A stretch of 63,661 nt of DNA, taken from contig JAAYVF010000061.1 in the NCBI GenBank assembly GCA_012517325.1, positions 1 to 63,661 on the forward strand, written 5' to 3'. Below are positions 1 to 63,661 of this stretch, piece after piece (the first letter of the stretch is position 1; each line of letters begins with the position of its first letter). The position numbers and the translations under genes were made by a program. This stretch comes from Myxococcales bacterium. GTDB lineage: Bacteria; Lernaellota; Lernaellaia; Lernaellales; Lernaellaceae. The notes below the pieces were generated by a model. It was not told where the DNA came from, ran no database searches, and was given only the letters and a program-made list of their open reading frames with translations.

Positions 1-94
1 GGGGCAGCTGCCCCTCCAGGACGCAGACCAGCAACCTCATCCGCTGTAACTCCTTGGGAGTCATCGAAATCATGTCCTTCTTCATGGGGGACAT
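1..94 (-). CDS. ISNCY-like transposase, N-terminal fragment (runs off window)
   Basis: Reading leftwards from an ATG at 94 (a second ATG is at 85), the frame stays open to the window edge for 31 codons. The residues MTPKELQRMRLL followed by VCVLEGQL resemble the start of ISNCY-type transposases, in which a basic 'K-E-L-x-R' helix precedes a helix-turn-helix. Only the N-terminus is present, so the catalytic region cannot be judged. The start lies inside a tandem 19-bp repeat that would form the element's end. The family name rests on recall of this N-terminal pattern and is tentative; that it belongs to a mobile element is better supported than the exact family. Confidence 0.55.
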   Translation of the reverse strand, partial: MSPMKKDMISMTPKELQRMRLLVCVLEGQLP

Positions 95-131
95 AATCGC
101 TAAGCAGTTACAGGGGACAAAGTCGCTAAGC
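87..131. repeat. Tandem 19-bp terminal repeats of the IS
   Basis: Copy one, GGGGACATAATCGCTAAGC, covers 87-105. Copy two, GGGGACAAAGTCGCTAAGC, covers 113-131. They differ at three positions and sit 26 bases apart, centre to centre. Direct repeats of this kind at an IS end are usually transposase-binding sites. The first copy overlaps the putative transposase start codon at 94. Confidence 0.75.
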
Positions 132-416
132 TAATACAGCAGGCGGCGATTTCCGTTTGGCGGCGAAGAGATATACGGTGTTATTTGAGACTGATTCAAA
201 TGAAAAATCGTCCGGCGTACTGACCAGGGAACTGGACAAGGTTCATGGCAAGCCTTAGCGTTAAAGCGGCTGACGGGCAACTCGATAGATGACGTAAATG
301 ACAAGGTTTTCGCAATCCGAAACGAGCGATTTTCGCTGTTCGGCAACATCAAATTATCGAAAAATCCCGGCCTGACAGGCCAAAACGAATTGGTGCATCT
401 CTGGCAAGGAGCCGCC
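132..416. other. Non-coding stretch between IS end and aconitase gene
   Basis: No convincing gene is present in these 285 bases. I see a 6-bp inverted repeat, ATTTGA at 183-188 and TCAAAT at 196-201, which could be a small operator. Two short hairpins follow: AGCGA-TTT-TCGCT at about 338-350 and GGCCTG/CAGGCC near 369-381. No good sigma-70 -35/-10 pair was found. The segment is more AT-rich than the genes that follow and presumably contains the promoter of the TCA block. Confidence 0.5.
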
Positions 417-3128
417 ATGACCGCAAGCAATACCTTCGGCGCCCGCGACGTTTTATCCACTCCCTTCGGCAATTTCACTTATTTTCGCCTGGGCAAACTG
501 GCCGAGGATGGGCTGGCGCAAACCGACCGCTTGCCGTTCGCCATCCGAATTTTTCTCGAATCGGCGTTACGCAACGAAAACGGCCTGGAAGTCACCCGCG
601 AAGATGTCCTGAAACTTGCCCGCTACCAGGCAAAACAACCGGGCGACGCCACCATCCCCTTCGCTCCGGCCCGGGTGCTGATGCAGGATTTCACCGGCGT
701 GCCGGCAGTGGTCGACCTGGCCGCTTTGCGTAGCGCCATGAAGCGGTTCGGCAAAGACCCGCGGAGAATCAATCCGCTGATCCCGGTCGACCTGGTGATC
801 GACCACAGCGTTCAGGTCGACGCCTACGGTTCCGCCGACGCCTTGCGGATCAACGCCGATCTCGAATTCCAGCGGAACCGCGAACGCTACGAGTTCCTGC
901 ACTGGGGCCAGAAGGCATTCGACAATTTCCGCTGCGTTCCCCCGGCGATGGGCATCTGCCACCAGGTAAACCTCGAATCCCTGGCGACGGTGGTTTACCG
1001 GCGGCGGAACAAGAGTCCCGAGCTGGACGAGTTGTTTCCCGACACGCTGGTGGGCTGCGACAGCCATACGACGATGATCAACGGCCTGGGAGTGCTAGGT
1101 TGGGGCGTCGGCGGCATCGAAGCCGAGGCCGTGACACTGGGGCAGCCCTATTACATGGTCATGCCCGCGGTGATCGGATTCCGTCTCACCGGCGCGCTGC
1201 CCGAAGGCGTGACCGCCACCGACCTGGTGCTGACGATCACCCACCTGTTGCGGAAGAAGGGCGTGGTCGGGAAAATCGTCGAATTCTTCGGCACCGGGCT
1301 GGCGACCATGTCCCTGCCCGATCGGGCGACCATCGCCAACATGGCCCCGGAAATGGGCGCGCGCGCCTGCCTGTTTCCTGTCGACGACAACACGCTGCGG
1401 TACCTGCGGGACACGGGACGCCGCGACGAACAAATCAAACTGGTCGAAATCTACTACAAAGCGCAGGGGCTCTTCCGCACCGCCGCGACTCCCGACCCGG
1501 ACTATCAGGACGTCGTCGAACTTGATCTGACGACGGTCGCGCCCTGTCTCGCCGGACCGAAGCGCCCGCAGGATCGAATTCCCGTATCCGAGATGAAATC
1601 GAACTGGCGGGCCGATCTGTACAAGCCGGTGGCCGAGCGCGGCTACGGCTTGCCGGTCGAGGCGGGCGCCGCCCGAGAAACGGTCGAATACCCGGACGGC
1701 TCGCGCGGCGAGCTGACGCACGGCGACGTGGTGATCGCGGCGATCACCAGTTGCACCAACACCAGCAACCCCTGGGTACTCATCGGCGCGGGCCTGCTCG
1801 CGAAAAAGGCCGTCGAAAAAGGGTTACGGGTCAAACCGCACGTCAAAACGAGCCTCGCGCCGGGTTCCAAGGTCGTCACCCATTACCTCGCTAAATCCGG
1901 CCTGACGCCCTACCTGGATCAACTGGGCTTTGCGACCGTCGGCTACGGTTGCACGACCTGCATCGGCAACAGCGGCCCCCTGCCCGAACACCTCGCCAAG
2001 CCGATCGAAAAAGGCAACCTGGTGGCCGCCGCGGTGTTGTCCGGCAACCGCAATTTCGAGGGCCGGATCAACCCATTGACCAAGGCTAATTATCTGGCCT
2101 CACCGATGTATGTCGTGGCGTATGCGCTCGCCGGCACGGTCGATCTCGACTTGAACGCCGAACCGGTCGGCCAAGGGAAAGACGGGCCGGTTTATTTGCG
2201 TGACATCTGGCCGACCAACGCGGAAATCAAAGCCCTCCTGTCCAACGCCATGGAACCGGAAGCCTTCCGCGCGCGCTACGGCGAAATCTATCACGCCAAT
2301 CCGGCCTGGAACGCCATTCCTTCGACGGACGAAGCGGTTTACCTCTGGCGCGACGACAGCACCTACATCCAGGAGCCGCCTTTCTTTCTCGACATGAAAT
2401 TGACGGTGGAGCCGATCCGGCCGATCCGCGGCGCGCGCGTGCTGGTCAAGGTCGGCGACAGCGTCACCACCGACCACATCAGCCCGGCCGGCTCGATTCC
2501 TGCTCAGTCGCCCGCGGGGCAATACCTGATCGCCCAGGGCGTCGCGCCGGCCGATTTCAATTCGTACGGCAGCCGGCGCGGCAACGACCGCGTGATGACG
2601 CGCGGCACGTTCGCCAACATCCGCATCCGCAATCAAATCGCGCCTGGCACCGAAGGCGGCTTCACCACGTACCTGCCGACCGGCGAGGTGACCTCCATTT
2701 ACGAGGCGTCGCTCCAATACAAGGCGGCGGGCACGCCGACGCTGGTGCTGGCGGGAGTCGACTACGGCATGGGATCCAGCCGCGACTGGGCCGCCAAAGG
2801 GACGATGTTGCTCGGAGTCAAAGCGGTGATCGCGCGTTCGTTCGAGATCATCCACCGCGCCAACCTGGTCGGTATGGGCGTCTTGCCGCTGCAGTTTTTG
2901 GAAGGGCAATCCGCCGAAACGCTCGGGCTGACCGGCCGCGAGACGTTTGACATCGCCCTCGATGACGGCCTGCAACCCGGCCAGGAGTTGACCGTGGATT
3001 ACATTCGCGAGGACGGCAGCCGCGGCTCGTTCCAGGTCAAATGCCGGATCGACTCGCCAGTGGAAGTCGAATACTACCGCCACGGCGGCGTGCTCAACAT
3101 GGCGCTGCGGCGGATGGTCCGGGAATAA
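417..3128 (+). CDS. acnA: Aconitate hydratase A
   Basis: Converts citrate to isocitrate through cis-aconitate in the cytoplasmic TCA cycle. The protein is 903 residues, the usual size for the AcnA/IRP1 family. The [4Fe-4S] ligands are visible as C446 in TSCTNTSNP and C512/C515 in [12 protein letters not shown]; the 66- and 3-residue spacing is that of AcnA. The C-terminal swivel domain carries [11 protein letters not shown] at about 780-790. I chose the ATG at 417 because AGGAG lies five bases upstream; an in-frame TTG at 390 would add nine residues without a better ribosome site. It opens a run of TCA genes on the same strand. Confidence 0.97.
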
Positions 3129-3166
3129 ACGGAAACGTCAATCAACCACCAAACGGGTGAACTGAC

Positions 3167-4876
3167 ATGGCCGATTTGAATCTCGTGATTGCCGGCGCGG
3201 CCGGACAGGGCGTGCAATCGGCGGCCGCCATTCTCGGGCGCCTGCTGCTGCGCCAGGGATTGCACGTGTTCGTGACGCAGGATTACCAATCGCGCATCCG
3301 CGGCGGGCACAACTTCATGGCGATCCGCATCGCCGACCGGCCCGTCTCAGCCTCGGTGCGGAACATCCATTACCTGATCGCGCTCAACGAAGAGAGTCTG
3401 CGCCTGCATTTGCCCAATCTGCAGGCCGACGGGCTGGCGTTGTGCATGGCCGAGGATCGGGGCGAGGTCGCCGATCCCCGGATTCGGGCCTTGCCCGCCG
3501 AAGTCGGCCCGGTTGGCGCGCGCAACGCGAAATACGTCGGCGTCAAGCTGATGGCGATGTTTGCGGAGATGACCGGTTTCACCAAGGCGCCGCTGATCGA
3601 CGCCGTACAGGTGGAGATGGGCAAACGGCTGAAGCCCGAAGTCCTGCAACTGAACCTCGAGGCGATCGACGCCGCGGCGGCTTTCGTCGCCGCGCCCGAC
3701 CGCCACGCGCTGCCCTTTCAAACCGATCCGGGCCGCGAACGGCTGTTTCTCGAAGGCAACGAGGCCCTGGCGCTGGGTTTGATCGCCGGCGGCATCGGCG
3801 TCTATGCCGGCTACCCGATGAGCCCGGCGACCTCCGTCCTCAACACGCTGGCCGAATTCGGCGCCAAGGCCGGCATCGTCGTGGAGCAGGTGGAAGACGA
3901 GATCGCCGCGCTGAACGTCGCCCTCGGCGCGGCCTTCGCCGGCGCGCGGGCCGCCGCCGGCACCTCGGGCGCGGGCATCAGCCTGATGTCGGAAGCCATC
4001 GGCCTGGCGGGCATCTCCGAAACGCCCGTGGTCGTCATCGACGCCCAGCGTCCCGGCCCCAGCACCGGCATGGCCACCCGTACCGAGCAATCCGACCTCT
4101 TGTTCGTTGCGCACGCGTCGCAAGGCGAATTTCCACGGATCATCCTCGCTCCGACCGATCATCGCGACGCCTTTTACCTCGGCGCCGAGGCTTTGAATCT
4201 GGCGGAGCGCTGGCAGGTCCCGGTGTTCATCATGACCGACCAGGTGCTGGCCGACGCGCAACAGACCGTCGATGAATTCGATCTTTCCACCGTGAAAATC
4301 GAGCGCGGCGCCATCGCCGCCGAACCGCCGGAACCGACCTTAATGAAGCGCTACGCAGTGACGCCGTCTGGCGTTTCGCCGCGCGCGATCCCGACCCAGT
4401 CGAAATGGATCGTGCAACAGGACAGCCACGAGCACACCGAGGTCGGCCACCTCAGCGACAACCGCGAAAACCGCGTGCGGCAGGTCGACAAGCGCGAACG
4501 CAAACGCGACGGCATCGCGGCGGAATTTCCGGGTCCGGAGATCGTCGGCGATCCGGACGGCACGCTGTTTCTGGCCTGGGGCTCGACGGTCGGGCCGGTA
4601 CTGGAGGCGGCGGAATTGTTGCGCGCCCGCGGGCGCAAGGTCGGCGTGGCCGTGTTCCGCCACCTTTTCCCGATGAACAAGGAACGGACGGCGGTCGCTT
4701 TGTCGCGCGCCGCGCGGCGTTTCACGATCGAGGTGAATCAGACCGGTCAGCTCGGCAAACTGTTGTTGCTCGAAACCGGCCTGACGACCGACGGCCACCT
4801 GGGCAAGTACGACGGCCGCCTGTTCACGGTGCAGGAAGCGCTGGCCCGCCTGGAAGAGGCGCTAGCCGGTTGTTGA
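3167..4876 (+). CDS. korA: 2-oxoacid:ferredoxin oxidoreductase, fused gamma-alpha subunit (probable 2-oxoglutarate type)
   Basis: Partner of the beta subunit at 5029. Together they would interconvert 2-oxoglutarate plus CoA and succinyl-CoA plus CO2 using ferredoxin. The 569-residue chain has the gamma domain first (residues 1 to about 175, opening with VIAGAAGQGVQS), then the alpha pyrimidine-binding domain from about 198 (GYPMSPATSVLNTL), then a C-terminal domain from about 440. This gamma-alpha fusion is common in KorA-type enzymes. Substrate is inferred from the TCA neighbours; pyruvate or a branched 2-oxoacid cannot be excluded. The last residues AGC and the stop lie within the end of a palindromic repeat, so the native C-terminus may have been replaced. 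Confidence 0.9.
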   Translation: MADLNLVIAGAAGQGVQSAAAILGRLLLRQGLHVFVTQDYQSRIRGGHNFMAIRIADRPVSASVRNIHYLIALNEESLRLHLPNLQADGLALCMAEDRGEVADPRIRALPAEVGPVGARNAKYVGVKLMAMFAEMTGFTKAPLIDAVQVEMGKRLKPEVLQLNLEAIDAAAAFVAAPDRHALPFQTDPGRERLFLEGNEALALGLIAGGIGVYAGYPMSPATSVLNTLAEFGAKAGIVVEQVEDEIAALNVALGAAFAGARAAAGTSGAGISLMSEAIGLAGISETPVVVIDAQRPGPSTGMATRTEQSDLLFVAHASQGEFPRIILAPTDHRDAFYLGAEALNLAERWQVPVFIMTDQVLADAQQTVDEFDLSTVKIERGAIAAEPPEPTLMKRYAVTPSGVSPRAIPTQSKWIVQQDSHEHTEVGHLSDNRENRVRQVDKRERKRDGIAAEFPGPEIVGDPDGTLFLAWGSTVGPVLEAAELLRARGRKVGVAVFRHLFPMNKERTAVALSRAARRFTIEVNQTGQLGKLLLLETGLTTDGHLGKYDGRLFTVQEALARLEEALAGC

Positions 4877-5018
4877 AAAACACCCGGTGTGCGATCCATG
4901 GATGGATCGCCATTTTCGGCAACTTCCGAAGTTGTCGAAAATGAAGCGAAAGAAAAACCACGCTTTTTGTTGAGCGCGGTTGAAAAAGGCCAGGACGGCC
5001 TTTTTCAACCGCCTGCTG
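4862..5018. repeat. Palindromic repeat insertion between korA and korB
   Basis: The segment has roughly inverted ends: CTAGCCGGTTGTTGAAAAA on the left, and on the right the complement of CCAGCAGGCGGTTGAAAAA. Inside are three stems: GCGATCCA/TGGATCGC at 4891-4910, a 15-bp stem with one G-T pair at 4911-4943, and a 16-bp stem at 4976-5012. It separates two subunit genes that are normally adjacent. A similar end, CTAACAGGCTGTTGAAGAA, occurs at 63517. This looks like a non-autonomous (MITE/REP-like) repeat; no protein is encoded. Confidence 0.7.
4976..5012 (+). repeat. Perfect 16-bp stem-loop upstream of korB
   Basis: The arms at 4976-4991 and 4997-5012 pair perfectly around the loop AGGAC. The core is GGTTGAAAAAGGCC and its complement. 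There is no trailing T-run, so it is not a standard intrinsic terminator. It ends seven bases before the GGGAGG ribosome site of korB and could stabilise or insulate that part of the message. Confidence 0.8.
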
Positions 5019-5028
5019 GGAGGCGAAC

Positions 5029-5889
5029 ATGAATTGCGTTGAAAATTACGCCTTGCACGAACCGCAATGGTGTCCGGGGTGCGGCAATTTCGATCTGCTC
5101 GACAGCGTCAAGCAGGCGCTGTGCGAACTGGAAATCGAACCGCACAAATTAATGCTCGCCGTCGGCATCGGTCAGGCGTCCAAACTGGGTTTTTCGCTCA
5201 AGGCCAACATGTTCAACGGCTTGCACGGGCGCATGTTGCCTCTGGCCATGGGCATGAAGATGGCGAACCACGCCGCACCGGTTCTGGTGGTTTCGGGCGA
5301 CGGTTGCTTCTACGCCGAGGGCGGCAACCATTTCATTCACAACCTGCGGCGCAACCTCGACGTCACCATGCTGGCGAGCGACAACCGTGTGTACGGGCTG
5401 ACCAAAGGTCAGGCCTCGCCGACCTCGGCCGCCGATTTCACCACCAAAATCCATCCCGAGGGTGTCGGCGCGGCGCCGATCAATCCCAGCGCGTTGGCCC
5501 TGGTGGCGGGCGCGACTTTCGTCGCGCGGACCTTCACGGGCAACCGAGCGGAAGTCGTCACGCTGATCAAGGCGGCGCTACGGCATCGCGGCGCGTCGTT
5601 CATCGACATCATGAGCCCCTGCGTTTCGTTCAATAAGGTCAATACGTTCGCCTGGTACAAGCAACGCGCCAAGCCGCTCGGGCCGGAACACGACCCCACC
5701 GACCTGGCGGCGGCGCTGAAGTGGGCGCTGTTGCCCACCGAAGAAATCATCCCGACGGGGATTCTCTATCAAGTTCAGCGCCCGGTCTTCGGCGATCACC
5801 TGACCGCGATGCGCGGCGAACCCATCGCCGCGCGAACCTGGAAATACACGCCCGAACGCGTCCGGCCGCTGTTCGCCAAATTCAAATAA
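5029..5889 (+). CDS. korB: 2-oxoacid:ferredoxin oxidoreductase, beta subunit
   Basis: Thiamine-diphosphate-binding subunit of the KorAB complex. The 286 residues carry WCPGCGNF (C15, C18), the TPP/Mg motif beginning GDG at 90-92 and continuing through NRVYGLTKGQASPTS, and C198 in SPCVSFN. C15, C18 and C198 are the usual iron-sulfur ligand positions of this subunit. The ATG at 5029 follows GGGAGG by five bases. No separate ferredoxin-like delta subunit is present, as expected for two-subunit KorAB. The gap to korA is filled by a palindromic repeat, so the two may no longer be translationally coupled. Confidence 0.93.
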   Translation: MNCVENYALHEPQWCPGCGNFDLLDSVKQALCELEIEPHKLMLAVGIGQASKLGFSLKANMFNGLHGRMLPLAMGMKMANHAAPVLVVSGDGCFYAEGGNHFIHNLRRNLDVTMLASDNRVYGLTKGQASPTSAADFTTKIHPEGVGAAPINPSALALVAGATFVARTFTGNRAEVVTLIKAALRHRGASFIDIMSPCVSFNKVNTFAWYKQRAKPLGPEHDPTDLAAALKWALLPTEEIIPTGILYQVQRPVFGDHLTAMRGEPIAARTWKYTPERVRPLFAKFK

Positions 5890-5930
5890 GGCGCCGGAGG
5901 GAAAACCGGCTTTATTCCGGGAGGTGGACT

Positions 5931-7622
5931 TTGCAAATCACGGATCGTTTTTCCTATGACGTCGTGATCATGGGCGCCGGCCTGGCCGGCATGACGGCCG
6001 CCGTCAAAATGGCCGAAAACCACCCGCGCCTCAAGGTCGCGCTGCTGACCAAGGTGCACCCGGTCCGTTCGCACTCCGGCGCGGCGCAGGGCGGCATCAA
6101 CGCGGCGGTCGCCCAGGACGACAAGTGGGAAGACCACTACTACGACACCCTCAAGGGCGGTTGGTTTCTCGGCGACCAGGACGCGGTGCGCGCACTGACC
6201 GAGGAAGCGCCGGCGGCGATTTTCGAGCTGGACCGCTGGGGGGCGAATTTCAGCCGGCTGCCGGACGGCAATTTCGCGCAACGCCCCTTCGGCGGCCAGC
6301 GCCGCAACCGCACCTGCTACGTGCAGGATCTGACCGGTCACGCGCTCCTGACGACGATGTACGAACAGGTCGTCAAAAAGGGCATCGACGTTTTCGCCGA
6401 ATGGTTCGTCTTTTCCCTCGTCGCCGACGCCGACCGTTTTTACGGTTTCCTCGCCTTCGATCTGCAGACCGGCAAAATCGGCTTTTTCGCCGGGCGGGCC
6501 GGGCTGATCGCCACCGGCGGTGCGGGCCGCGTCTTCGGCCAATCTTCCAACGCCCTGATCAACACGGGCGACGGCATGGCGCTGGCCTGGCGGGCCGGTG
6601 TGCCCCTGAAAGACATCGAGTTTTTCCAAACGCACCCGACGGGCCTGCTCAACGGCATTCTCATCACCGAAGGCGCCCGCGGCGAAGGCGGTTACCTGCT
6701 CAATCGCGACGGCGAGCGGTTCATGGCCAAGTACGCGCCGAAGTTCATGGAACTGGCGCCGCGCGATCTGGTGGCACGGTCGATCCACACCGAAATCATG
6801 GAGGGCCGGGGCTTCGACGACGGTTGCGTCCGGCTCGATCTGCGTCACCTCGGCGCCGAGAAAATCAACCAGAAGCTGCCGCAGATCCGCGAAATCGCCA
6901 TGTACTTCGCCGGGGTCGATCCGATCGTCGAGCCGATCCCCATCCGCCCGACCGTGCATTACACGATGGGCGGCATCGACGTCGATGTGCACGGCGCGAC
7001 TCCCCTGCCCGGTTTGTACGCCGCCGGCGAAGCCGCCTGTGTTTCGGTGCACGGGGCCAACCGCCTGGGAGGCAACTCACTGCTGGATACGATCGTCTTC
7101 GGCATTCGCGCCGCGGCTTCGATTCCGGCGTCGCTCGACGGCCGGCACGAAGCGCCGCCGGACCTGCTCGAACGGGAGATGGAAAAATTCCGGGCGCTTT
7201 TCGTGGGCCCCTCGTCCACGGACGTGCCGGCGCTGCGCCGTGAAATGGAAAGCGCGATGGTGGCCGGCTTCTCGCTCAAGCGCGAGGCGGAAGGCATGAA
7301 AACCGGGTTGGCCGCCGTGCGCCAGTTGCGCGAACGCTATCAAGGCGTCCGCGTCGCCGACCGGTCGCTCGTCTTCAACGCCGAACTGACGCGCGCCCTC
7401 GAACTGGGTTGCATGCTCGACGTAGGATACGCCTGCGCCTTCGCCTCGCTGCCGCGCCAGGAATCGCGGGGCAGCCATTTCCGTTACGACTATCCGAAAA
7501 TGGACAACTCCCGATTCCTCAAGCACAGCCTGGTGACCACCGGCGGCACCGGGGATCCGACGCTGGCCTATCGCGACGTGACGATCGTGGACACCCCGCC
7601 GCTCGATGAAATCAAGTATTAG
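5931..7622 (+). CDS. Succinate dehydrogenase/fumarate reductase flavoprotein subunit
   Basis: Catalytic subunit that interconverts succinate and fumarate using covalently bound FAD. The Rossmann motif GAGLAGMTAA lies near the N-terminus. RSHSGAAQGGINA contains H48, the likely FAD-linking histidine. H235 in QTHPTG and the PRDLVARSIHTEI segment belong to the active site, and the FAD-capping motif GANRLGGNSLLDTIVFG is present. The start is TTG at 5931, six bases after GGGAGG; no ATG near the motif start would keep the domain whole. At 563 residues it is typical. Sequence alone does not show whether it works as Sdh or Frd. The iron-sulfur subunit follows after 14 bases, and no cytochrome b anchor gene is nearby. 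Confidence 0.93.
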   Translation: MQITDRFSYDVVIMGAGLAGMTAAVKMAENHPRLKVALLTKVHPVRSHSGAAQGGINAAVAQDDKWEDHYYDTLKGGWFLGDQDAVRALTEEAPAAIFELDRWGANFSRLPDGNFAQRPFGGQRRNRTCYVQDLTGHALLTTMYEQVVKKGIDVFAEWFVFSLVADADRFYGFLAFDLQTGKIGFFAGRAGLIATGGAGRVFGQSSNALINTGDGMALAWRAGVPLKDIEFFQTHPTGLLNGILITEGARGEGGYLLNRDGERFMAKYAPKFMELAPRDLVARSIHTEIMEGRGFDDGCVRLDLRHLGAEKINQKLPQIREIAMYFAGVDPIVEPIPIRPTVHYTMGGIDVDVHGATPLPGLYAAGEAACVSVHGANRLGGNSLLDTIVFGIRAAASIPASLDGRHEAPPDLLEREMEKFRALFVGPSSTDVPALRREMESAMVAGFSLKREAEGMKTGLAAVRQLRERYQGVRVADRSLVFNAELTRALELGCMLDVGYACAFASLPRQESRGSHFRYDYPKMDNSRFLKHSLVTTGGTGDPTLAYRDVTIVDTPPLDEIKY

Positions 7623-7636
7623 CAAGGAGGGCTGAG

Positions 7637-8350
7637 ATGAAAGCCGTGCTCGATATTCATCGCCGCAAACCGGAGCAAAAAAATTCCTATCGCCAGTCCT
7701 TCGAAATCGAGGCCGCGCCCGGCGACACGCTGCTGGATCTTTTCCACAAGATCCAGGCGGAAAAGGACCCGACTTTTGCCTATCGCTACAGTTGCCGCGG
7801 CGCGATCTGCGGCTCGTGCGCGGTGCGGATCAACGGCACGGCCGCCCTGGCCTGTAAAACCCAGGCGGCGCCGCTGGCCGAAAAGGGCGTGATCGTCGTC
7901 GATCCGTTGGGCAATCTGCCGAGTCTGAAGGACCTGGTCGTCGATTTCGCCCTCTTCTGGGAAGCGTACGACAAGGTGCGCCCGTACATCGTGCGGCAAC
8001 GGGAACAGCACGATTACCGGCTGACCTGGGAAGACAAGCTTTCGAAAAAGCACCTCGACCAGCTCGATCGGGCGATTCTTTGCATCAAGTGCGCCTCCTG
8101 TTTTTCCGACTGCCCCAAACGGCGGGAGGATGCCCGGTTCATGGGACCGGCGGCGGCGGCGAACCTGTACAAGTTTTATTTCGACCCGCGCGACGCCATC
8201 CACGCCGAGCGGCGCGAATTGAGCGCCGACCCGGGTTTCGGGGTGGTGGCTTGCGATTCGCATGCGAATTGCGTGAAGGTATGTCCGAAAGATGTGCGCC
8301 CGCTAAGGGCCATCAACCTGATTCGACAAGATTTGCCAAAACAGGAGTAG
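7637..8350 (+). CDS. Succinate dehydrogenase/fumarate reductase iron-sulfur subunit
   Basis: Electron-transfer subunit for the flavoprotein just upstream. All three cluster motifs are intact: 2Fe-2S cysteines C53, C58, C61 and C73; 4Fe-4S cysteines C149, C152, C155 and C216; 3Fe-4S cysteines C159, C206 and C212. The second and third sets match the spacing of E. coli SdhB. At 237 residues it lacks the C-terminal CCG domain of thiol:fumarate reductase subunits. AAGGAGG sits well placed before the ATG. With no membrane anchor gene beside it, the quinone site that would normally be shared with SdhC/D must come from elsewhere, or the complex is soluble. Confidence 0.94.
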   Translation: MKAVLDIHRRKPEQKNSYRQSFEIEAAPGDTLLDLFHKIQAEKDPTFAYRYSCRGAICGSCAVRINGTAALACKTQAAPLAEKGVIVVDPLGNLPSLKDLVVDFALFWEAYDKVRPYIVRQREQHDYRLTWEDKLSKKHLDQLDRAILCIKCASCFSDCPKRREDARFMGPAAAANLYKFYFDPRDAIHAERRELSADPGFGVVACDSHANCVKVCPKDVRPLRAINLIRQDLPKQE

Positions 8351-8356
8351 ACAGCC

Positions 8357-9778
8357 GTGGTCGAGAAAAACGTGCGTATCGAAAAAGATTCGTTGGGTCC
8401 GTTGGCAGTGCCGGCCGACGCGTATTGGGGCATCAACGTCGCGCGGGCGCTGGAAAACTTTCCGATCAGCCGCCGCAAGATCCATCCGCGGATCATCGAA
8501 GCCTATTGCCGGATCAAAAAAGCGGCCGCCAAGGTGAACCTGGAAGCCGGGCGCTTGACGAAAGACCAGGCCCGGGCGATCCGTCAGGCCGCCGACGAGG
8601 TGCTCGGCGGGGCGCTGCGCGACCAGTTCGTGGTCGATCTCTTCCAGGCCGGCGCCGGCACCAGCACGAACATGAACGCCAACGAGGTGCTCTGCAACCG
8701 CGCTCTCGAGATTCTCGGCCATCCCAAGGGGGAATACAAAATCCTCAACCCGAACGATCACGTCAACATGGGCCAGTCCACCAACGACACCTACCCGACG
8801 GCCATGCGGCTGGCGGCGGCGGACGCGCTGGCCGCTTTCTACCCCGAGGCCGAGGCGCTGGCGAAATCGCTCGCGGCGGTCGGAAAAAAATTCGCGCGCG
8901 TGCTCAAGAGCGGCCGTACCCACCTGCAGGACGCCGTGCCGATGACGCTGGGCAGCGAATTCAAGGCCTATGCCGAGGCGATCCTGGCGTCGGTCAAACA
9001 CGTCCGCCGCACGGCGCAGGATCTGTTTGAACTGGGCATCGGCGGCTCCGCGACCGGCACGGGAATGAACACCCACCCTGCTTACGCCGGCCGGATGGCG
9101 GCCGAACTGGCCCGCGAAACAGGCCTGCCGTTCCGCAAGGGCAAAGATTTGATCCACCTGATGCAGTCGCAGGCGGCGCTCGGCCGCGCTTCCGGCGCGA
9201 TGCGCGATTTCGCCGTCGAATTGGGCCGCATCGCCAACGATCTGCGCCTGCTGTCCTCCGGCCCGACCACCGGCCTGGCCGAAATCAAATTGCCCGCGGT
9301 GCAGGCCGGCTCCTCGATCATGCCGGGCAAGGTCAACCCGTCGATTCCCGAAATGGTCAACATGGTTTGCTTCCACGCGATCGGCAACGATCTGACCGTC
9401 AGCCAGGCCGTGGCCGCCGGCCAGATGGAACTCAACGTCATGATGCCCATCATGGCCGAAAATCTGATCGAAGCCGTCGAAGTCCTCACCTCGGCATGCC
9501 GCCAATTGCGCCTTCGCTGCGTCGACGGCATCACCGCCGATCCGGACCGCTGCCGTCATTACGCTTACCGCAGCATGGGGCTGGCCACGGCCCTCGCGCC
9601 GTCCATCGGCTACCTGGCTTCGGCCGGAGTCATGAAGCGGGCGCTGGCGGAAGGAAAAACGGTTCCGGACCTGGTGCGCGAAGAGAAGTTGCTGACGGAA
9701 GCGGAATTGAAACGCGTGCTCGACCCGGTGCGGATGACTCGACCCGACCCCGACCTGGCCAAGGCCAAGAAAAAATAG
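8357..9778 (+). CDS. Aspartase/fumarase superfamily lyase, aspartate ammonia-lyase-like
   Basis: Forms fumarate, either from aspartate (releasing ammonia) or from malate by dehydration. The 473-residue chain has the superfamily signature GSSIMPGKVNP from residue 318 and GRTHLQDAVPMTLG. The substrate-loop segment NPNDHVNMGQSTNDTYPTA has Ser-Thr, as in aspartases, where class II fumarases usually have Ser-Ser. The N-terminus, DQFVVDLFQAGAGTSTNMNANEV and GHPKGEY also read like AspA. GTG at 8357 follows AGGAG. Its place after a fumarate reductase would suit either activity, so I leave the symbol blank. It may fill the fumarase step in this block. Confidence 0.85.
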   Translation: MVEKNVRIEKDSLGPLAVPADAYWGINVARALENFPISRRKIHPRIIEAYCRIKKAAAKVNLEAGRLTKDQARAIRQAADEVLGGALRDQFVVDLFQAGAGTSTNMNANEVLCNRALEILGHPKGEYKILNPNDHVNMGQSTNDTYPTAMRLAAADALAAFYPEAEALAKSLAAVGKKFARVLKSGRTHLQDAVPMTLGSEFKAYAEAILASVKHVRRTAQDLFELGIGGSATGTGMNTHPAYAGRMAAELARETGLPFRKGKDLIHLMQSQAALGRASGAMRDFAVELGRIANDLRLLSSGPTTGLAEIKLPAVQAGSSIMPGKVNPSIPEMVNMVCFHAIGNDLTVSQAVAAGQMELNVMMPIMAENLIEAVEVLTSACRQLRLRCVDGITADPDRCRHYAYRSMGLATALAPSIGYLASAGVMKRALAEGKTVPDLVREEKLLTEAELKRVLDPVRMTRPDPDLAKAKKK

Positions 9779-9804
9779 CTGAAAATCATTCGCAATAAGC
9801 TTGA

Positions 9805-9834
9805 TTGTTGCGGCGGCGGGCTTAAGTTTTATCT
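9805..9834 (+). promoter_or_regulatory. Candidate sigma-70 promoter for citrate synthase
   Basis: TTGTTG at 9805-9810 and TTATCT at 9829-9834 are separated by 18 bases, 36 bases upstream of the citrate synthase ATG. The match to consensus is moderate. It lies in the only sizeable gap within the TCA block, which makes separate transcription of the last gene plausible. Confidence 0.35.
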
Positions 9835-9870
9835 AAGTCCAGTGAGGCGTTTTATACAAGGAGAACCGCC

Positions 9871-11109
9871 ATGATTCTGCATCGCAATGAATCCACGGTT
9901 ACCCCTCAGCCTATTTCCGCGGCCGCCGGCGTTCCCTCCGCCGAGGTGAAAAACATCGGTTTGCGCGGCGTCACAATCGCCGATTCCGCCATCTGCAAAG
10001 TGGACGGCGCCAACGGGATTCTGCTTTATCGCGGCTTCGACATCAAAACGCTGGCTCAAAATGCGACCTTCGAGGAAGTCGCCCACTTGTTGTTGCGCGG
10101 CAAATTGCCGAACCCCAAGGAACTGGCGACTTTTAAAAAGAAATTGGCCGAATATCGCCAATTGCCCGCGGGCATTATCGCCGCGCTGCAAACCATTCCG
10201 GCCAAGGCGGCCCCGATGGACGTCTTGCAAGCGCTCAACTCGCTGCTGGCGGCCTACGATCCCGACCTGACCGACGAAAGCAAGGAAGCCAATTATCGCA
10301 AGGGCGCGCGGCTGATCGCCCGGTTCCCGCTGGTCGTCGCGGCCTGGCACCGCATCCGCCAGGGATTGCCGGTCGCCGAACCCGACCCCTCGTTGTCGCA
10401 CGCGGCGGCCTTCCTCTTTGCGCTGCTGGGCAAGGAAGCCACCGCCGAGCAAGTCCGCAACATGGATGTGGCGCTGACGCTGCACGCCGAGCATTCCTTC
10501 AACGCCTCGACGTTTACCTGCCGCCAGATCGCCTCGACGCGCGCGCATCTGTACGCGTCGATCGGCGGCGCCATCGGCTCGCTGTCGGGCGAATTGCACG
10601 GCGGCGCCAACGCGCAGGTCTACCAGATGCTCAAGGAGGTCGGGCATAAGGACAAGGTCCGCGATTACGTCGTGCGCACGCTGGACGAAGGCGGGCGCAT
10701 CATGGGCATGGGCCACGCGATTTACAAAGTGCTCGATCCCCGGGCGCAGATTCTCGGCCCGATGTCCAAGGCGCTCGGCGAGAAGTCCGGCGATCCGATC
10801 TGGTACGAGCTGAGCGAGGAAATTCAGCGCGTCACGAAAGAAGAGTTCAAACGCCGCAAAGGCGCCGACATCAACGCCAACGTCGATTTCTTCTCGGCCT
10901 CGGTTTACCACTACATGGGCATTCCGGTCGATCTGTTCACGCCGATCTTCGCGGTCTCCCGCGTGGCCGGCTGGGCGGCCCATTACATCGAGGAAAAATT
11001 CGCCGAGGCCGCGCCGAAACCGGCCCTCTATCGCCCCAAAGCCGAATACATCGGCCGGTATTGCGGCCCGGAAGGCTGCCAGTGGGAAGATCTCGATCAT
11101 CGCGCCTGA
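9871..11109 (+). CDS. gltA: Citrate synthase
   Basis: Condenses oxaloacetate with acetyl-CoA to give citrate. The 412 residues contain the catalytic residues in expected context: H205/H208 in LHAEHSFNAST, H243 in GELHGGANAQV, MGMGHAIYKV, and D339 in NANVDFFSASVYHYMGIP. The N-terminal type-I extension with zinc ligands seen in E. coli GltA is absent, so it belongs to the shorter type II group. AAGGAG lies seven bases before the ATG. It closes the TCA block and is followed by a strong terminator. A 2-methylcitrate synthase role is possible for this fold, but the neighbours favour citrate synthase. Confidence 0.93.
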   Translation: MILHRNESTVTPQPISAAAGVPSAEVKNIGLRGVTIADSAICKVDGANGILLYRGFDIKTLAQNATFEEVAHLLLRGKLPNPKELATFKKKLAEYRQLPAGIIAALQTIPAKAAPMDVLQALNSLLAAYDPDLTDESKEANYRKGARLIARFPLVVAAWHRIRQGLPVAEPDPSLSHAAAFLFALLGKEATAEQVRNMDVALTLHAEHSFNASTFTCRQIASTRAHLYASIGGAIGSLSGELHGGANAQVYQMLKEVGHKDKVRDYVVRTLDEGGRIMGMGHAIYKVLDPRAQILGPMSKALGEKSGDPIWYELSEEIQRVTKEEFKRRKGADINANVDFFSASVYHYMGIPVDLFTPIFAVSRVAGWAAHYIEEKFAEAAPKPALYRPKAEYIGRYCGPEGCQWEDLDHRA

Positions 11110-11129
11110 ACCCTTTCCTCCGTTTCCCC

Positions 11130-11162
11130 GCCCGGTTCGCTTGACGAACCGGGCATTTTTTT
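11130..11162 (+). terminator. Rho-independent terminator after citrate synthase
   Basis: GCCCGGTTCG at 11130-11139 pairs perfectly with CGAACCGGGC at 11145-11154 around a 5-base loop, and a T-rich run (ATTTTTTT) follows. It starts 20 bases after the citrate synthase stop and should end transcription of the TCA block. Confidence 0.92.
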
Positions 11163-11205
11163 GTTTCTTGCCAGACGACAAAAATTCGGTTAATCCAAAG
11201 AATGT

Positions 11206-11223
11206 GGCACCGAGTGCCTTTTT
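11206..11223 (+). terminator. Small terminator-like hairpin in the leader of the next gene
   Basis: GGCAC at 11206-11210 pairs with GTGCC at 11214-11218 across CGA, followed directly by five T residues. The stem is only five base pairs. A further GTGCC at 11225-11229 could compete for the same left arm. It lies 23 bases before the downstream start codon, so it could be an attenuator or mere chance. Confidence 0.3.
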
Positions 11224-11246
11224 AGTGCCGAAACGAGGAGTTCGAC

Positions 11247-12263
11247 GTGACCGACATCAAGCAAGCCCTTCCCGTCTACGGAACCGACCTGATCCCGACT
11301 CTCGATCAACGGTACTTTGACGATTGCGTGGTTTTTTGCGCGCCGGAGGCGTGGAATATCGCCAAGCACCAATTCAAATTTCCGCCGAAGGAAATCGCCG
11401 TTCCCAAGGAAATGGAGCAGGCGCGCCTCGAACGCCGCATCCAACGCATGCCGCAAAGCGAAACGGTTTTCGGCATCGGCGGCGGCAGCGCCTGCGACGC
11501 GGCCAAGCTCTTCGCTCATTTGACGCACGCCAGGTTGATTCTCGTCCCCTCGATTTTAAGTGTGGATGCGCCCTTCACCAAAGCGATCGGCGTGCGCGTC
11601 AACCACCGGGTGCGGTACGTCGGCGAGGTCTATCCCGATCATCTGCTGATCGACTTCAACCTGATCCGTCAGGCGCCGCCGAAGCTGAACCGCGCCGGCG
11701 TCGGCGACATTCTGTCGATTTATACGGCGCTCAGTGATTGGCGGCTGGCGCATCAGGCGACGGGCGAAGCGTTCGACGAAACGCTCGCCGGGCAATCCCA
11801 GGCGCTTCTGGATCGGCTGTTTGCCGGCGCGACGGCGATCCGCGATTGCACCGACGAGGGTTTGAAGTTGCTGTCCGAACTGTACGTCGCGGAAGTGGCG
11901 CTGTGCGAAATCGCCGGCAACAGTCGCCCCGAGGAAGGCTCCGAACACTATTTCGCCTACTGTCTCGAATCGCTGACCCACAAACAGTATCTCCACGGCG
12001 AATTGATCGCACTCGGCGTGTTGCTCGGCGCGCTTTATCAGGAACAGCCGCTGGATCGCATTCTTGCCTTCCTTCATGAAACGCAGGTCGAATACCGGCC
12101 GGCGGCAATCGGCGTTACCGACGAGGAGATCTGCCATACATTGATCGCGTTGCCGCAATACCTGACGGAAGAACGGCAATTGCCCTACGGCATCTACCAC
12201 CACAAAGGCATGACGCCGGAAAGCGCGGATGCCTTGCTGAACCGCCTTCATTCGGTAATCTAA
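11247..12263 (+). CDS. Glycerol-1-phosphate dehydrogenase family protein (EgsA/AraM-like)
   Basis: Predicted NAD(P)H-dependent reductase of dihydroxyacetone phosphate to sn-glycerol-1-phosphate. The 338 residues show the nucleotide-binding GIGGGSACDAAKL, then VPSILSVDAPFTKA, GVGDILSIYTALSDWRLA, NSRPEEGSEHYFAY and HGELIALGVL. The Asp of GVGD and the two His residues of SEH and HGE are the expected metal ligands. GTG at 11247 follows GAGGAG. The AraM-like core motifs argue against an ordinary iron alcohol dehydrogenase. In bacteria such enzymes make archaeal-type glycerophosphate for lipids or other glycerol-phosphate compounds; which applies here is unknown. It stands alone between a terminator and an AT-rich gap. 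Confidence 0.8.
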   Translation: MTDIKQALPVYGTDLIPTLDQRYFDDCVVFCAPEAWNIAKHQFKFPPKEIAVPKEMEQARLERRIQRMPQSETVFGIGGGSACDAAKLFAHLTHARLILVPSILSVDAPFTKAIGVRVNHRVRYVGEVYPDHLLIDFNLIRQAPPKLNRAGVGDILSIYTALSDWRLAHQATGEAFDETLAGQSQALLDRLFAGATAIRDCTDEGLKLLSELYVAEVALCEIAGNSRPEEGSEHYFAYCLESLTHKQYLHGELIALGVLLGALYQEQPLDRILAFLHETQVEYRPAAIGVTDEEICHTLIALPQYLTEERQLPYGIYHHKGMTPESADALLNRLHSVI

Positions 12264-12383
12264 CAAACGATAATATGTCTAATATTCAATATATTATATA
12301 GCGACACTTAAAGTACATTCTATCCATTTGCCGCCTTGCCGTTCTAGATGTCGAAACCGCTTGAAATGTGATATATCAACTCC
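12264..12383 (+). promoter_or_regulatory. AT-rich leader of the radical SAM gene
   Basis: This 120-base gap is much more AT-rich than its surroundings, especially 12268-12302 with repeated TAATAT/ATATTA runs that form imperfect inverted repeats. Several TAATAT-like -10 boxes are possible but none has a convincing -35. It probably holds the promoter of the next gene, but I cannot fix its position. No known riboswitch fold was recognised. Confidence 0.35.
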
Positions 12384-13538
12384 ATGGAAATGAAGCCTCA
12401 TTCCGAAGGCCTGACACGGCGCGATTTTCTGTCCTTGCTCGCCGGCGTCGGCGGCGCGCTATGCCTGGGCTGCATGAAAGGCGCCAATTCGTCCGAAACG
12501 CCTCGTCCCCTTCCGGCCGAAAAGACCGCCGCTTTTCATCCGGCCCGGTTCTGGAAGGCCGAATCCGGGGCGATTCAATGCGATCTCTGCCCGCACGGCT
12601 GCACGATCAAACCGGGCGAGACGGGCTTCTGCCGCGTCCGTCGCAATGACAACGGTCAACTCGTCAGCCTGGTTTACGGCCAGCCCGTGACGGTCAACAA
12701 CGATCCGATCGAGAAAAAGCCGTTCAACCACGTTCTTCCGGGTTCGTTCGCGTTTTCGCTGGCTACCGTCGGTTGCAACATGACTTGCCGCCATTGCCAG
12801 AACTGGCAGATCTCTCAAGCCAAGCCCGGCGACCTTCCCGCTTACAACTGGTCGCCGGAAGATCTCGTCCGCCAGGCCAAAACGGCCAAAAGCCGGGCCA
12901 TCGCCTTTACCTACAACGAGCCGACAATCTGGACCGAATACGTTTTGGACACGGCGGCCGCGGCGAAAACGGTTGGCCTGCCGACGATCCTGATCAGTAA
13001 CGGCTTCATCCGCGAGGCCCCGCAACGTGAACTGGCCAAATCATTGCTCGCGTATAAAGTCGACTTGAAGGGTTTTTCCGAAAAATTCTACCGCGACATC
13101 TGCGGGGCGAGTTTGCAACCGGTGCTGGACGGCATGGTGCGCGTCCGCGAAGAGAAGTGCTGGCTGGAGATTGTCACGCTGGTGATTCCCACCCTCAACG
13201 ACGATCCGCAGGAATTGCGGCAGCTCGCCAAATGGGTGCTGGACCATCTCGGGCCGGACGTTCCGGTTCATTTCACGCGATTTCAACCACTCTACCGGCT
13301 GCGCAACCTGCCGCGCACGCCGGTCGAAACGCTGGAAAAAGCTCGCCAGATCGCCTTGGACGCCGGCTTGCATTACCCGTACGTCGGCAACGTGCCCGGA
13401 CACCCGGGAGGCAACACCTATTGCCCGCACTGCGGCGCAACGGTCATCCGCCGGGTCGGCTTCACCACGGAATTGGTCGGGATGAAGGACGGCGCTTGCG
13501 CCAAATGTCGCACGGCCATTGCCGGCGTCTGGTCCTAA
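12384..13538 (+). CDS. amrS: AmmeMemoRadiSam system radical SAM enzyme, Tat-exported or lipoprotein form
   Basis: A radical SAM enzyme of the group found with AMMECR1 and MEMO proteins; its substrate is not established. C131, C135 and C138 in CNMTCRHC bind the SAM 4Fe-4S cluster. The N-terminal zinc-like CDLCPHGC and the C-terminal GNVPGHPGGNTYCPHC...CAKC elements match the family, and the 384-residue length fits. The N-terminus has a Tat motif (TRRDFLS) followed by a hydrophobic stretch ending LCLGC, a plausible lipobox, which suggests export in folded form. No AMMECR1 or MEMO gene lies nearby in this window. The start ATG at 12384 keeps the whole Tat signal. Confidence 0.88.
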   Translation: MEMKPHSEGLTRRDFLSLLAGVGGALCLGCMKGANSSETPRPLPAEKTAAFHPARFWKAESGAIQCDLCPHGCTIKPGETGFCRVRRNDNGQLVSLVYGQPVTVNNDPIEKKPFNHVLPGSFAFSLATVGCNMTCRHCQNWQISQAKPGDLPAYNWSPEDLVRQAKTAKSRAIAFTYNEPTIWTEYVLDTAAAAKTVGLPTILISNGFIREAPQRELAKSLLAYKVDLKGFSEKFYRDICGASLQPVLDGMVRVREEKCWLEIVTLVIPTLNDDPQELRQLAKWVLDHLGPDVPVHFTRFQPLYRLRNLPRTPVETLEKARQIALDAGLHYPYVGNVPGHPGGNTYCPHCGATVIRRVGFTTELVGMKDGACAKCRTAIAGVWS

Positions 13539-13563
13539 AATACTCCGCGCCGCGACAAATCGC

Positions 13564-13592
13564 TTGACATTGCTCCCGCGCTTTCCAAAATC
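13564..13592 (+). promoter_or_regulatory. Possible promoter with consensus -35 only
   Basis: TTGACA at 13564-13569 is a perfect -35 box, but the hexamer 17 bases later (AAAATC) is a poor -10. It sits 28 bases before the MFS start in an 81-base gap. Confidence 0.3.
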
Positions 13593-13619
13593 GTCGCGTT
13601 TTTAAGGGATGGAAAAACG

Positions 13620-14789
13620 ATGACGCCCACACCGCCGCATTCCCGTTCGCAAACCGATTGGCTGCCCAGCCTGATCGTCGGCGGTTACGGCCTGTTCACC
13701 TCGGTGATGTTCTTTTTCATGCCGATTTATTTCGCCGACGAATTGGGTTTCAGCGGCATTCAGATCGGGCAATTGTATTCCGTGCTCGCCCTGGCCGGAT
13801 TTCTGGCCGCCCTGCCCGCCGGCCTGGGCAACGACCGCCTCACCAGCCGTTCGCTAATCATCGGCGCGCTCGTGGTGCAAGGCGGGGCGCTGTTTCTGCT
13901 CAACCGCGTCTCGCTGTTTCCGGTGGTCCTGGCCATCTACTTCGTCTGGTCGATCACCAACAATGTCTTCCGGCTCAGCGCCGAAATGCAAATGCTGAAA
14001 TCGGATACCGGCGAACGGACGAGCCAACGGATGAGCCTGTTTCTGGCTTGCCGGTTCGGCGGCCTGGCGATCGGGACCTTTTTCGCCGGTTACGTGCTGT
14101 ACCGGCTCGATTTTCGCGGCACGTTTCTGTTGATCGGCCTGTTCTGCCTGTTTTTGATCGTCCCGGCGTATCGCCTCGCACCGACGCCGATCGCGAAAAA
14201 CCGGCTGTCGGCCTATTGGGGCGATCTGAAATCCTGGCCGGTGATCCTCTTCATCGGTTGGATGTTCCTGTTCACCACGCATTGGGGTGTGGAATACACC
14301 TGCTACGGCTTGTTTCTCAAACGCGAGTTGCACCTGTCGCTGACGCAGATGGGCCACTACATGTGCGTCGAATACCTTGCCGTGCTGGCGACCGCGCTGC
14401 TGATCGGTCCGCGGATGGGCCGGCCCGGCGCGCTTACGGCTTACGGCATCGCCGGCCTGCTGCTTTCGGGAGTCGGCCACATCGGCATGGTGAACCACCA
14501 CGTCGCCGTCTCGCTCGCCTTTCGCGCCTTGCACGGCGTCGGTGACGGCATCATCATGGTGCTGACCTATCTGGGAATCGCCCGCCTGTTCGACGTCAAC
14601 CGCATGGGCGGCAACGCGGGCGCGATCAATCTGGCGATGACCCTGGGAATGATCACCGGCGCGTTGATCGCCGGGCCGCTCGGCGAAAAAGTCCGCTATA
14701 GCCTGCCGATCTGGGTGAGCGGCATCCTGCTCTTGTTGCTGGCCTTGCCGTTGGTGGCGAAAACCCGCCTGGGAAAGCGATTCGGTTAG
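13620..14789 (+). CDS. MFS transporter
   Basis: A 389-residue integral membrane protein with about twelve hydrophobic segments and the basic cytoplasmic loop GNDRLTSRS after the second segment, typical of the major facilitator superfamily. TTHWGVEYTCYGLFLKRELHLS in the second half resembles MFS_1-type nucleoside/sugar carriers (cut here to describe, not to assign). Substrate cannot be read from sequence. AAGGGATGG precedes the ATG at 13620. Its stop overlaps by four bases, tail to tail, with the minus-strand gene that follows, so no room exists for a separate terminator. Confidence 0.8.
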   Translation: MTPTPPHSRSQTDWLPSLIVGGYGLFTSVMFFFMPIYFADELGFSGIQIGQLYSVLALAGFLAALPAGLGNDRLTSRSLIIGALVVQGGALFLLNRVSLFPVVLAIYFVWSITNNVFRLSAEMQMLKSDTGERTSQRMSLFLACRFGGLAIGTFFAGYVLYRLDFRGTFLLIGLFCLFLIVPAYRLAPTPIAKNRLSAYWGDLKSWPVILFIGWMFLFTTHWGVEYTCYGLFLKRELHLSLTQMGHYMCVEYLAVLATALLIGPRMGRPGALTAYGIAGLLLSGVGHIGMVNHHVAVSLAFRALHGVGDGIIMVLTYLGIARLFDVNRMGGNAGAINLAMTLGMITGALIAGPLGEKVRYSLPIWVSGILLLLLALPLVAKTRLGKRFG

Positions 14790-15862
14790 TCGAACGACGG
14801 CGTGAATGGGTTGCGTTTTTCCAGCAGCGCCAGGATCTTGTTGATGGCGCCGCGGCTGGTGATCAACGAGGCATGGCCGCCTTCGATGAGCAAATTGTGC
14901 GCGCCGGCCAGCGTGGCGCTGTCGGGGGTGACGAAAAAATCCTCGCGCGCGGCCACGCAGTGGATTTCCACGTCGGCCGGCAACGGTCCCTCATGCAATT
15001 CGTTGAGGAACGTCGAGCCCGGCGTCATCTGCCAGAGCGTCTTGTAGAACGGCGCGAACAGCGCCAGCCCGGGTACGGTCATGTAGGTGCCGTGGAACGG
15101 CGAACCGACGGCGATCAGGCGGTTCACGTATTTTCCGAGGTCCAGTTTTTTCAAGCCCCATAAGGCGATCAGACCGCCCATCGAATGCGCCAGCGCACTG
15201 ATGCGGACGCCGCCCATCCGCGCGGAAAGCTTCGCCACCTTGGCGGTCAGCAGTTCGCTGCTTTTTTCGATCGAACCGACGTTCAGCAGGCCCAGATCGA
15301 TGGAAAGGACGGGAAAGCCTTCCAGCTTCAGCCGGCGCTCCAGAAAACGGAGCACGCCGCGTGTGCCCAGCCAGCCGTGGATCAACAGAACCGGCTGGCG
15401 AAAACCGGCGCTCGGCTCGCCGAATTCCCGACTATCGACCAGGTTGCCGTGGATTTCGCCCCAGGCATACAACAGCACGTTGACGGCCTGCTCGAGATTC
15501 ATCACCTGCATGTGCAACGCGTAGCGCGCCATTTCCTTCGCGGTCAACGTTTTGGGCTGGACGAAGAGAAACCGCAACCCCATGCAGACGCCACCGTTCC
15601 CTCGGCATTCGTCACCCTTGACGTGAATTACTTCGGCGCGACCGATAAACGGGCGCAGGTCGTCCATCAGGGTGAATTCGAAATCGACGATCGTCCCCTC
15701 CGACCAGGGTTTCTCCACCCGCACCCGCATGCCGCTGGCGCTGATGTCGCCCACTTCGGCGGTGAGGTGCTGGTCCCGATGGCGCAGGTGTGCGTTCAAG
15801 ACGGTGGTTACCGGCACCCGCGGAAACGAACGTCGTTCGAGAATGTTGCGTGGATTGCTCAT
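14786..15862 (-). CDS. PilZ domain fused to an alpha/beta hydrolase
   Basis: The 358-residue protein starts with a PilZ domain (about 8-118) holding both c-di-GMP contact motifs: R11-S-F-P-R15 and D39-I-S41-A-S-G44. A lipase-type alpha/beta hydrolase follows from about 155, with LLIHGWLG (oxyanion region, 159-166), nucleophile S227 in AHSMGG, and a likely catalytic His in EGGHASLI near the C-terminus. No signal peptide is seen, so it should be cytoplasmic. The ATG at 15862 starts two bases after the stop of the upstream dehydrogenase; a longer frame to 16021 only reads through that gene. Inferred role: a lipid or ester hydrolase switched by c-di-GMP. Confidence 0.88.
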   Translation of the reverse strand: MSNPRNILERRSFPRVPVTTVLNAHLRHRDQHLTAEVGDISASGMRVRVEKPWSEGTIVDFEFTLMDDLRPFIGRAEVIHVKGDECRGNGGVCMGLRFLFVQPKTLTAKEMARYALHMQVMNLEQAVNVLLYAWGEIHGNLVDSREFGEPSAGFRQPVLLIHGWLGTRGVLRFLERRLKLEGFPVLSIDLGLLNVGSIEKSSELLTAKVAKLSARMGGVRISALAHSMGGLIALWGLKKLDLGKYVNRLIAVGSPFHGTYMTVPGLALFAPFYKTLWQMTPGSTFLNELHEGPLPADVEIHCVAAREDFFVTPDSATLAGAHNLLIEGGHASLITSRGAINKILALLEKRNPFTPSFD

Positions 15863-15864
15863 GG

Positions 15865-16806
15865 TTACGGCATATCGATCAGTATTTTTAAATTTTTCGG
15901 TTGTCGCGCCGCCTCGAACGCCGCGACGGCCTCGTCGAAAGTATAGGTCGATGAAATCAAATCCGCAACTTGCACCCGTCCGGCCGCCAGGTGTCGCAAC
16001 GCCGGCACGAAGGAGCCGCAACGGCTGCCGAGCACCGTGATTTCGTCGATCACCAGGGGCGCGGGATTGAAATCGAACGAACCGGCGTAGGTCGATTTCA
16101 GCACCACCGTGCCGCGCGGCCGCACCGCCTTGAGCGCCAGGTTCCAGCCGCCGGCCTGGCCGGAAGCCTCGATCACAATGTCGAAATCGCGCCGGGGATA
16201 AAAATCCGCCTCGACGAGCCGTTCGGTCGCTGGCAATTTCGCCAGTTTTTCCGGATGATGGCCCACCGCGACCAACTCGACGCCGTACAACGCCAGAACC
16301 CGCGCGATCAACACGGCCAGTTTGCCGTCGCCGATCAGGCAGACGCGGTCGATCGGCCGCAGATGCAATTGCTCGGGAATTTCGAGCGCCGCCGCCAGCG
16401 GTTCGACAAAAACCGCCTCATGGTTTTTCACATCCGCGGGCACTTCGTGCAGGTTCGCGGCGGGCAACGAGAGGAATTCGGCCAGGGCGCCGTCGCGGCC
16501 CAGGATGCCCAGGACAGTCCGGTTCAGGCAGTGGCGGGGCAGATTCTGGCGGCAAGATGGGCAATCGCCGCAGCCGACGTTGATTTCGCCGACCACTCGC
16601 CGGTCCACCCACTCGCTCGGCCCCTCCTCCACCACGCCGACGAATTCGTGGCCCAGAACGCCGCGAAAACCCATGTAACCGGCGGTGATTTCCAAATCGG
16701 TATTGCAGATGCCGACTTTTTTCACCCGGATCAGACATTCGCCGGTGTGGCGCGGCAGAGGCCGGTCGACCCAGGTCAGCGCGCGATCGAAAACGAGCGC
16801 CCGCAT
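15865..16806 (-). CDS. Medium-chain zinc-dependent alcohol dehydrogenase family protein
   Basis: NAD(P)-dependent oxidoreductase of the MDR superfamily, 313 residues. GHEFVGVVEEG is the catalytic-domain hallmark, and CGDCPSCRQNLPRHC carries four cysteines for the structural zinc. The nucleotide domain has GDGKLAVLIARVLALYGVE. It resembles threonine/polyol dehydrogenases, but the substrate is unknown. It is short for the family because the N-terminal strand region is compact. Start choice is between GTG at 16809 and ATG at 16806, both overlapping the stop of the small membrane gene upstream. It sits in a tight minus-strand run with the PilZ-hydrolase. Confidence 0.85.
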   Translation of the reverse strand: MRALVFDRALTWVDRPLPRHTGECLIRVKKVGICNTDLEITAGYMGFRGVLGHEFVGVVEEGPSEWVDRRVVGEINVGCGDCPSCRQNLPRHCLNRTVLGILGRDGALAEFLSLPAANLHEVPADVKNHEAVFVEPLAAALEIPEQLHLRPIDRVCLIGDGKLAVLIARVLALYGVELVAVGHHPEKLAKLPATERLVEADFYPRRDFDIVIEASGQAGGWNLALKAVRPRGTVVLKSTYAGSFDFNPAPLVIDEITVLGSRCGSFVPALRHLAAGRVQVADLISSTYTFDEAVAAFEAARQPKNLKILIDMP

Positions 16807-17114
16807 CACCAGGGGCCCGCGCCCGCCCGAAAGAGATCGGCGGGATCGACGTCGAAGGTGATGCCGAAAACGCTGGAGAGGATCATGAAAATCAAGCCGA
16901 GGGCGACGAGCAAAATCGCCATGGAAACCAGCCCGACGCCGCCGAGCAAGGCAATGGAGATCAACCCGGCGGCGGTGACCAGCACGGTCACCATGCCCTT
17001 GTCGGCGTAGGGCGCGACCGGCGAGATGACCATCAGCGCCTCGGTCATTTCGCGGGTCTGGCCGGTCGCTTTTTCGTAGATTTCATGCAACTGCTCGCGC
17101 CACCGATGATCCAT
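16806..17114 (-). CDS. Small membrane protein of unknown function
   Basis: A 102-residue protein with a charged N-terminal helix (WREQLHEIYEKATGQ) and two adjacent hydrophobic segments at about 41-62 and 64-85, followed by a short acidic tail. No family was recognised. AGGAAAGGAA lies before the ATG. It overlaps the dehydrogenase start and follows the HD-domain gene by 13 bases, so it is co-transcribed with them. Confidence 0.7.
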   Translation of the reverse strand: MDHRWREQLHEIYEKATGQTREMTEALMVISPVAPYADKGMVTVLVTAAGLISIALLGGVGLVSMAILLVALGLIFMILSSVFGITFDVDPADLFRAGAGPW

Positions 17115-17127
17115 GCTTGTTCCTTTC

Positions 17128-17703
17128 CTACAAACCCAATTGATCGGCGATCCGGGTCATGGAAGCCAGACTGGATTCCAGGAACTCCGCCAGCGGCACG
17201 CCGATCGTTTCGCATTCGGCGATGATTGCCCGATCGGCGCCGGCGGCGAAGAGTTTTTCCTTGTAGCGCTTCGCCACGCTTTTTGGTTTCACCGAGGCCA
17301 ACTTTTTGTCCGGATATACCAGCGCCGTGGCGATGATCAAGCCCGTGACGGTTTCCGCGGCGGCCAAGGCGTGTTCGTAGGTCGTGGCGCGCGGGAGGCC
17401 GAGGGCGTCGTTGTGCTTGCGAATGGCCAGCGTGATTTCCGGATGAACGCCCAGCGCGTCCAGCCAGCCGGCCCCCACTTCGGCGTGGCGGCGCATGTCG
17501 TCGCCGACCTCGCCCAGGTCGATGTCGTGCAGCAAGCCGCCGATGCCCCAGAATTCGGGATCCGCGCCGAAACGCGGCGCCAGATCGCGCAGAATGGCCT
17601 CGGTCGCCAGGCAGTGATTGATCAGCCGGGGCTGGCCGGCCAGTTTTTCCGCGAGCAGCGCGTACGCGTTTTCCCGGGTGATCCCCGCCGATTTCTCGGT
17701 CAT
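17128..17703 (-). CDS. HD-domain phosphohydrolase-like protein (HDIG type)
   Basis: A 191-residue single-domain HD protein. The predicted metal ligands H30 (NHCLATE), H59-D60 (GLLHDIDLGE) and the following HAEVG/KHND histidines are present. Relatives hydrolyse phosphates of nucleotides or cyclic nucleotides; the substrate here is unknown. I chose the ATG at 17703 because GGAGGA lies seven bases upstream; a longer frame to 17769 adds residues with no domain. It is the first gene of a four-gene minus-strand run (HD, small membrane protein, dehydrogenase, PilZ-hydrolase) and faces another HD gene across 125 bases. Confidence 0.82.
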   Translation of the reverse strand: MTEKSAGITRENAYALLAEKLAGQPRLINHCLATEAILRDLAPRFGADPEFWGIGGLLHDIDLGEVGDDMRRHAEVGAGWLDALGVHPEITLAIRKHNDALGLPRATTYEHALAAAETVTGLIIATALVYPDKKLASVKPKSVAKRYKEKLFAAGADRAIIAECETIGVPLAEFLESSLASMTRIADQLGL

Positions 17704-17828
17704 CGCGTCTTCCTCCGGTTGCGTCGACATCGTACCGGAGGGGACCGGAGCGTCGCAACCCCGCATCACCGGTTGCGCGGATTCCGCCGCCGTTTATCAT
17801 GGCGGTTCAACCCGCGAACGGAGGCGCC

Positions 17829-18413
17829 GTGAATCCGCAAACGCTGATCGACCTGGCGATGCAACTGGACCGGCTCGAATCGCTGCCACGCATGGGTTAC
17901 CTGATGCGCGGGATCGCGCACCCGGAATCGGTGGCCGCTCACGTTTTCGGAGTCGCCGTCTGGTCGATGCTGCTGGCCGACGAACTTGGCGGCGTCGACC
18001 CGCTCAAAGTGTTGCGCCTGGCGTTGTTGCACGAACTGGGCGAGGTCAAACTGACCGACATCCCGAAGATCGCCGAGGAGTATCTGCCGCTGGGCGCCAA
18101 GGATGCCGCGGAAACGAAGATCGCCGCGGAATTGCTTTCCGGCCTCGAGGTTCGCGGCGAGGAATACCTGCGGCTTTTTACCGAATACCAGGAGGCGCGC
18201 ACTCGGGAAGCGCGGCTCGTGCACGCCGCCGACAAACTCCAGATGATGGCCAAAGTCCTGCGCTACCAGCAAAACGGCGCGACGGGTGTCGACGGCTTCT
18301 GGAACCATGCGCCGAATTTCCGCGATTTCGACCTACCCGAAGTGCGTGAGATATTTGCGGAATTGCGCCGGCGCCGGCCGGTAGTGGCGACGGGTTCGCC
18401 GGCGGAGCCTTGA
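17829..18413 (+). CDS. HD-domain protein, YfbR/HDDC2-like nucleotidase
   Basis: A 194-residue protein resembling 5'-deoxynucleotidase YfbR: PESVAAHVFGVA supplies H38, and LALLHELGEVKLTDIP supplies H68, E72 and D77. The usual Asp of the His-Asp pair is Glu (H68-E69), a conservative but notable change at a metal ligand. Start GTG at 17829 follows GGAGG by five bases; an upstream ATG at 17799 would add ten residues with no ribosome site. It is divergent from the other HD gene. Activity on deoxynucleoside monophosphates is inferred from family only. Confidence 0.8.
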   Translation: MNPQTLIDLAMQLDRLESLPRMGYLMRGIAHPESVAAHVFGVAVWSMLLADELGGVDPLKVLRLALLHELGEVKLTDIPKIAEEYLPLGAKDAAETKIAAELLSGLEVRGEEYLRLFTEYQEARTREARLVHAADKLQMMAKVLRYQQNGATGVDGFWNHAPNFRDFDLPEVREIFAELRRRRPVVATGSPAEP

Positions 18414-18442
18414 TTGCACGCCCCCTACCCATGTGCTACAAG
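18414..18442 (+). promoter_or_regulatory. Candidate sigma-70 promoter before the ceramidase-like gene
   Basis: TTGCAC at 18414-18419 and TACAAG at 18437-18442 are 17 bases apart. It lies directly after the stop of the HD gene and 76 bases before the next start. Confidence 0.4.
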
Positions 18443-18517
18443 ATTTCGAGTTTCAGTCAAGGAATCAAGAGGTTGTTCGACGATTTTATCGTGGATCGCC
18501 GGATCGAGAAGTAAATC

Positions 18518-19711
18518 ATGAAAACCATTCAAGCCGCCGCCGCCAAAGTCGATATTACGCCGTATCTGGTGACAAAAACCTACCTGGCCGGGTTCGCGCC
18601 CAACCGCCTGGCGACGGGCGTCGCCGAGCCGCTGTGCGCCCGAATCCTATATCTGGAAGACGAAAACGGCCCGCTGGTCTGGATCGCCACCGATCTCATC
18701 GGTTTCCTGTACGGCGACATCGATGACTTGCGCGCCAAATTGCCGGAGATCGCGCCCGAACGGTTGTTTGCCTGCGCCACGCACACGCACTCCGGGCCTG
18801 ACACCATGGGATTGTGGGGGCCGTCCGTCGGGCCGGTGCCGGTGAAAAGCGGTCGCGACCCGGAATACCTCAAGTGGATGGTGGAACAAATCGCGACGGG
18901 CGTCCGGCGGGCGCAAGCGCGGAAGCAGCCGGCGGTCATCGGTTGCGGCGAGGATCTCAGCGAGAAAAGCGAATGGGTCGTGAACATCCGCCAGAAAGGC
19001 TATAACGACCAGGCCCTGACCGTGATGCGCGTCGACGGCCTCGCCGGCGAACCCATCGCCTGTCTGGTGAATTTCGCCTGCCACCCGGAAACGCTGTGGG
19101 AAAAGAACACGGACATTTCCCCGGACTTCGTCCATCACCTGCTGCGCACCGTGGAAGAAGCCTCCGGCGCCGTCGGCATCTATATCAGCGGCGCGCTCGG
19201 GGGCATGGTAACGTCTTCCCTGCCCGACGAAACGCCGCTGGCCGAACGCCGCGTCTTCTACCGCAAGATGGGCAAGGCGCTGGGCAAGATCGCCGCCGCC
19301 ACCTGGAAATCCATTTCGCCGGAAGCCGTGGAAAAGATCACGCACCGCTATCATTGCGGTTTGTTTCCCTTCGACAACAAGGTTTTGTTCTTTATGAAAA
19401 ACCTGGGAATTCTAAACCGCGAAATGACCGACGACCGGATTTTCACCCGGATCGACTACTGGAAGATCGGCCCGGCCGAATTCGTCAGCCTGCCGGGCGA
19501 AGCGCTACCCGCCGTGGGTTTCAAGGTCAAACGCCTGATGCACGGCAAACCGAATTTCCTTTTCTGTCTGGGTAACGACGAATTGGGCTATCTCCTTGAC
19601 GAGCAGCTTTGGTCCGACCCGAAGTACCATTACGAAAAGACGGTATCGGTCGGCCCTGCGGCGGTCGAACAATTCTATCGCCTCATCGCCGAGCTCGTGG
19701 CTGATCAATGA
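18518..19711 (+). CDS. Neutral/alkaline ceramidase-like N-terminal domain protein
   Basis: The 397 residues contain DITPYLVTKTYLAGF at the start, the metal-site segment ACATHTHSGPDT, NFACHPETL and SGALGGM, all in the order seen in neutral ceramidase N-terminal domains. The much larger true ceramidases have an extra C-terminal Ig-like domain, missing here. No signal peptide is visible, so it appears cytoplasmic, unlike secreted ceramidases. Many bacterial members of this group are probably amidases of unknown substrate. Its stop overlaps the coaE start (ATGA), which couples their translation. Confidence 0.78.
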   Translation: MKTIQAAAAKVDITPYLVTKTYLAGFAPNRLATGVAEPLCARILYLEDENGPLVWIATDLIGFLYGDIDDLRAKLPEIAPERLFACATHTHSGPDTMGLWGPSVGPVPVKSGRDPEYLKWMVEQIATGVRRAQARKQPAVIGCGEDLSEKSEWVVNIRQKGYNDQALTVMRVDGLAGEPIACLVNFACHPETLWEKNTDISPDFVHHLLRTVEEASGAVGIYISGALGGMVTSSLPDETPLAERRVFYRKMGKALGKIAAATWKSISPEAVEKITHRYHCGLFPFDNKVLFFMKNLGILNREMTDDRIFTRIDYWKIGPAEFVSLPGEALPAVGFKVKRLMHGKPNFLFCLGNDELGYLLDEQLWSDPKYHYEKTVSVGPAAVEQFYRLIAELVADQ

Positions 19712-20307
19712 AGGTTGTCGGGCTGACGGGCGGCCTGGCCAGCGGGAAAAGTGTCGTCACCGCCATTTTCCGCGAACTCGGCGCCGCCACGCTGGACGCC
19801 GATCAGGTCGCGCATGACCTGCTCCATCCGGGCCGAAGCGGTCATCGGGAAGTTGTCCGTCGCTTCGGTCCGGAAATCCTGACCGCCGAAGGCGCCATCG
19901 ACCGCGGCGTCCTGGGCCGGCTGGTTTTTCAAGATCCGCAAGCCCGCCGCGACCTGGAAGCGATCGTCCATCCGTTGGTCTATCAGGAAATCGCCGCCTG
20001 GATCGCGGCCGAGCAAAACAAAAACACGCCACTGGCCATCATCGAAATCCCGCTGTTGTTCGAGTCGGTTTCGCCGGTCGGTTTCCACCACACAATTTGC
20101 GTCACGGCGACGCGCCGCGCCCAGATCGACCGCGCCAAGGAACGTTCGGGATACGACGAGACGACCATCGCCGGCATTCTCGCGGCACAGATGCCGCCCG
20201 CCGAACAGGCGCGCCGGGCGGATTTCACGATCGATAACAGCGGCGATCTCGCGGCAACGCGGCGGCAGGTCGCGGCGCTTTACGAAAAATTGGTGCGGCC
20301 ATCCTGA
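19708..20307 (+). CDS. coaE: Dephospho-CoA kinase
   Basis: Last step of CoA synthesis: phosphorylates the 3'-hydroxyl of dephospho-CoA with ATP. The 199 residues have the P-loop GGLASGKS near residues 8-15, DADQVAHDL, the LEAIVHPLV segment, and EIPLLFE, all family landmarks. The ATG overlaps the previous stop by four bases. Length is standard. Confidence 0.95.
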   Translation: MKVVGLTGGLASGKSVVTAIFRELGAATLDADQVAHDLLHPGRSGHREVVRRFGPEILTAEGAIDRGVLGRLVFQDPQARRDLEAIVHPLVYQEIAAWIAAEQNKNTPLAIIEIPLLFESVSPVGFHHTICVTATRRAQIDRAKERSGYDETTIAGILAAQMPPAEQARRADFTIDNSGDLAATRRQVAALYEKLVRPS

Positions 20308-20361
20308 ACCGGCGCCGCCGGCTTGCGACCGGCTGCAACTTTTTCCCGAATCGGCTATAAC

Positions 20362-21816
20362 ATGCGGCGGATGAACGAACGAATCGCCAGTTTTCGCCGA
20401 AATATTTTTGCGGCGGCCGCGCTCGCGCGGGATTTCCCGTGGAGCCGCGCCATGGGTGCGCAAAAAACTCCCGTCTGGCTGGTCGGCGGCGCGCCGCGCG
20501 ACTGGGCGCTGGAAAAATCAGCGCCCGATTTCGACCTGGTGGCGCCGCGCGGCGAATCGCTGCCGTTGGGCGAGCGGTTGGCGGCGGAACTTGGCGGGCG
20601 CTTCGTGCTCTTGCACGAGGATTTCGGCGCTTGCCGGATCGTGCTGGCTGACGGCGGCTGGCTGGATCTGACGGATCTGCAGGGCGCGTCGATCGAGGAG
20701 GATCTGCGACGCCGCGATCTGACGATCAATGCTTTGGCCTTACCCTGGCCCGCCGCCGATTCGTTGCTCGATCCGACCGGCGGCCTGGCCGATCTGGCGG
20801 ATAAAATAGCCCGCCGACCCTCGCCCGGCTGTCTGCTCGCTGATCCGGTACGCGTTTTACGGGTCTATCGTTTTGCCGCCGAGTTGGATTTGCGGATCGA
20901 AGCCCCAACCGAGGACGAAATTCATGCCGCGGTCAGCCGTTTGCCTGACATGCCCGGCGAACGGGTCTGGGAAGAACTGCGCCGGATTTTGGCCGTCGAA
21001 TCCGCCGCGCCGTGGATCGAACGCCTCGCGCAAACCCGCATCCTCGACGCATTGCTGCCACCGTTGGCGGCGTCCGCCGGCTGCGCGCAACCGTCGTTCC
21101 ACCACCTGGATGTCCGCGATCATTGCCTCGAAGCGGCGAAACAGAGCGACGCGCTGATCGCCGATCGGTTGTACGCGCCGGCGCTGGCCGATCCCGACAA
21201 TCGCGCCCTGCTGCGGCTGGCGGCCTTGTTGCACGACGCGGGCAAACCGGCGACCGCCGCGCCGAACCACGACGGCGATCTGCGGTTTCACGGTCATACG
21301 GCGAAAAGCGCCGAGTTGGCGGCGGCCGTGGCCGACCGCTTGCGGCTTTCCAATCAACTGCGGCGGCGCCTGACGCGGTTGGTCGACGCCCACATGCGGC
21401 CGCATCAGTTGGCGGAGCTACTAGCCCAAAACCGGTTGACCCCGCGCAGCGTGCACAAATTTTTCAAGGACCTGCAGGGCGATTGGCTGCTCTGCCTCTC
21501 GCTATCCCGCGCCGATCTGCGCGCCACGGCCGGGCCGGACGCGCCGCGTGACGGCGATCGCCAGGCGCAACTGCTGGCCGAACATTTCACGCGGATCGCC
21601 GCCGAGCGGCGGTCGGCGGCCGGCGATGCGGCCCTGTTGCGCGGCGAGGACATTCTGGCGCTCGGCGTGGCGCCCGGGCCGCGGATCGGTGAAATCCTGG
21701 AGGCGATCTCGCAGGCACGCTTCGAAAATCCCCGACTGACGCGCCCCGAAGCCCTTGCTTTGGCGGCTAAACTGGCGGCCGGCGAGTCGCTCTCGTCCGG
21801 CCAAGAGGAACCGTGA
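20362..21816 (+). CDS. CCA tRNA nucleotidyltransferase/poly(A) polymerase family protein with HD domain
   Basis: Adds nucleotides to RNA 3' ends. The nucleotidyltransferase head has LVGGAPRDWALEKSAPDFDLVA (usual form GGxVRD, with the DxD pair) and EEDLRRRDLTINALAL. DPVRVLRVYRFAAEL follows. An HD domain holds LLHDAGKP and a downstream HGHTAKSA. At about 484 residues it is the size of CCA-adding enzymes carrying an HD domain. Sequence alone does not separate CCA-adding from poly(A) activity. ATG choices are 20362 and 20371; neither has a strong ribosome site. It leads into rph-rdgB, which suits an RNA-processing group. Confidence 0.87.
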   Translation: MRRMNERIASFRRNIFAAAALARDFPWSRAMGAQKTPVWLVGGAPRDWALEKSAPDFDLVAPRGESLPLGERLAAELGGRFVLLHEDFGACRIVLADGGWLDLTDLQGASIEEDLRRRDLTINALALPWPAADSLLDPTGGLADLADKIARRPSPGCLLADPVRVLRVYRFAAELDLRIEAPTEDEIHAAVSRLPDMPGERVWEELRRILAVESAAPWIERLAQTRILDALLPPLAASAGCAQPSFHHLDVRDHCLEAAKQSDALIADRLYAPALADPDNRALLRLAALLHDAGKPATAAPNHDGDLRFHGHTAKSAELAAAVADRLRLSNQLRRRLTRLVDAHMRPHQLAELLAQNRLTPRSVHKFFKDLQGDWLLCLSLSRADLRATAGPDAPRDGDRQAQLLAEHFTRIAAERRSAAGDAALLRGEDILALGVAPGPRIGEILEAISQARFENPRLTRPEALALAAKLAAGESLSSGQEEP

Positions 21817-21824
21817 GGTAAAGC

Positions 21825-22553
21825 ATGCGATTTGACGGCAGAAAAGCGACGGAATTGCGGCCGGTTCTTTTAGCGCGGGGTATCGCCGATTTCGCGGAAG
21901 GCAGTTGCCAGGCACAGTTCGGCCGAACCATCGTCTATTGCACCGCCAGCGTCGAACAGCAAACACCGCGTTGGCGCAAAGCCGAGGAAGGCGGCTGGAT
22001 CACCGGGGAATACGACATGTTGCCACGCGCCAACCGCGAACGGAAACAGCGTGGCGGCAATCGCAACGGCCGGGCCCTCGAGATCAGCCGCCTGATCGGT
22101 CGCAGCCTGCGGGCCGTCGCCGACCTGTCGCGGATGCCGGGCCTGACCATTACCCTCGACTGCGATGTCCTGCAGGGCGACGGCGGCACGCGCACCGCCG
22201 CGATCACCGGCAGTTACGTGGCGTTGGCCGACGCACTCGCCTGGTGCCGTGATCGCGGTCTGATCAAGGCCGATCCCCTGCTGGATTCCGTGGCCGCGAT
22301 CAGCGTGGGTTTGGTGAACGGCCAGGCGTTGCTGGATTTGTGCTACGAGGAAGATTCGGCTGCCAGCGCGGACGCGAATTTCGTCATCACCGGCCAGGGC
22401 CGCCTGGTCGAGGTCCAGATCACCGGCGAGGAAGCCACGTTTGACGAGGCGGATATCCAACGCCTGCTGGCGCTCGCCAAAAAAGGCACCGCGGTTTTGA
22501 AGAAGTTGCAACGGCAAGCGTTGGAAATGCCGCCGTTGCGCCAGGGCGATTGA
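21825..22553 (+). CDS. rph: Ribonuclease PH
   Basis: Phosphorolytic 3'-5' exoribonuclease that trims tRNA precursors. The 242 residues match the family in length and motifs: MRFDGRKATELRPV, TIVYCTASVE, GWITGEYDMLPRA, RNGRALEISRLIGRSLRA, DCDVLQGDGGTRTAAITG and the VGLVNG/DANFVITG segments. The start lies eight bases after the previous stop. It overlaps rdgB by one base (TGATG), a common rph-rdgB arrangement. Confidence 0.97.
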   Translation: MRFDGRKATELRPVLLARGIADFAEGSCQAQFGRTIVYCTASVEQQTPRWRKAEEGGWITGEYDMLPRANRERKQRGGNRNGRALEISRLIGRSLRAVADLSRMPGLTITLDCDVLQGDGGTRTAAITGSYVALADALAWCRDRGLIKADPLLDSVAAISVGLVNGQALLDLCYEEDSAASADANFVITGQGRLVEVQITGEEATFDEADIQRLLALAKKGTAVLKKLQRQALEMPPLRQGD

Positions 22554-23149
22554 TGAAAATCCTGATCGCGACCAGCAACCGGGGCAAGCTGCGCGAACTG
22601 CGCCAGATACTCGAACCGCTCGGCATCGAAACGATCGGCCTGGGCGATCTGCCCCCCATCGAATCGCCGGAGGAAACCGGGGCCACTTTCTCGGCAAACG
22701 CCCGCCTCAAGGCCCTCTATTATGCGCAGCACGCCGGAATACCGGCCATTGCCGACGATTCCGGTTTGTGCGTGGACGCCCTGAACGGCGAACCGGGCGT
22801 GCGGAGCGCGCGCTATTCCGATCCCGGCGCCACGGATCGCCGCAACAATGCCAAGCTGCTCGCGGCGCTGACGGAGCAGGCCGAACGCCGGGCCCGGTTC
22901 GTTTGCGTCAGCGTCTGCGCCAAGCCGACCGGTGAAATCGTCGAGGCGCGCGGCGAGTGCGAGGGAGAAATCCTGGCCGCGCCGCGCGGCGAAAACGGCT
23001 TCGGATACGACCCGGTTTTTTATTATGCGCCCCTTGCGGCCACCTTTGCGGAATTGCCGCCGGAAGAAAAAAACCGCGTCAGTCACCGGGGCCGGTCGCT
23101 CCGGCGGTTGGCGGAACTGCTGCCGTCGTTTCTGGCCGGCGGGAAATAA
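22553..23149 (+). CDS. rdgB: Non-canonical purine NTP pyrophosphatase (Ham1/RdgB)
   Basis: Removes ITP, XTP and their deoxy forms from the nucleotide pool. The 198 residues open with LIATSNRGKLRELRQIL and include ADDSGLCVDALNGEPGVRSARY, GENGFGYDPVF and the C-terminal SHRGRSLRRL, all expected. ATG at 22553 overlaps the rph stop. The last 71 bases overlap the end of the convergent membrane glycosyltransferase on the other strand. Confidence 0.96.
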   Translation: MKILIATSNRGKLRELRQILEPLGIETIGLGDLPPIESPEETGATFSANARLKALYYAQHAGIPAIADDSGLCVDALNGEPGVRSARYSDPGATDRRNNAKLLAALTEQAERRARFVCVSVCAKPTGEIVEARGECEGEILAAPRGENGFGYDPVFYYAPLAATFAELPPEEKNRVSHRGRSLRRLAELLPSFLAGGK

Positions 23150-24479
23150 GCCACACCACCGTGCGGCGTTCGCCGTCCGGCCCCCGCGAGCGAAAATCGC
23201 CCAGGGAAACGATCGTCCGGGTCCGTTCCAGGCGCTTTTGCTCGACTGCCAAATCGCTCTGTCGACTGCTCAGAATCACCAGCGCCTTTGGAAGTATCGT
23301 CGCCTGATCGTATGGCCGGACCTGCCGTCCTAAATGATAGGAAGTCATCGCCAATTCGTCGGCCAGAACGGTCAGCGTCGGCGCTTGCCGCGCCGCGACC
23401 GCCGCGGCTCGGCGAATGTCATCACCCAGTTCCTTCACTTGCGCAATCAACAACTGGCCGCCGAGCACGCCGCCCAGCAGCATCAGCGCGATCGCCCCTT
23501 GCGTCAGGCGCCGCGCGCGGTCGGAACCATTCCGCCAGACCTGCATGCCCAGGGCGGCCGGCAATGAGATCCAAAGCGATAAAATCAACGTCAGTCGCCA
23601 GTCGAAATACCAGTGCGCCGCCAGACCGAGCCAGGAGGCGATGAATAAATAATGAAGCCAGAAAAACGATTCCGCGCCGGACGAACCCGCGTTGTGCCGC
23701 CACTCCCGGCGACCTTTCCGGACAAACGCGAGGCCGAAAACGTACAAATTGGCGGTAACCGCCAGCGGGTAGGCGGCCAGGTGTTTCAACACATTCCACC
23801 ATTCCGGATGGGCGAGGTGCGAAAAATATTCGCCGAAATAGCCGGTCCGCCGCACGATCGACAGGTACCAGAAAAATACCAGCGACCAGGAGGCGAAGCC
23901 GGCGGACGCGAGCCACAGACCAAGCGACCGATTTTCGCGGCGGACGAATCGCCAGACGCACCAGATCACCGGCGGAAAAAAGACAAAACCTTCGGCGCGG
24001 GTGGCAGCGGAAAGGCCCGCGACGAAAATCAGCCAAAACAGATCGAAGTCGTGGCCGGATGACAGGAACCGCAGGAAACAGAGGAAAGTCGACGCGGCTA
24101 GAAACAGAAAGGTCGTTTCGGTCATCGCCTGCGCGCCATACAAGTAAAAAATCGGATTGGCCGCGAGCGTCGCCGTCGCATACCAGGCGGTCGAGCGGTT
24201 CAGGCCGAGCCGTTTGCCACATTGCGCCAGAACCCCGAGCGTCAAGGCGCCGGATAACGCGGCGATACACTGGCCGGCGAAAAGTTTTTCAATCCCGCAG
24301 TCGGACAACGCCTGAACCAGCAACGGAAACAGCGGCAGGCGTTGGGTGTGGATGAGCAGATTGAAATCGAGATAGGTCGCCGCGTCCGGGTTGACGAAAA
24401 CAAAACCGCGCCACCGCGCCATTTGCAGTACGAAGTAAAACGCGGGTGGCAGCCACCACGGAAGAAAAAAGCGTCGCAA
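23079..24479 (-). CDS. Membrane glycosyltransferase-like protein (GT39/ArnT type)
   Basis: A 466-residue polytopic membrane protein with around ten hydrophobic segments. NPDAATYLDFNLLIHTQRLPLFPLLVQ near residue 30 resembles the catalytic first loop of lipid-linked sugar transferases of the GT-C class, and GAQAMTETTFLF matches the next loop (both kept partial here). It probably moves a sugar from a polyprenyl-phosphate donor onto an envelope acceptor. Start is TTG at 24479. The C-terminal 23 residues overlap rdgB antisense, an unusual amount, and this tail is low-complexity Pro/Thr/Ala. It diverges from a GT2 gene that could make its polyprenyl-sugar donor. Confidence 0.7.
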   Translation of the reverse strand: MRRFFLPWWLPPAFYFVLQMARWRGFVFVNPDAATYLDFNLLIHTQRLPLFPLLVQALSDCGIEKLFAGQCIAALSGALTLGVLAQCGKRLGLNRSTAWYATATLAANPIFYLYGAQAMTETTFLFLAASTFLCFLRFLSSGHDFDLFWLIFVAGLSAATRAEGFVFFPPVIWCVWRFVRRENRSLGLWLASAGFASWSLVFFWYLSIVRRTGYFGEYFSHLAHPEWWNVLKHLAAYPLAVTANLYVFGLAFVRKGRREWRHNAGSSGAESFFWLHYLFIASWLGLAAHWYFDWRLTLILSLWISLPAALGMQVWRNGSDRARRLTQGAIALMLLGGVLGGQLLIAQVKELGDDIRRAAAVAARQAPTLTVLADELAMTSYHLGRQVRPYDQATILPKALVILSSRQSDLAVEQKRLERTRTIVSLGDFRSRGPDGERRTVVWLISRRPETTAAVPPTAGATGPGD

Positions 24480-24526
24480 TGAAAAGCCCTACCATTTGGC
24501 GGTGCGGTATGGCATAAAAATAGCTC

Positions 24527-25474
24527 ATGAAGCTCGTCATTCAAATACCCTGTTTCAACGAGGCACAAACCCTGCCCGAAGTGGTGGCGGCTTTGCCGCG
24601 CACGGTTCCCGGATTCGATGCCGTGGAATACCTGGTCGTCGACGACGGCAGCGATGACGGCACGAGCGAAATCGCTCGCCGGCTGGGTGTGCATCACGTG
24701 GTCCGCTTCGCGGCCAATCGCGGGCTGGCGGCGGCGTTTCGCGCCGGGTTGGACAAGGCGCTGGAAGTCGGCGCCGACGTGATCGTCAACACCGACGGCG
24801 ACAACCAATATCCCGGCGCGGCGATCCCCGAACTGGCGGCGCCGATCGTCGCCGGGCGGGCCGACGTCGTCATCGGGGTGCGCGATATCGAGGCGATCCC
24901 CTATTTTTCGGCGCAAAAAAAGAAATTGCAGCGCTACGGCTCCTGGGTCGTCCGGCGCTTCTCCGGGTTGCAGGTCGCGGACGCCACCAGCGGTTTCCGC
25001 GCGTTTTCGCGCCGCGCCGCCCTGCGGCTCAACGTCCTGTCACGCTACACCTACACCCTGGAAACCCTCATCCAGGCCGGGCGCTCGAACCTGGCCGTGG
25101 CCTCGGTGCCGATCCGCGCCAACCCGAAGACCCGTGAAAGCCGGCTGGTCCGCTCCAACCTGAATTACGTTTTTCGGAGCGCGATGACGATTTTGCGGAT
25201 GTACCTCACCTACGAACCGTTGCGGGCGCTCGGTTCGTTGGCGCTGACGCTCTTCGGCCTGGGCACATTGATCGGCCTGCGGTTTCTTTACTTCTATCTG
25301 ACCGTCAACGGTCGCGGCCATGTACAAAGCCTGCTCCTGGCGTCGATCCTGATCATCATCGGTTTTCAGACCGGGGTTCTGGGCATTCTAGCCGACCTGA
25401 TCGCCACCAACCGCCGCCACCTCGAGGAACTGTTGATTCGATCCCGCGAAACCGGCAGGAACGACCGGCCTTGA
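24527..25474 (+). CDS. Glycosyltransferase family 2, DPM1/GtrB-like with membrane anchor
   Basis: The 315 residues open with QIPCFNEAQTLPEVV, followed by VDDGSDDGTSE and the nucleotide-sugar Asp cluster NTDGDNQYPG. Two hydrophobic helices lie near the C-terminus at about 240-262 and 275-300. This layout is that of polyprenyl-phosphate mannosyl/glucosyl transferases, which charge a lipid carrier for GT-C enzymes like the divergent gene at 23079. Its stop overlaps the start of the next glycosyltransferase (TTGA). Confidence 0.88.
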   Translation: MKLVIQIPCFNEAQTLPEVVAALPRTVPGFDAVEYLVVDDGSDDGTSEIARRLGVHHVVRFAANRGLAAAFRAGLDKALEVGADVIVNTDGDNQYPGAAIPELAAPIVAGRADVVIGVRDIEAIPYFSAQKKKLQRYGSWVVRRFSGLQVADATSGFRAFSRRAALRLNVLSRYTYTLETLIQAGRSNLAVASVPIRANPKTRESRLVRSNLNYVFRSAMTILRMYLTYEPLRALGSLALTLFGLGTLIGLRFLYFYLTVNGRGHVQSLLLASILIIIGFQTGVLGILADLIATNRRHLEELLIRSRETGRNDRP

Positions 25475-26646
25475 GCAACGATCAGCCCCGCGTCCTTTTT
25501 CTGACCACCAGCTTTCCCCTGCATCGCGATCATTGGTCGGGGGTTTTCCTGTTGCGGCAGGCCATTGCGCTAACCCGGTTGAACTGCCCCGTCACCGTTC
25601 TGGCGCCGGGTGACGGAAAAGCCGCCGCTCGGGAAGAAATCGACGGCGTCGCCGTCCACCGCTTTCCCTATCCGGGCGATCGCACCCATCCGCTGGCGTA
25701 TGGCGGCGGGATTCCCGCCAATTTGAAAAACGATCGTTCGCTCTGGTGGACCGTGCCGGGGTTTGCCACCGCGCTACGCCGCCATGCCATCCGCCTGTTG
25801 CCCGACATCGATATCCTGCACGCGCACTGGTCATTCGCCGGTTTGCTGGCCACGTTGCCCGGCATCGCTTCGCGGCGGCCGCTGGTCGTCAGTTTTCACG
25901 GCAGCGATCTGGCGCAACCGGCTGGGCCGCTGGCCTGGGCGGCGAAACGCGCGGCGCGACGCGCGGCCGGCGTGGTGGTCCACAGCGACGAGATGAAACG
26001 CCGCGCGCTGGCGCTCGGCTTGCCGGAAGCAAAAATCCTGGTGATTCCGCACGGCATTGCAATCGACGATTACCCACTCGTCACGCGCGCCGCCGAACCG
26101 GTCCGCATCCTGGCGGTCGGCCGTCTGAGTGAGGAAAAAGGCTTCGACGTCTTGCTCGAGGCGCTGCGCCACTTCTCCGCCACGCTCGATTGGCGGCTGA
26201 TCGTCATCGGCGAAGGCCCGTTAAGAGAAAAACTGCTCCAGCAAGCGCGATCGATCGGCATCGCCGGGCGCGTCGAATTCGCCGGCCCCTTGCCGCCACA
26301 AGCGGTCCGCGAACAGATGGGCCACGCCCATTTGTTGGCGGTTCCCTCGCGCCGCGAAGGTTTCAGCGTGGTGACGCTCGAAGCCATGGCCGCCGGCCTG
26401 CCGGTGGTCGGGACCGCGGTCGGGGCATTGCCGCAACTCGTCCGGCAGGATGAAACAGGATTTCTGGTGCCGCCCGGCGATGTTGCCGCGCTGGCGGCCG
26501 CGTTGCGGCACGTGCTGACCGACCCGGCCCGCCGCGACCGCATGGGGGAACGCGCGCGGGAGATGGCGGCGCGCGATTATTCCCCGACGGCCGTCAACCG
26601 GCCGTTGGCCGAACTGTATCGCCGCCTCGGTCCGGCCAATGCTTGA
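25471..26646 (+). CDS. Glycosyltransferase family 4
   Basis: A 391-residue GT-B fold enzyme. LTTSFPLHRDHWSGVFLLRQ begins the acceptor domain, VSFHGSDL follows at about 135, VGRLSEEKGFDVLLEAL opens the donor domain at about 212, and the nucleotide-sugar site is the E-x7-E motif REGFSVVTLEAMAAGLPVV near 292. TTG start is coupled to the previous stop. Acceptor and donor sugars are unknown. Confidence 0.9.
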   Translation: MSNDQPRVLFLTTSFPLHRDHWSGVFLLRQAIALTRLNCPVTVLAPGDGKAAAREEIDGVAVHRFPYPGDRTHPLAYGGGIPANLKNDRSLWWTVPGFATALRRHAIRLLPDIDILHAHWSFAGLLATLPGIASRRPLVVSFHGSDLAQPAGPLAWAAKRAARRAAGVVVHSDEMKRRALALGLPEAKILVIPHGIAIDDYPLVTRAAEPVRILAVGRLSEEKGFDVLLEALRHFSATLDWRLIVIGEGPLREKLLQQARSIGIAGRVEFAGPLPPQAVREQMGHAHLLAVPSRREGFSVVTLEAMAAGLPVVGTAVGALPQLVRQDETGFLVPPGDVAALAAALRHVLTDPARRDRMGERAREMAARDYSPTAVNRPLAELYRRLGPANA

Positions 26647-26671
26647 CGCTGGGGCAACCGCTTTTTATTCT
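26643..26671 (+). promoter_or_regulatory. Sigma-70-like promoter for the FHA gene
   Basis: TTGACG at 26643-26648 and TATTCT at 26666-26671 are 17 bases apart, close to consensus in both boxes. A strong TAAGGAGG ribosome site follows before the ATG at 26698. The -35 overlaps the stop of the preceding gene. Confidence 0.55.
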
Positions 26672-26697
26672 GATTTTCATCGTAAGGAGGACGCGGA

Positions 26698-27594
26698 ATG
26701 TATGCCCTGATCAAAACGGTCGACGATCGCGCGAAAATCCGTTACCCGATCACCCGCATTTTGCAACGCCTGGGTCGCGATCCTTCCTGCGAGATTTTTC
26801 TCGACGATGAAAACGTCAGCCGCGTCCACGCCGAATTGACGCAAACCGAGGAAGGCGTTTTCATCAACGATCTGGCGAGCACCAACGGCACCTTCGTCAA
26901 CGGCAATCGCATTCACGGCCTTTTTCAACTGACGGTCGGCGACCACCTACAAATCGGGCCGCACGATTTCATGCTGGTGGCCGAGGAACCCTCGCGCCTA
27001 CAGGCCACGATCGCCATGAACGACGAGGTGATCCGCCACCTGCGGCTTCCCAGCGCCGACTTCAAGCCTGAGATCGCCGGCGACGTCGAGCAAACCACCG
27101 TCGCCGCGCCCGACGCGGGCTTGAAAACCAAGATCGACGCGCTTTCCGAAGCCGAACGTTCCCTGCCCCGGCTGGTGGTGGAAAATGGCCCGAAACGCCA
27201 CTGCCTGTTGCCGCTGGTGCAACCGGAACTCGAAATCGGACGCAGCCCTGAATGCCACCTGGTGCTGCCCGACAATCAGGTTTCGGCGCATCACGCGAAA
27301 ATCATCAAGCGCAAGGGCGGCTATTTCATTTACGACAACCGCTCGCTCAACGGCATTTTCGTCAACAACGCCAAGGTTCGCGGCGTGCCGTTGCAAACCG
27401 GCGATCTGATCCGGCTGGGCGATACGACGATCCGTTACGAAGACCCGACCAAACCGCGCCCGGCAAAGCAGGCGCCGGCGGAAAAACCGGCGACGCAAAA
27501 CATTCCCAGTACTTACGGGCCCTGGCGCTGGGTCGCGATCGGCGGCATCACCCTGCTGGCGCTAACCGTGGTTTTGTATTGGATCTGGGCCTAG
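26698..27594 (+). CDS. Tandem FHA-domain protein with C-terminal membrane anchor
   Basis: FHA domains bind phosphothreonine peptides. The 298-residue protein has two: the first at about 18-95 (LGRDPSCEIFLDDENVSRVHAEL and STNGTFVNGNRI, described in parts) and the second at about 172-248 (EIGRSPECHLVLPDNQVSAHHAK and LNGIFVNNAKV). Both keep the G-R, S-x-x-H and N-G motif residues. One hydrophobic helix of about 22 residues ends the chain, so both domains should face the cytoplasm on a tail anchor. No Ser/Thr kinase is nearby; its phosphorylated partner is unknown. Confidence 0.9.
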   Translation: MYALIKTVDDRAKIRYPITRILQRLGRDPSCEIFLDDENVSRVHAELTQTEEGVFINDLASTNGTFVNGNRIHGLFQLTVGDHLQIGPHDFMLVAEEPSRLQATIAMNDEVIRHLRLPSADFKPEIAGDVEQTTVAAPDAGLKTKIDALSEAERSLPRLVVENGPKRHCLLPLVQPELEIGRSPECHLVLPDNQVSAHHAKIIKRKGGYFIYDNRSLNGIFVNNAKVRGVPLQTGDLIRLGDTTIRYEDPTKPRPAKQAPAEKPATQNIPSTYGPWRWVAIGGITLLALTVVLYWIWA

Positions 27595-27675
27595 CACCGG
27601 TGTTGCTTCCGGCTTGCAGGTTTCGTTCGGGTATTTTAGAAAGATCGACGAGCGAACATTCATGAGGTGACCCCG

Positions 27676-28374
27676 ATGTCCTGGCGTCGCGCCCTGTTGA
27701 TTTTACTGATCGTTTCCCTGGCTGGGGCATCGCCCGCGTTCGCAAAAAAAAAGAAGAGCGCCGGCGTCATGGTGGATTCCCTGGTCGCCACGGTCGATAA
27801 CGAAACGATTTCCATCGAAGACGTGCAAGTCGAACGCGACATTCTCTCCCGCACCAACATCTGGTTCAGCCAGCCGCAACCGCCGGCGAATCCGACCGAA
27901 AAAGACGCTTTCAATGAAATGATCACTCGCTCACTGCTTTACAATCAGGCGCGGAAAATGGGCTTCACCGAGGTCCCCGACGACGAGCTGGAAACAATGC
28001 TGGAAAAATTCCGCGCCACCTTCACCAGCCGCGAGGAATATACGACCTGGCTCGAAAACTACGATCTGCGCGACGAAGACGTCAAACAAACCGCCAAAGA
28101 CCTCAAAGAATTCCGTTCGATCCATCGTTGTTTTTTCCGTTGCCTGATCATCGAGAAATACCTGACGAAAAAAATCGACATCCAGGTCAAACTCGGCTTG
28201 CCCACCTACCTGGCCGATCACGAGGCGGAATTGCGGCAAAAGAACCCGCAGGCGACCGCCGAGGAACTCAAATCGTTGGCCGAAAAAGAACTCTATAATC
28301 AGAAATTGAAGGATCACATTGCCGAGCTGAAAAGCCGCTCCAACGTGGTCATTCTGCGCGATCGATATAATTGA
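27676..28374 (+). CDS. SurA N-terminal-like periplasmic chaperone-type protein
   Basis: A 232-residue secreted protein with a Sec signal (ALLILLIVSLAGASPAFA) and a Lys-rich segment after it. VDSLVATVDNETISIEDVQ and the helical region ending FNEMITRSLLYNQARKMG resemble the N-terminal chaperone domain of SurA/PpiD, but no parvulin (PPIase) domain follows. The C-terminal helix around residues 195-225 is rich in Glu/Lys. Likely binds unfolded envelope proteins. ATG at 27676 is favoured because GAGGTGA lies five bases upstream; an in-frame GTG at 27667 is an alternative. Confidence 0.7.
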   Translation: MSWRRALLILLIVSLAGASPAFAKKKKSAGVMVDSLVATVDNETISIEDVQVERDILSRTNIWFSQPQPPANPTEKDAFNEMITRSLLYNQARKMGFTEVPDDELETMLEKFRATFTSREEYTTWLENYDLRDEDVKQTAKDLKEFRSIHRCFFRCLIIEKYLTKKIDIQVKLGLPTYLADHEAELRQKNPQATAEELKSLAEKELYNQKLKDHIAELKSRSNVVILRDRYN

Positions 28375-28383
28375 TTTCACACG

Positions 28384-28413
28384 TTGACACTTCACCAAGC
28401 CCGGTGCTAGCAT
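28384..28413 (+). promoter_or_regulatory. Sigma-70-like promoter for the lipoprotein gene
   Basis: TTGACA at 28384-28389 and TAGCAT at 28408-28413 are 18 bases apart, 41 bases upstream of the TTG start. The -35 is consensus. Confidence 0.55.
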
Positions 28414-28454
28414 TCTCCGACTTTGCAGCCGTTGGCTAACAATGGAGAAATCCT

Positions 28455-30023
28455 TTGCGTTTCAATAAGTTATGGATTCTGCCGGCCATTTTATTGCTCT
28501 GGATCGGCCTGGGCTGCGACTCGGGCGCCGGTCCCGAGGGCAATGAAGAGCCGTTTTGCGAAGACCAGATTATCGATGAGGACTTTACGGGCGGCTACCG
28601 GGCGATTTTGGGATTCGGCGAAGGCGTCATTCCCGCCCTTCGCCTTTCACTGGGCCACCCGGGTAAATTCAACGTCACCTTGGCGATGAACGGCCCGACC
28701 AGCGCCTTTGCCGAATTGTCGCAAATCGATTCGCTGGCCGCCGATTTCGACCATTGGCCCACCGAACCATCGCGGGCGGAACGCCTCCTCGCGATGCGCG
28801 ATTTCCTCGCGGCGTATGGCAATCCTTATTATCAAAACGAGGACAGCAATTATTATCCGCCGGAGGTCGTCGCCGATTCCTATACCGCCGGCGAACCGCT
28901 GGTGTTGCCGCCGCTGTACAGCCCGGACAATCCCGACGGCACTTATGATTCGGTGACATTCTTCGACGATGAGTCGGGCCTGGCCGTGGATTTCTGGCTG
29001 GCGCACGACCTGAACGGCAACGGCCGGCGCGACCCGGGCGAGCCGGTGATTCGCCAATTGCACGAACCGTTCGTCGATACGAATCAGAACGGCGACCGGG
29101 ACGCCGGCGAAGCCTACGACGACTTCGGCGTCGACGGCGTCGACGGCACCGGGGACTACGGTGAAGGCAACGGCCAATTCGATTGGAACCCGAACGCCGC
29201 CGCCTGGCGCGCGGCGAATCCGGCCGATCTGGCGGCGTCCGCCGCGCTCGATCTCACCGCCGGCTATCAAAACAGCGTCTACCTCGACGCGCTGGAAGAA
29301 GACCCGTGGGGGTTCAACGAGCAGATCGAACTTCTGGCCGATACGCTGGAAACCCGGTTGTCCGGCGCGGAATCGGGCGTCGATGATTTCTGCATCCGCA
29401 ACCGCCTGGGGCGTTATACGGGCCTGCAAGGCGATTATCCCGTGCTGACCGAACCGCTCTGGTTCCCCGAAAAATATTTCCTGGATCTCCTGCCGGGCGG
29501 CAACCCCGCCAGTTCGATCGCCGCGTCCGACGCCTTGCAGATCGGCCGTTTTTATCAGGCCCTGCGGTTTCTGTCGCTGCGGATGCCCAACGGCACCAAC
29601 GACATTCACAAGGAAGATTCGGCGATCTGGCAAATCCGCTCTTTCTATAGTGAAGTGTTGGAAAAAGAAGTGCGGTTCGGCGTCGGCTTCCCGGCCGGCT
29701 ATTTCAACGAGATCAGCGCCTGGAAAAGCTATCCGGTCGTTTACGTCTTCCACGATCGCCACAGCACCCTCGCCGACTGGAGTTACCTGCTGGCCGACCA
29801 GGGCGACCTGGCGCATCGCAAACTGGCCAAGCAAGCGCTGCTGATCGTGCTCGACGGCAGCCGGGACGCGGACGGACTGGCCGGCTACAGCCATTACGTC
29901 AACCAGGCGGCCACGGAATTCGGCGGCGCCTACGGCGACGTGGTCGACGAACTGATGGAATACGTGGAAACGACCTTCCGCGTACAAGTCGCTTACCATG
30001 ACCGTGACGACGACGAAGATTGA
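28455..30023 (+). CDS. Lipoprotein with calcium-type repeats and a truncated esterase-like domain
   Basis: The 522-residue protein has a lipoprotein signal (AILLLWIGLGC, lipobox C about residue 21). Two D-x-N-x-N-G-x-x-D-x-G-E loops, DLNGNGRRDPGEP and DTNQNGDRDAGEA, sit near 190-220 and look like calcium-binding repeats. The end, from about residue 415, reads like an esterase-D fold: KSYPVVYVFHD, then ALLIVLDGSRDADG, then VDELMEYVETTFRVQ. The nucleophile elbow (G-x-S-x-G-G) that should follow is missing; instead the chain stops after an acidic tail. TTG at 28455 follows GGAG. It overlaps rimI by 26 bases. Function unknown. Confidence 0.8.
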   Translation: MRFNKLWILPAILLLWIGLGCDSGAGPEGNEEPFCEDQIIDEDFTGGYRAILGFGEGVIPALRLSLGHPGKFNVTLAMNGPTSAFAELSQIDSLAADFDHWPTEPSRAERLLAMRDFLAAYGNPYYQNEDSNYYPPEVVADSYTAGEPLVLPPLYSPDNPDGTYDSVTFFDDESGLAVDFWLAHDLNGNGRRDPGEPVIRQLHEPFVDTNQNGDRDAGEAYDDFGVDGVDGTGDYGEGNGQFDWNPNAAAWRAANPADLAASAALDLTAGYQNSVYLDALEEDPWGFNEQIELLADTLETRLSGAESGVDDFCIRNRLGRYTGLQGDYPVLTEPLWFPEKYFLDLLPGGNPASSIAASDALQIGRFYQALRFLSLRMPNGTNDIHKEDSAIWQIRSFYSEVLEKEVRFGVGFPAGYFNEISAWKSYPVVYVFHDRHSTLADWSYLLADQGDLAHRKLAKQALLIVLDGSRDADGLAGYSHYVNQAATEFGGAYGDVVDELMEYVETTFRVQVAYHDRDDDED

Positions 30024-30498
30024 GATGGCCGCGCCGGAGCCGCCGCGCATCGATGACGTGACTGCCGCCGATCTGGACGCCGTGGCGCGGCTCGAAGCCG
30101 AATCCTTCCTCACCCCCTGGCACCTCGACAGTTTCCGCGAAGCGCTGGATCGGCCGTATTCGCTCTTCCTCGCCTTGCGGCTGAACGATCGCTTGATCGG
30201 CTATTCCCTGTCGTGGGTCGTGGCTGACGAGTTGCACATTTTGAAGTTCGCGGTCGAGGAATCGCTGCGGCGCAACGGCTTCGGCCGGCGATTGCTCGCC
30301 GAAACCCTGCGCCGCGCCCGCGCCGCCAACGCAGCGATGGCCTGGCTGGAAGTGCGGCCGAGCAACGAGGCCGCGATCGCGCTTTATTCCCGCCACGGGT
30401 TCCACAAAGCCTACACGCGGAAAAAATATTACGCGGACACCGGCGAGGACGCGCTGATATTCATGGGCGATCTGCTCGCGCTGGAGAAACCCGCATGA
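29998..30498 (+). CDS. rimI: GNAT acetyltransferase, RimI-like
   Basis: Predicted N-alpha-acetyltransferase for ribosomal protein or other N-termini. The 166 residues have the RimI pattern: FLTPWHLDSFREAL near the start, SWVVADELHILKFAV, the acetyl-CoA loop RRNGFGRRLLAET (R-x-x-G-x-G/A), and LEVRPSNEAAIALYSRHGF. The ATG at 29998 overlaps the preceding gene by 26 bases; an ATG at 30025 would avoid the overlap and lose only nine non-conserved residues. It overlaps pyrK by four bases. Confidence 0.85.
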   Translation: MTVTTTKIEMAAPEPPRIDDVTAADLDAVARLEAESFLTPWHLDSFREALDRPYSLFLALRLNDRLIGYSLSWVVADELHILKFAVEESLRRNGFGRRLLAETLRRARAANAAMAWLEVRPSNEAAIALYSRHGFHKAYTRKKYYADTGEDALIFMGDLLALEKPA

Positions 30499-31316
30499 CC
30501 CCCAAACTGCAACAGACCGTGCCGGTCGTCGCCCGGGAAATGATCAGCCCGGACTACTTCGAACTGGCCTTTGCCTTTCCGGAGTTGGCGCGGCTCGCCC
30601 AGCCGGGCCACTTCGTCACCCTGACGCCGATCCAAACCGGTCCACCTCTGCTGCGCCGGCCGTTTTCCATTCAACGCGTTTCGCCCGACGGCGAAGTCCG
30701 GTTGCTGATCAAGATCGTCGGCGCCGGAACGCGAGCGCTGGCCGAATTGCGGCCCGGACAAACGGTGGATGTCCTCGGGCCACTTGGCGCCGGCGTGTTT
30801 CAGGTTTCTCCCCCAACGACACAGCCGATTTTCGTCGCCGGCGGCGTCGGTATCGCGCCGTTTCTGTTCCTGGCCGATCGCCTGCACGACCGGCCGGACC
30901 TTCACTCCACCTTGATTTTCGGCGGTCGCGGCGCGGCCGATCTGGTGACGCGCGACCGCTTCGAGGCGCTGGGTCTGGACTGCCGTTATACGACCGAGGA
31001 TGGTTCGCTCGGCCACCGGGGGCTGGTCACGGACGAACTGCGGGCCCGGCTCGCCGATTCGCCGGCCGAGGCCACCGAGGTATTCGCCTGCGGGCCGCTG
31101 CCAATGCTGCGGGCGGTCGCGCTGCTTTGCCGCGAGGCCGCGGTGCGGTGCCAGGTGAGCCTGGAAAGCCAGATGGCCTGCGGCTTGGGTTCGTGCCGCG
31201 GTTGCGTCGTCCCGACGATCGGCGATCCGACCGGCCACGGCATTCCTTATCAGCGGGTTTGCTACGAGGGGCCGGTTTTCGCCGCCAACCAAATTGTCTG
31301 GGAAGAACTGACATGA
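30495..31316 (+). CDS. pyrK: Dihydroorotate dehydrogenase electron-transfer subunit
   Basis: Iron-sulfur flavoprotein that passes electrons from PyrD to NAD+ in pyrimidine synthesis. The 273 residues show the FAD-binding RRPFSIQRVS, GGVGIAPFLFLADRL for NAD(H), FACGPLPML, and a C-terminal 2Fe-2S motif CGLGSCRGC with a later C in RVCYEG. ATG overlaps rimI's stop, and its own stop overlaps the pyrD start (ATGA). The pairing with pyrD fixes its role. Confidence 0.95.
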   Translation: MTPKLQQTVPVVAREMISPDYFELAFAFPELARLAQPGHFVTLTPIQTGPPLLRRPFSIQRVSPDGEVRLLIKIVGAGTRALAELRPGQTVDVLGPLGAGVFQVSPPTTQPIFVAGGVGIAPFLFLADRLHDRPDLHSTLIFGGRGAADLVTRDRFEALGLDCRYTTEDGSLGHRGLVTDELRARLADSPAEATEVFACGPLPMLRAVALLCREAAVRCQVSLESQMACGLGSCRGCVVPTIGDPTGHGIPYQRVCYEGPVFAANQIVWEELT

Positions 31317-32245
31317 AGCCGTTGGACTTGCGCGTCGATCTGGGCCGTGGCCTGATTCTGAAAAACCCGGTGATGGGGGCGTCCGGCACCTACGGCTACG
31401 GGGTGGAATACGAGGATCTGGTCGACTTGTCCGCCATGGGCGCCCTGGTCCTCAAGGGGCTCTCGCCGTTGCCGCGCCGGGGCAACAAACCGCCCCGCCT
31501 GGTCGAAACCGCGGCCGGCCTGCTCAATTCGATCGGCCTGGAAAACATCGGCGTAGTGGCGTTCATGGCGGAAAAATATCCGCGCCTGGCCGAATTGGGC
31601 GTGACCCTGGTCGCCAACGTCTACGGGGAGACCGAGGACGACTACCTGCGGGTGATCGAACGCCTCTCGCAACCGGACGCCGAGTTCGTCCGCGGCCTGG
31701 AGCTCAACGTGAGTTGCCCGAACGTCAAAGCGGGCGGCGTGACCTTCGGCGCGTATCCCGAAATTCTCGGCCGACTGGTCGAGCGCGTACGCGCGGCCAC
31801 CAGCAAACACGTCATGGTCAAATTGACTCCCAACGTCACCGACATCGTCGCCCTCGCCAAGGTGGCGGCGACGGCCGGCGCCGATTCGCTCTCGGCGATC
31901 AATACGCTGCTGGGCATCGCGGTCGATCTGAAAACCCGGCGGCCGAAGCTGGGCAACATCACCGGCGGCCTGAGCGGCCCGGCCATCAAGCCGGTCGCGC
32001 TGCGCATGGCCTGGCAAGTGGCGCGCGCGGTGAATGTCCCCGTCGTCGGCATCGGCGGCATTCTGACGGGCGAGGACGCCCTGGAATTTCTGTGCGTCGG
32101 CTGCCGCGCGGTGCAAACCGGCACCGTCAATTTCATCGATCCGCGCGCGCCGCTGCGCGTGGCCGGCGAAATCGAAGTCTGGCTGGAGCGCGAAGGATTG
32201 ACGAGCCCGGCGCAGATCGTCGGCACGTTCGCCGACCGCCGCTGA
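31313..32245 (+). CDS. pyrD: Dihydroorotate dehydrogenase, catalytic subunit (class 1B)
   Basis: Oxidises dihydroorotate to orotate with FMN, partnered by PyrK. The 310 residues contain NPVMGASGTYGYG, the catalytic-loop NVSCPNVKAGG with the class 1 cysteine, VKLTPNVTDI, and VGIGGILTGEDALEF. The ATG at 31313 overlaps the pyrK stop; an in-frame opening to 31127 lies inside pyrK and is rejected. It is convergent with the kinase gene at 32246, with no gap between stops. Confidence 0.96.
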   Translation: MKPLDLRVDLGRGLILKNPVMGASGTYGYGVEYEDLVDLSAMGALVLKGLSPLPRRGNKPPRLVETAAGLLNSIGLENIGVVAFMAEKYPRLAELGVTLVANVYGETEDDYLRVIERLSQPDAEFVRGLELNVSCPNVKAGGVTFGAYPEILGRLVERVRAATSKHVMVKLTPNVTDIVALAKVAATAGADSLSAINTLLGIAVDLKTRRPKLGNITGGLSGPAIKPVALRMAWQVARAVNVPVVGIGGILTGEDALEFLCVGCRAVQTGTVNFIDPRAPLRVAGEIEVWLEREGLTSPAQIVGTFADRR

Positions 32246-32785
32246 TCATTCCGGCCGAAATTCGCAGATCCCGCACCGGGCCGCCACCCAATTCATCAGC
32301 ACCGTGACGCTTGCCTCGATGCCGAGATCGTGGGTGTCGATTTCCAGGTGGGCGGTCTCCAGAAAGTGCGCGTCGCGCTCGGCGATCAGCCGGCGCATCT
32401 CCGCCGGCAACAACCCCGGATTTTCCGGTTGCAGCCGCGCGGCGAGGATTTCCGGCGGCGCCTGCAGATAAACGACTTCGCCGATCCGGCGCAGTTCCTC
32501 CCGAACGTCCGGGGCCAGGATCAGGCTGCCGCCGACATCGAACAATACCCCCGGCGCATTGGTCATTCGTTCCCGGAGATCGGCGAGGCAGGCGGCGAAC
32601 GCCTCCTTTTCCAGCCGCAGATAGGTATCGAGTCCGTCCGCGGCGATGATCAACGCCGGGCGGCGACCGTCAATTTTTTCCACCCATTCGTCGGTCGCCA
32701 TGCGCGGCCAACCGGTTAATTCGGCCAGCCGCTTGCTGATCGTCGTCTTGCCGGCACCGCGCGGACCGATGAGCGAAAAAATCAT
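32246..32785 (-). CDS. Shikimate kinase-like P-loop kinase
   Basis: A 179-residue P-loop kinase. GPRGAGKTT is the Walker A loop at 7-15. The Asp in TDEW, Arg in YLRLEKEAF, GG in DVGGSLIL and the late Arg in ERDAHFLETA fall where shikimate kinases bind shikimate. The GGG of many AroK proteins is reduced to GG. It lacks neighbours from the aromatic pathway, so another hydroxylated substrate is possible. ATG at 32785 has GGAGAAGCC upstream. Confidence 0.72.
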   Translation of the reverse strand: MIFSLIGPRGAGKTTISKRLAELTGWPRMATDEWVEKIDGRRPALIIAADGLDTYLRLEKEAFAACLADLRERMTNAPGVLFDVGGSLILAPDVREELRRIGEVVYLQAPPEILAARLQPENPGLLPAEMRRLIAERDAHFLETAHLEIDTHDLGIEASVTVLMNWVAARCGICEFRPE

Positions 32786-32822
32786 GGCTTCTCCTCCCGT
32801 TCGTCGCGGCCCGGCCGGATGA

Positions 32823-34298
32823 TCATTGCATCAGAATTTCCAGCAGTCGTTCCGTCAGTTGCTGCGGACCGCGAACCCCGGTGACGGTCTGGAAGTCGTT
32901 GACCAGCGAGGCAAAGGCGTAAATTTCACCGCGTGCGTCGTAACAATAGCCGGCCAGCGTGACCGCGCCGTTGACGAAGCCGGTCTTGGCGCGCACCCGG
33001 CCGTAGAGGCTGCTTTTCTTGAAGCGCCGGCGCAGCGTGCCGTCCACGCCGCCGATCGGCTGGGCGTCCAGATATTCCGGAAAGGCCCGCGGATTGCGCC
33101 CCATCCATTCCAACACCGCGACCATGCTGGCGGCGCTCTGCCGATTGTCCTTCGACAAACCGGAACCGTCGAAAATCACCTCGCCTTCGCGATAGAGATT
33201 TTCCTGCCGCAGCCAATTGGTCACCGCGGCCGCGCCGTTTTCACGGCTGCCGGGCTGTCCGGAGGTCACCGCGCCGATCGTCCGGGCGATTTGCTCGGCG
33301 GTAAAATTGTTCGAGAAGCGATACAGCCGCCGGATGATGATCGGCAACTCGGCGCTCTCGTGCTCGTGGATCAGGACGGCGCCTTTCGGCGCGTTTCCCG
33401 GGCGGCTTTGTCCGGCGATCGTGATCCCCTGGGTTTTCATCATTTCCCGGATGGTTCCCAGGGCGAAGGTCAGCGGGTCGCGCACCGCCTGATACGTCGG
33501 GTCCGGATGCGCCTCGATGCCCAATTGGCCGCTGATCTGCACCGCGTTGTCGGTCATGGTCATGACCGTCTTGTTGCCGCGCCCCGCCACGGTGTTGATG
33601 GCGCCTTGGATCGTCAGGCCGGCCGGATGCGGATTGAGCGAAACGAACGCCGGCGCGCCTTCGGTCGGCCCGGGGCGGACCCAGAATTCGATTGTATTGT
33701 AATTGACCGACAAAGCGCCCAACGGAGCCCGATAAGCCTGGAACGATTTTGGCCCCCATTCGGGATAATACCGCTCCTCGTCATGAAAACTGTCGTCGCC
33801 GACCAGATCGCCGGTCACCTGCCGCACGCCCGACAGCCAAAGGGCGCGAACCATTTTCCACACTTGCTCGGTGGTCAGGTCCGGGTCGCCGCCACCGACG
33901 ACGTACAAGTTGCCCTGAATGACTCCCTGTGCCGTCGGCCGGCGATCGGCCAGCAGGCGCGTTTTGAAATGATAATTCGTCCCGAGAATCGCATAGGCCG
34001 CCGCGCCCGTGATGAGCTTGTTGGTGCTGGCCGGAATGCAAAAGGTATCCGGCTCATGCTCGAAAAGCAGCGCCCCGTCGCGCACGCGCTTCACCTGCAC
34101 GGATACCGTGGCCTTCTGAAAAATGGGATCGGTAAAGATTTTATCCAATTGCTGGCGCTGCGTCGGCGTCAAGGCCGGACCGGCGGCCACAGGAGCGGCG
34201 ACCGGCGTCGCGGGCTGCGCGGCGGCGACCAGCGCAAGAATGGAAATCAGTCCCCCAACAATCCAACACGCCAGAAACAGGCTTTTGCGACTGCTCAT
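32823..34298 (-). CDS. dacB: D-alanyl-D-alanine carboxypeptidase/endopeptidase (PBP4 family)
   Basis: Periplasmic peptidoglycan hydrolase that removes the last D-Ala or cuts cross-links. The 491 residues start with a signal segment (LFLACWIVGGLISILALVAA). The three penicillin-binding motifs are present: S-T-N-K in IPASTNKL, S-N-N in YRFSNNFTAE, and K-T-G in VRAKTGFVNG. The large insert between the first two motifs is that of class C PBP4. ATG at 34298 is preferred; another ATG at 34319 adds seven residues. A much longer open frame to 34790 runs antisense through efp and is rejected. Confidence 0.92.
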   Translation of the reverse strand: MSSRKSLFLACWIVGGLISILALVAAAQPATPVAAPVAAGPALTPTQRQQLDKIFTDPIFQKATVSVQVKRVRDGALLFEHEPDTFCIPASTNKLITGAAAYAILGTNYHFKTRLLADRRPTAQGVIQGNLYVVGGGDPDLTTEQVWKMVRALWLSGVRQVTGDLVGDDSFHDEERYYPEWGPKSFQAYRAPLGALSVNYNTIEFWVRPGPTEGAPAFVSLNPHPAGLTIQGAINTVAGRGNKTVMTMTDNAVQISGQLGIEAHPDPTYQAVRDPLTFALGTIREMMKTQGITIAGQSRPGNAPKGAVLIHEHESAELPIIIRRLYRFSNNFTAEQIARTIGAVTSGQPGSRENGAAAVTNWLRQENLYREGEVIFDGSGLSKDNRQSAASMVAVLEWMGRNPRAFPEYLDAQPIGGVDGTLRRRFKKSSLYGRVRAKTGFVNGAVTLAGYCYDARGEIYAFASLVNDFQTVTGVRGPQQLTERLLEILMQ

Positions 34299-34384
34299 CG
34301 GTTCGCTGTCCCTTTCCATTTTGGCCCAAATCCTAACGGCCCGCCGCGCCGGATGCAACCATTTCCTGCGGATTTTCCCGCCTC

Positions 34385-34412
34385 TTGCATTGGCTTTTTC
34401 GCTGTGTAGAAT
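34385..34412 (+). promoter_or_regulatory. Sigma-70-like promoter for efp
   Basis: TTGCAT at 34385-34390 and TAGAAT at 34407-34412 are 16 bases apart. The start codon of efp is 40 bases downstream with GGAGG before it. The dacB promoter must lie in the same 153-base divergent gap but was not identified. Confidence 0.55.
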
Positions 34413-34451
34413 ACGGCCCACGTTGGCGAGGGTTATTACCCGGAGGAAAAC

Positions 34452-35021
34452 ATGGCCACGATTTATACCGCGACCAATATTCGTGTCGGTCACATCATCG
34501 AGTTCGAGAACGAACCCTACAAGGTGCTGGCCGCGACGCACATCACTCCCGGCAAGGGCAATGCCGTCATGCAGGTCAAGATGCGCGGCATCAAATCCGG
34601 CGTTCAACGCGAGCAGCGTTACCGCTCGGTGGAAAACGTGAAGCGCATCACGCTGGACATGGTGAAAATGGAGTTCCTGTACGAGGACGGCGAAATGGCT
34701 CACTTCATGAACGCCGAAACCTTCGAACAGGTCTCCTACGGCATCGGCCTGATCGAAAACGAGCTGCACTTCATGCTGCCCAATTCGCACGTGCAGATGC
34801 TGTTTTACGGAACCGATCTGGTCGGCATCGAACTGCCGAAAATCGTCGAGCTGAAGGTGATCGAAACGGCCCCTTACATCAAGGGCGCGACGGTGACCAA
34901 CCAGAGCAAACCCGCCAAGCTGGAGACCGGGCTGGAAGTCGGCGTACCGGGTTTCATCGAGGTCGGCGAAGTGGTTCGCGTGGATACGGAAACCGGCGAA
35001 TATATCGAGCGCGCGCGCTAG
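34452..35021 (+). CDS. efp: Elongation factor P
   Basis: Relieves ribosomes stalled at polyproline stretches. The 189 residues match the three-barrel EF-P throughout. The modification loop HITPGKGNAV has K35 at the tip, the lysylated position in EpmA-dependent EF-P; no modification gene is seen here. GLEVGVPGFIEVGEVVRVDTETGEY (in part) is the C-terminal signature. GGAGG precedes the ATG, and a good promoter lies upstream. It is convergent with galE, with nine bases between. Confidence 0.97.
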   Translation: MATIYTATNIRVGHIIEFENEPYKVLAATHITPGKGNAVMQVKMRGIKSGVQREQRYRSVENVKRITLDMVKMEFLYEDGEMAHFMNAETFEQVSYGIGLIENELHFMLPNSHVQMLFYGTDLVGIELPKIVELKVIETAPYIKGATVTNQSKPAKLETGLEVGVPGFIEVGEVVRVDTETGEYIERAR

Positions 35022-35030
35022 ACGAGTCGC

Positions 35031-36008
<978 letters not shown>

Positions 36009-36011
36009 TGT

Positions 36012-36950
36012 CTATCCTTTATTCAGCACTTTCATGAAGTAGTCGATGGTGAGTTTCAGCCCTTCTTCGAGCGAGACTTTTGGTTCCCAGCCCAGAATGC
36101 GCTTGGCCTTGGAGATGTCGGGCTGACGGACTTTCGGATCGTCGACCGGCAGATCCTTGAATTCAATCGGGCAATGCGTGCCGGTCAGTTTCTGGATGCA
36201 TTCGGCGAACTGCAGGATCGTCATCTCACGCGGGTTGCCGAGGTTGGTCGGTTCCGTTTCGTCGCTCATCAGCAGGCGATAGATCCCCTCGACCAGGTCG
36301 CTGACGTAGCAGAAGCTGCGGGTCTGCTGGCCGTCGCCGAAGACGGTGAGCGGCTCGCCGCGCAGCGCCTGACTGATGAAGGCCGGCACTACGCGGCCGT
36401 CGTTGAGCCGCATCCGCGGGCCGAAGGTGTTGAAGATGCGCACGATCCGCGTTTCCACGCCGTGCGTCCGCTGATAGGCCATGACCAGGGCCTCGGCGAA
36501 ACGTTTGGATTCGTCGTAGACGCCGCGCGGGCCGATCGGATTGACGTTGCCCCAGTAACTTTCCGTTTGCGGATGGATCAACGGATCGCCGTAGACCTCC
36601 GAGGTGGAAGCGAGCAGCAGGCGCGCCTTCTTTTCCTTGGCCAAGCCCAGCACCTTGTGCGTGCCCAGCGCGTTGACTTTCAGGGTCTGGATGGGCAGTT
36701 CCAGGTAATCGATGGGGCTGGCCGGGCTCGCGAAATGCAGGATGTAATCCAGCGGCCCGTCGACGTAGATGTAATTGGTGACGTCGTGCTTGATGAAATG
36801 AAAATTGTCGGCGGTGATCGCGGCGATGTTGGCGATGTTTCCCGTCAGCAGGTTGTCCATCGCGATGACATCGAAACCCTTACGCACGTAGAATTCGCAT
36901 AGATGCGAGCCGATGAAACCGGCGGCGCCGGTGATCAGAATGCGCGGCAT
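36012..36950 (-). CDS. UDP-glucuronate decarboxylase (UDP-xylose synthase)
   Basis: Extended SDR enzyme that converts UDP-glucuronate to UDP-xylose. The 312 residues have [12 protein letters not shown] at the start, [27 protein letters not shown], and [15 protein letters not shown] carrying the YxxxK pair. The [10 protein letters not shown] and [19 protein letters not shown] segments are hallmarks of UXS. It directly follows UDP-glucose dehydrogenase in transcription order, which supplies its substrate. Confidence 0.93.
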
Positions 36951-36969
36951 GCTGTTTCCTCTCGGTTAT

Positions 36970-38301
36970 TTATTTTACGGCGTCCCGCCCGATGGAATAA
37001 TAGGCGAAGCCCATTTCCCGCAGGATCGCCGGAGTGTACAGATTGCGCCCGTCGAAGATCACCGGCTGCCGCAGGAGCGCCTTGATGCGTTCCAGGTTGG
37101 GCCGGCGGAATTCGTTCCATTCCGTCACGACGAGCAGGGCATCGGCGCCGTCCACGGCCTCGTAATTGTTCTGGCACAGCGTCAGGCCGCCGCTGTCGAT
37201 CATATCTTTGAGGTTGTAGGGCTTGGCGGCCTCTTTCAGCGCGGCCGGATCGTACGCCCGGACCTTGGCGCCGGCGCCGATCAACGCGCGAATGAGGTAC
37301 TTGGCCGGCGCCTCGCGCATGTCGTCGGTCTGCGGCTTGAAGGACAGGCCCCAGATCGCGAACAGCTTTCCCTTCAGATCGGGGCCGTAGTGCTTCTTGA
37401 CCTTCTCGAACAGGATCAACTTCTGCCGTTCGTTGACCTCGTCGACCGACTTCAGGATCTGCAGGTGTTGCTTGAAATCCGCCGCCGTGCGCAGCAAAGC
37501 CCGGACGTCCTTCGGGAAGCAGGAGCCGCCGTACCCGACGCCGGGGAAGAGGAACTGCGAGCCGATGCGCTTGTCGCTGCCCACGCCGCGCCGCACCATC
37601 ATCGCGTCGGCGCCGACCTCATCGCACAGGTTGGCGATCTCGTTCATGAAGCTGATTTTCGTGGCCAGCATCGCGTTGGCGGTGTACTTGGTCATTTCCG
37701 CGCTGCGTACGTCCATGAAGATGATCGGATTGCCGGTGCGGACGAACGGCGCGTAAAGCTCGCCCATCGTTTCCATCACCTTCTGGTTGCCGGTGCCGAT
37801 CACCACGCGGTCGGGATACAGAAAGTCGTTGATCGCCGCGCCTTCTTTCATGAACTCGGGATTGGAAACGACTTCGAAGTCCAGCGTGGTTTCCTGGCGC
37901 ACCGCCTCGCGCACCCGGTCGGCGGTGCCGACGGGGACCGTCGATTTGTCGACGATGATTTTAAAGCCGTTCATCGCCTGACCGATGGCATGGGCGACGG
38001 CCAGCACGTGGGTGAGATCGGCGGCGCCGTCCTCATCCTGGGGCGTGCCGACGGCGATGAAGATGATGTCGCTTTTCACCACGCCCGCCGCGAGATCCGT
38101 GGTGAAGCTCAAGCGCCCTTCCTTCACGTTGCGCTCGACCAAGACATCCAGTTCGGGCTCGTAAATGGGAATTTCACCGCGCTTCAGGCAGGCGATTTTT
38201 TCCTCGACCTTGTCCACGCAAATGACGTCGTTTCCGGTTTCGGCGAAGCAGGTGCCGGCCACCAGGCCGACGTAGCCGGTGCCGATGACGCAAATGTTCA
38301 T
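36970..38301 (-). CDS. UDP-glucose 6-dehydrogenase
   Basis: Oxidises UDP-glucose to UDP-glucuronate with two NAD+. The 443 residues show CVIGTGYVGLVAGTCFAETG at the N-terminus, the dimer helix TKYTANAMLATKISFMNE (in part), and the catalytic cysteine in GVGYGGSCFPKDV. KLFAIWGLSFKPQTDDMREAP opens the C-terminal domain. It is the source of glucuronate for the UXS gene that follows. Confidence 0.95.
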   Translation of the reverse strand: MNICVIGTGYVGLVAGTCFAETGNDVICVDKVEEKIACLKRGEIPIYEPELDVLVERNVKEGRLSFTTDLAAGVVKSDIIFIAVGTPQDEDGAADLTHVLAVAHAIGQAMNGFKIIVDKSTVPVGTADRVREAVRQETTLDFEVVSNPEFMKEGAAINDFLYPDRVVIGTGNQKVMETMGELYAPFVRTGNPIIFMDVRSAEMTKYTANAMLATKISFMNEIANLCDEVGADAMMVRRGVGSDKRIGSQFLFPGVGYGGSCFPKDVRALLRTAADFKQHLQILKSVDEVNERQKLILFEKVKKHYGPDLKGKLFAIWGLSFKPQTDDMREAPAKYLIRALIGAGAKVRAYDPAALKEAAKPYNLKDMIDSGGLTLCQNNYEAVDGADALLVVTEWNEFRRPNLERIKALLRQPVIFDGRNLYTPAILREMGFAYYSIGRDAVK

Positions 38302-38322
38302 GTTCCACTCCCTTAGCGCTGT

Positions 38323-39717
38323 TTAGTATGCATTCTTTCGGGCGGACCTGGAAAAGACGGTCATCCAGATGATGCGCAAGTCCAGCCAGAAACTCCAGTT
38401 TTCCACGTAATAGAGATCGGATTCAATCCGGCGGCGCAAATCCGTATTGCCGCGCCACCCGTTGACCTGGGCCCAGCCGGTCAGGCCGGCTTTGACCATA
38501 TGGCGCAGCATATACTTCGGAATCCGGCCGCGAAACTCCTCGATGAACACCGGTCGCTCGGGCCGCGGCCCGACGACGCTCATCTCGCCCTGCAACACGT
38601 TGAAGAACTGCGGCAACTCGTCCAGGTTGGTGCGCCGCAAAAACGTGCCGACGCGGGTGCGGCGCGGATCATTCTCGGTCGCCCACACGGCGCCGGTCTG
38701 CTGCTCGGCGTCGACGCGCATCGACCGGAATTTCCAGATGCCGAAAACCTTGCCGTCCAGTCCCATGCGCTCCTGCCGATAAAAAACCGGCCCCGGGCTG
38801 GACAGCTTGATCGCCAGCGCGATCAGCAGAAACACCGGACTGCCGAGCACCAGCACCGCCGCCGAGAAGACGACGTCGAACGCGCGCTTGGCCACCATCC
38901 CCCAGCCGGAAATGGGAATCTGCTTCAGGCTGACGATCGGCAGGCCCTCGAAATCCTCGACGCCCGAACGCAAAACCACGTAATTCAGCAGGTCGACGAC
39001 GACGTTGACGTCGGTCATCTCTTCTTCGAGGTTGTTGAGCACCACCGCGAGGCGATCGTGCGCGGCCATCGGCAACGCGACGTAAACGCGCTGAATCCGC
39101 TGTTCCTGAACGGCCGACTGGACGTTTTCCACGGCCGCCAGAACGGGCAGACCGTCGATCTCGGAGGCGATTTCCCCCGGCTCGTCGGTCAGAAAACCGA
39201 TGACCTTCTGCCCCAGCTCCGGATGCGCGTGCAACCGCGCGACCAGCGACTTCGCCAGCGGGCCGGTTCCCACCACCAGACAACGGCTGATGCCTTCGCC
39301 CTTCGCGAAACGCCGTCGCTGCCAGCGGTCCAGGTAAACGCGCACGCCGATCAGTCCCGAGGTGGACAATAGAAGAAAGATCGCCAACACCAGCCGGCTG
39401 GGTTTGTACTCGCTGATGAAGAACGTCACCACCACGAAGGCGATGAAAGCCAGCAGGTGCCCTTGCAGTCCGAGCAGAATTTCGCGGGTCAGACCGCTGG
39501 CCACGCGGATCCGCCCCGGCCAACGCTGCACCACCGCCCAGATGAAGAGCGCCAGCACCGCCAGCCAGGCATAGCGGCTGAACGGCGGCACGTGCTGGAT
39601 GCGCAACGGCAGGAGGTGAAAACGGATCGGGTAAGCGATGAGCCAGGAGCCGACGACGACCGATACGTCGGCCACCAGTTGAACGCTGCCCATGAATTTC
39701 GATCGTTCGCCGATCAA
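38323..39717 (-). CDS. Polyprenyl sugar-1-phosphate transferase (WbaP/WcaJ type)
   Basis: Starts polysaccharide repeat assembly by moving hexose-1-phosphate from a UDP-sugar to undecaprenyl phosphate. The 464 residues have about five hydrophobic N-terminal helices, a cytosolic CoA-binding-like domain around 140-240, and a C-terminal catalytic domain with the membrane helix near 270, then FYRQERMGLDGKVFGIWKFR, NLDELPQFFNVL, SVVGPRPERPVF and GLTGWAQVNGWRG. TTG at 39717 overlaps the previous stop; ATG at 39693 is an alternative. Glucose or galactose is the likely sugar. Confidence 0.93.
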   Translation of the reverse strand: MIGERSKFMGSVQLVADVSVVVGSWLIAYPIRFHLLPLRIQHVPPFSRYAWLAVLALFIWAVVQRWPGRIRVASGLTREILLGLQGHLLAFIAFVVVTFFISEYKPSRLVLAIFLLLSTSGLIGVRVYLDRWQRRRFAKGEGISRCLVVGTGPLAKSLVARLHAHPELGQKVIGFLTDEPGEIASEIDGLPVLAAVENVQSAVQEQRIQRVYVALPMAAHDRLAVVLNNLEEEMTDVNVVVDLLNYVVLRSGVEDFEGLPIVSLKQIPISGWGMVAKRAFDVVFSAAVLVLGSPVFLLIALAIKLSSPGPVFYRQERMGLDGKVFGIWKFRSMRVDAEQQTGAVWATENDPRRTRVGTFLRRTNLDELPQFFNVLQGEMSVVGPRPERPVFIEEFRGRIPKYMLRHMVKAGLTGWAQVNGWRGNTDLRRRIESDLYYVENWSFWLDLRIIWMTVFSRSARKNAY

Positions 39718-40829
39718 GCCGTTTCCCCCGCTGCCTCGCGATAGACCGCCAGTGTCTGTTTAGCGAATTGCGTGCGATCATACAACCGGGCACGGATCTC
39801 CCCTTCCCGACCAAGCCGCGCGCGCAATGCGTCGTCGCCGGCCAGTTCCGCCAACCGTTCGGCCCAGACCGCCGGCTCGCCGGCCGGCGCGTACAAAGCC
39901 GCCGGTCCGGCTACCTCGAAAAGCGCCGGATCTGCGGAGGCCAGCACGGGCGTGCCGCAAGCCATCGCTTCCGCCGCCGGCAGGCCGAACCCCTCGCAAA
40001 GGCTGGGAAAAACCAGAGCTAAAGCCGCGCGGTACAAAGCCGGCAGATCGTCCGCCGCGACATATCCGGTGAAAATCACGCGCTCGCCGAGACCGAGTTG
40101 GCGGTAGAGCAGCCGGATTTCCTCGGCGCCCAAGCCGTCCGACCCGGTCAGAACCAACCGGGCATCGCCCGGCCGCCGGCGGCAAAACAAAGCGAACGCG
40201 CGCAACAAGGCGGTGAGATTTTTTCGTCGCTCCAGGGTGCCGACATGCAGAAAATAGCGCTCCGGCAAGCCGAGTCGCGCCCGGACCGCCCCATCGGCCG
40301 TCGGATCGGCGACCGGCGAATATCGCGGATTGATGCCGTTCGGGATCACCCGGATTTTCTCGGCGGGGACGGCAAAGCGTTCCTGCAGATCGCGCCGTGT
40401 GCGCTCGCTGATGGCGATCAGGCGCCGCGCGTGGCGCAGTACAGCCGGCAACAACCGCTGAATGAGATTGTTGCGCCAATGGTGAGCCCACGGCAGGGCG
40501 AAGCTCGACAAGTCGTGGATCGTCAGGACCGTCGGACAGGGGCTGCGTAACGGAGCGAGAAAATTGGCGCCGTGAAAAACGTCAACCCGCTCCTGCCGGA
40601 GCAACAGCGGGCAAACGGTTTGCAACCAGACATTGCCGACCGGAAAATACGGGTCGCTGACGGTGATGAACTCCGGCAGGGGTTGGTCCAAAACAACAGC
40701 CCGGTGCGAAACCAGGCGAAAGCGGTCGCCCGCGCCGACCTCGGCCAGCCCGGCGACGAGATTCCGCGTGTACACGCCCACACCGCTGGGACGTTCGGTC
40801 GCCGCGCGCGCATCGATGGCCACTATCAT
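39714..40829 (-). CDS. Glycosyltransferase family 4 (mannosyltransferase-like)
   Basis: A 371-residue GT-B enzyme. IDARAATERPSGVGVYTRNL begins the acceptor domain, FHGANFLAP and TIHDLSSF follow, RRKNLTALLRAFAL opens the donor domain near 205, and SLCEGFGLPAAEAMACGTPVL holds the E-x7-E motif near 285. Similar enzymes add mannose in O-antigen units. ATG at 40829 overlaps the upstream flippase stop by four bases; a longer open frame to 41348 lies inside the flippase gene and is rejected. Confidence 0.9.
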   Translation of the reverse strand: MIVAIDARAATERPSGVGVYTRNLVAGLAEVGAGDRFRLVSHRAVVLDQPLPEFITVSDPYFPVGNVWLQTVCPLLLRQERVDVFHGANFLAPLRSPCPTVLTIHDLSSFALPWAHHWRNNLIQRLLPAVLRHARRLIAISERTRRDLQERFAVPAEKIRVIPNGINPRYSPVADPTADGAVRARLGLPERYFLHVGTLERRKNLTALLRAFALFCRRRPGDARLVLTGSDGLGAEEIRLLYRQLGLGERVIFTGYVAADDLPALYRAALALVFPSLCEGFGLPAAEAMACGTPVLASADPALFEVAGPAALYAPAGEPAVWAERLAELAGDDALRARLGREGEIRARLYDRTQFAKQTLAVYREAAGETA

Positions 40830-42205
40830 TCCTCGACCTGCCGGTGAAATCTCCACCACGCCGCGATCAAGCCAAGAATCAGCAGACCGCAGCCGCCGAC
40901 CATCGCCGCCGAGGGCGAAACGAAGTATAGAAGCCCCAATAACAAACCGAAAATCGCGGCATAGTTTAGCGGAACTAGCAGTTTTTGCAACGAAATTCGC
41001 GGCAGATGAGGCCGCAGCTCCCGCACCGCCAGAAACGTCAGCAACCCCTCGGTGACGAGCGTCGATCCGGCCGCTCCCAGGCGCTCCCAAAGCGGAATTG
41101 CCAGGCAATTCAAAAGGATATTGGCCAGGGCGCACAGCGCGGTGATTTTCATGAAAGATTTTTGGCGGCGATGCGCGACCAGCAAGGTCGTCAGCAAATA
41201 ATTCGGGTAGATCGACAGCAACGCCGGCAACAACAAGATCAGGGTCGAGGATCCCTGCCGGTAGGCTGCGCCGAAAAGCAGTTCGAGAACGTCTCCGGCG
41301 AAAAAGGAACCGAACACCACCCCAAGCGCGGCTGTGCCGATCAACCATTGGAAATGGGGCGTCAGGTCACCGGAAACCGGCTTTGTTTCGGCTTCGCGCG
41401 CCAATCGCGGAAAATAGGCGGCCAGAAAAGCCGCCGGCAGGATCATCGCCGCTTCGATCAACCGGTAGGCCGCGCTGTAAAGCCCCACTTCCGCCGCGCC
41501 GGCCAGTCTTTCCAGCAGCAGGGCGTCGACGCGGAAGTAGACGACCGTAAACAGCCCGATCAACGCAAAGGGCCATGACGATCGCCAAAGCTCGCCCGGC
41601 GTCGGATGGGGATCGACCCTCTCGGGTTCCGTGAAAAGCGCCAAACGAAACGCGACATACGCTCCGCAGCCCTGCCCGGCGAGAAACGCCAGGCCCAGGC
41701 CCACCAACCCGGCGCCTGCCCAAAGGCCAAGCAAGCCGAGAATAACGTAAGCCAAGTTGGCCGCCAGCGAAACGAGCGCGTCCTCGCGCAATCGTTCCCG
41801 CGATTTGAAAACCGCCTGCCGCAGATTGACGACGACCGAAATCGCGATGCCGGCCAGGATCAGCACGGTCAACCAAAACGCCGCCGGTGGAAGCGCGAAA
41901 AAGCAAAGAACCGTCAGCCCGATCGCCAGGCCACCGAGGGCGGTCGCGCCGAGCAACCGGCGGCTCGACGAGTACGCGCGGCGGCCCGCGTCGGCCGCGG
42001 TCGTCGCCTCCCTCCACAAGGCGGTGCCCAAACCGGCGTCGATCAACGGGAAAAGGATGTAGCCGAACGCCAACGCAAACGAAAAGTAGCCGAAGTCCGC
42101 CAACGATAACCGTCGCGCCGCCGCAAACAGAAGCACAAAAACCAGCAGCTTGCCGCCGAGGATCGCCAGGATTTTCCAGAGCGTATTAGTCCAGACGCGG
42201 TTCAT
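40826..42205 (-). CDS. Polysaccharide flippase (Wzx-like, MATE/MOP superfamily)
   Basis: A 459-residue protein with about 12-14 hydrophobic helices. TLWKILAILGGKLLVFVLLF, LADFGYFSFALAFGYILFPLIDAGLGTALWRE (in part) and YSAAYRLIEAAMILPAAFLAAYFP (in part) match the polysaccharide-transport type of the MOP superfamily. It should move lipid-linked repeat units across the inner membrane. ATG at 42205 overlaps the end of the O-antigen ligase gene by 20 bases. A second flippase is at 49314. Confidence 0.88.
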   Translation of the reverse strand: MNRVWTNTLWKILAILGGKLLVFVLLFAAARRLSLADFGYFSFALAFGYILFPLIDAGLGTALWREATTAADAGRRAYSSSRRLLGATALGGLAIGLTVLCFFALPPAAFWLTVLILAGIAISVVVNLRQAVFKSRERLREDALVSLAANLAYVILGLLGLWAGAGLVGLGLAFLAGQGCGAYVAFRLALFTEPERVDPHPTPGELWRSSWPFALIGLFTVVYFRVDALLLERLAGAAEVGLYSAAYRLIEAAMILPAAFLAAYFPRLAREAETKPVSGDLTPHFQWLIGTAALGVVFGSFFAGDVLELLFGAAYRQGSSTLILLLPALLSIYPNYLLTTLLVAHRRQKSFMKITALCALANILLNCLAIPLWERLGAAGSTLVTEGLLTFLAVRELRPHLPRISLQKLLVPLNYAAIFGLLLGLLYFVSPSAAMVGGCGLLILGLIAAWWRFHRQVEE

Positions 42206-43577
42206 GAGCCCATCCGTCCTCGACCGCCAGTGCCAGGACCAGACCGATCAGCAACATATTGGCATAGGAATCGAAAAGCATCGCGTCGTAAAGGTTCACC
42301 GCCGCGATAGCCGCCAGCATTCCCAGCACGACCGCGCGCAAAATCGGATCCCCACCGCTCCGGTCGCGCCGCATTTCGCGGACGCAACCGAAGAGGAAAA
42401 AAACCAGGGCGACCAGGCCGACAATCCCCTGCCCGCACAACATCGTCAGCGGCAGATTGTGCGCCTGATACAGCCCCTGGCCGACGAACAAATCGTACGT
42501 CGTCCTCGGCAAGGCCGGATAGAACCGGTACCGAAAGCGGTCGACGCCGATGCCCAGCCACGGCGACTCGCGCCACAAACGAATCGCGGCCCGCCAGAGC
42601 AGCAAGCGGGTCGAGAAAGTATCCGCATCGGCCGTGTCATTCATCATGCCGGGAAATGGCACGACCCCGTCGGCGCACACGGGAAGCGTCTCGGGCACGG
42701 TTCGCTCGCCACGAACCAGGAAGGCGGCGGCCACCAACAGTCCGACGAACACGACGATCAACAATCCCAGGCGCATCCGCCGCTGGCTCCATCGCCGTCG
42801 TTGCGCGGCCAGATAAACGATGCCGGCGAACAAGCCGACCGCCAGCGCCAGCCAGGTGCCGCGACTGTATGTGAACCACAGCGCGGTCAGAAAAAGCGTC
42901 AGACAAAAGAGTGCGAATCGGCGGGCGTATCGTTCTTTCGTCAGCCGACCGTAAAGAATCGCCGCGCCAGCGGCAATCAGCAAGAAATACGCGAAGGAGT
43001 TGCAGTAATTGAACAGCGAAGACGCGCGTACCACCAGGCGGCCGGCGTGGTTGAAGACGCCCGTGGTCAGCGCCAGGGGCAGCGACGGATCGGCCACCGC
43101 GAATTTATTAGGCACGAACAGCGCGATGAACGGCATCACCGTGACCGGGAAAAAATGCTGCGCGATGCCGATCAGGGCGAGGATCACGCCTACGGCCAGA
43201 ATCGCGCGGCAGATCGTCAACACCCGGTCGCGCTGTTCGGCCACGCACCGCAGAAACAGATAAAGTACGATGCCGATGGCGAATCGCGCGGTGAATTTCA
43301 GGGCCTCGCCCCGCCCGTCGGCCACCGCGAGCGTGGTCAGCAACATCGATCCGGCGATCGCCAGCAATCCCCACAGGAGCCAGTCGCGTCGGCGGAAAGT
43401 CGGGCGGAAAGTCGGGAAGGCCGAAACGAAGAACAGCGCCAGCAGCAATTCCGTGGTGGTCAGACGGGTCGGGCCGAGTGAGCCGAGGCCGACTTCCACG
43501 AACCCGAAGGAATACAGCAAAGCCAGGGAAAGCGACAACAGGCCAAGGCGGGCGGGTCCGGCCGGCACGCGCGTCAA
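42186..43577 (-). CDS. O-antigen polymerase/ligase family membrane protein
   Basis: A 463-residue protein with about twelve hydrophobic helices and a large periplasmic loop, the layout of Wzy/WaaL. The loop contains SPWLGIGVDRFRYRF and AHNLPLTMLCGQGIVGL, where the H-N-x-x-L element is the hallmark of the Wzy_C family. Sequence does not decide between polymerase and ligase. Start TTG at 43577 overlaps the previous stop; GTG at 43568 has better spacing from AGGGG. Confidence 0.87.
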   Translation of the reverse strand: MTRVPAGPARLGLLSLSLALLYSFGFVEVGLGSLGPTRLTTTELLLALFFVSAFPTFRPTFRRRDWLLWGLLAIAGSMLLTTLAVADGRGEALKFTARFAIGIVLYLFLRCVAEQRDRVLTICRAILAVGVILALIGIAQHFFPVTVMPFIALFVPNKFAVADPSLPLALTTGVFNHAGRLVVRASSLFNYCNSFAYFLLIAAGAAILYGRLTKERYARRFALFCLTLFLTALWFTYSRGTWLALAVGLFAGIVYLAAQRRRWSQRRMRLGLLIVVFVGLLVAAAFLVRGERTVPETLPVCADGVVPFPGMMNDTADADTFSTRLLLWRAAIRLWRESPWLGIGVDRFRYRFYPALPRTTYDLFVGQGLYQAHNLPLTMLCGQGIVGLVALVFFLFGCVREMRRDRSGGDPILRAVVLGMLAAIAAVNLYDAMLFDSYANMLLIGLVLALAVEDGWAHEPRLD

Positions 43578-44689
43578 CGCCCCTGGTAAGCGGCGTAAAC
43601 CGTTTCCACATGTTCCTTGATGCGTTGCCGGAAAACCGCCCGGTCGAAACCGAGCGCGTGCCGGCGCGTGGCCTCGGGATCGAAACGATCGCTGTTTTTT
43701 TCGTAAAGCTGAATCGCCGCCGCCAGAGCATCGACCGTCTGTTCGGCGAAGAACACGCCGGTCGGTTGCAGCGCCTCCAGCCCGACGACCGTTTCCAGCG
43801 CCCCGCCCTTGGCGAAGGCGATCACCGGGCGCCCGGACGCCTGCGCTTCCAGCGGCGTGATGCCGAAATCCTCCTCGCCGGGAAAGAGAAACGCCCGGCA
43901 ACCGCGGAAGAGTTCGTCGATCGACCGATCGTCCTGCCAGCCGAGAAATTCGACGGTCGGCCCGCCCAACTTGCTCAAGCGATCGGCGTCCTGTCCTGAG
44001 CCGACCACCTTCAACTTCCGGCCCAGTTTCGCGCAGGCCAGCACGGCCAGGTCCAGCCGCTTATACGGCGCCAACGCCGAAAGGCAGAGGTAATAATCCG
44101 CGGGCTGGCCGATGGAAAAGCGAGCCGTGTCGACCGGCGGGTGAATGACCGTGGCCTCGCGCTGATAATATTTGCGAATGCGCCGGGCGACGTGCCGGCT
44201 GTTGGCGAGGAAGTCGTCCACCCGCGCGGCGGAGGTCACGTCCCACATTCGCAGGTAATTGGCAAAGAAGGAAATCAGGAGCCGCTTGAAACGACCGACG
44301 CGGTGCGGCCCGAAGTAATCGTCGAACAGATCCCAGACATAGCGCATCGGCGTGTGCAGGTAGCTGACGTGACAAGTCGCGGGTGGCGTGATCACACCCT
44401 TCGCTACGCAATGGCTGGTGGACAGCACGAGGTCGTAGCCGCGCAAGTCGAATTGCTCGATCGCCGTGGGCATCAGCGGCAGATAATTGCGGTACCAAGC
44501 GGCGGCGCGCGGCAGCTCTTGAATGAAACTGGTGATGATGCGCCGATTTTCGATGATCGGCGTCAGTTTTCCCGGCACGTGCAGCAAGGTGTAAAGATCG
44601 GCTTCGGGCCAGACCTCGCACATCGCTTCCAGAACTTTTTCGCCGCCGCGCATCCCGGTCAGCCAATCGTGGACCAGCGCGATTTTCAT
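43574..44689 (-). CDS. Glycosyltransferase family 4 (WbaZ-like)
   Basis: A 371-residue GT-B enzyme opening with LVHDWLTGMRGGEKVLEAM, then SYLHTPMRYVWDLFDDYFG, which is typical of WbaZ-type mannosyltransferases. SALAPYKRLDLAVLA begins the donor domain near 225, and FPGEEDFGITPLEAQASGRPV contains the E-x7-E nucleotide site near 290. ATG at 44689 overlaps the upstream gene's stop (ATGA). An open frame extending to 45970 antisense-free of this start lies inside the neighbouring gene and is rejected. Confidence 0.9.
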   Translation of the reverse strand: MKIALVHDWLTGMRGGEKVLEAMCEVWPEADLYTLLHVPGKLTPIIENRRIITSFIQELPRAAAWYRNYLPLMPTAIEQFDLRGYDLVLSTSHCVAKGVITPPATCHVSYLHTPMRYVWDLFDDYFGPHRVGRFKRLLISFFANYLRMWDVTSAARVDDFLANSRHVARRIRKYYQREATVIHPPVDTARFSIGQPADYYLCLSALAPYKRLDLAVLACAKLGRKLKVVGSGQDADRLSKLGGPTVEFLGWQDDRSIDELFRGCRAFLFPGEEDFGITPLEAQASGRPVIAFAKGGALETVVGLEALQPTGVFFAEQTVDALAAAIQLYEKNSDRFDPEATRRHALGFDRAVFRQRIKEHVETVYAAYQGR

Positions 44690-45915
44690 TGCCTCTCCAT
44701 TTCCGGATTGTCGGTGGTTGCGGATTCGTTCCGCGCCTCTTTTTCCTGCCAGGTCTGCGCGACCAAAGCGGCGATCTGCTCGGTCCGCGTCCGCCACGAG
44801 TGTAGTCGCGCCTCGGCCAGCCGTTCGGCGGCATGATCGTCCGCGTCGGCCAGCGCGGCGCGCACCCCGGCGACGAACGAATCGGCGTCCGTCGCCAGGC
44901 GGCAGAGTTGCGGCCGGTCGCGGTAGGTCGCAAACGCCGGCAGATCCGTGGCGACAATCGGCTTGGCCGCCGCCATGTACTCGTAAAATTTCATCGGAAA
45001 GCTGCGCCGGGTGCTTTCGTTGTCGTGTAACGGCAACAGGCAGATGTCGAGCGCCGCCAACAGCTCGGGCAGCCGTTCGTAGGGCATCCGCCCGAGCAAA
45101 TGCACGTTCGGCAAGGCCTGCAGCGCACTGACGTCGGTATGCGGGTCGCCCCAACCGACGGGGCCGATGAGCACGACACTCGCGGCGGGCATCGCCTTGG
45201 CCAGCGCGGCGATCCACTCCAGATTGGTTTTGTAACCGGAGATGTTGCCCTGATAACCGAGCAGCGGCCGCGGCAGCGCGGCCAATTCGAGCGGCAACGG
45301 CCGATCCGGGCGCGGTGCGAAATGCTCCGCGTCGGCGACGTTGCCGAAAAACGCCGCCTGCCGGGCGCGTGATTTGCGTTCCTCGTAAAGCAGCGGATTG
45401 GTGACGATCGTCAAATCCGCCAGCCGCAACAATTGGTCTTCCATTTCGCGCAAGCGCGCCGCCGGCACGCCGGGATTGGCGGCGTAATCGTCGACGCAGT
45501 GATAAATCACCAGCGATTCGTCGAGGCTGCCGATCAATTGCACCCCCAGCGGCAGAAAAGTCCACAGCAAAGGCTGTTTGAACCCCAGATCGGTCAGGTG
45601 TCGCCGTAGCGTGCGCTTGAGATTCCACTGATTGAAGCGCCGGATCGAGGCGTGATCGTGTAGCGGCAGGCTGACCGGCGAAAAAACCCACAGGTTCGGT
45701 TCCGCCTGCCGTAACCCGGAAAACCACTCGCCGACCCGCCTGGTGATTTTGTGCCAATCGCCGCGCGAGGCGCCCGGCGCGCGCAAGCCGAGGTTGTTGA
45801 CGTACAAAACGCGATTCTGTGCCGCCAGCCGGTGCATCAGGTGCTGCGAATTCACCCACATCGCATCCCAACTGGAACTGGCCAGGCAAACGATATCGGC
45901 GCCCGTCAAATTCAC
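44686..45915 (-). CDS. Glycosyltransferase, TuaH-like GT-B fold
   Basis: A 409-residue enzyme. DIVCLASSSWDAMWVNSQHL at the start, YHCVDDYAANPG near 145, GYQGNISGYKTNLEWI near 222 and MKFYEYMAAAKPIVATDLPAF near 310 match the TuaH-like group. It shares this pattern with the gene at 47144, so the two are paralogues. Two GTG codons compete; I chose 45915 because GGGAG lies seven bases upstream, whereas GTG at 45921 is only one base from it. A 59-base gap precedes it, the largest within this part of the locus. Confidence 0.86.
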   Translation of the reverse strand: MNLTGADIVCLASSSWDAMWVNSQHLMHRLAAQNRVLYVNNLGLRAPGASRGDWHKITRRVGEWFSGLRQAEPNLWVFSPVSLPLHDHASIRRFNQWNLKRTLRRHLTDLGFKQPLLWTFLPLGVQLIGSLDESLVIYHCVDDYAANPGVPAARLREMEDQLLRLADLTIVTNPLLYEERKSRARQAAFFGNVADAEHFAPRPDRPLPLELAALPRPLLGYQGNISGYKTNLEWIAALAKAMPAASVVLIGPVGWGDPHTDVSALQALPNVHLLGRMPYERLPELLAALDICLLPLHDNESTRRSFPMKFYEYMAAAKPIVATDLPAFATYRDRPQLCRLATDADSFVAGVRAALADADDHAAERLAEARLHSWRTRTEQIAALVAQTWQEKEARNESATTDNPEMERQ

Positions 45916-45974
45916 ACACACTCCCGGTAGACCATGATATTAAACGGCCGCCGGCCGGGCCGCAACGCAACCGC

Positions 45975-47147
45975 TCAGGACAAATCGATTCGGGACAATT
46001 CCTCGCTCAAGTGGCGGGCGAACTCGTCCCACGTTTGCCGCTCCGCATTCGCCTTGGCGGCGCGGCCCATTTCCGCCCGGCGCGCCGGATCGCCCAACAG
46101 GGTGATGACCTTCGCCGCGATGTCCCGCGGATCCTCCGGATCGCACAGCAGGCCGGTCACCCCGTCCTGAACGGCGTCGGCCACCCCGCCGCTGCGTCCG
46201 CCGACCGCCGGCACGCCGAAGCGGGCCGCCTCCAGGTAGACGATGCCAAAGGCCTCGACGTCCGGGCCGATTCGCCGGCTGGGCATGGCGAAGAGGTCCG
46301 CCCGGGCCAGCAGCGCGCTTACCTCGGCGTCGCTTCGCCGGCCCAGCAAGCGGACGCAATCCGCCAATCGCCAATCGGCGATCGCTTGCGTCAGCCGTTC
46401 CCGTTCCGGGCCGTCGCCGACGATCAGCCAGAGCACGTGCGGAATTTTTTCGCGGATGAGCGGCATCGCATGCGCCAGCAGGTCGTGACCCTTGCGACGC
46501 TCCAGCCGGCCCACCGTCAAAACGACGGCCCGACCGGCCAGCGGCAGCTCGTCGACAGCCGTCGCGGGCGCCGCCGAGAAATCCAGGTTTCCCGAGTCGG
46601 AACCCAGGCGATTGACGATGATTTTTTCTGGCGGCACGAAGCGGGCGACTTCATCCCGCATGAACCGGCTGTGCACGACGACCCTCACCGCTAGGCGCCA
46701 GACGAGGCGCAACGCTGCCCGTTGCAACCCGCCGCTCTCCAGCGCCCGCAGCGTTTCGGTGCCGTGGCACCACACCACGAAGGGGCAACCCGTCAGCAAC
46801 CGCGCCACGACCATCGGTAGCCCGTTGGGAAAGGCATAGCCGCAAAGCACCAGGTCGGTTTTCTGACGGCGAATGGCGTCGCCCAGGTGAATTCCGCCGA
46901 CGAAAAAGCGCAGCAAATACGAAATCGCGCCGAGAATCCGGCTCATAACAGGATTGGCGTGGCGCCACTCGAACCGCCGCATTCGGATGGTGGTATAGGG
47001 GCGTCCTTGATCGTATTCGCGAAAACCCGGACAGCGGCGGGCGATGACCAGCGCGTCTTTCCCGTAGTGGTCGGCAACCTTGCCCAGCAGGCGCTGCACG
47101 CCGCCGAACTCGGGAGGAAAGTCGCGCGTGAAGACGATGACCTTCAC
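45975..47147 (-). CDS. Glycosyltransferase family 4
   Basis: A 390-residue GT-B enzyme: FTRDFPPEFGGVQRLLGKVA begins the acceptor domain with the glycine-rich loop, VVWCHGTETL and VVHSRFMRDE follow, VGRLERRKGHDLLAHAM opens the donor domain, and EAFGIVYLEAARFGVPAVGG has the E-x7-E motif near 300. GTG at 47147 overlaps the stop of the previous gene (GTGA). Sugar specificity unknown. Confidence 0.9.
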   Translation of the reverse strand: MKVIVFTRDFPPEFGGVQRLLGKVADHYGKDALVIARRCPGFREYDQGRPYTTIRMRRFEWRHANPVMSRILGAISYLLRFFVGGIHLGDAIRRQKTDLVLCGYAFPNGLPMVVARLLTGCPFVVWCHGTETLRALESGGLQRAALRLVWRLAVRVVVHSRFMRDEVARFVPPEKIIVNRLGSDSGNLDFSAAPATAVDELPLAGRAVVLTVGRLERRKGHDLLAHAMPLIREKIPHVLWLIVGDGPERERLTQAIADWRLADCVRLLGRRSDAEVSALLARADLFAMPSRRIGPDVEAFGIVYLEAARFGVPAVGGRSGGVADAVQDGVTGLLCDPEDPRDIAAKVITLLGDPARRAEMGRAAKANAERQTWDEFARHLSEELSRIDLS

Positions 47148-48301
47148 TCGATGCCCTCTTGCTTTTCCTTGCGGATCGTTTCGAGGATGCCCAGCATCGT
47201 GCCGATCCGCTTCTCCCAACTGTTTTCGCGGGCGATCGCCAGGCGTCGGTCACGGTGCGGATCGCTTTGCAACCGGGATTCGACGGCGTCGACGAACTCC
47301 TCCGCCTCGCCGACCAGGTCGATCAGCGGCGCGAAATTTTGCAGTTCCGCCATCCGCGTGGCCACGACGGGCTTGCCGGTCGCCAGGTACTCGAAAAATT
47401 TCAGCGGCAGGACGCCGTGCGTGTAGCGGTCGATCTTGTACGGAATCATGCAGGCGTCGAAACCGGCCATCAGCGACGGCAGTTCCTCGATCTCCTTGCG
47501 CCCGAGGAAGCGGGCGTTGGGATAGGCCAGAAACCGCTGGACCTCCAGGCCGCGGTCCGGGCCGACGAGCACGAAGCTCCAGTCCGGCCGCAGCTTGAAA
47601 AGCGCCTCGAGGAGCGCGGTGTCGATCTTGTAATTCAGGGCACCGACGAAGCCGATCACCGGCCGCGGCAGATCGCGCAACAAGGGCGAAGGCACGGCGG
47701 TCGCGGCGCGGTTGAAGAGCGCGAAATCGGCGACGTTCGGCACGAAATAGGTGTGCGGGTTGTGCCGCTTCTTTTCGTCGAAGAGGCTGCGCGCCGTGGT
47801 AAATACGGCGTCCACGGACTGCAGCAGCTTGTGCTCCATGCGCTTGGTCGCCGTCACCCAGGCGCCCGGGAAGGCGCTGTATTCGTCGACGCAGTCGTAG
47901 CAGGAAAGCACGTGCGGCAGGAACTCCAGAAACGGCTGGCTGGTCGGCGGATAGCACCAGAGGATCGCCTGGGAAAAACCGCGATCCCACATCGTCTGCC
48001 GGATATCGCCCGCCAGCAGTCGGGCGTTGGTTTTATTGATCGACCACAATTTATTGCCGAACGGCAGGGCGGACGCCGGGCGATAGACCGTCACGCCGGA
48101 GGGGTCGCGCCAATGGGACGCCCGCGCTAGCGACCGCTTGCCGCTGCCCATGGCCACCAGCGGCTCGACGTACAGCACCGCGAAATCCTCGGCCAGTCGG
48201 ACGGCAATCTGCTGTTTGTTCGTCCACAGCGGCGCGTCCCAATCGGCGGTGGAAAGCATGACCACCTGACGAGGCAGATCGAACTGGGAAAATGCGCTCA
48301 C
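47144..48301 (-). CDS. Glycosyltransferase, TuaH-like GT-B fold (paralogue of 44686)
   Basis: A 385-residue enzyme. VVMLSTADWDAPLWTNKQQI, SCYDCVDEYSAFPG, GFVGALNYKIDTALLEAL and LKFFEYLATGKPVVATRMAEL line up with the gene at 44686, block for block. GTG at 48301 overlaps the stop of the SUMF1 gene (GTGA); an alternative ATG lies 15 codons in, just before the first motif. It probably adds one sugar of the repeat unit. Confidence 0.86.
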   Translation of the reverse strand: MSAFSQFDLPRQVVMLSTADWDAPLWTNKQQIAVRLAEDFAVLYVEPLVAMGSGKRSLARASHWRDPSGVTVYRPASALPFGNKLWSINKTNARLLAGDIRQTMWDRGFSQAILWCYPPTSQPFLEFLPHVLSCYDCVDEYSAFPGAWVTATKRMEHKLLQSVDAVFTTARSLFDEKKRHNPHTYFVPNVADFALFNRAATAVPSPLLRDLPRPVIGFVGALNYKIDTALLEALFKLRPDWSFVLVGPDRGLEVQRFLAYPNARFLGRKEIEELPSLMAGFDACMIPYKIDRYTHGVLPLKFFEYLATGKPVVATRMAELQNFAPLIDLVGEAEEFVDAVESRLQSDPHRDRRLAIARENSWEKRIGTMLGILETIRKEKQEGIE

Positions 48302-49209
48302 GGTTGCGACTCGCCGGCGCAACGGAAACCGACGGTGGGGTCGTAAAACGACTCGGGGATCGGATCGCGGTAGGTCACCCGCGCATACATCGCCGTCGCG
48401 GCGAAACTGCCGCCGCGCGTCACCCGCCGGTCGCCTGCCGAAGGACCCGACGGATCGACGTCGTTGTCGGGCCACAGCTCGGGATCATAATAATCCGCGG
48501 CGTAATAATCGGCGGTCCACTCGGCGACATTGCCGGTCATTTCCGTCGCGCCGTACGGCGAAGCCGCATTCCCGTAATAGCCGACGGCGACCGGCCGGCC
48601 GTAACAGGTCTCATACCATTCGGTGGAATCCGAGGACTTCAGCCGAGGAACGGAAATGTCGGCCAGCCCGCAGACCGGCTCCTGCCAGCCCCAGGAGTAG
48701 ATCCGCTCGTCCGCCGCGCCGCGCGCCGCCTTTTCCCATTCGGCCTCGGTCGGCAGGCGCCGGCCGCGCCACTGGCAGTAATCGGCGGCCATCCGCCACG
48801 TCACATTGACGACCGGGTAATCGTCGTACGCGTGGCTGGTGTAATACTCGTCGATTCCGGCGGCCCGATTGGTCTGCGGATCCGTGCAGACCTTCGCCCA
48901 GACGCAAGCCCGATACTGGGCGTTGGTCACCTCGCTCCGCTCGATCCAATAGGCGGAAAGCTCGACGGTGCGCTCCGGGTGCTCGTCGGAGAAAGGTTCG
49001 TCGATTTCGCCGCTGAGGAAATCGGGGTCGGGATCGTAATCCGAGCCCATCGTGAACGCGCCGGCCTCGACGTAAATCATTTCCGTCGGCGGCGCGGCGC
49101 GATAGAGATCGCTCTTGAATTCCGAGTCGCTCGGTTCGTCGCAGGCCGTCGCCCCCCAAAGACAGAGGCAAAGGCATAACGCAAAATAAAGCAGGCGCGT
49201 GGTTTGCAT
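48298..49209 (-). CDS. SUMF1/FGE-sulfatase-domain lipoprotein
   Basis: A 303-residue lipoprotein (ALCLCLCLWGATAC signal with lipobox) followed by a SUMF1 domain from about 40: VEAGAFTMGSD, EVTNAQYRACV, VVNVTWRMAADYCQWRGRRLPTEAEWEKAARG (in part), GNVAEWTADYY, TRGGSF and the terminal VGFRCAG. The two active-site cysteines of formylglycine-generating enzyme, which follow RGGSF in true FGE, are not present (here AATAMYARVTYRDP). So it is unlikely to make formylglycine; a ligand-binding or structural role is more likely. It starts the run of coupled genes to 45975. Confidence 0.86.
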   Translation of the reverse strand: MQTTRLLYFALCLCLCLWGATACDEPSDSEFKSDLYRAAPPTEMIYVEAGAFTMGSDYDPDPDFLSGEIDEPFSDEHPERTVELSAYWIERSEVTNAQYRACVWAKVCTDPQTNRAAGIDEYYTSHAYDDYPVVNVTWRMAADYCQWRGRRLPTEAEWEKAARGAADERIYSWGWQEPVCGLADISVPRLKSSDSTEWYETCYGRPVAVGYYGNAASPYGATEMTGNVAEWTADYYAADYYDPELWPDNDVDPSGPSAGDRRVTRGGSFAATAMYARVTYRDPIPESFYDPTVGFRCAGESQP

Positions 49210-49313
49210 TCGTTGTTTCCTGGTTTCCCGTCGTCAATCAGTGGAAAAGCGCGACCATCTTAGCGAAAAAGCGGCCGGCGTTGAAGAGCGAAGAAGGCGG
49301 GCCGAGCCGGCGC

Positions 49314-50897
49314 TCAAACCGCTTTCCGGGAAGGCGTTCTTTCCATCAACAGCGGCAACCAGACGGATTTCCCCGGCAGCGGCAGCGTGTCGATCAAATC
49401 GGTGTGTTCCTTGCGGAACGGCCGCAGCACCAGTAAAAACGCCACGAACGAAACGAAGCCGACGAGCAGCAGCGCCGGCACCCGCCAATACAACACGCCG
49501 GCGAATGACCGGCCGGCGAAAAAGATCACCCCGCCCATGCCCAGGCTCGCAATCAGGATTTTCAGCAGGAACCGCTTGGGATAACTCGGCTGGATCATCC
49601 GATGGGTGATCCGCCACTCATAAATCGTGCTGGCGGCCAGCGACAAACTGGTAGCGACGGCCGGGCCGACGGCATGCAGCCACGGGATCAACAGCAAATC
49701 AAGCACCAGATTCAACAGCCCGAAAACCAATCGCAGGCGGACGATGGTTTTTTCGCGGTCGAGACCGAGCAGGAAGTTCGCGGTGATGCCGCTCATCTTG
49801 GCGAACGAAAGTCCGTATAGGAGCACCAGCATCGGCGCGATCGCGCCGGCCGCCGTGCCGGCCGGATACAGCAGACGCAAAATGTCCGGGCCGACCAGCG
49901 TGCCGCCGACGCAGATCGGCAGGATGAACAGATACAGGTACTCCACCGAAACGGTGAAGATCCGCCGCAGTTTTTCGCGGTCGCCCTGCGCGGCCACCTC
50001 GCTGATCATCGCCAGCGAAAAACCCTCGGAAAAGGCCAGGGAGTAGAAAGAAACGGAATAGAAGACGAAATTGTAGGCGATGACGTACCACGTGATGGGC
50101 GACAGATCGTCCAGCAACACGCCCAACAGCATGACGTCCATGCCTTTTTGAAAAACGAACTGCAGAAAATTGTAAACGTAGGTGTAACCGGAGAAGGTCA
50201 GCAGGCGCCAGAGCGAGGTCGGGGGCGGTGCGGTCGCGGCCTGATTGCCCATCGCCGGGGCTTCGCTGCGTCGCCAGCGCCAAGCCCAAAACGCCGCGGT
50301 CGCCGCGTGCATGGCGATCAGGCACCACAGGACGCCACCGATACCGCCGCCGAGCCAGACGGTCAGCGAGGCCAGCGCCAGGTACGCCGCGGTCAGGGCC
50401 GCCTGGATCAGGTTGATGTACCGTTGCTCGTAGTGGGCGACGAGAACGCGGGCCAGTAGGTTGTCCAGCCCCATCGCCAGCAGCAACACCCCGACCAGCT
50501 TGATCAGATCGGCGCGCGCCGCGTCGTGCAGTAAGCGTTCGGCCAGAAACGGCGCCAGTTGCCAGAGCGCCAGAACGGCGATGCCCGAGGCCGCCAGGCG
50601 CAAGGCGATCATCTTCCCGATCAGTTTTCGTTCGCCGCTCGCGCCGTGAGTCATCACCGTCGCCGGCAAAAAGCGCAGGATGGCGTTTTCCAGCCCCAGG
50701 GCCGCGAGCAGGACCACGATGCCGTTGAGGTTGACGGCCTGCGAAAACGCGCCGTAACCCTGATCGCCGAGCAGGCGCACGAGCACGACCGATTCGAGAA
50801 AGCGCAAAATCATCAAGGTGAACTTGCCGATCAAGTTCCAGAACATGGCATCGGCCGCTCGCGCCCCCAGTCGACCCACGCGATCCCTTTCCGTCAT
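49314..50897 (-). CDS. Oligosaccharide flippase family protein (second copy)
   Basis: A 527-residue membrane protein with about 14 hydrophobic helices. MFWNLIGKFTLMILRFLESVVLVRLLGDQGYG (in part) is the MOP-superfamily polysaccharide-transport signature, and LEYLYLFILPICVGG plus LLLYGLSFAKMSGITANFLLG (in part) match later helices. It is longer than the flippase at 40826 and only distantly like it. ATG at 50897. About 100 bases without a gene separate it from the SUMF1 gene; nothing was recognised there. Confidence 0.87.
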   Translation of the reverse strand: MTERDRVGRLGARAADAMFWNLIGKFTLMILRFLESVVLVRLLGDQGYGAFSQAVNLNGIVVLLAALGLENAILRFLPATVMTHGASGERKLIGKMIALRLAASGIAVLALWQLAPFLAERLLHDAARADLIKLVGVLLLAMGLDNLLARVLVAHYEQRYINLIQAALTAAYLALASLTVWLGGGIGGVLWCLIAMHAATAAFWAWRWRRSEAPAMGNQAATAPPPTSLWRLLTFSGYTYVYNFLQFVFQKGMDVMLLGVLLDDLSPITWYVIAYNFVFYSVSFYSLAFSEGFSLAMISEVAAQGDREKLRRIFTVSVEYLYLFILPICVGGTLVGPDILRLLYPAGTAAGAIAPMLVLLYGLSFAKMSGITANFLLGLDREKTIVRLRLVFGLLNLVLDLLLIPWLHAVGPAVATSLSLAASTIYEWRITHRMIQPSYPKRFLLKILIASLGMGGVIFFAGRSFAGVLYWRVPALLLVGFVSFVAFLLVLRPFRKEHTDLIDTLPLPGKSVWLPLLMERTPSRKAV

Positions 50898-50913
50898 TGT
50901 TGCGGGAAAACGG

Positions 50914-52152
50914 TCACAAAGCTTCGCAACCCGCCGGCATGTTATCCAGTTCGAAGGCGTCGTGCAAAGCCCGCACCGCTTCGTTCAGATGGTTTTCGTC
51001 GATCACCACGCTGAGCTTGATCTCGCTGGTGGCCACCATTTGGATGGGAATGCCGCGCGCGGCGAGCGTGGCGAAAACCTTGGCCGGAACGTCGGCATGG
51101 GTACGCAGGCCGATGCCCACCACCGACACCTTGGCCACCGGCCCTTCCATTTCGACGCCCACCGCGCCCAATTCGTCGGCCGCGTGCTCCACCAGTTCCT
51201 TCGCCTGCATCGCCTCGGGCTTGGGCACCGTGAAGGTGAGATCGAAATAGCCGTCCACGCCGGCGTTTTGCAGAATCACGTCCAGGTGCAGCCCCGCCTC
51301 GCCCAGCGGCACGATCAGATCGCGGGTCGCCGAGGGCGTTTCGGGAACGCCCAGCACCCGGATGCGCATTTCGTTCTTCGCGTAGGTCACGCCGGTAATC
51401 GGGGTGGATTCCATGCACTGCTCCTCCGCCACCACCCACGTGCCCTCTTCGTCGCCGAAGGAGCTGCGCACGTGCAGCGGCACCTTGAATTTTTTGGCGA
51501 ACGCGACGCTCCGGATGTGCAGCACCTTGGCGCCGGACCCCGCCAGCTCGAGCATTTCGTCGTGGCTGATCCGGGCCAGTTTGCGCGCCTTGGCGTAGAG
51601 ATTGGGGTCGGTCGTGAACACGCCGGGAACGTCGGTGTAGATTTCGCAGACGTCGGCCTGCAAAGCCGCCGCGATGGCGACCGCCGTGGTGTCCGACCCG
51701 CCGCGTCCCAACGTGGTGACATTGCCGTCCGGGTCTTCGCCCTGAAAACCGGCGACGACCGCGATTTTGCGTTCGCCGAGCCGGTCCAGGATCGCCGTCG
51801 GATCGATCGAGGCGATGCGCGCGCGGCTGAAATTGGCGTCGGTGCGGATTTTCACCTGGTGGGCGAGAAACGAGCGCGCCTGATGGCCCAGCGATTCGAT
51901 CGCCATCGCCAGCAGGGCGATGCTCACCTGCTCGCCGGTCGCGACCAACTGGTCGAGTTCGCGCTCGTTGGGGCGATCGGAGATCCGGCGGGCCAGATCG
52001 AGCAGGCGATCGGTTTCACCGGCCATGGCCGACACGACCACCACGACCTCGTTGCCTTGCTCGTGGGTTCGCACGACCCGCGCGGCGACCGCGCGAATCC
52101 GCTCGATCGTGCCGACGCTGGTGCCGCCGAATTTTTGCACAATGAGCGCCAC
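50914..52152 (-). CDS. lysC: Aspartate kinase
   Basis: First step of the aspartate family pathway: phosphorylates aspartate. The 412 residues contain the catalytic KFGGTSVG at 7-14, [23 protein letters not shown] (in part), and two C-terminal ACT domains from about 265, with [19 protein letters not shown] in the second. Length and layout are those of the lysine/threonine-inhibited single-function enzyme. GTG start at 52152. It follows tsaE directly in the conserved housekeeping cluster. Confidence 0.96.
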
Positions 52153-52629
52153 CTAGACCGGCCCTCCCAAATCCTTCACCACCGTCCGCCAGCGGTCGAC
52201 GATCGAACGAAAAGCCAACTCTCGGACCTCGCCGGCAAACGAAAAGTGAATCCACAGCGTCTCGTCCGGCATCATTTTCGGCGCTCGCTCGGCCCATTCC
52301 ACCGCCGCGACGCCCTCGCCCCAGAGATATTCCTCCGCCCCGATGCGCGCCAGGTCATCCTCGTTGGCGAGCCGGTACAGATCGAAATGAAAAAGCGGCA
52401 ACCGTCCCTGGCGAAACGTCGCCAGCAAAGTGAATGTGGGGCTGGTTACCGGAACGTCTTCCGGAACTCCCAAACCGCGCGCCAAACCCTGGACGAACCG
52501 CGTTTTTCCAGCGCCCAGGTCGCCGACCAGCGCCAGCACATCGCCCGGCCGCAGCAAACCCGCCAGTCGCGCCGCCAGCGCGCGGGTTTCGTTTTCGCTA
52601 TGGGTTTCCAGCCTGCCCAGGTCCGTCAA
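52153..52629 (-). CDS. tsaE: tRNA threonylcarbamoyladenosine biosynthesis ATPase TsaE
   Basis: ATPase of the t6A tRNA modification complex. The 158 residues carry the P-loop GDLGAGKTRFVQGLARGLG at about 35-53, SPTFTLLATF, FHFDLYRL, and EWAERAP near the Walker B side, all standard. TTG start at 52629 overlaps the nnr stop (TTGA). Its partners TsaB and TsaD are not in this window; rimI, which often neighbours tsaB, is at 29998. Confidence 0.94.
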   Translation of the reverse strand: MTDLGRLETHSENETRALAARLAGLLRPGDVLALVGDLGAGKTRFVQGLARGLGVPEDVPVTSPTFTLLATFRQGRLPLFHFDLYRLANEDDLARIGAEEYLWGEGVAAVEWAERAPKMMPDETLWIHFSFAGEVRELAFRSIVDRWRTVVKDLGGPV

Positions 52630-54209
52630 TCCGCCGACTCCGTTTCCAGTTCGTCGAGTTGATCTTCCATGGATTTGATCGTCGCGGGCAGTTCCCGTAG
52701 CACGGCGCCGGCCGTGAGCGCACGCTCACCGACGTTGTCAGCGGCTCGGTCGCCGGCCAGGCCATGCAGATACACCCCACAAATCGCGGCGGTCAGCGGG
52801 TCCATTTCCTGCGCGATCAACCCGGCGATCAGACCGGTCAATACGTCCCCCATGCCGCCGCTGGCCATGCCTGGGTTGCCCGTGGGATTGATCCAGGCCT
52901 GTCCGTCCGGCGCGGCGACGACTGTGCGGGCGCCTTTGAGCACGACGATCGCCTTGATTTTCTTCGCCAGCGCGATGGCCGATCCCAAACGATCGGCCTG
53001 AACCTGTTCCGTCGGCACACCCAGCAGGTGCGACATTTCACCCGGATGGGGCGTCAGCACCAGCGGTCCGTGTTCGGCTTCCAACAGTTTGAGATTCGGC
53101 GCCAGGTTGTTGAGTCCGTCCGCGTCGATGACCAGGGGGATTTTCAGCGCGGTAGCCAAGCCGGCAACCAGGGTTTCCAGACTATCGGAGCGGCCCAATC
53201 CCGGGCCGAGCGCCACGACGCTTTTCTTTTCGGCCAGCGCCAAAACCGCGTCGAGCGCCTCCGCGGAAAATCGCCCGTGGCCGTCGTCGGCCAGCCCGGC
53301 CTTCAGCGCCTCCAACAAGGCCGTTTCGACCGGTAAAAGGATCGAACCGGGGACCGCCGCCGTGACCAATCCCGCCCCCGCCGTCGACGCGGCTTCGGCG
53401 GCCATCACGACCGCGCCGCTCATCCCGCGCGAACCGCCGACGATCAGTGCATGGCCGAAATCGCCCTTGTGCGACTCGGGATCGCGCGGCCCGAAATGCT
53501 GCGCGACGTCGATCTCGGTGATGAGATGAACGGGCAGTTCGACGATCTGTTGCAGAAAATACGGCAGGGAGATGTCGACGATTTCCACCTCGCCGCAATA
53601 TTCGACGCCCGGATTCACGAACAGGCCGATCTTCGGCACCGCCAGCGTGCAAGTCAGATCGGCAATGACCGCCGGGCCGGTCGGGTATCCGGTGTCGGCG
53701 TTGAGGCCGCTGGGAACGTCCACGGCAACGACCGGCGCCTCGAGTTCGTTGACCAGGTCGATCAGGTCCGCGCCCGGCCCCTCGATCGCCCGCGTCAATC
53801 CGGTGCCGAACAACGCGTCGACGACGACGCCGGCTTCGCTCAACGCCTCGGCCGCCCGGGCCAATTCCTTTTCCTTGCGCAATTCGCCGATCGGCACGCC
53901 GATCCGCTCGGCGACGCGGCAGTTGGCTCGCGCGTCGCCCGTCAGCTTGTTTTTCAGTCCCAACAGGAAGCATTCGACCTCGTAACCGCGATTGAAAAGT
54001 TGCCGGGCGATGACGAAACCGTCACCGCCGTTATTGCCCGGACCGCACAGCACCAGGATCCCGAGTTCGCACTCTTCCGGATAGTGTTCGCCGATCAGGT
54101 CGGCCACGCCGCGGCCGGCGTTTTCCATCAGCACGATCCCCGGAATACCGTAATGTTCGATCGCCAGTCGATCCATGGCGCGCATCTGCGCGGCAGTGGC
54201 CAGTTTCAT
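52626..54209 (-). CDS. nnr: Bifunctional NAD(P)H-hydrate epimerase/ADP-dependent dehydratase
   Basis: Repairs damaged hydrated NAD(P)H. The 527 residues combine the epimerase (NnrE, YjeF_N; about 1-215, with CGPGNNGGDGFV and the DVPSGLNADTG segment) and the ribokinase-like dehydratase (NnrD; about 225-515, with GGSRGMSGAVVMAA, LTPHPGEMSHLL and NPGMASGGMGDVLTGLIAG). ATG at 54209 overlaps acpS by four bases. Confidence 0.96.
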   Translation of the reverse strand: MKLATAAQMRAMDRLAIEHYGIPGIVLMENAGRGVADLIGEHYPEECELGILVLCGPGNNGGDGFVIARQLFNRGYEVECFLLGLKNKLTGDARANCRVAERIGVPIGELRKEKELARAAEALSEAGVVVDALFGTGLTRAIEGPGADLIDLVNELEAPVVAVDVPSGLNADTGYPTGPAVIADLTCTLAVPKIGLFVNPGVEYCGEVEIVDISLPYFLQQIVELPVHLITEIDVAQHFGPRDPESHKGDFGHALIVGGSRGMSGAVVMAAEAASTAGAGLVTAAVPGSILLPVETALLEALKAGLADDGHGRFSAEALDAVLALAEKKSVVALGPGLGRSDSLETLVAGLATALKIPLVIDADGLNNLAPNLKLLEAEHGPLVLTPHPGEMSHLLGVPTEQVQADRLGSAIALAKKIKAIVVLKGARTVVAAPDGQAWINPTGNPGMASGGMGDVLTGLIAGLIAQEMDPLTAAICGVYLHGLAGDRAADNVGERALTAGAVLRELPATIKSMEDQLDELETESAD

Positions 54210-54577
54210 CGGTCCTCTCCTTCCAACACGACCATGGCGATGGCCTGACGATCGTCATGGCTGAGACTCAGGTGGATTTCCGTCACGCCCCGCGCGGCCA
54301 GCAGCGCGGCCGCCCCGCCCGTGGTCCGCAGGCGCGGTCGGCCGTCATCGTCGTTTTCGACCCAGATCTCGGTGAGTGCGACGGAAAAGAGCGGCAGTTG
54401 CATGGCTTTAAGCCAGGCTTCCTTGGCGGCGAAGCGGGCCGCCAGTCGATCCGGGCGGTCGGCCGCCTGCCGGATTTCAACCGGATGAAAGACGCGGGAA
54501 CGAAAGCGCGGCGTCCGTTCGAGGATCCACCCCAGACGCTCGACGGACACCAGATCGACGCCGACGCCCCGGATCAC
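54206..54577 (-). CDS. acpS: Holo-[acyl-carrier-protein] synthase
   Basis: Transfers phosphopantetheine from CoA to ACP. The 123 residues contain GVDLVSVERLGWIL, FRSRVFHPVE and RFAAKEAWLKAM, the magnesium and CoA-binding elements. The C-terminal LSLSHDDRQAIAMVV is typical. GTG start at 54577, three bases after the pdxJ stop. Length is standard. Confidence 0.95.
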   Translation of the reverse strand: MIRGVGVDLVSVERLGWILERTPRFRSRVFHPVEIRQAADRPDRLAARFAAKEAWLKAMQLPLFSVALTEIWVENDDDGRPRLRTTGGAAALLAARGVTEIHLSLSHDDRQAIAMVVLEGEDR

Positions 54578-54580
54578 GGC

Positions 54581-55315
54581 TCATTCGAACGGACGGACGC
54601 CGTTCATGGCGTCGATCATTTCGCGGACGGCCTGATCGAGGCCCACGAACAGCGCGCGGGCGATGATCGCGTGGCCGATATTCAATTCGCGGATTTCGGG
54701 AATCGCGGCGATCGGGCCGACGTTTTTGTAATCGAGCCCATGCCCGGCCGCCACGCCCAGGCGCAACTTGCCGGCCATCCGCGCCGCGTCGACCACCGCC
54801 TGGAATTCCCGTTCGCGGTCCGCCGATTTCTTCGCCTCGCAGTAGCGGCCCGTGTTGATTTCGACCACCTTGGCGCCGACCTCGCGCGCCGCCTTGACCT
54901 GATCGAGATCGGGATCGATGAACACGCTCAGTTCGATCTCGTGTTCCTCGAACAGGTTGGCCGCGCCGCGGATGCCGTCCTTATTGTGCAGGATATTCAA
55001 CCCGCCCTCGGTCGTCACTTCCTCGGGCCGCTCGGGAACGAGCGTCACCATATCCGGCCGCACCTCGCAGGCGATGCGCAACATTTCCTGGCTGACGGCC
55101 ATCTCGACGTTCAAATGGGTTTTCACCGTCCGGCGGAGGATTTCCAGGTCGCGATCCTGAATGTGCCGCCGGTCGCCCCGCAGATGAACCGTGATCCCGT
55201 CCGCGCCGGCCAGTTCGGCGAGGCCCGCGGCCAGCACGGGATCGGGCACGTCGATTTTCCGCGCCTCGCGCACCGTGGCGACATGGTCGACGTTCACGGA
55301 TAATTTGACGGGCAT
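54581..55315 (-). CDS. pdxJ: Pyridoxine 5'-phosphate synthase
   Basis: Condenses 1-deoxy-xylulose-5-phosphate with 3-amino-2-oxopropyl phosphate in DXP-dependent vitamin B6 synthesis. The 244 residues include LSVNVDHVATVREARK at the start, VHLRGDRRHIQDRD, LVPERPEEVTTEGGL and AGHGLDYKNVGPIAAIPEI. AGGGAGGAAA precedes the ATG. Standard length. Its position between cdaR and acpS is where a glmM gene sits upstream in relatives. Confidence 0.96.
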   Translation of the reverse strand: MPVKLSVNVDHVATVREARKIDVPDPVLAAGLAELAGADGITVHLRGDRRHIQDRDLEILRRTVKTHLNVEMAVSQEMLRIACEVRPDMVTLVPERPEEVTTEGGLNILHNKDGIRGAANLFEEHEIELSVFIDPDLDQVKAAREVGAKVVEINTGRYCEAKKSADREREFQAVVDAARMAGKLRLGVAAGHGLDYKNVGPIAAIPEIRELNIGHAIIARALFVGLDQAVREMIDAMNGVRPFE

Positions 55316-55390
55316 TTTCGTTTCCTCCCTAGATCGCGCGACGCGAAACGCCGGCGGCGGCGATTCCGCCGCGCCTCGCCGGCGCGTTCT

Positions 55391-56353
55391 CTATTTAATC
55401 TTTTTTTTACCCGATTTTTTCGCCTGGTCGAGGATGGTGACCTTGACCGGCGGCATGTTGACTTTTCGGAACCCCATCCCCTCGGGCACCTTCAAATCCG
55501 GGACGACCTCGTAGGTTCCGCCGGGTTCCAGGCCGCCCGCGTCCAGCACCAACTTCAATTCGTTCGGTGTCAACTGCAACAACGGCGCCTGCGCACCCTC
55601 GAGTTGCACGTCCAACTCGGCGCGGTTCAACCGGCATTCCGTCGCGCAATTCCGCACCTCGATGGGGATGCCATAGAAAATGCGGCTGATGTTCGGCTCG
55701 CCGATCTGCACCGTGATCTTGACGCTCTGATCGTTGACCGCCTCGACGTGCCGATTGATCAGATCCAGGCCGACTTCGACCGTGAAGGTTTTGCCGTGCC
55801 CGGTCAGGTCGATGATTTCGGTATCGACCTCGGTCAACAGATCGACCTCTTCCTTGGCGCCGGAAATTTCCACCAGCTCCGGCTCGACCAGCGTGCCGAG
55901 CACTTCCAACCCCTCGGACGGTTTGCCGCGGAAAATCGGGTTGACCCGCACCGTCTTGTTCTTGCGCTCGGATATCGTGATTTGAATCTGGCTGGGGACG
56001 ATTTCGGTCACCTTGGCGCCGTTGGACAAACCCTCGATTTTCGGCGCGTAAACCTTGGCGACCATCGGCCCGGGCAGCGCGCCCATCAGATCGATGACAT
56101 AGCGCAATTGCCGGTCGCGGATGCCGCGTAAAACCGTGCGCGGGCCGCGGACCTTGATTTCCAGTTCGTTCGGCAGATCGGAAGTGCGGATGAGCGACCG
56201 CGACAGATTTTTCGTTTCCACGCTGACCTTGGCCGGGACCTCCGACTCGGTCTGGCCCAGACTCACATAAATCCAAAGCACGACCGCAAAGCCCAGGCTG
56301 ACGAGCTTGAACAGCAGGTTGGTGGTGAAAAATCGGATGATCTTCTGTTTCAT
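55391..56353 (-). CDS. cdaR: CdaR/YbbR-domain regulator of diadenylate cyclase
   Basis: A 320-residue protein with one N-terminal membrane helix (LLFKLVSLGFAVVLWIYVSL) and a large external part made of YbbR-like beta repeats, about three to four copies (for example residues 34-110, 115-190, 200-285). It ends in a Lys-rich tail. Such proteins regulate the adjacent CdaA. The start is two bases after the cdaA stop, implying joint synthesis. Confidence 0.92.
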   Translation of the reverse strand: MKQKIIRFFTTNLLFKLVSLGFAVVLWIYVSLGQTESEVPAKVSVETKNLSRSLIRTSDLPNELEIKVRGPRTVLRGIRDRQLRYVIDLMGALPGPMVAKVYAPKIEGLSNGAKVTEIVPSQIQITISERKNKTVRVNPIFRGKPSEGLEVLGTLVEPELVEISGAKEEVDLLTEVDTEIIDLTGHGKTFTVEVGLDLINRHVEAVNDQSVKITVQIGEPNISRIFYGIPIEVRNCATECRLNRAELDVQLEGAQAPLLQLTPNELKLVLDAGGLEPGGTYEVVPDLKVPEGMGFRKVNMPPVKVTILDQAKKSGKKKIK

Positions 56354-56355
56354 CG

Positions 56356-57123
56356 TTACCCGAGATGCGTATGCAACAGGTCGGTCAACTGCTCGGCCGA
56401 CAAGTTGCTGGTGATCCGCCCTTCGATCGCCATGCTGACCTGCGCGCGCTCCTCCGAAACGATCAACACGATCGCGTCGGTTTCCTGGGAGACGCCGATG
56501 CCCGCCCGGTGGCGCGTGCCCATATCCTTATCCAGCTCGACCTCGGTGGCCAGCGGGAAGAAGCAACCCGCCGCCACGATCCGCCCCTTGCGGATGATCA
56601 CCGCGCCGTCGTGAATCGGCGAGGACGGCAGAAAAATGCTGACGATCAACTCGCGGCTGATCGCGGCATCGAGTTGGATGCCTTCCTCGATGTACTCGTT
56701 CAGGCCGGTTTCGCGCTCCAGCACGATCAGGGCGCCGATGCGCCGGTTGGTCAGCGCGGTGGTCGAACGGACCAGTTCCTCGACGTATTCGGATTCCTCG
56801 GCCGGCGGCGCCGCAAAGGGATTGCGCGCGAATTTGGCCAGGCCGCGCCGGATTTCCGTTTGAAACAGAACGACGATCATCAGGATCAGGCTGCCGAGAA
56901 ACGTCGACAGCATCCAGTGCAGGGTGTAGAGGCCCATCACGTCGCTCAGCGCGTAGACGAAGAAAATCACGCCCAGGCCGACCAGGATTTGCAGGGCGCG
57001 GGTTCCGCGGATCATCAGCAGGATGCGATAAATCACCAGCGCGACGAGAAAGATATCCAGCAGATCAATGAAATTGATCTCGAAGAATGTCGAGCGCAGG
57101 GTTTCGAAAAATTCCGGATTCAT
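56356..57123 (-). CDS. cdaA: Diadenylate cyclase CdaA
   Basis: Makes c-di-AMP from two ATP. The 255 residues begin with three hydrophobic helices (about 15-95, including ILVGLGVIFFVYALSDVMGL in part) and continue into a DAC domain with the catalytic DGA (SPIHDGAVIIRKG, about 165-180) and RHR (GTRHRAGIGVSQ, about 200-212) motifs, both intact. ATG at 57123 overlaps the folP stop. The cdaA-cdaR pair is the classic membrane-bound c-di-AMP module. Confidence 0.96.
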   Translation of the reverse strand: MNPEFFETLRSTFFEINFIDLLDIFLVALVIYRILLMIRGTRALQILVGLGVIFFVYALSDVMGLYTLHWMLSTFLGSLILMIVVLFQTEIRRGLAKFARNPFAAPPAEESEYVEELVRSTTALTNRRIGALIVLERETGLNEYIEEGIQLDAAISRELIVSIFLPSSPIHDGAVIIRKGRIVAAGCFFPLATEVELDKDMGTRHRAGIGVSQETDAIVLIVSEERAQVSMAIEGRITSNLSAEQLTDLLHTHLG

Positions 57124-57956
57124 CCGCCCGCCTGTTTGATCGCCGTCGCCACCTGGATCGCCTGGACGGCCGCAGCCACGTCGTGCACCCGCACCAGACG
57201 CGCCCCCAGAGCAACCGACAACGAAACCGCCGCCAAGGTTCCCGGTAGCCGCGCCGCCGCGCCGGCGCCGGTCAAGGCGCCGATGAACGCTTTTCGGCTC
57301 GGACCGATGAGAACCGGGAATCCCGTTGCCGTCAATCGGCCCAACCGGCCGAGTAAAGTCAGATTGTGCTCCAAATTCTTGCCAAAACCGATGCCGGGGT
57401 CAATGACGATGCTTTCGCGGGCGATCCCGGCGGACTGGGCAAAGGCGGCCCGCGCCGCCAAAAAATCCGTCACTTCCGCCAGCACGTCGGAATAATGCGG
57501 CGCTTGTTGCATCGTCTCCGGCGTCCCCTGCATGTGCATCAGCACCACGCCGGCGCCGGTCGCCGCCGCCAGTTCCGCCATCGGCGGATCGCTCAAGGCG
57601 GAGACATCGTTGATGATGTTCGCTCCGGCTTCGATCGCGGCCCGCGCGACCGCCGCCCGCCGGGTATCGACGCTGATCGGGACGGCGCTCTGCCGGCGGA
57701 TCGCCTCGATGAGCGGAACCACCCGGCGGATTTCCTCCTCGACGGAGACCGCCTGGGCGCCCGGCCGGGTCGATTCGCCGCCGATATCCAGAACGTCGGC
57801 GCCTTCGGCGATCAAGCGGTCAGCGTGTTCGCGCGCCGCCGGCATCGCGAAAAACTTGCCGCCGTCGGAAAAGGAGTCGGGCGTTACGTTGACGATACCC
57901 AGGACGGCGATCTTCGCGGCGAGGTCCAGTTCGGCCCCGCGAATCTTCCAGATCAA
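57120..57956 (-). CDS. folP: Dihydropteroate synthase
   Basis: Joins p-aminobenzoate to the pterin pyrophosphate in folate synthesis. The 278 residues show [46 protein letters not shown] and [14 protein letters not shown], all family motifs. TTG start at 57956 overlaps the ftsH stop (TTGA). Its place between ftsH and cdaA is common. Confidence 0.96.
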
Positions 57957-59911
57957 AGGCCGGTCTCCGGGTCTTCGCCGGCGGGAGTCTTCTCGTTGCG
58001 CTGATAATGCGCGGCGACTTCCTCGGGCGTCAGCGGCGCCGCTTTAGGCACTTCCGCCTCGGCCGGAGGTTCTGCCGGGACTTCCGGCGGCGTGACAGGC
58101 TGGCGAACGATTTCCCGTCCTTCCAGCAGGCCTTTCAACTCCTCGCTGTCGATCGTCTCGAACTTGAGCAGGGAATCGGCGATCGCGTCGAGCACCGAGC
58201 GGTTTTCGGTGAGGATCTGCCGGGCGTGACGATAAGCCTCGCGCATGATCGACTGGACTTCCTCGTCGATTTCGCGGGCCGTCTGCTCGGAAAAATCCTT
58301 GTGATGGCTGATGTCGCGGCCGAGGAAAACCATTTCTTCCCGATGCCCGAAGGTCTGCGGACCCATTTTCGTGCTCATGCCGAATTCGCACACCATCCGC
58401 CGCGCCAACTGCGTGGCGCGTTCCAGGTCGTTGGCCGCGCCCGTGGTCATCGTGCCCAGCGCGATTTCCTCCGCCGCCCGGCCGCCCATCGCAAAAGCCA
58501 GGTTGCTGATCAGGTATTCGCGCGAGGTGATGAAGCGGTCGTCCTCGGGCAATACCTGGGTCAGGCCCAGCGACATGCCGCGCGGGATGATCGTCACCTT
58601 GTGCACCGGATCGATGTGCGGCACCTTCATGCCGACCAGCGCATGGCCCGATTCGTGATAAGCGATCATCCGCTTTTCCTCGTCGGAAATCAGCATGCTG
58701 CGGCGCTCGGTGCCCATCATCACCTTGTCTTTGGCTTGTTCCAGCTCTTCCATCGTGACCTTGGGCTTGTTGCGCCGCGCGGCCAGCAAAGCGGACTCAT
58801 TGACCAGATTGGACAAATCCGCGCCGGTGAATCCGGGGGTGCCGCGGGCGATGACCGCCAGATCGACTTTTTCGTCGAGCGGCACTTTTTTCGAATGCAC
58901 CTTCAGGATGCCGAAACGGCCCTTGAAATCCGGCACCGGCACGACGACCCGGCGGTCGAAGCGTCCCGGCCGTTGCAACGCGGGGTCCAGTACGTCGGGA
59001 CGGTTGGTGGCGGCGATCAGGATGACGCCCTCGTTCGATTCGAAACCGTCCATTTCGACGAGCAGTTGGTTCAGGGTCTGTTCGCGCTCGTCGTGGCCGC
59101 CGCCCAATCCCGCGCCGCGATGCCGGCCGACGGCGTCGATTTCGTCGATGAAGATGATGCACGGTGCGTTCTTCTTGCCCTGGATGAACAGGTCGCGCAC
59201 CCGGCTCGCGCCGACGCCGACGAACATTTCCACGAAATCGGAGCCGGAAATCGAGAAGAACGGCACGCCCGCCTCGCCCGCGATCGCGCGCGCCAACAGG
59301 GTTTTGCCGGTGCCGGGCGCGCCCATGAGTAAAACGCCCTTGGGGATCCGGCCGCCCAGGCGTGTAAACCGTTTCGGATCTTTCAGGAAGTCGATGATTT
59401 CCGAAAGTTCTTCCTTGGCTTCGTCAATGCCCGCCACGTCTTTAAACGTGATTTTATTGGTTTTTTCCGAAACGAGCTGGGCGCGGGCCTTGCCGAAGCT
59501 CATCGCCTTGCCGCCGCCCGCCTGGATCTGCCGCATCAAAAAGACGAACAACCCGATCATGAGGATCATCGGGATCCAGTTCATCATGATGCCCCAAACC
59601 AAACCGTTGGATTCGGGGACGATGGTGTAATCGACCTTGTTTTCCTGCAACACGTCGTACAACTGGTCGGATTCGTAGCCGACCGTTTCGAATTTGGTCA
59701 GGTTGTTTTCCTGCGGCGCGGTGAAAGTGCCGGAAATCAGGCGACCTTTGATGGTGACGTCCTTCACGACGCCGGCTTTCACTTTTTCCTTGAATTGCGC
59801 GAAGGAAATGGCCTCGCTGCGTTGCGTGTTCTGATAAACCAGATTGAACATGATGATCGCGCTGATCACGAGAAACAGGATCAAGGCGACGTTCTTATAA
59901 GCAGGCCTCAA
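57953..59911 (-). CDS. ftsH: ATP-dependent zinc metalloprotease FtsH
   Basis: Membrane-bound AAA+ protease. The 652 residues have two hydrophobic helices (about 8-25 and 100-125) around a small periplasmic domain, Walker A GAPGTGKT near 200, Walker [12 protein letters not shown], the SRH region, and the zinc motif HESGH near 421-425. I chose the TTG at 59911, six bases after AAGGAG; an adjacent TTG is at 59914 and a longer ATG frame to 59953 crosses the ribosome site. The C-terminal tail is Pro/Ala/Glu-rich and probably disordered. Confidence 0.97.
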
Positions 59912-59965
59912 CAATTTCTCCTTTTCTACCACCAGGATCCGAATTGGATTCAACTTGCTATCGTA

Positions 59966-61288
59966 TCATAACCATTCCAGGCGAACCAACACCCTTTTTT
60001 CGCTTTTTGGGGGTGAAATCAACATTTTTCCCGCACGGATGCCCGGAATCAGCAGAATTTCTTCGTTTCGCGTCAAAAGCGGCCAGACGGGCCGTAAGTT
60101 GCGGGGGATTTTGGCGTTCACGAACAGGTTTTGCAACTTGACCGGTTTTTCGATGCCGGCGGCGTTCATCCGCGCTCCCGGCCACGTCGGACGCCAGCGG
60201 CACTCGCCCAGTTGCGACTCGGCCACCCACCATCCGGTCGCCGCTTCATCCACGTTTGACCGTACCGACAACTGCAGGCGCCCGTCGGCAAAAGTGTGAT
60301 CTTCGTCGGGGCGCGCTGCGAAGGGTTCCCAGGGTTGATAGGTCGCCGGTTCCTCCTCGCACCAATGCAAATCCTGATAACCGCGTTGCGCCATCAGGCC
60401 GTTCGGCAGGCGGTACGGGCCCGCCGGGCCGGGGGCGAGAACCAACCGGTCCAGGTCGGCGATCACCCGGCGCGGCGGCACGAGATTCTTTTCGTGGAGC
60501 CACCGCCGCAGCACCAAGGCGCGCCGGGCCGGGGAAAACGCCGCCAATCGGACGACATCCAGCCCCGCGGGTGTGCGGCAGGAACGCCAATCGGCTGCGG
60601 CGACTTCCTCGATCACCGCGCGCTCCTCGCCGGCCAGTTCGGCCAGGCGACCCAGGGCGGACAGCGATTTCTCGCCGGCGAGTTCGACGACGAGCGGCAC
60701 GAGCCGGTCGCGCAGGCGGGTGCGCATGTATCGCTGGTTGGCGTTGGACGGGTCTTCGCGCCAGCTTCGGTCGCCCGCCTGCAGATATTTTCGCAGCTCG
60801 CTCCGACGCAGGCCGAGCCACGGCCGGCCGAAGATTCCCAGCCGCTCCCGAATGCCGGCCAGGCCGCTCGGGCCGGTGCCGCGCAACAGGCGGAACAGCA
60901 GCGTTTCCGCCTGATCGTCGAGCGTGTGCGCGGTCAGCACGATCGCCAGATCCTCCTCCGCCGCCACGCGTTCCATTTCGCGGTAACGCGCCTTCCGCGC
61001 CGCGTCGTGCAGGTTGCCCGCGAATTCGGCGGGGTCCAGGTGAATGAGCCGTAGCGGCACCTGGAGCGCGGCGGTCAGTTCGCGGCAGAACGCGGCGTCG
61101 TCGTCCGCCGACGAGCGCAAATGATGGTGCACGTGAATCGCCACGAGGGCCAGATCGCGCTTGCCCGCCAGCTCGTGCGCGGCGTGCAAAAGCGCCACGC
61201 TGTCGCCGCCGCCGGACAAGCCGATCCCGATCCGTTTCGGTGAACCGAAACGCCGCCAGGCGGCATCCAGGGCGCGGACCGGATTCAT
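59966..61288 (-). CDS. tilS: tRNA(Ile)-lysidine synthase
   Basis: Converts C34 of the CAU-anticodon tRNA-Ile to lysidine. The 440 residues have the PP-loop GLSGGGDSVALLHAAHEL at about 22-40, HVHHHLRSSADDDA, VLTAHTLDDQAETLLFRLLRGTGPSGLAG (in part) and EDPSNANQRYMRTRLR, then the C-terminal substrate-binding domains. ATG at 61288 overlaps the upstream lipoprotein stop. It precedes ftsH, a widely conserved pair. Confidence 0.95.
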   Translation of the reverse strand: MNPVRALDAAWRRFGSPKRIGIGLSGGGDSVALLHAAHELAGKRDLALVAIHVHHHLRSSADDDAAFCRELTAALQVPLRLIHLDPAEFAGNLHDAARKARYREMERVAAEEDLAIVLTAHTLDDQAETLLFRLLRGTGPSGLAGIRERLGIFGRPWLGLRRSELRKYLQAGDRSWREDPSNANQRYMRTRLRDRLVPLVVELAGEKSLSALGRLAELAGEERAVIEEVAAADWRSCRTPAGLDVVRLAAFSPARRALVLRRWLHEKNLVPPRRVIADLDRLVLAPGPAGPYRLPNGLMAQRGYQDLHWCEEEPATYQPWEPFAARPDEDHTFADGRLQLSVRSNVDEAATGWWVAESQLGECRWRPTWPGARMNAAGIEKPVKLQNLFVNAKIPRNLRPVWPLLTRNEEILLIPGIRAGKMLISPPKSEKRVLVRLEWL

Positions 61289-61716
61289 TCTTCCTTGTAG
61301 GTGAGAATGTGCAGCACTTCCTCGGGATTATCGGTGGCGAAAATCGACAGCAGAATCACTTCCCGGCCCTTGCGATAGATCGCCAGGTATTCATCGCCGG
61401 TTTTCTCGCTGAGGCGTTTCCAGCCGAGCGGCTCCAGGCGTTTTTCGTAAAAGGCCAGCAAGTTTTCCGATGTTGCCGCGGTCAGCAGCCGCACCTGAAA
61501 GGAGCCGTCCGGCGCGTAGGCGCGCTCGATGACCTTGCCGCTCGGGTACAATGGAACGTTGGGGAGTTTTTTCGCGACGCGCACGTCGCGTTGATTCGGG
61601 TCTTCGGGGGTCGGCGCCCCGCCCGCTTTTTCCTTGTGGCAGGCCGGCGCCAACAGAAGGCAGAGGACGCCCAGCGCGATCCACCACCCGAGCCGCCGGT
61701 TTTGCCGCTTGATCAC
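61285..61716 (-). CDS. Putative lipoprotein of unknown function
   Basis: A 143-residue protein with a lipoprotein signal (LGVLCLLLAPAC, cysteine at about 26) followed by a short flexible segment and one globular domain of about 95 residues. The latter part, VRLLTAATSENLLAFYEKRLEPLGWKRL (in part), suggests a single alpha/beta sandwich, but no family was recognised. GTG start at 61716. It overlaps tilS by four bases and follows the barrel-like gene by ten. Confidence 0.72.
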   Translation of the reverse strand: MIKRQNRRLGWWIALGVLCLLLAPACHKEKAGGAPTPEDPNQRDVRVAKKLPNVPLYPSGKVIERAYAPDGSFQVRLLTAATSENLLAFYEKRLEPLGWKRLSEKTGDEYLAIYRKGREVILLSIFATDNPEEVLHILTYKEE

Positions 61717-61726
61717 GTTCGCCCGC

Positions 61727-62356
61727 CTACAGGTAAATTTGCACGCCGATCAGGCCGAGCCACGCGCCCAGGTCCAGATTGTCGGCGAAATTGTCCCGGC
61801 TCTGGGCGAAGGTCCAGCGCCCTTCCATTTTGAGCCCGACGTATTTGTCGAACATGAAGTCGTAACCGACCAGGGCGAGATAATGGAAAATCCACTCGTC
61901 GTAGGAATCGGTGACCGGCGTTTCGTTCAACACGCCGCGCCGTTCAAGAGTCGAGTACAGGTAACCGGCGCCGCCGCCGACGTAGGGATTGAAGCGCCAG
62001 TAGCGGCCGATCTCGATTCGTAGCAGGGCGTCGGCGACGCCGGCGCGGAAAAAGCTGCGCCCCGGACGATCCAGGTCGATCCAACTTTCGTGGTATTCCT
62101 CTTTTTCCGGTTTGCCTTCGCCGTAGAGAAAACCGACCGAGGCCGCGAGCGAAAACGGCTTCCAGAGATAATATTTGACTTCGCCGTCGGCCCCGCCGAA
62201 GTAGGGAAACTCCGTGCGGATTTCATTCGTCGTGGGCACGCCGATCGCGCCCGACAGGCCGAACGAAAAGCCGCACCGGGCCGGCGTCTGGGCGAAGGCC
62301 GCGACCGGCGCGATCGCCAGCAGCACCAGCAGAAATCCGAGTAATCTTGGCCGCAT
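61727..62356 (-). CDS. Outer-membrane beta-barrel-like protein
   Basis: A 209-residue exported protein. The signal peptide is LLGFLLVLLAIAPVAAFAQ. The mature part alternates polar and hydrophobic residues with many aromatic caps, as in small OMP-b-brl-type barrels (FSFGLSGAIGV, FSLAASVGFLYGEG, RFNPYVGGGAGYLYS), and it ends with an aromatic-flanked strand, LGLIGVQIYL. Function unknown. ATG at 62356 is chosen because AAGGA lies five bases upstream; the ATG at 62362 abuts it. A promoter lies just upstream. Confidence 0.72.
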   Translation of the reverse strand: MRPRLLGFLLVLLAIAPVAAFAQTPARCGFSFGLSGAIGVPTTNEIRTEFPYFGGADGEVKYYLWKPFSLAASVGFLYGEGKPEKEEYHESWIDLDRPGRSFFRAGVADALLRIEIGRYWRFNPYVGGGAGYLYSTLERRGVLNETPVTDSYDEWIFHYLALVGYDFMFDKYVGLKMEGRWTFAQSRDNFADNLDLGAWLGLIGVQIYL

Positions 62357-62383
62357 CCCCATCCTTACGCGTGGTTTTCGCTC

Positions 62384-62411
62384 ACTATAGCGAATTGCGT
62401 TCAGGATGCAA
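62384..62411 (-). promoter_or_regulatory. Sigma-70-like promoter for the barrel-lipoprotein-tilS run
   Basis: On the minus strand, TTGCAT (62411-62406) and TATAGT (62389-62384) are 16 bases apart, 27 bases before the start codon. The -10 is near consensus. It may drive the genes from here through ftsH. Confidence 0.6.
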
Positions 62412-62455
62412 CGGTCGGCGCGGAAAATCAATGAAAAGAAATTCGAATTCGCCGT

Positions 62456-63148
62456 TTATAAATCGGGCAGCCGCACCGGCGTGAAATCGACCGCGTCGGC
62501 GGCGCACAGGATGTACCGCACCCCGTTGCGCTCGCCCTGCAACCCGAGGCGATGATCGCGCACGCCGTGCAGATGACCGTAAACGCAAAGCGCGACGCCG
62601 TGCCGCTCGAGCAGGTCGGTGAAACCCGCTTCAGCCGACCCGGTGATCAGCGGCGGAAAGTGCAGTAGGGCGATTTTAGGCCGGCCGGCCGGCGCGGACG
62701 CCAGGCTGATTTCCAGCCGGCCGCGCTCGCGGGCGTACAACTTGGGATCGTCGCCGCCCTCCTGCCCGGCGCCCGGAATGTTCCAGCCGCGCGTGCCGCA
62801 AATCGCGACGCCGTCCATGACCAGGTGGTCGTTCTGGATCGCCGCCAGGCCCGGCGGCAGCAGTTCGCGGACCTTGCCGATCGCGTGCCACCAGTAATCG
62901 TGGTTGCCGCGCAGCAGCACCTTCCGCCCCGGCAGCGCCGCGATGAATTCGAGGTCGGGCCGCACCTGCTCTTCCTTCATTGCCCAGGAGATGTCGCCGG
63001 GAATCAGCACAACGTCGTTTTCGCCGACGACCCGGCGCCAGTTTTCGGCGATGCGGCGCGGATGGTCCTCCCATTGCGGGCCGAAGAGATCCATCGGTTT
63101 TCCCATGGCGAAACCCAGGTGCAAATCGGCCAGCGCATAAAAGGCCAC
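62456..63148 (-). CDS. Calcineurin-like metallophosphoesterase
   Basis: A 230-residue protein with every metal-binding motif of the family: ADLHLGF (D-x-H), PGDISWAM (G-D), GNHDYWW (G-N-H-D), LLHFPPL and YGHLHGV (G-H-x-H). It resembles the YkuE/UDP-diacylglucosamine hydrolase-like cytosolic group, but the substrate is unknown. GTG at 63148 is preferred because AAGGAG lies five bases upstream; a longer frame to 63277 has no support. Confidence 0.87.
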   Translation of the reverse strand: MAFYALADLHLGFAMGKPMDLFGPQWEDHPRRIAENWRRVVGENDVVLIPGDISWAMKEEQVRPDLEFIAALPGRKVLLRGNHDYWWHAIGKVRELLPPGLAAIQNDHLVMDGVAICGTRGWNIPGAGQEGGDDPKLYARERGRLEISLASAPAGRPKIALLHFPPLITGSAEAGFTDLLERHGVALCVYGHLHGVRDHRLGLQGERNGVRYILCAADAVDFTPVRLPDL

Positions 63149-63243
63149 GTCGTCTCCTTGTGCGGCGAACGGCGGCAGATTACCCCGCCCGCCGGGCCCG
63201 GTAAAGACGAAAACCGCACGCCGTTTCGCGGCCGACATTCCGC

Positions 63244-63274
63244 TTGACTTTGCCGGCCGAAACTGGCATATAAA
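63244..63274 (+). promoter_or_regulatory. Promoter for tRNA-Asn
   Basis: TTGACT at 63244-63249 is followed by CATATA at 63267-63272 (17-base spacing) or TATAAA at 63269-63274 (19-base). It lies about 40 bases before the mature tRNA 5' end. Confidence 0.5.
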
Positions 63275-63312
63275 CACCCCTCGAAAGGGATGTTTGATCT
63301 TTCGTTTTGTAT

Positions 63313-63385
63313 TCCACAGTAGCTCAGTCGGTAGAGCGGTCGGCTGTTAACCGATTGGTCGGGGGTTCGAGTCCCTCCTGTGGAG
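63313..63385 (+). tRNA. tRNA-Asn (anticodon GTT)
   Basis: A complete 73-base cloverleaf. The acceptor stem TCCACAG pairs with CTGTGGA. The D arm is GCTC/GAGC. The anticodon stem GTCGG/CCGAT holds loop CTGTTAA, giving GTT. The T arm GGGGG/CCCTC encloses TTCGAGT. The discriminator is G. The 3' CCA is not encoded and would be added enzymatically, consistent with the CCA-adding-type enzyme at 20362. Confidence 0.97.
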
Positions 63386-63394
63386 CATCATCAT

Positions 63395-63431
63395 TGAGCC
63401 TTATCAACTTGTTGATGAGGCTCATTTTATT
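63395..63431 (+). terminator. Rho-independent terminator after tRNA-Asn
   Basis: TGAGCCTTATCAA at 63395-63407 pairs with TTGATGAGGCTCA at 63412-63424 (13 bp, one G-T) around a 4-base loop, followed by TTTTATT. It ends five bases before the next start codon. Confidence 0.9.
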
Positions 63432-63435
63432 TGAC

Positions 63436-63531
63436 ATGGCCTACAATGTCTATATTTTACAGAGCGCTTCTTCGGGGAAATATTACTGTGGAAGCACCGC
63501 GGATCTGGAAGACCGCCTAACAGGCTGTTGA
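63436..63531 (+). pseudogene. GIY-YIG endonuclease-like gene, truncated by a repeat
   Basis: Thirty-one codons encode AYNVYILQSASSGKYYCGST and then DLEDRL, the first half of the small UvrC-like GIY-YIG domain; the G-Y pair is changed to C-G here (KYYCGST for the usual KxYxGxT). Full members are about 80-100 residues with catalytic Arg and Glu later. After DLEDRL the frame runs into CTAACAGGCTGTTGA, the end of a dispersed repeat, which supplies the residues TGC and a stop. The catalytic half is absent, so it is called a pseudogene. Confidence 0.75.
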
Positions 63532-63570
63532 AGAATCGACTTTCCGGCATGATTTTTCGAAGTGAAGCGG
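63517..63570 (+). repeat. Dispersed repeat end, as at korA-korB
   Basis: CTAACAGGCTGTTGAAGAA at 63517-63535 matches CTAGCCGGTTGTTGAAAAA at 4862 and the complement of 5000-5018. Further on, TTTTTCGAAGTGAAGCGG near 63553-63570 recalls TTGTCGAAAATGAAGCGA near 4933. The far end is not identified and may lie outside the window. Confidence 0.55.
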
Positions 63571-63574
63571 GTTG

Positions 63575-63661
63575 ATGGCGGTTGCGGCAGCAAAAACGGC
63601 GATCGCTGGTGGGATATTTGGTGCCGCCGGGGCGGCGCGGGCCGCCCGGCGGGCGGCTCGA
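63575..63661 (+). other. Open frame at the right edge, possibly the start of a gene
   Basis: From an ATG at 63575 the frame stays open for 29 codons to the edge. The composition is almost all Ala, Gly and Arg, which high GC alone can produce, and no ribosome site is clear. It may also be the body of the repeat. No call is made. Confidence 0.15.

Follow-up and report, generated by a model that had tools for sequence, protein, structure and literature searches.

The stretch of DNA analysed here (the window, 63,661 nucleotides) carries on its minus strand a gene (14786..15862) whose 358-aa product joins a PilZ domain to an alpha/beta hydrolase. The open reading frame, for which the initial annotation gave no strand, begins with an ATG at 15862 and ends with a stop codon at 14786-14788. 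It is the last of a minus-strand run of four genes headed by an HD-domain protein (17128..17769; Pfam HD, 2.6e-10), followed by a 102-aa protein with two hydrophobic helices (16806..17114) and a zinc-type medium-chain dehydrogenase (15865..16809; Pfam ADH_N, 6e-19), and the fusion ATG lies two bases past the stop codon of the dehydrogenase gene. On the plus strand, a convergent gene for an MFS transporter (13620..14789) shares its last 4 bases with the end of the fusion gene. Two other plus-strand genes of the window were also recorded: 18518-19711 encodes a 397-aa protein that matches neutral/alkaline ceramidase below the threshold and has about 61% identity to copies in two related genomes (G001 and G002), and 11247-12263 encodes an iron-containing alcohol dehydrogenase family protein which reads like a glycerol-1-phosphate dehydrogenase, has a 70% identical copy in G001 and could bear on membrane lipid chemistry.

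The PilZ domain occupies residues 9-105 (15548..15838, minus strand) and matches Pfam PF07238 with 51.3 bits (E 1.6e-13, cut-off 22.5). The hydrolase domain spans residues 158-347 (14822..15391, minus strand); its Abhydrolase_6 match (residues 158-280) scored 27.6 bits, just over the cut-off of 26.3. AlphaFold modelled both folds with good confidence (pLDDT 88.3, pTM 0.89), the PilZ part as a six-stranded barrel with strands between residues 18 and 103, and placed between the domains a long helix (residues 108-138; 15449..15541, minus strand) followed by a poorly defined, low-confidence hinge (residues 139-157). Together, the Pfam matches to both domains and the modelled folds agree with the initial annotation, which had read the gene as one PilZ-hydrolase protein. 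A chance or artefactual fusion was ruled out by full-length copies in seven genomes, six of them without stops; the profile match in the remaining one (G003) shows stops only by running past its open reading frame, and that 351-aa frame is intact. No export signal was seen and the PilZ domain sits right at the N-terminus, so a cytosolic position of the enzyme is expected.

The nearest solved structures of the hydrolase half, both by sequence and by fold, are lipases: the Streptomyces enzymes 5h6b/5h6g, Candida antarctica lipase B and Bacillus lipase A. Foldseek aligned the model to the Streptomyces lipase 5h6g with an E value of 3e-13 and a TMt of 0.69, rising up to 0.86 for single-domain lipases. 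S227, proposed as the nucleophile in the initial annotation, lies within A-H-S-M-G-G, and this AHSMG elbow, which fits the G/A-x-S-x-G form, is known from Bacillus lipases. D308 and H330, which had not been named before, complete a lipase-type triad with it. The codons of S227 (15182..15184), D308 (14939..14941) and H330 (14873..14875), all on the minus strand, specify residues that are invariant in 28 aligned homologues from several phyla, as are G163, H226, G229, G230, P255 and G258, and the triad is unchanged in all seven fusions. This conservation, including that of H226, G229 and G230, speaks against a loss of catalysis or a purely structural role of the protein, an explanation that the hydrolase half's weak match to Pfam and the lack of a characterised close relative might otherwise favour and that we consider very improbable. 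The label of putative lipid hydrolase is taken from fold and triad only, with which ester, phospholipid, thioester and polyester substrates would all be compatible. Bacillus subtilis lipase A, 5h6g and Candida lipase B share this fold and triad; unlike the fusion they are secreted and lack a PilZ domain, and their identity to it is about 20-26%.

The window very probably comes from the uncultured phylum FEN-1099 (Ca. Lernaellota, Ca. Podoxiota), for which 7 genomes with sizes reaching 5.25 Mb have been listed (PMC11382960); the genome of the window measures 5.25 Mb. A search for the same domain pair elsewhere, as the initial annotation had recommended, recovered the full-length fusion in seven of the seven FEN-1099 genomes examined and in none of about 400 genomes sampled outside the phylum. 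Among the matches listed for 117 Myxococcota genomes none spans both PilZ and hydrolase, nor does any listed match in 290 genomes mostly of other phyla, the seven apart. The closest large set of homologues of the hydrolase comes from Myxococcota, where they are unfused. The seven fused proteins group as a single clade in the hydrolase tree (support 97/93), beside this myxococcal group, which makes one fusion event the simplest history and supports the view that the fusion probably arose once. The 31-residue helix that precedes the hydrolase domain also occurs in unfused homologues, whose matches begin at about residue 105-122; the closest ones among the 290 genomes (G257 and G391) start at this helix, near residue 105-118. 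The unfused myxococcal hydrolases (loci L048-L065) have about 30-42% identity to the fusion and the same helix ahead of the hydrolase domain, differing in that they lack the PilZ domain, an adjacent PilZ gene and the small membrane protein described below.

Both c-di-GMP motifs reported for the PilZ domain by the initial annotation were found at their aligned PilZ positions: RxxxR as R11-S-F-P-R15 (15818..15832, minus strand) and DxSxxG as D39-I-S-A-S-G44 (15731..15748, minus strand). The latter also satisfies the stricter form [D/N]hSxxG given in PMC11800159. Since such a pair arises in 1.1% of shuffled copies of the same composition, the motifs alone would be modest evidence; far more weight falls on the profile score, the fold model and the conservation among relatives. 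An alignment of the seven fusions, with rows in the order window, G001, G002 and then four proteins from G003-G006, gave RRRKDDA in the column of R11, RRRNDSD in that of R15, DNDFLDR in that of D39 and GGGGEAG in that of G44. Every motif residue is therefore kept in the window, G001 and G002, all members of the window's family, and neither motif is intact in the fused PilZ of G003-G006, which make up four of the seven orthologues. Protein identity in the window's family is only 50-62%, yet the motifs of its three members are all complete. Nearly all of the stand-alone or tandem PilZ domains fetched from G003-G006 keep both motifs, which confines the loss to the fusion. With moderate support (90/85), the hydrolase tree sets the G003 protein next to the window's family, which would mean that the motifs were lost twice, or once if that fork is wrong.

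Pfam still recognised the PilZ domain in nine of ten test-set members at E 0.05, the G003 domain being under the cut-off. This most degenerate domain yielded a low-confidence model (pLDDT 71) with the same six strands, the best matches of which were PilZ proteins (MrkH, MotI, PA4608) mixed with split-barrel flavoproteins; the model is compatible with a kept fold. No solved PilZ relative was found by sequence at E 0.1. According to these patterns, c-di-GMP binding competence appears specific to the window's family, where it is plausible, and direct c-di-GMP control of the enzyme in the sister families is unlikely. Because the motifs are lost in four of seven proteins while fusion and triad persist, c-di-GMP control is not the defining feature of the family, nor is it what keeps the two domains joined across the phylum. 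The genome of the window gave 18 GGDEF matches, pointing to c-di-GMP synthase genes, and 12 PilZ matches; with that many GGDEF matches, c-di-GMP is probably made in this organism.

The conserved neighbour of the fusion gene is the small membrane protein of about 100 aa, which had no Pfam match in its 102-aa form in the window. It is present as a single copy in all seven genomes of the phylum and is encoded upstream of the fusion in six of them, directly in five and with the dehydrogenase gene between in the window; in G003 it is encoded elsewhere. Six aligned copies show no internal gaps. Searched for in 34 genomes from other phyla, the protein did not turn up; nor was it present near unfused hydrolase homologues. 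It is likely to be a membrane partner or anchor of the fusion enzyme. The other neighbours were considered as parts of the system and set aside, as they are unconserved outside the window's family, save for the dehydrogenase, which adjoins the fusion elsewhere in G003 only. The HD-domain gene has the same place in G001 and G002 only, and in these two genomes, too, a convergent MFS gene overlaps the fusion gene, G001 having two tandem MFS genes (L021:9453-11806) where the window has one. In G005, a gene for an MmeI-like restriction-modification protein with an added DUF559 lies just upstream of the fusion neighbourhood (L025:2962-7146).

A PilZ gene was also found close to related hydrolases that are not fused. 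In another phylum, represented by G026 and its relatives, four of five full neighbourhoods of a sister-subfamily hydrolase contain, close to the hydrolase gene, a stand-alone PilZ gene whose motifs are intact (L119:7698-9293 in G026, L139, L140 and L141). The PilZ gene is adjacent in G026, G182 and G176, in the last of these on both sides (L141), about 4 kb away in G177 and absent in G181; in G026 the hydrolase gene itself stands behind electron-transfer flavoprotein genes (etfBA). These loci lend modest, separate support to the idea that such hydrolases are linked to PilZ signalling. No PilZ gene, as a Rosetta-stone pattern would have it, was present near the myxococcal hydrolases of L048-L065 or beside the unfused proteins of G257, G391 and G261 that are most closely related to the fusion.

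Fusions of PilZ with enzymes are known from cellulose synthase, PixB (an acetyltransferase) and Pkn1 (a kinase) (PMC8316039). PixB of Myxococcus xanthus resembles our protein in combining PilZ with an enzyme domain and differs in being a GNAT acetyltransferase with two PilZ domains; its c-di-GMP binding was shown and is needed for function during development (PMC8316039). PlpA of Myxococcus has intact motifs and was reported not to bind c-di-GMP (PMC8316039), so intact motifs are no proof of binding. Furthermore, the PilZ-DnaK proteins CsdK1 and CsdK2 (PMC10313047) and LIC_20173, a PilZ fused to a PrsW-type protease (PMC11800159), also carry an unusual working domain, although the partner domains are different. 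The closest known way of working is that of CapV, a patatin-like phospholipase activated by cGAMP (PMC6401482), in that a lipid hydrolase is switched directly by a cyclic dinucleotide. CapV has a patatin fold and no PilZ domain and receives its cGAMP from DncV encoded next door, making it a work-alike rather than a relative. Assignment to a CapV-type CBASS system does not fit our protein, which has the fold of lipases, and no CD-NTase was present among the immediate neighbours scanned. The open-access literature that we searched yielded no PilZ-alpha/beta-hydrolase fusion, in line with the earlier remark that such fusions are rarely described. Relative to that literature the architecture is new; both kinds of domain, and PilZ-enzyme fusions as such, were already known.

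Our preferred interpretation is a cytosolic ester or lipid hydrolase that acts at the membrane and, in the window's family, is gated by c-di-GMP through its PilZ domain, a proposal for which we regard the chances as evenly divided. The fusion product is an alpha/beta hydrolase of the lipase/esterase kind with the triad S227-D308-H330, and it probably works on the cytosolic face of the membrane, partnered by the small two-helix protein whose gene lies upstream. Among members of the window's family, its N-terminal PilZ domain probably binds c-di-GMP via R11, R15 and D39-x-S41-x-x-G44, and we infer that binding could shift the barrel against the helix 108-138 and the hinge. Such a shift might switch either the access to the active site or the docking at the membrane; as to the direction of control, we lean to a release of inhibition. 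Gating is favoured because complete motifs persist in three divergent members. The suggestion that a lipid hydrolase stands under direct control of c-di-GMP was the central one of the initial annotation. For the window's family it agrees with the intact motifs, the lipase-type triad and the GGDEF genes; extended to the other four orthologues, it is at odds with their lost motifs.

It is also quite possible, although we incline against it, that PilZ now serves chiefly for docking or as a structural part, keeping the hydrolase attached to the small membrane protein or to another partner, and that any c-di-GMP binding in the window's family is vestigial and does not affect catalysis. In the four orthologues that lack R11, R15 and the D/N-x-S-x-x-G motif, the PilZ domain is still recognisable and the triad is kept, three of them have the adjacent small membrane protein, and the confinement of motif loss to the fusion, in genomes whose other PilZ domains retain their motifs, points the same way. 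There are precedents in PlpA and in Pkn1, whose PilZ domain is predicted not to bind (PMC8316039). What weighs against this explanation is the window's family, where every motif residue is kept at 50-62% identity, suggesting that binding is still selected.

A role in exopolysaccharide metabolism, with an esterase acting on acyl or acetyl groups of glycans or of their lipid carriers and tuned through PilZ, appears improbable to us. Many exopolysaccharide systems are tuned through PilZ, and in G004 and G006 the genes for the small protein and the fusion stand directly behind a family-2 glycosyltransferase gene, at the end of an exopolysaccharide-like cluster (L024:315-8532 and L026:9336-16153) in which a Wzy_C O-antigen ligase, a FemAB-like transferase or a polysaccharide deacetylase is encoded. 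In addition, a gene for a membrane-bound O-acyltransferase faces the pair in G004. However, no such cluster adjoins the fusion in the window's family, the enzyme lacks an export signal and should face the cytosol, and in the genomes that have the cluster the fused PilZ lacks the c-di-GMP motifs.

Returning to the c-di-GMP-gated hydrolase, a broader version of this reading would see a membrane-remodelling switch across the whole phylum, in which a c-di-GMP-gated lipid hydrolase has a dedicated small-protein anchor and ligand control was kept in one family and lost elsewhere; we hold this as a doubtful extension. The known outputs of c-di-GMP are so far mostly motility, polysaccharide synthesis and transcription. 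If our interpretation is true, direct control of a lipase-type enzyme would connect c-di-GMP with lipids or the turnover of membranes, in the way that CapV does for cGAMP. The small membrane protein provides a concrete partner candidate for testing, and the seven orthologues, with three intact and four broken sets of motifs on one conserved enzyme, make the role of the PilZ domain testable by comparison. If gating holds, these proteins would be a natural series showing how PilZ control is built and abandoned.
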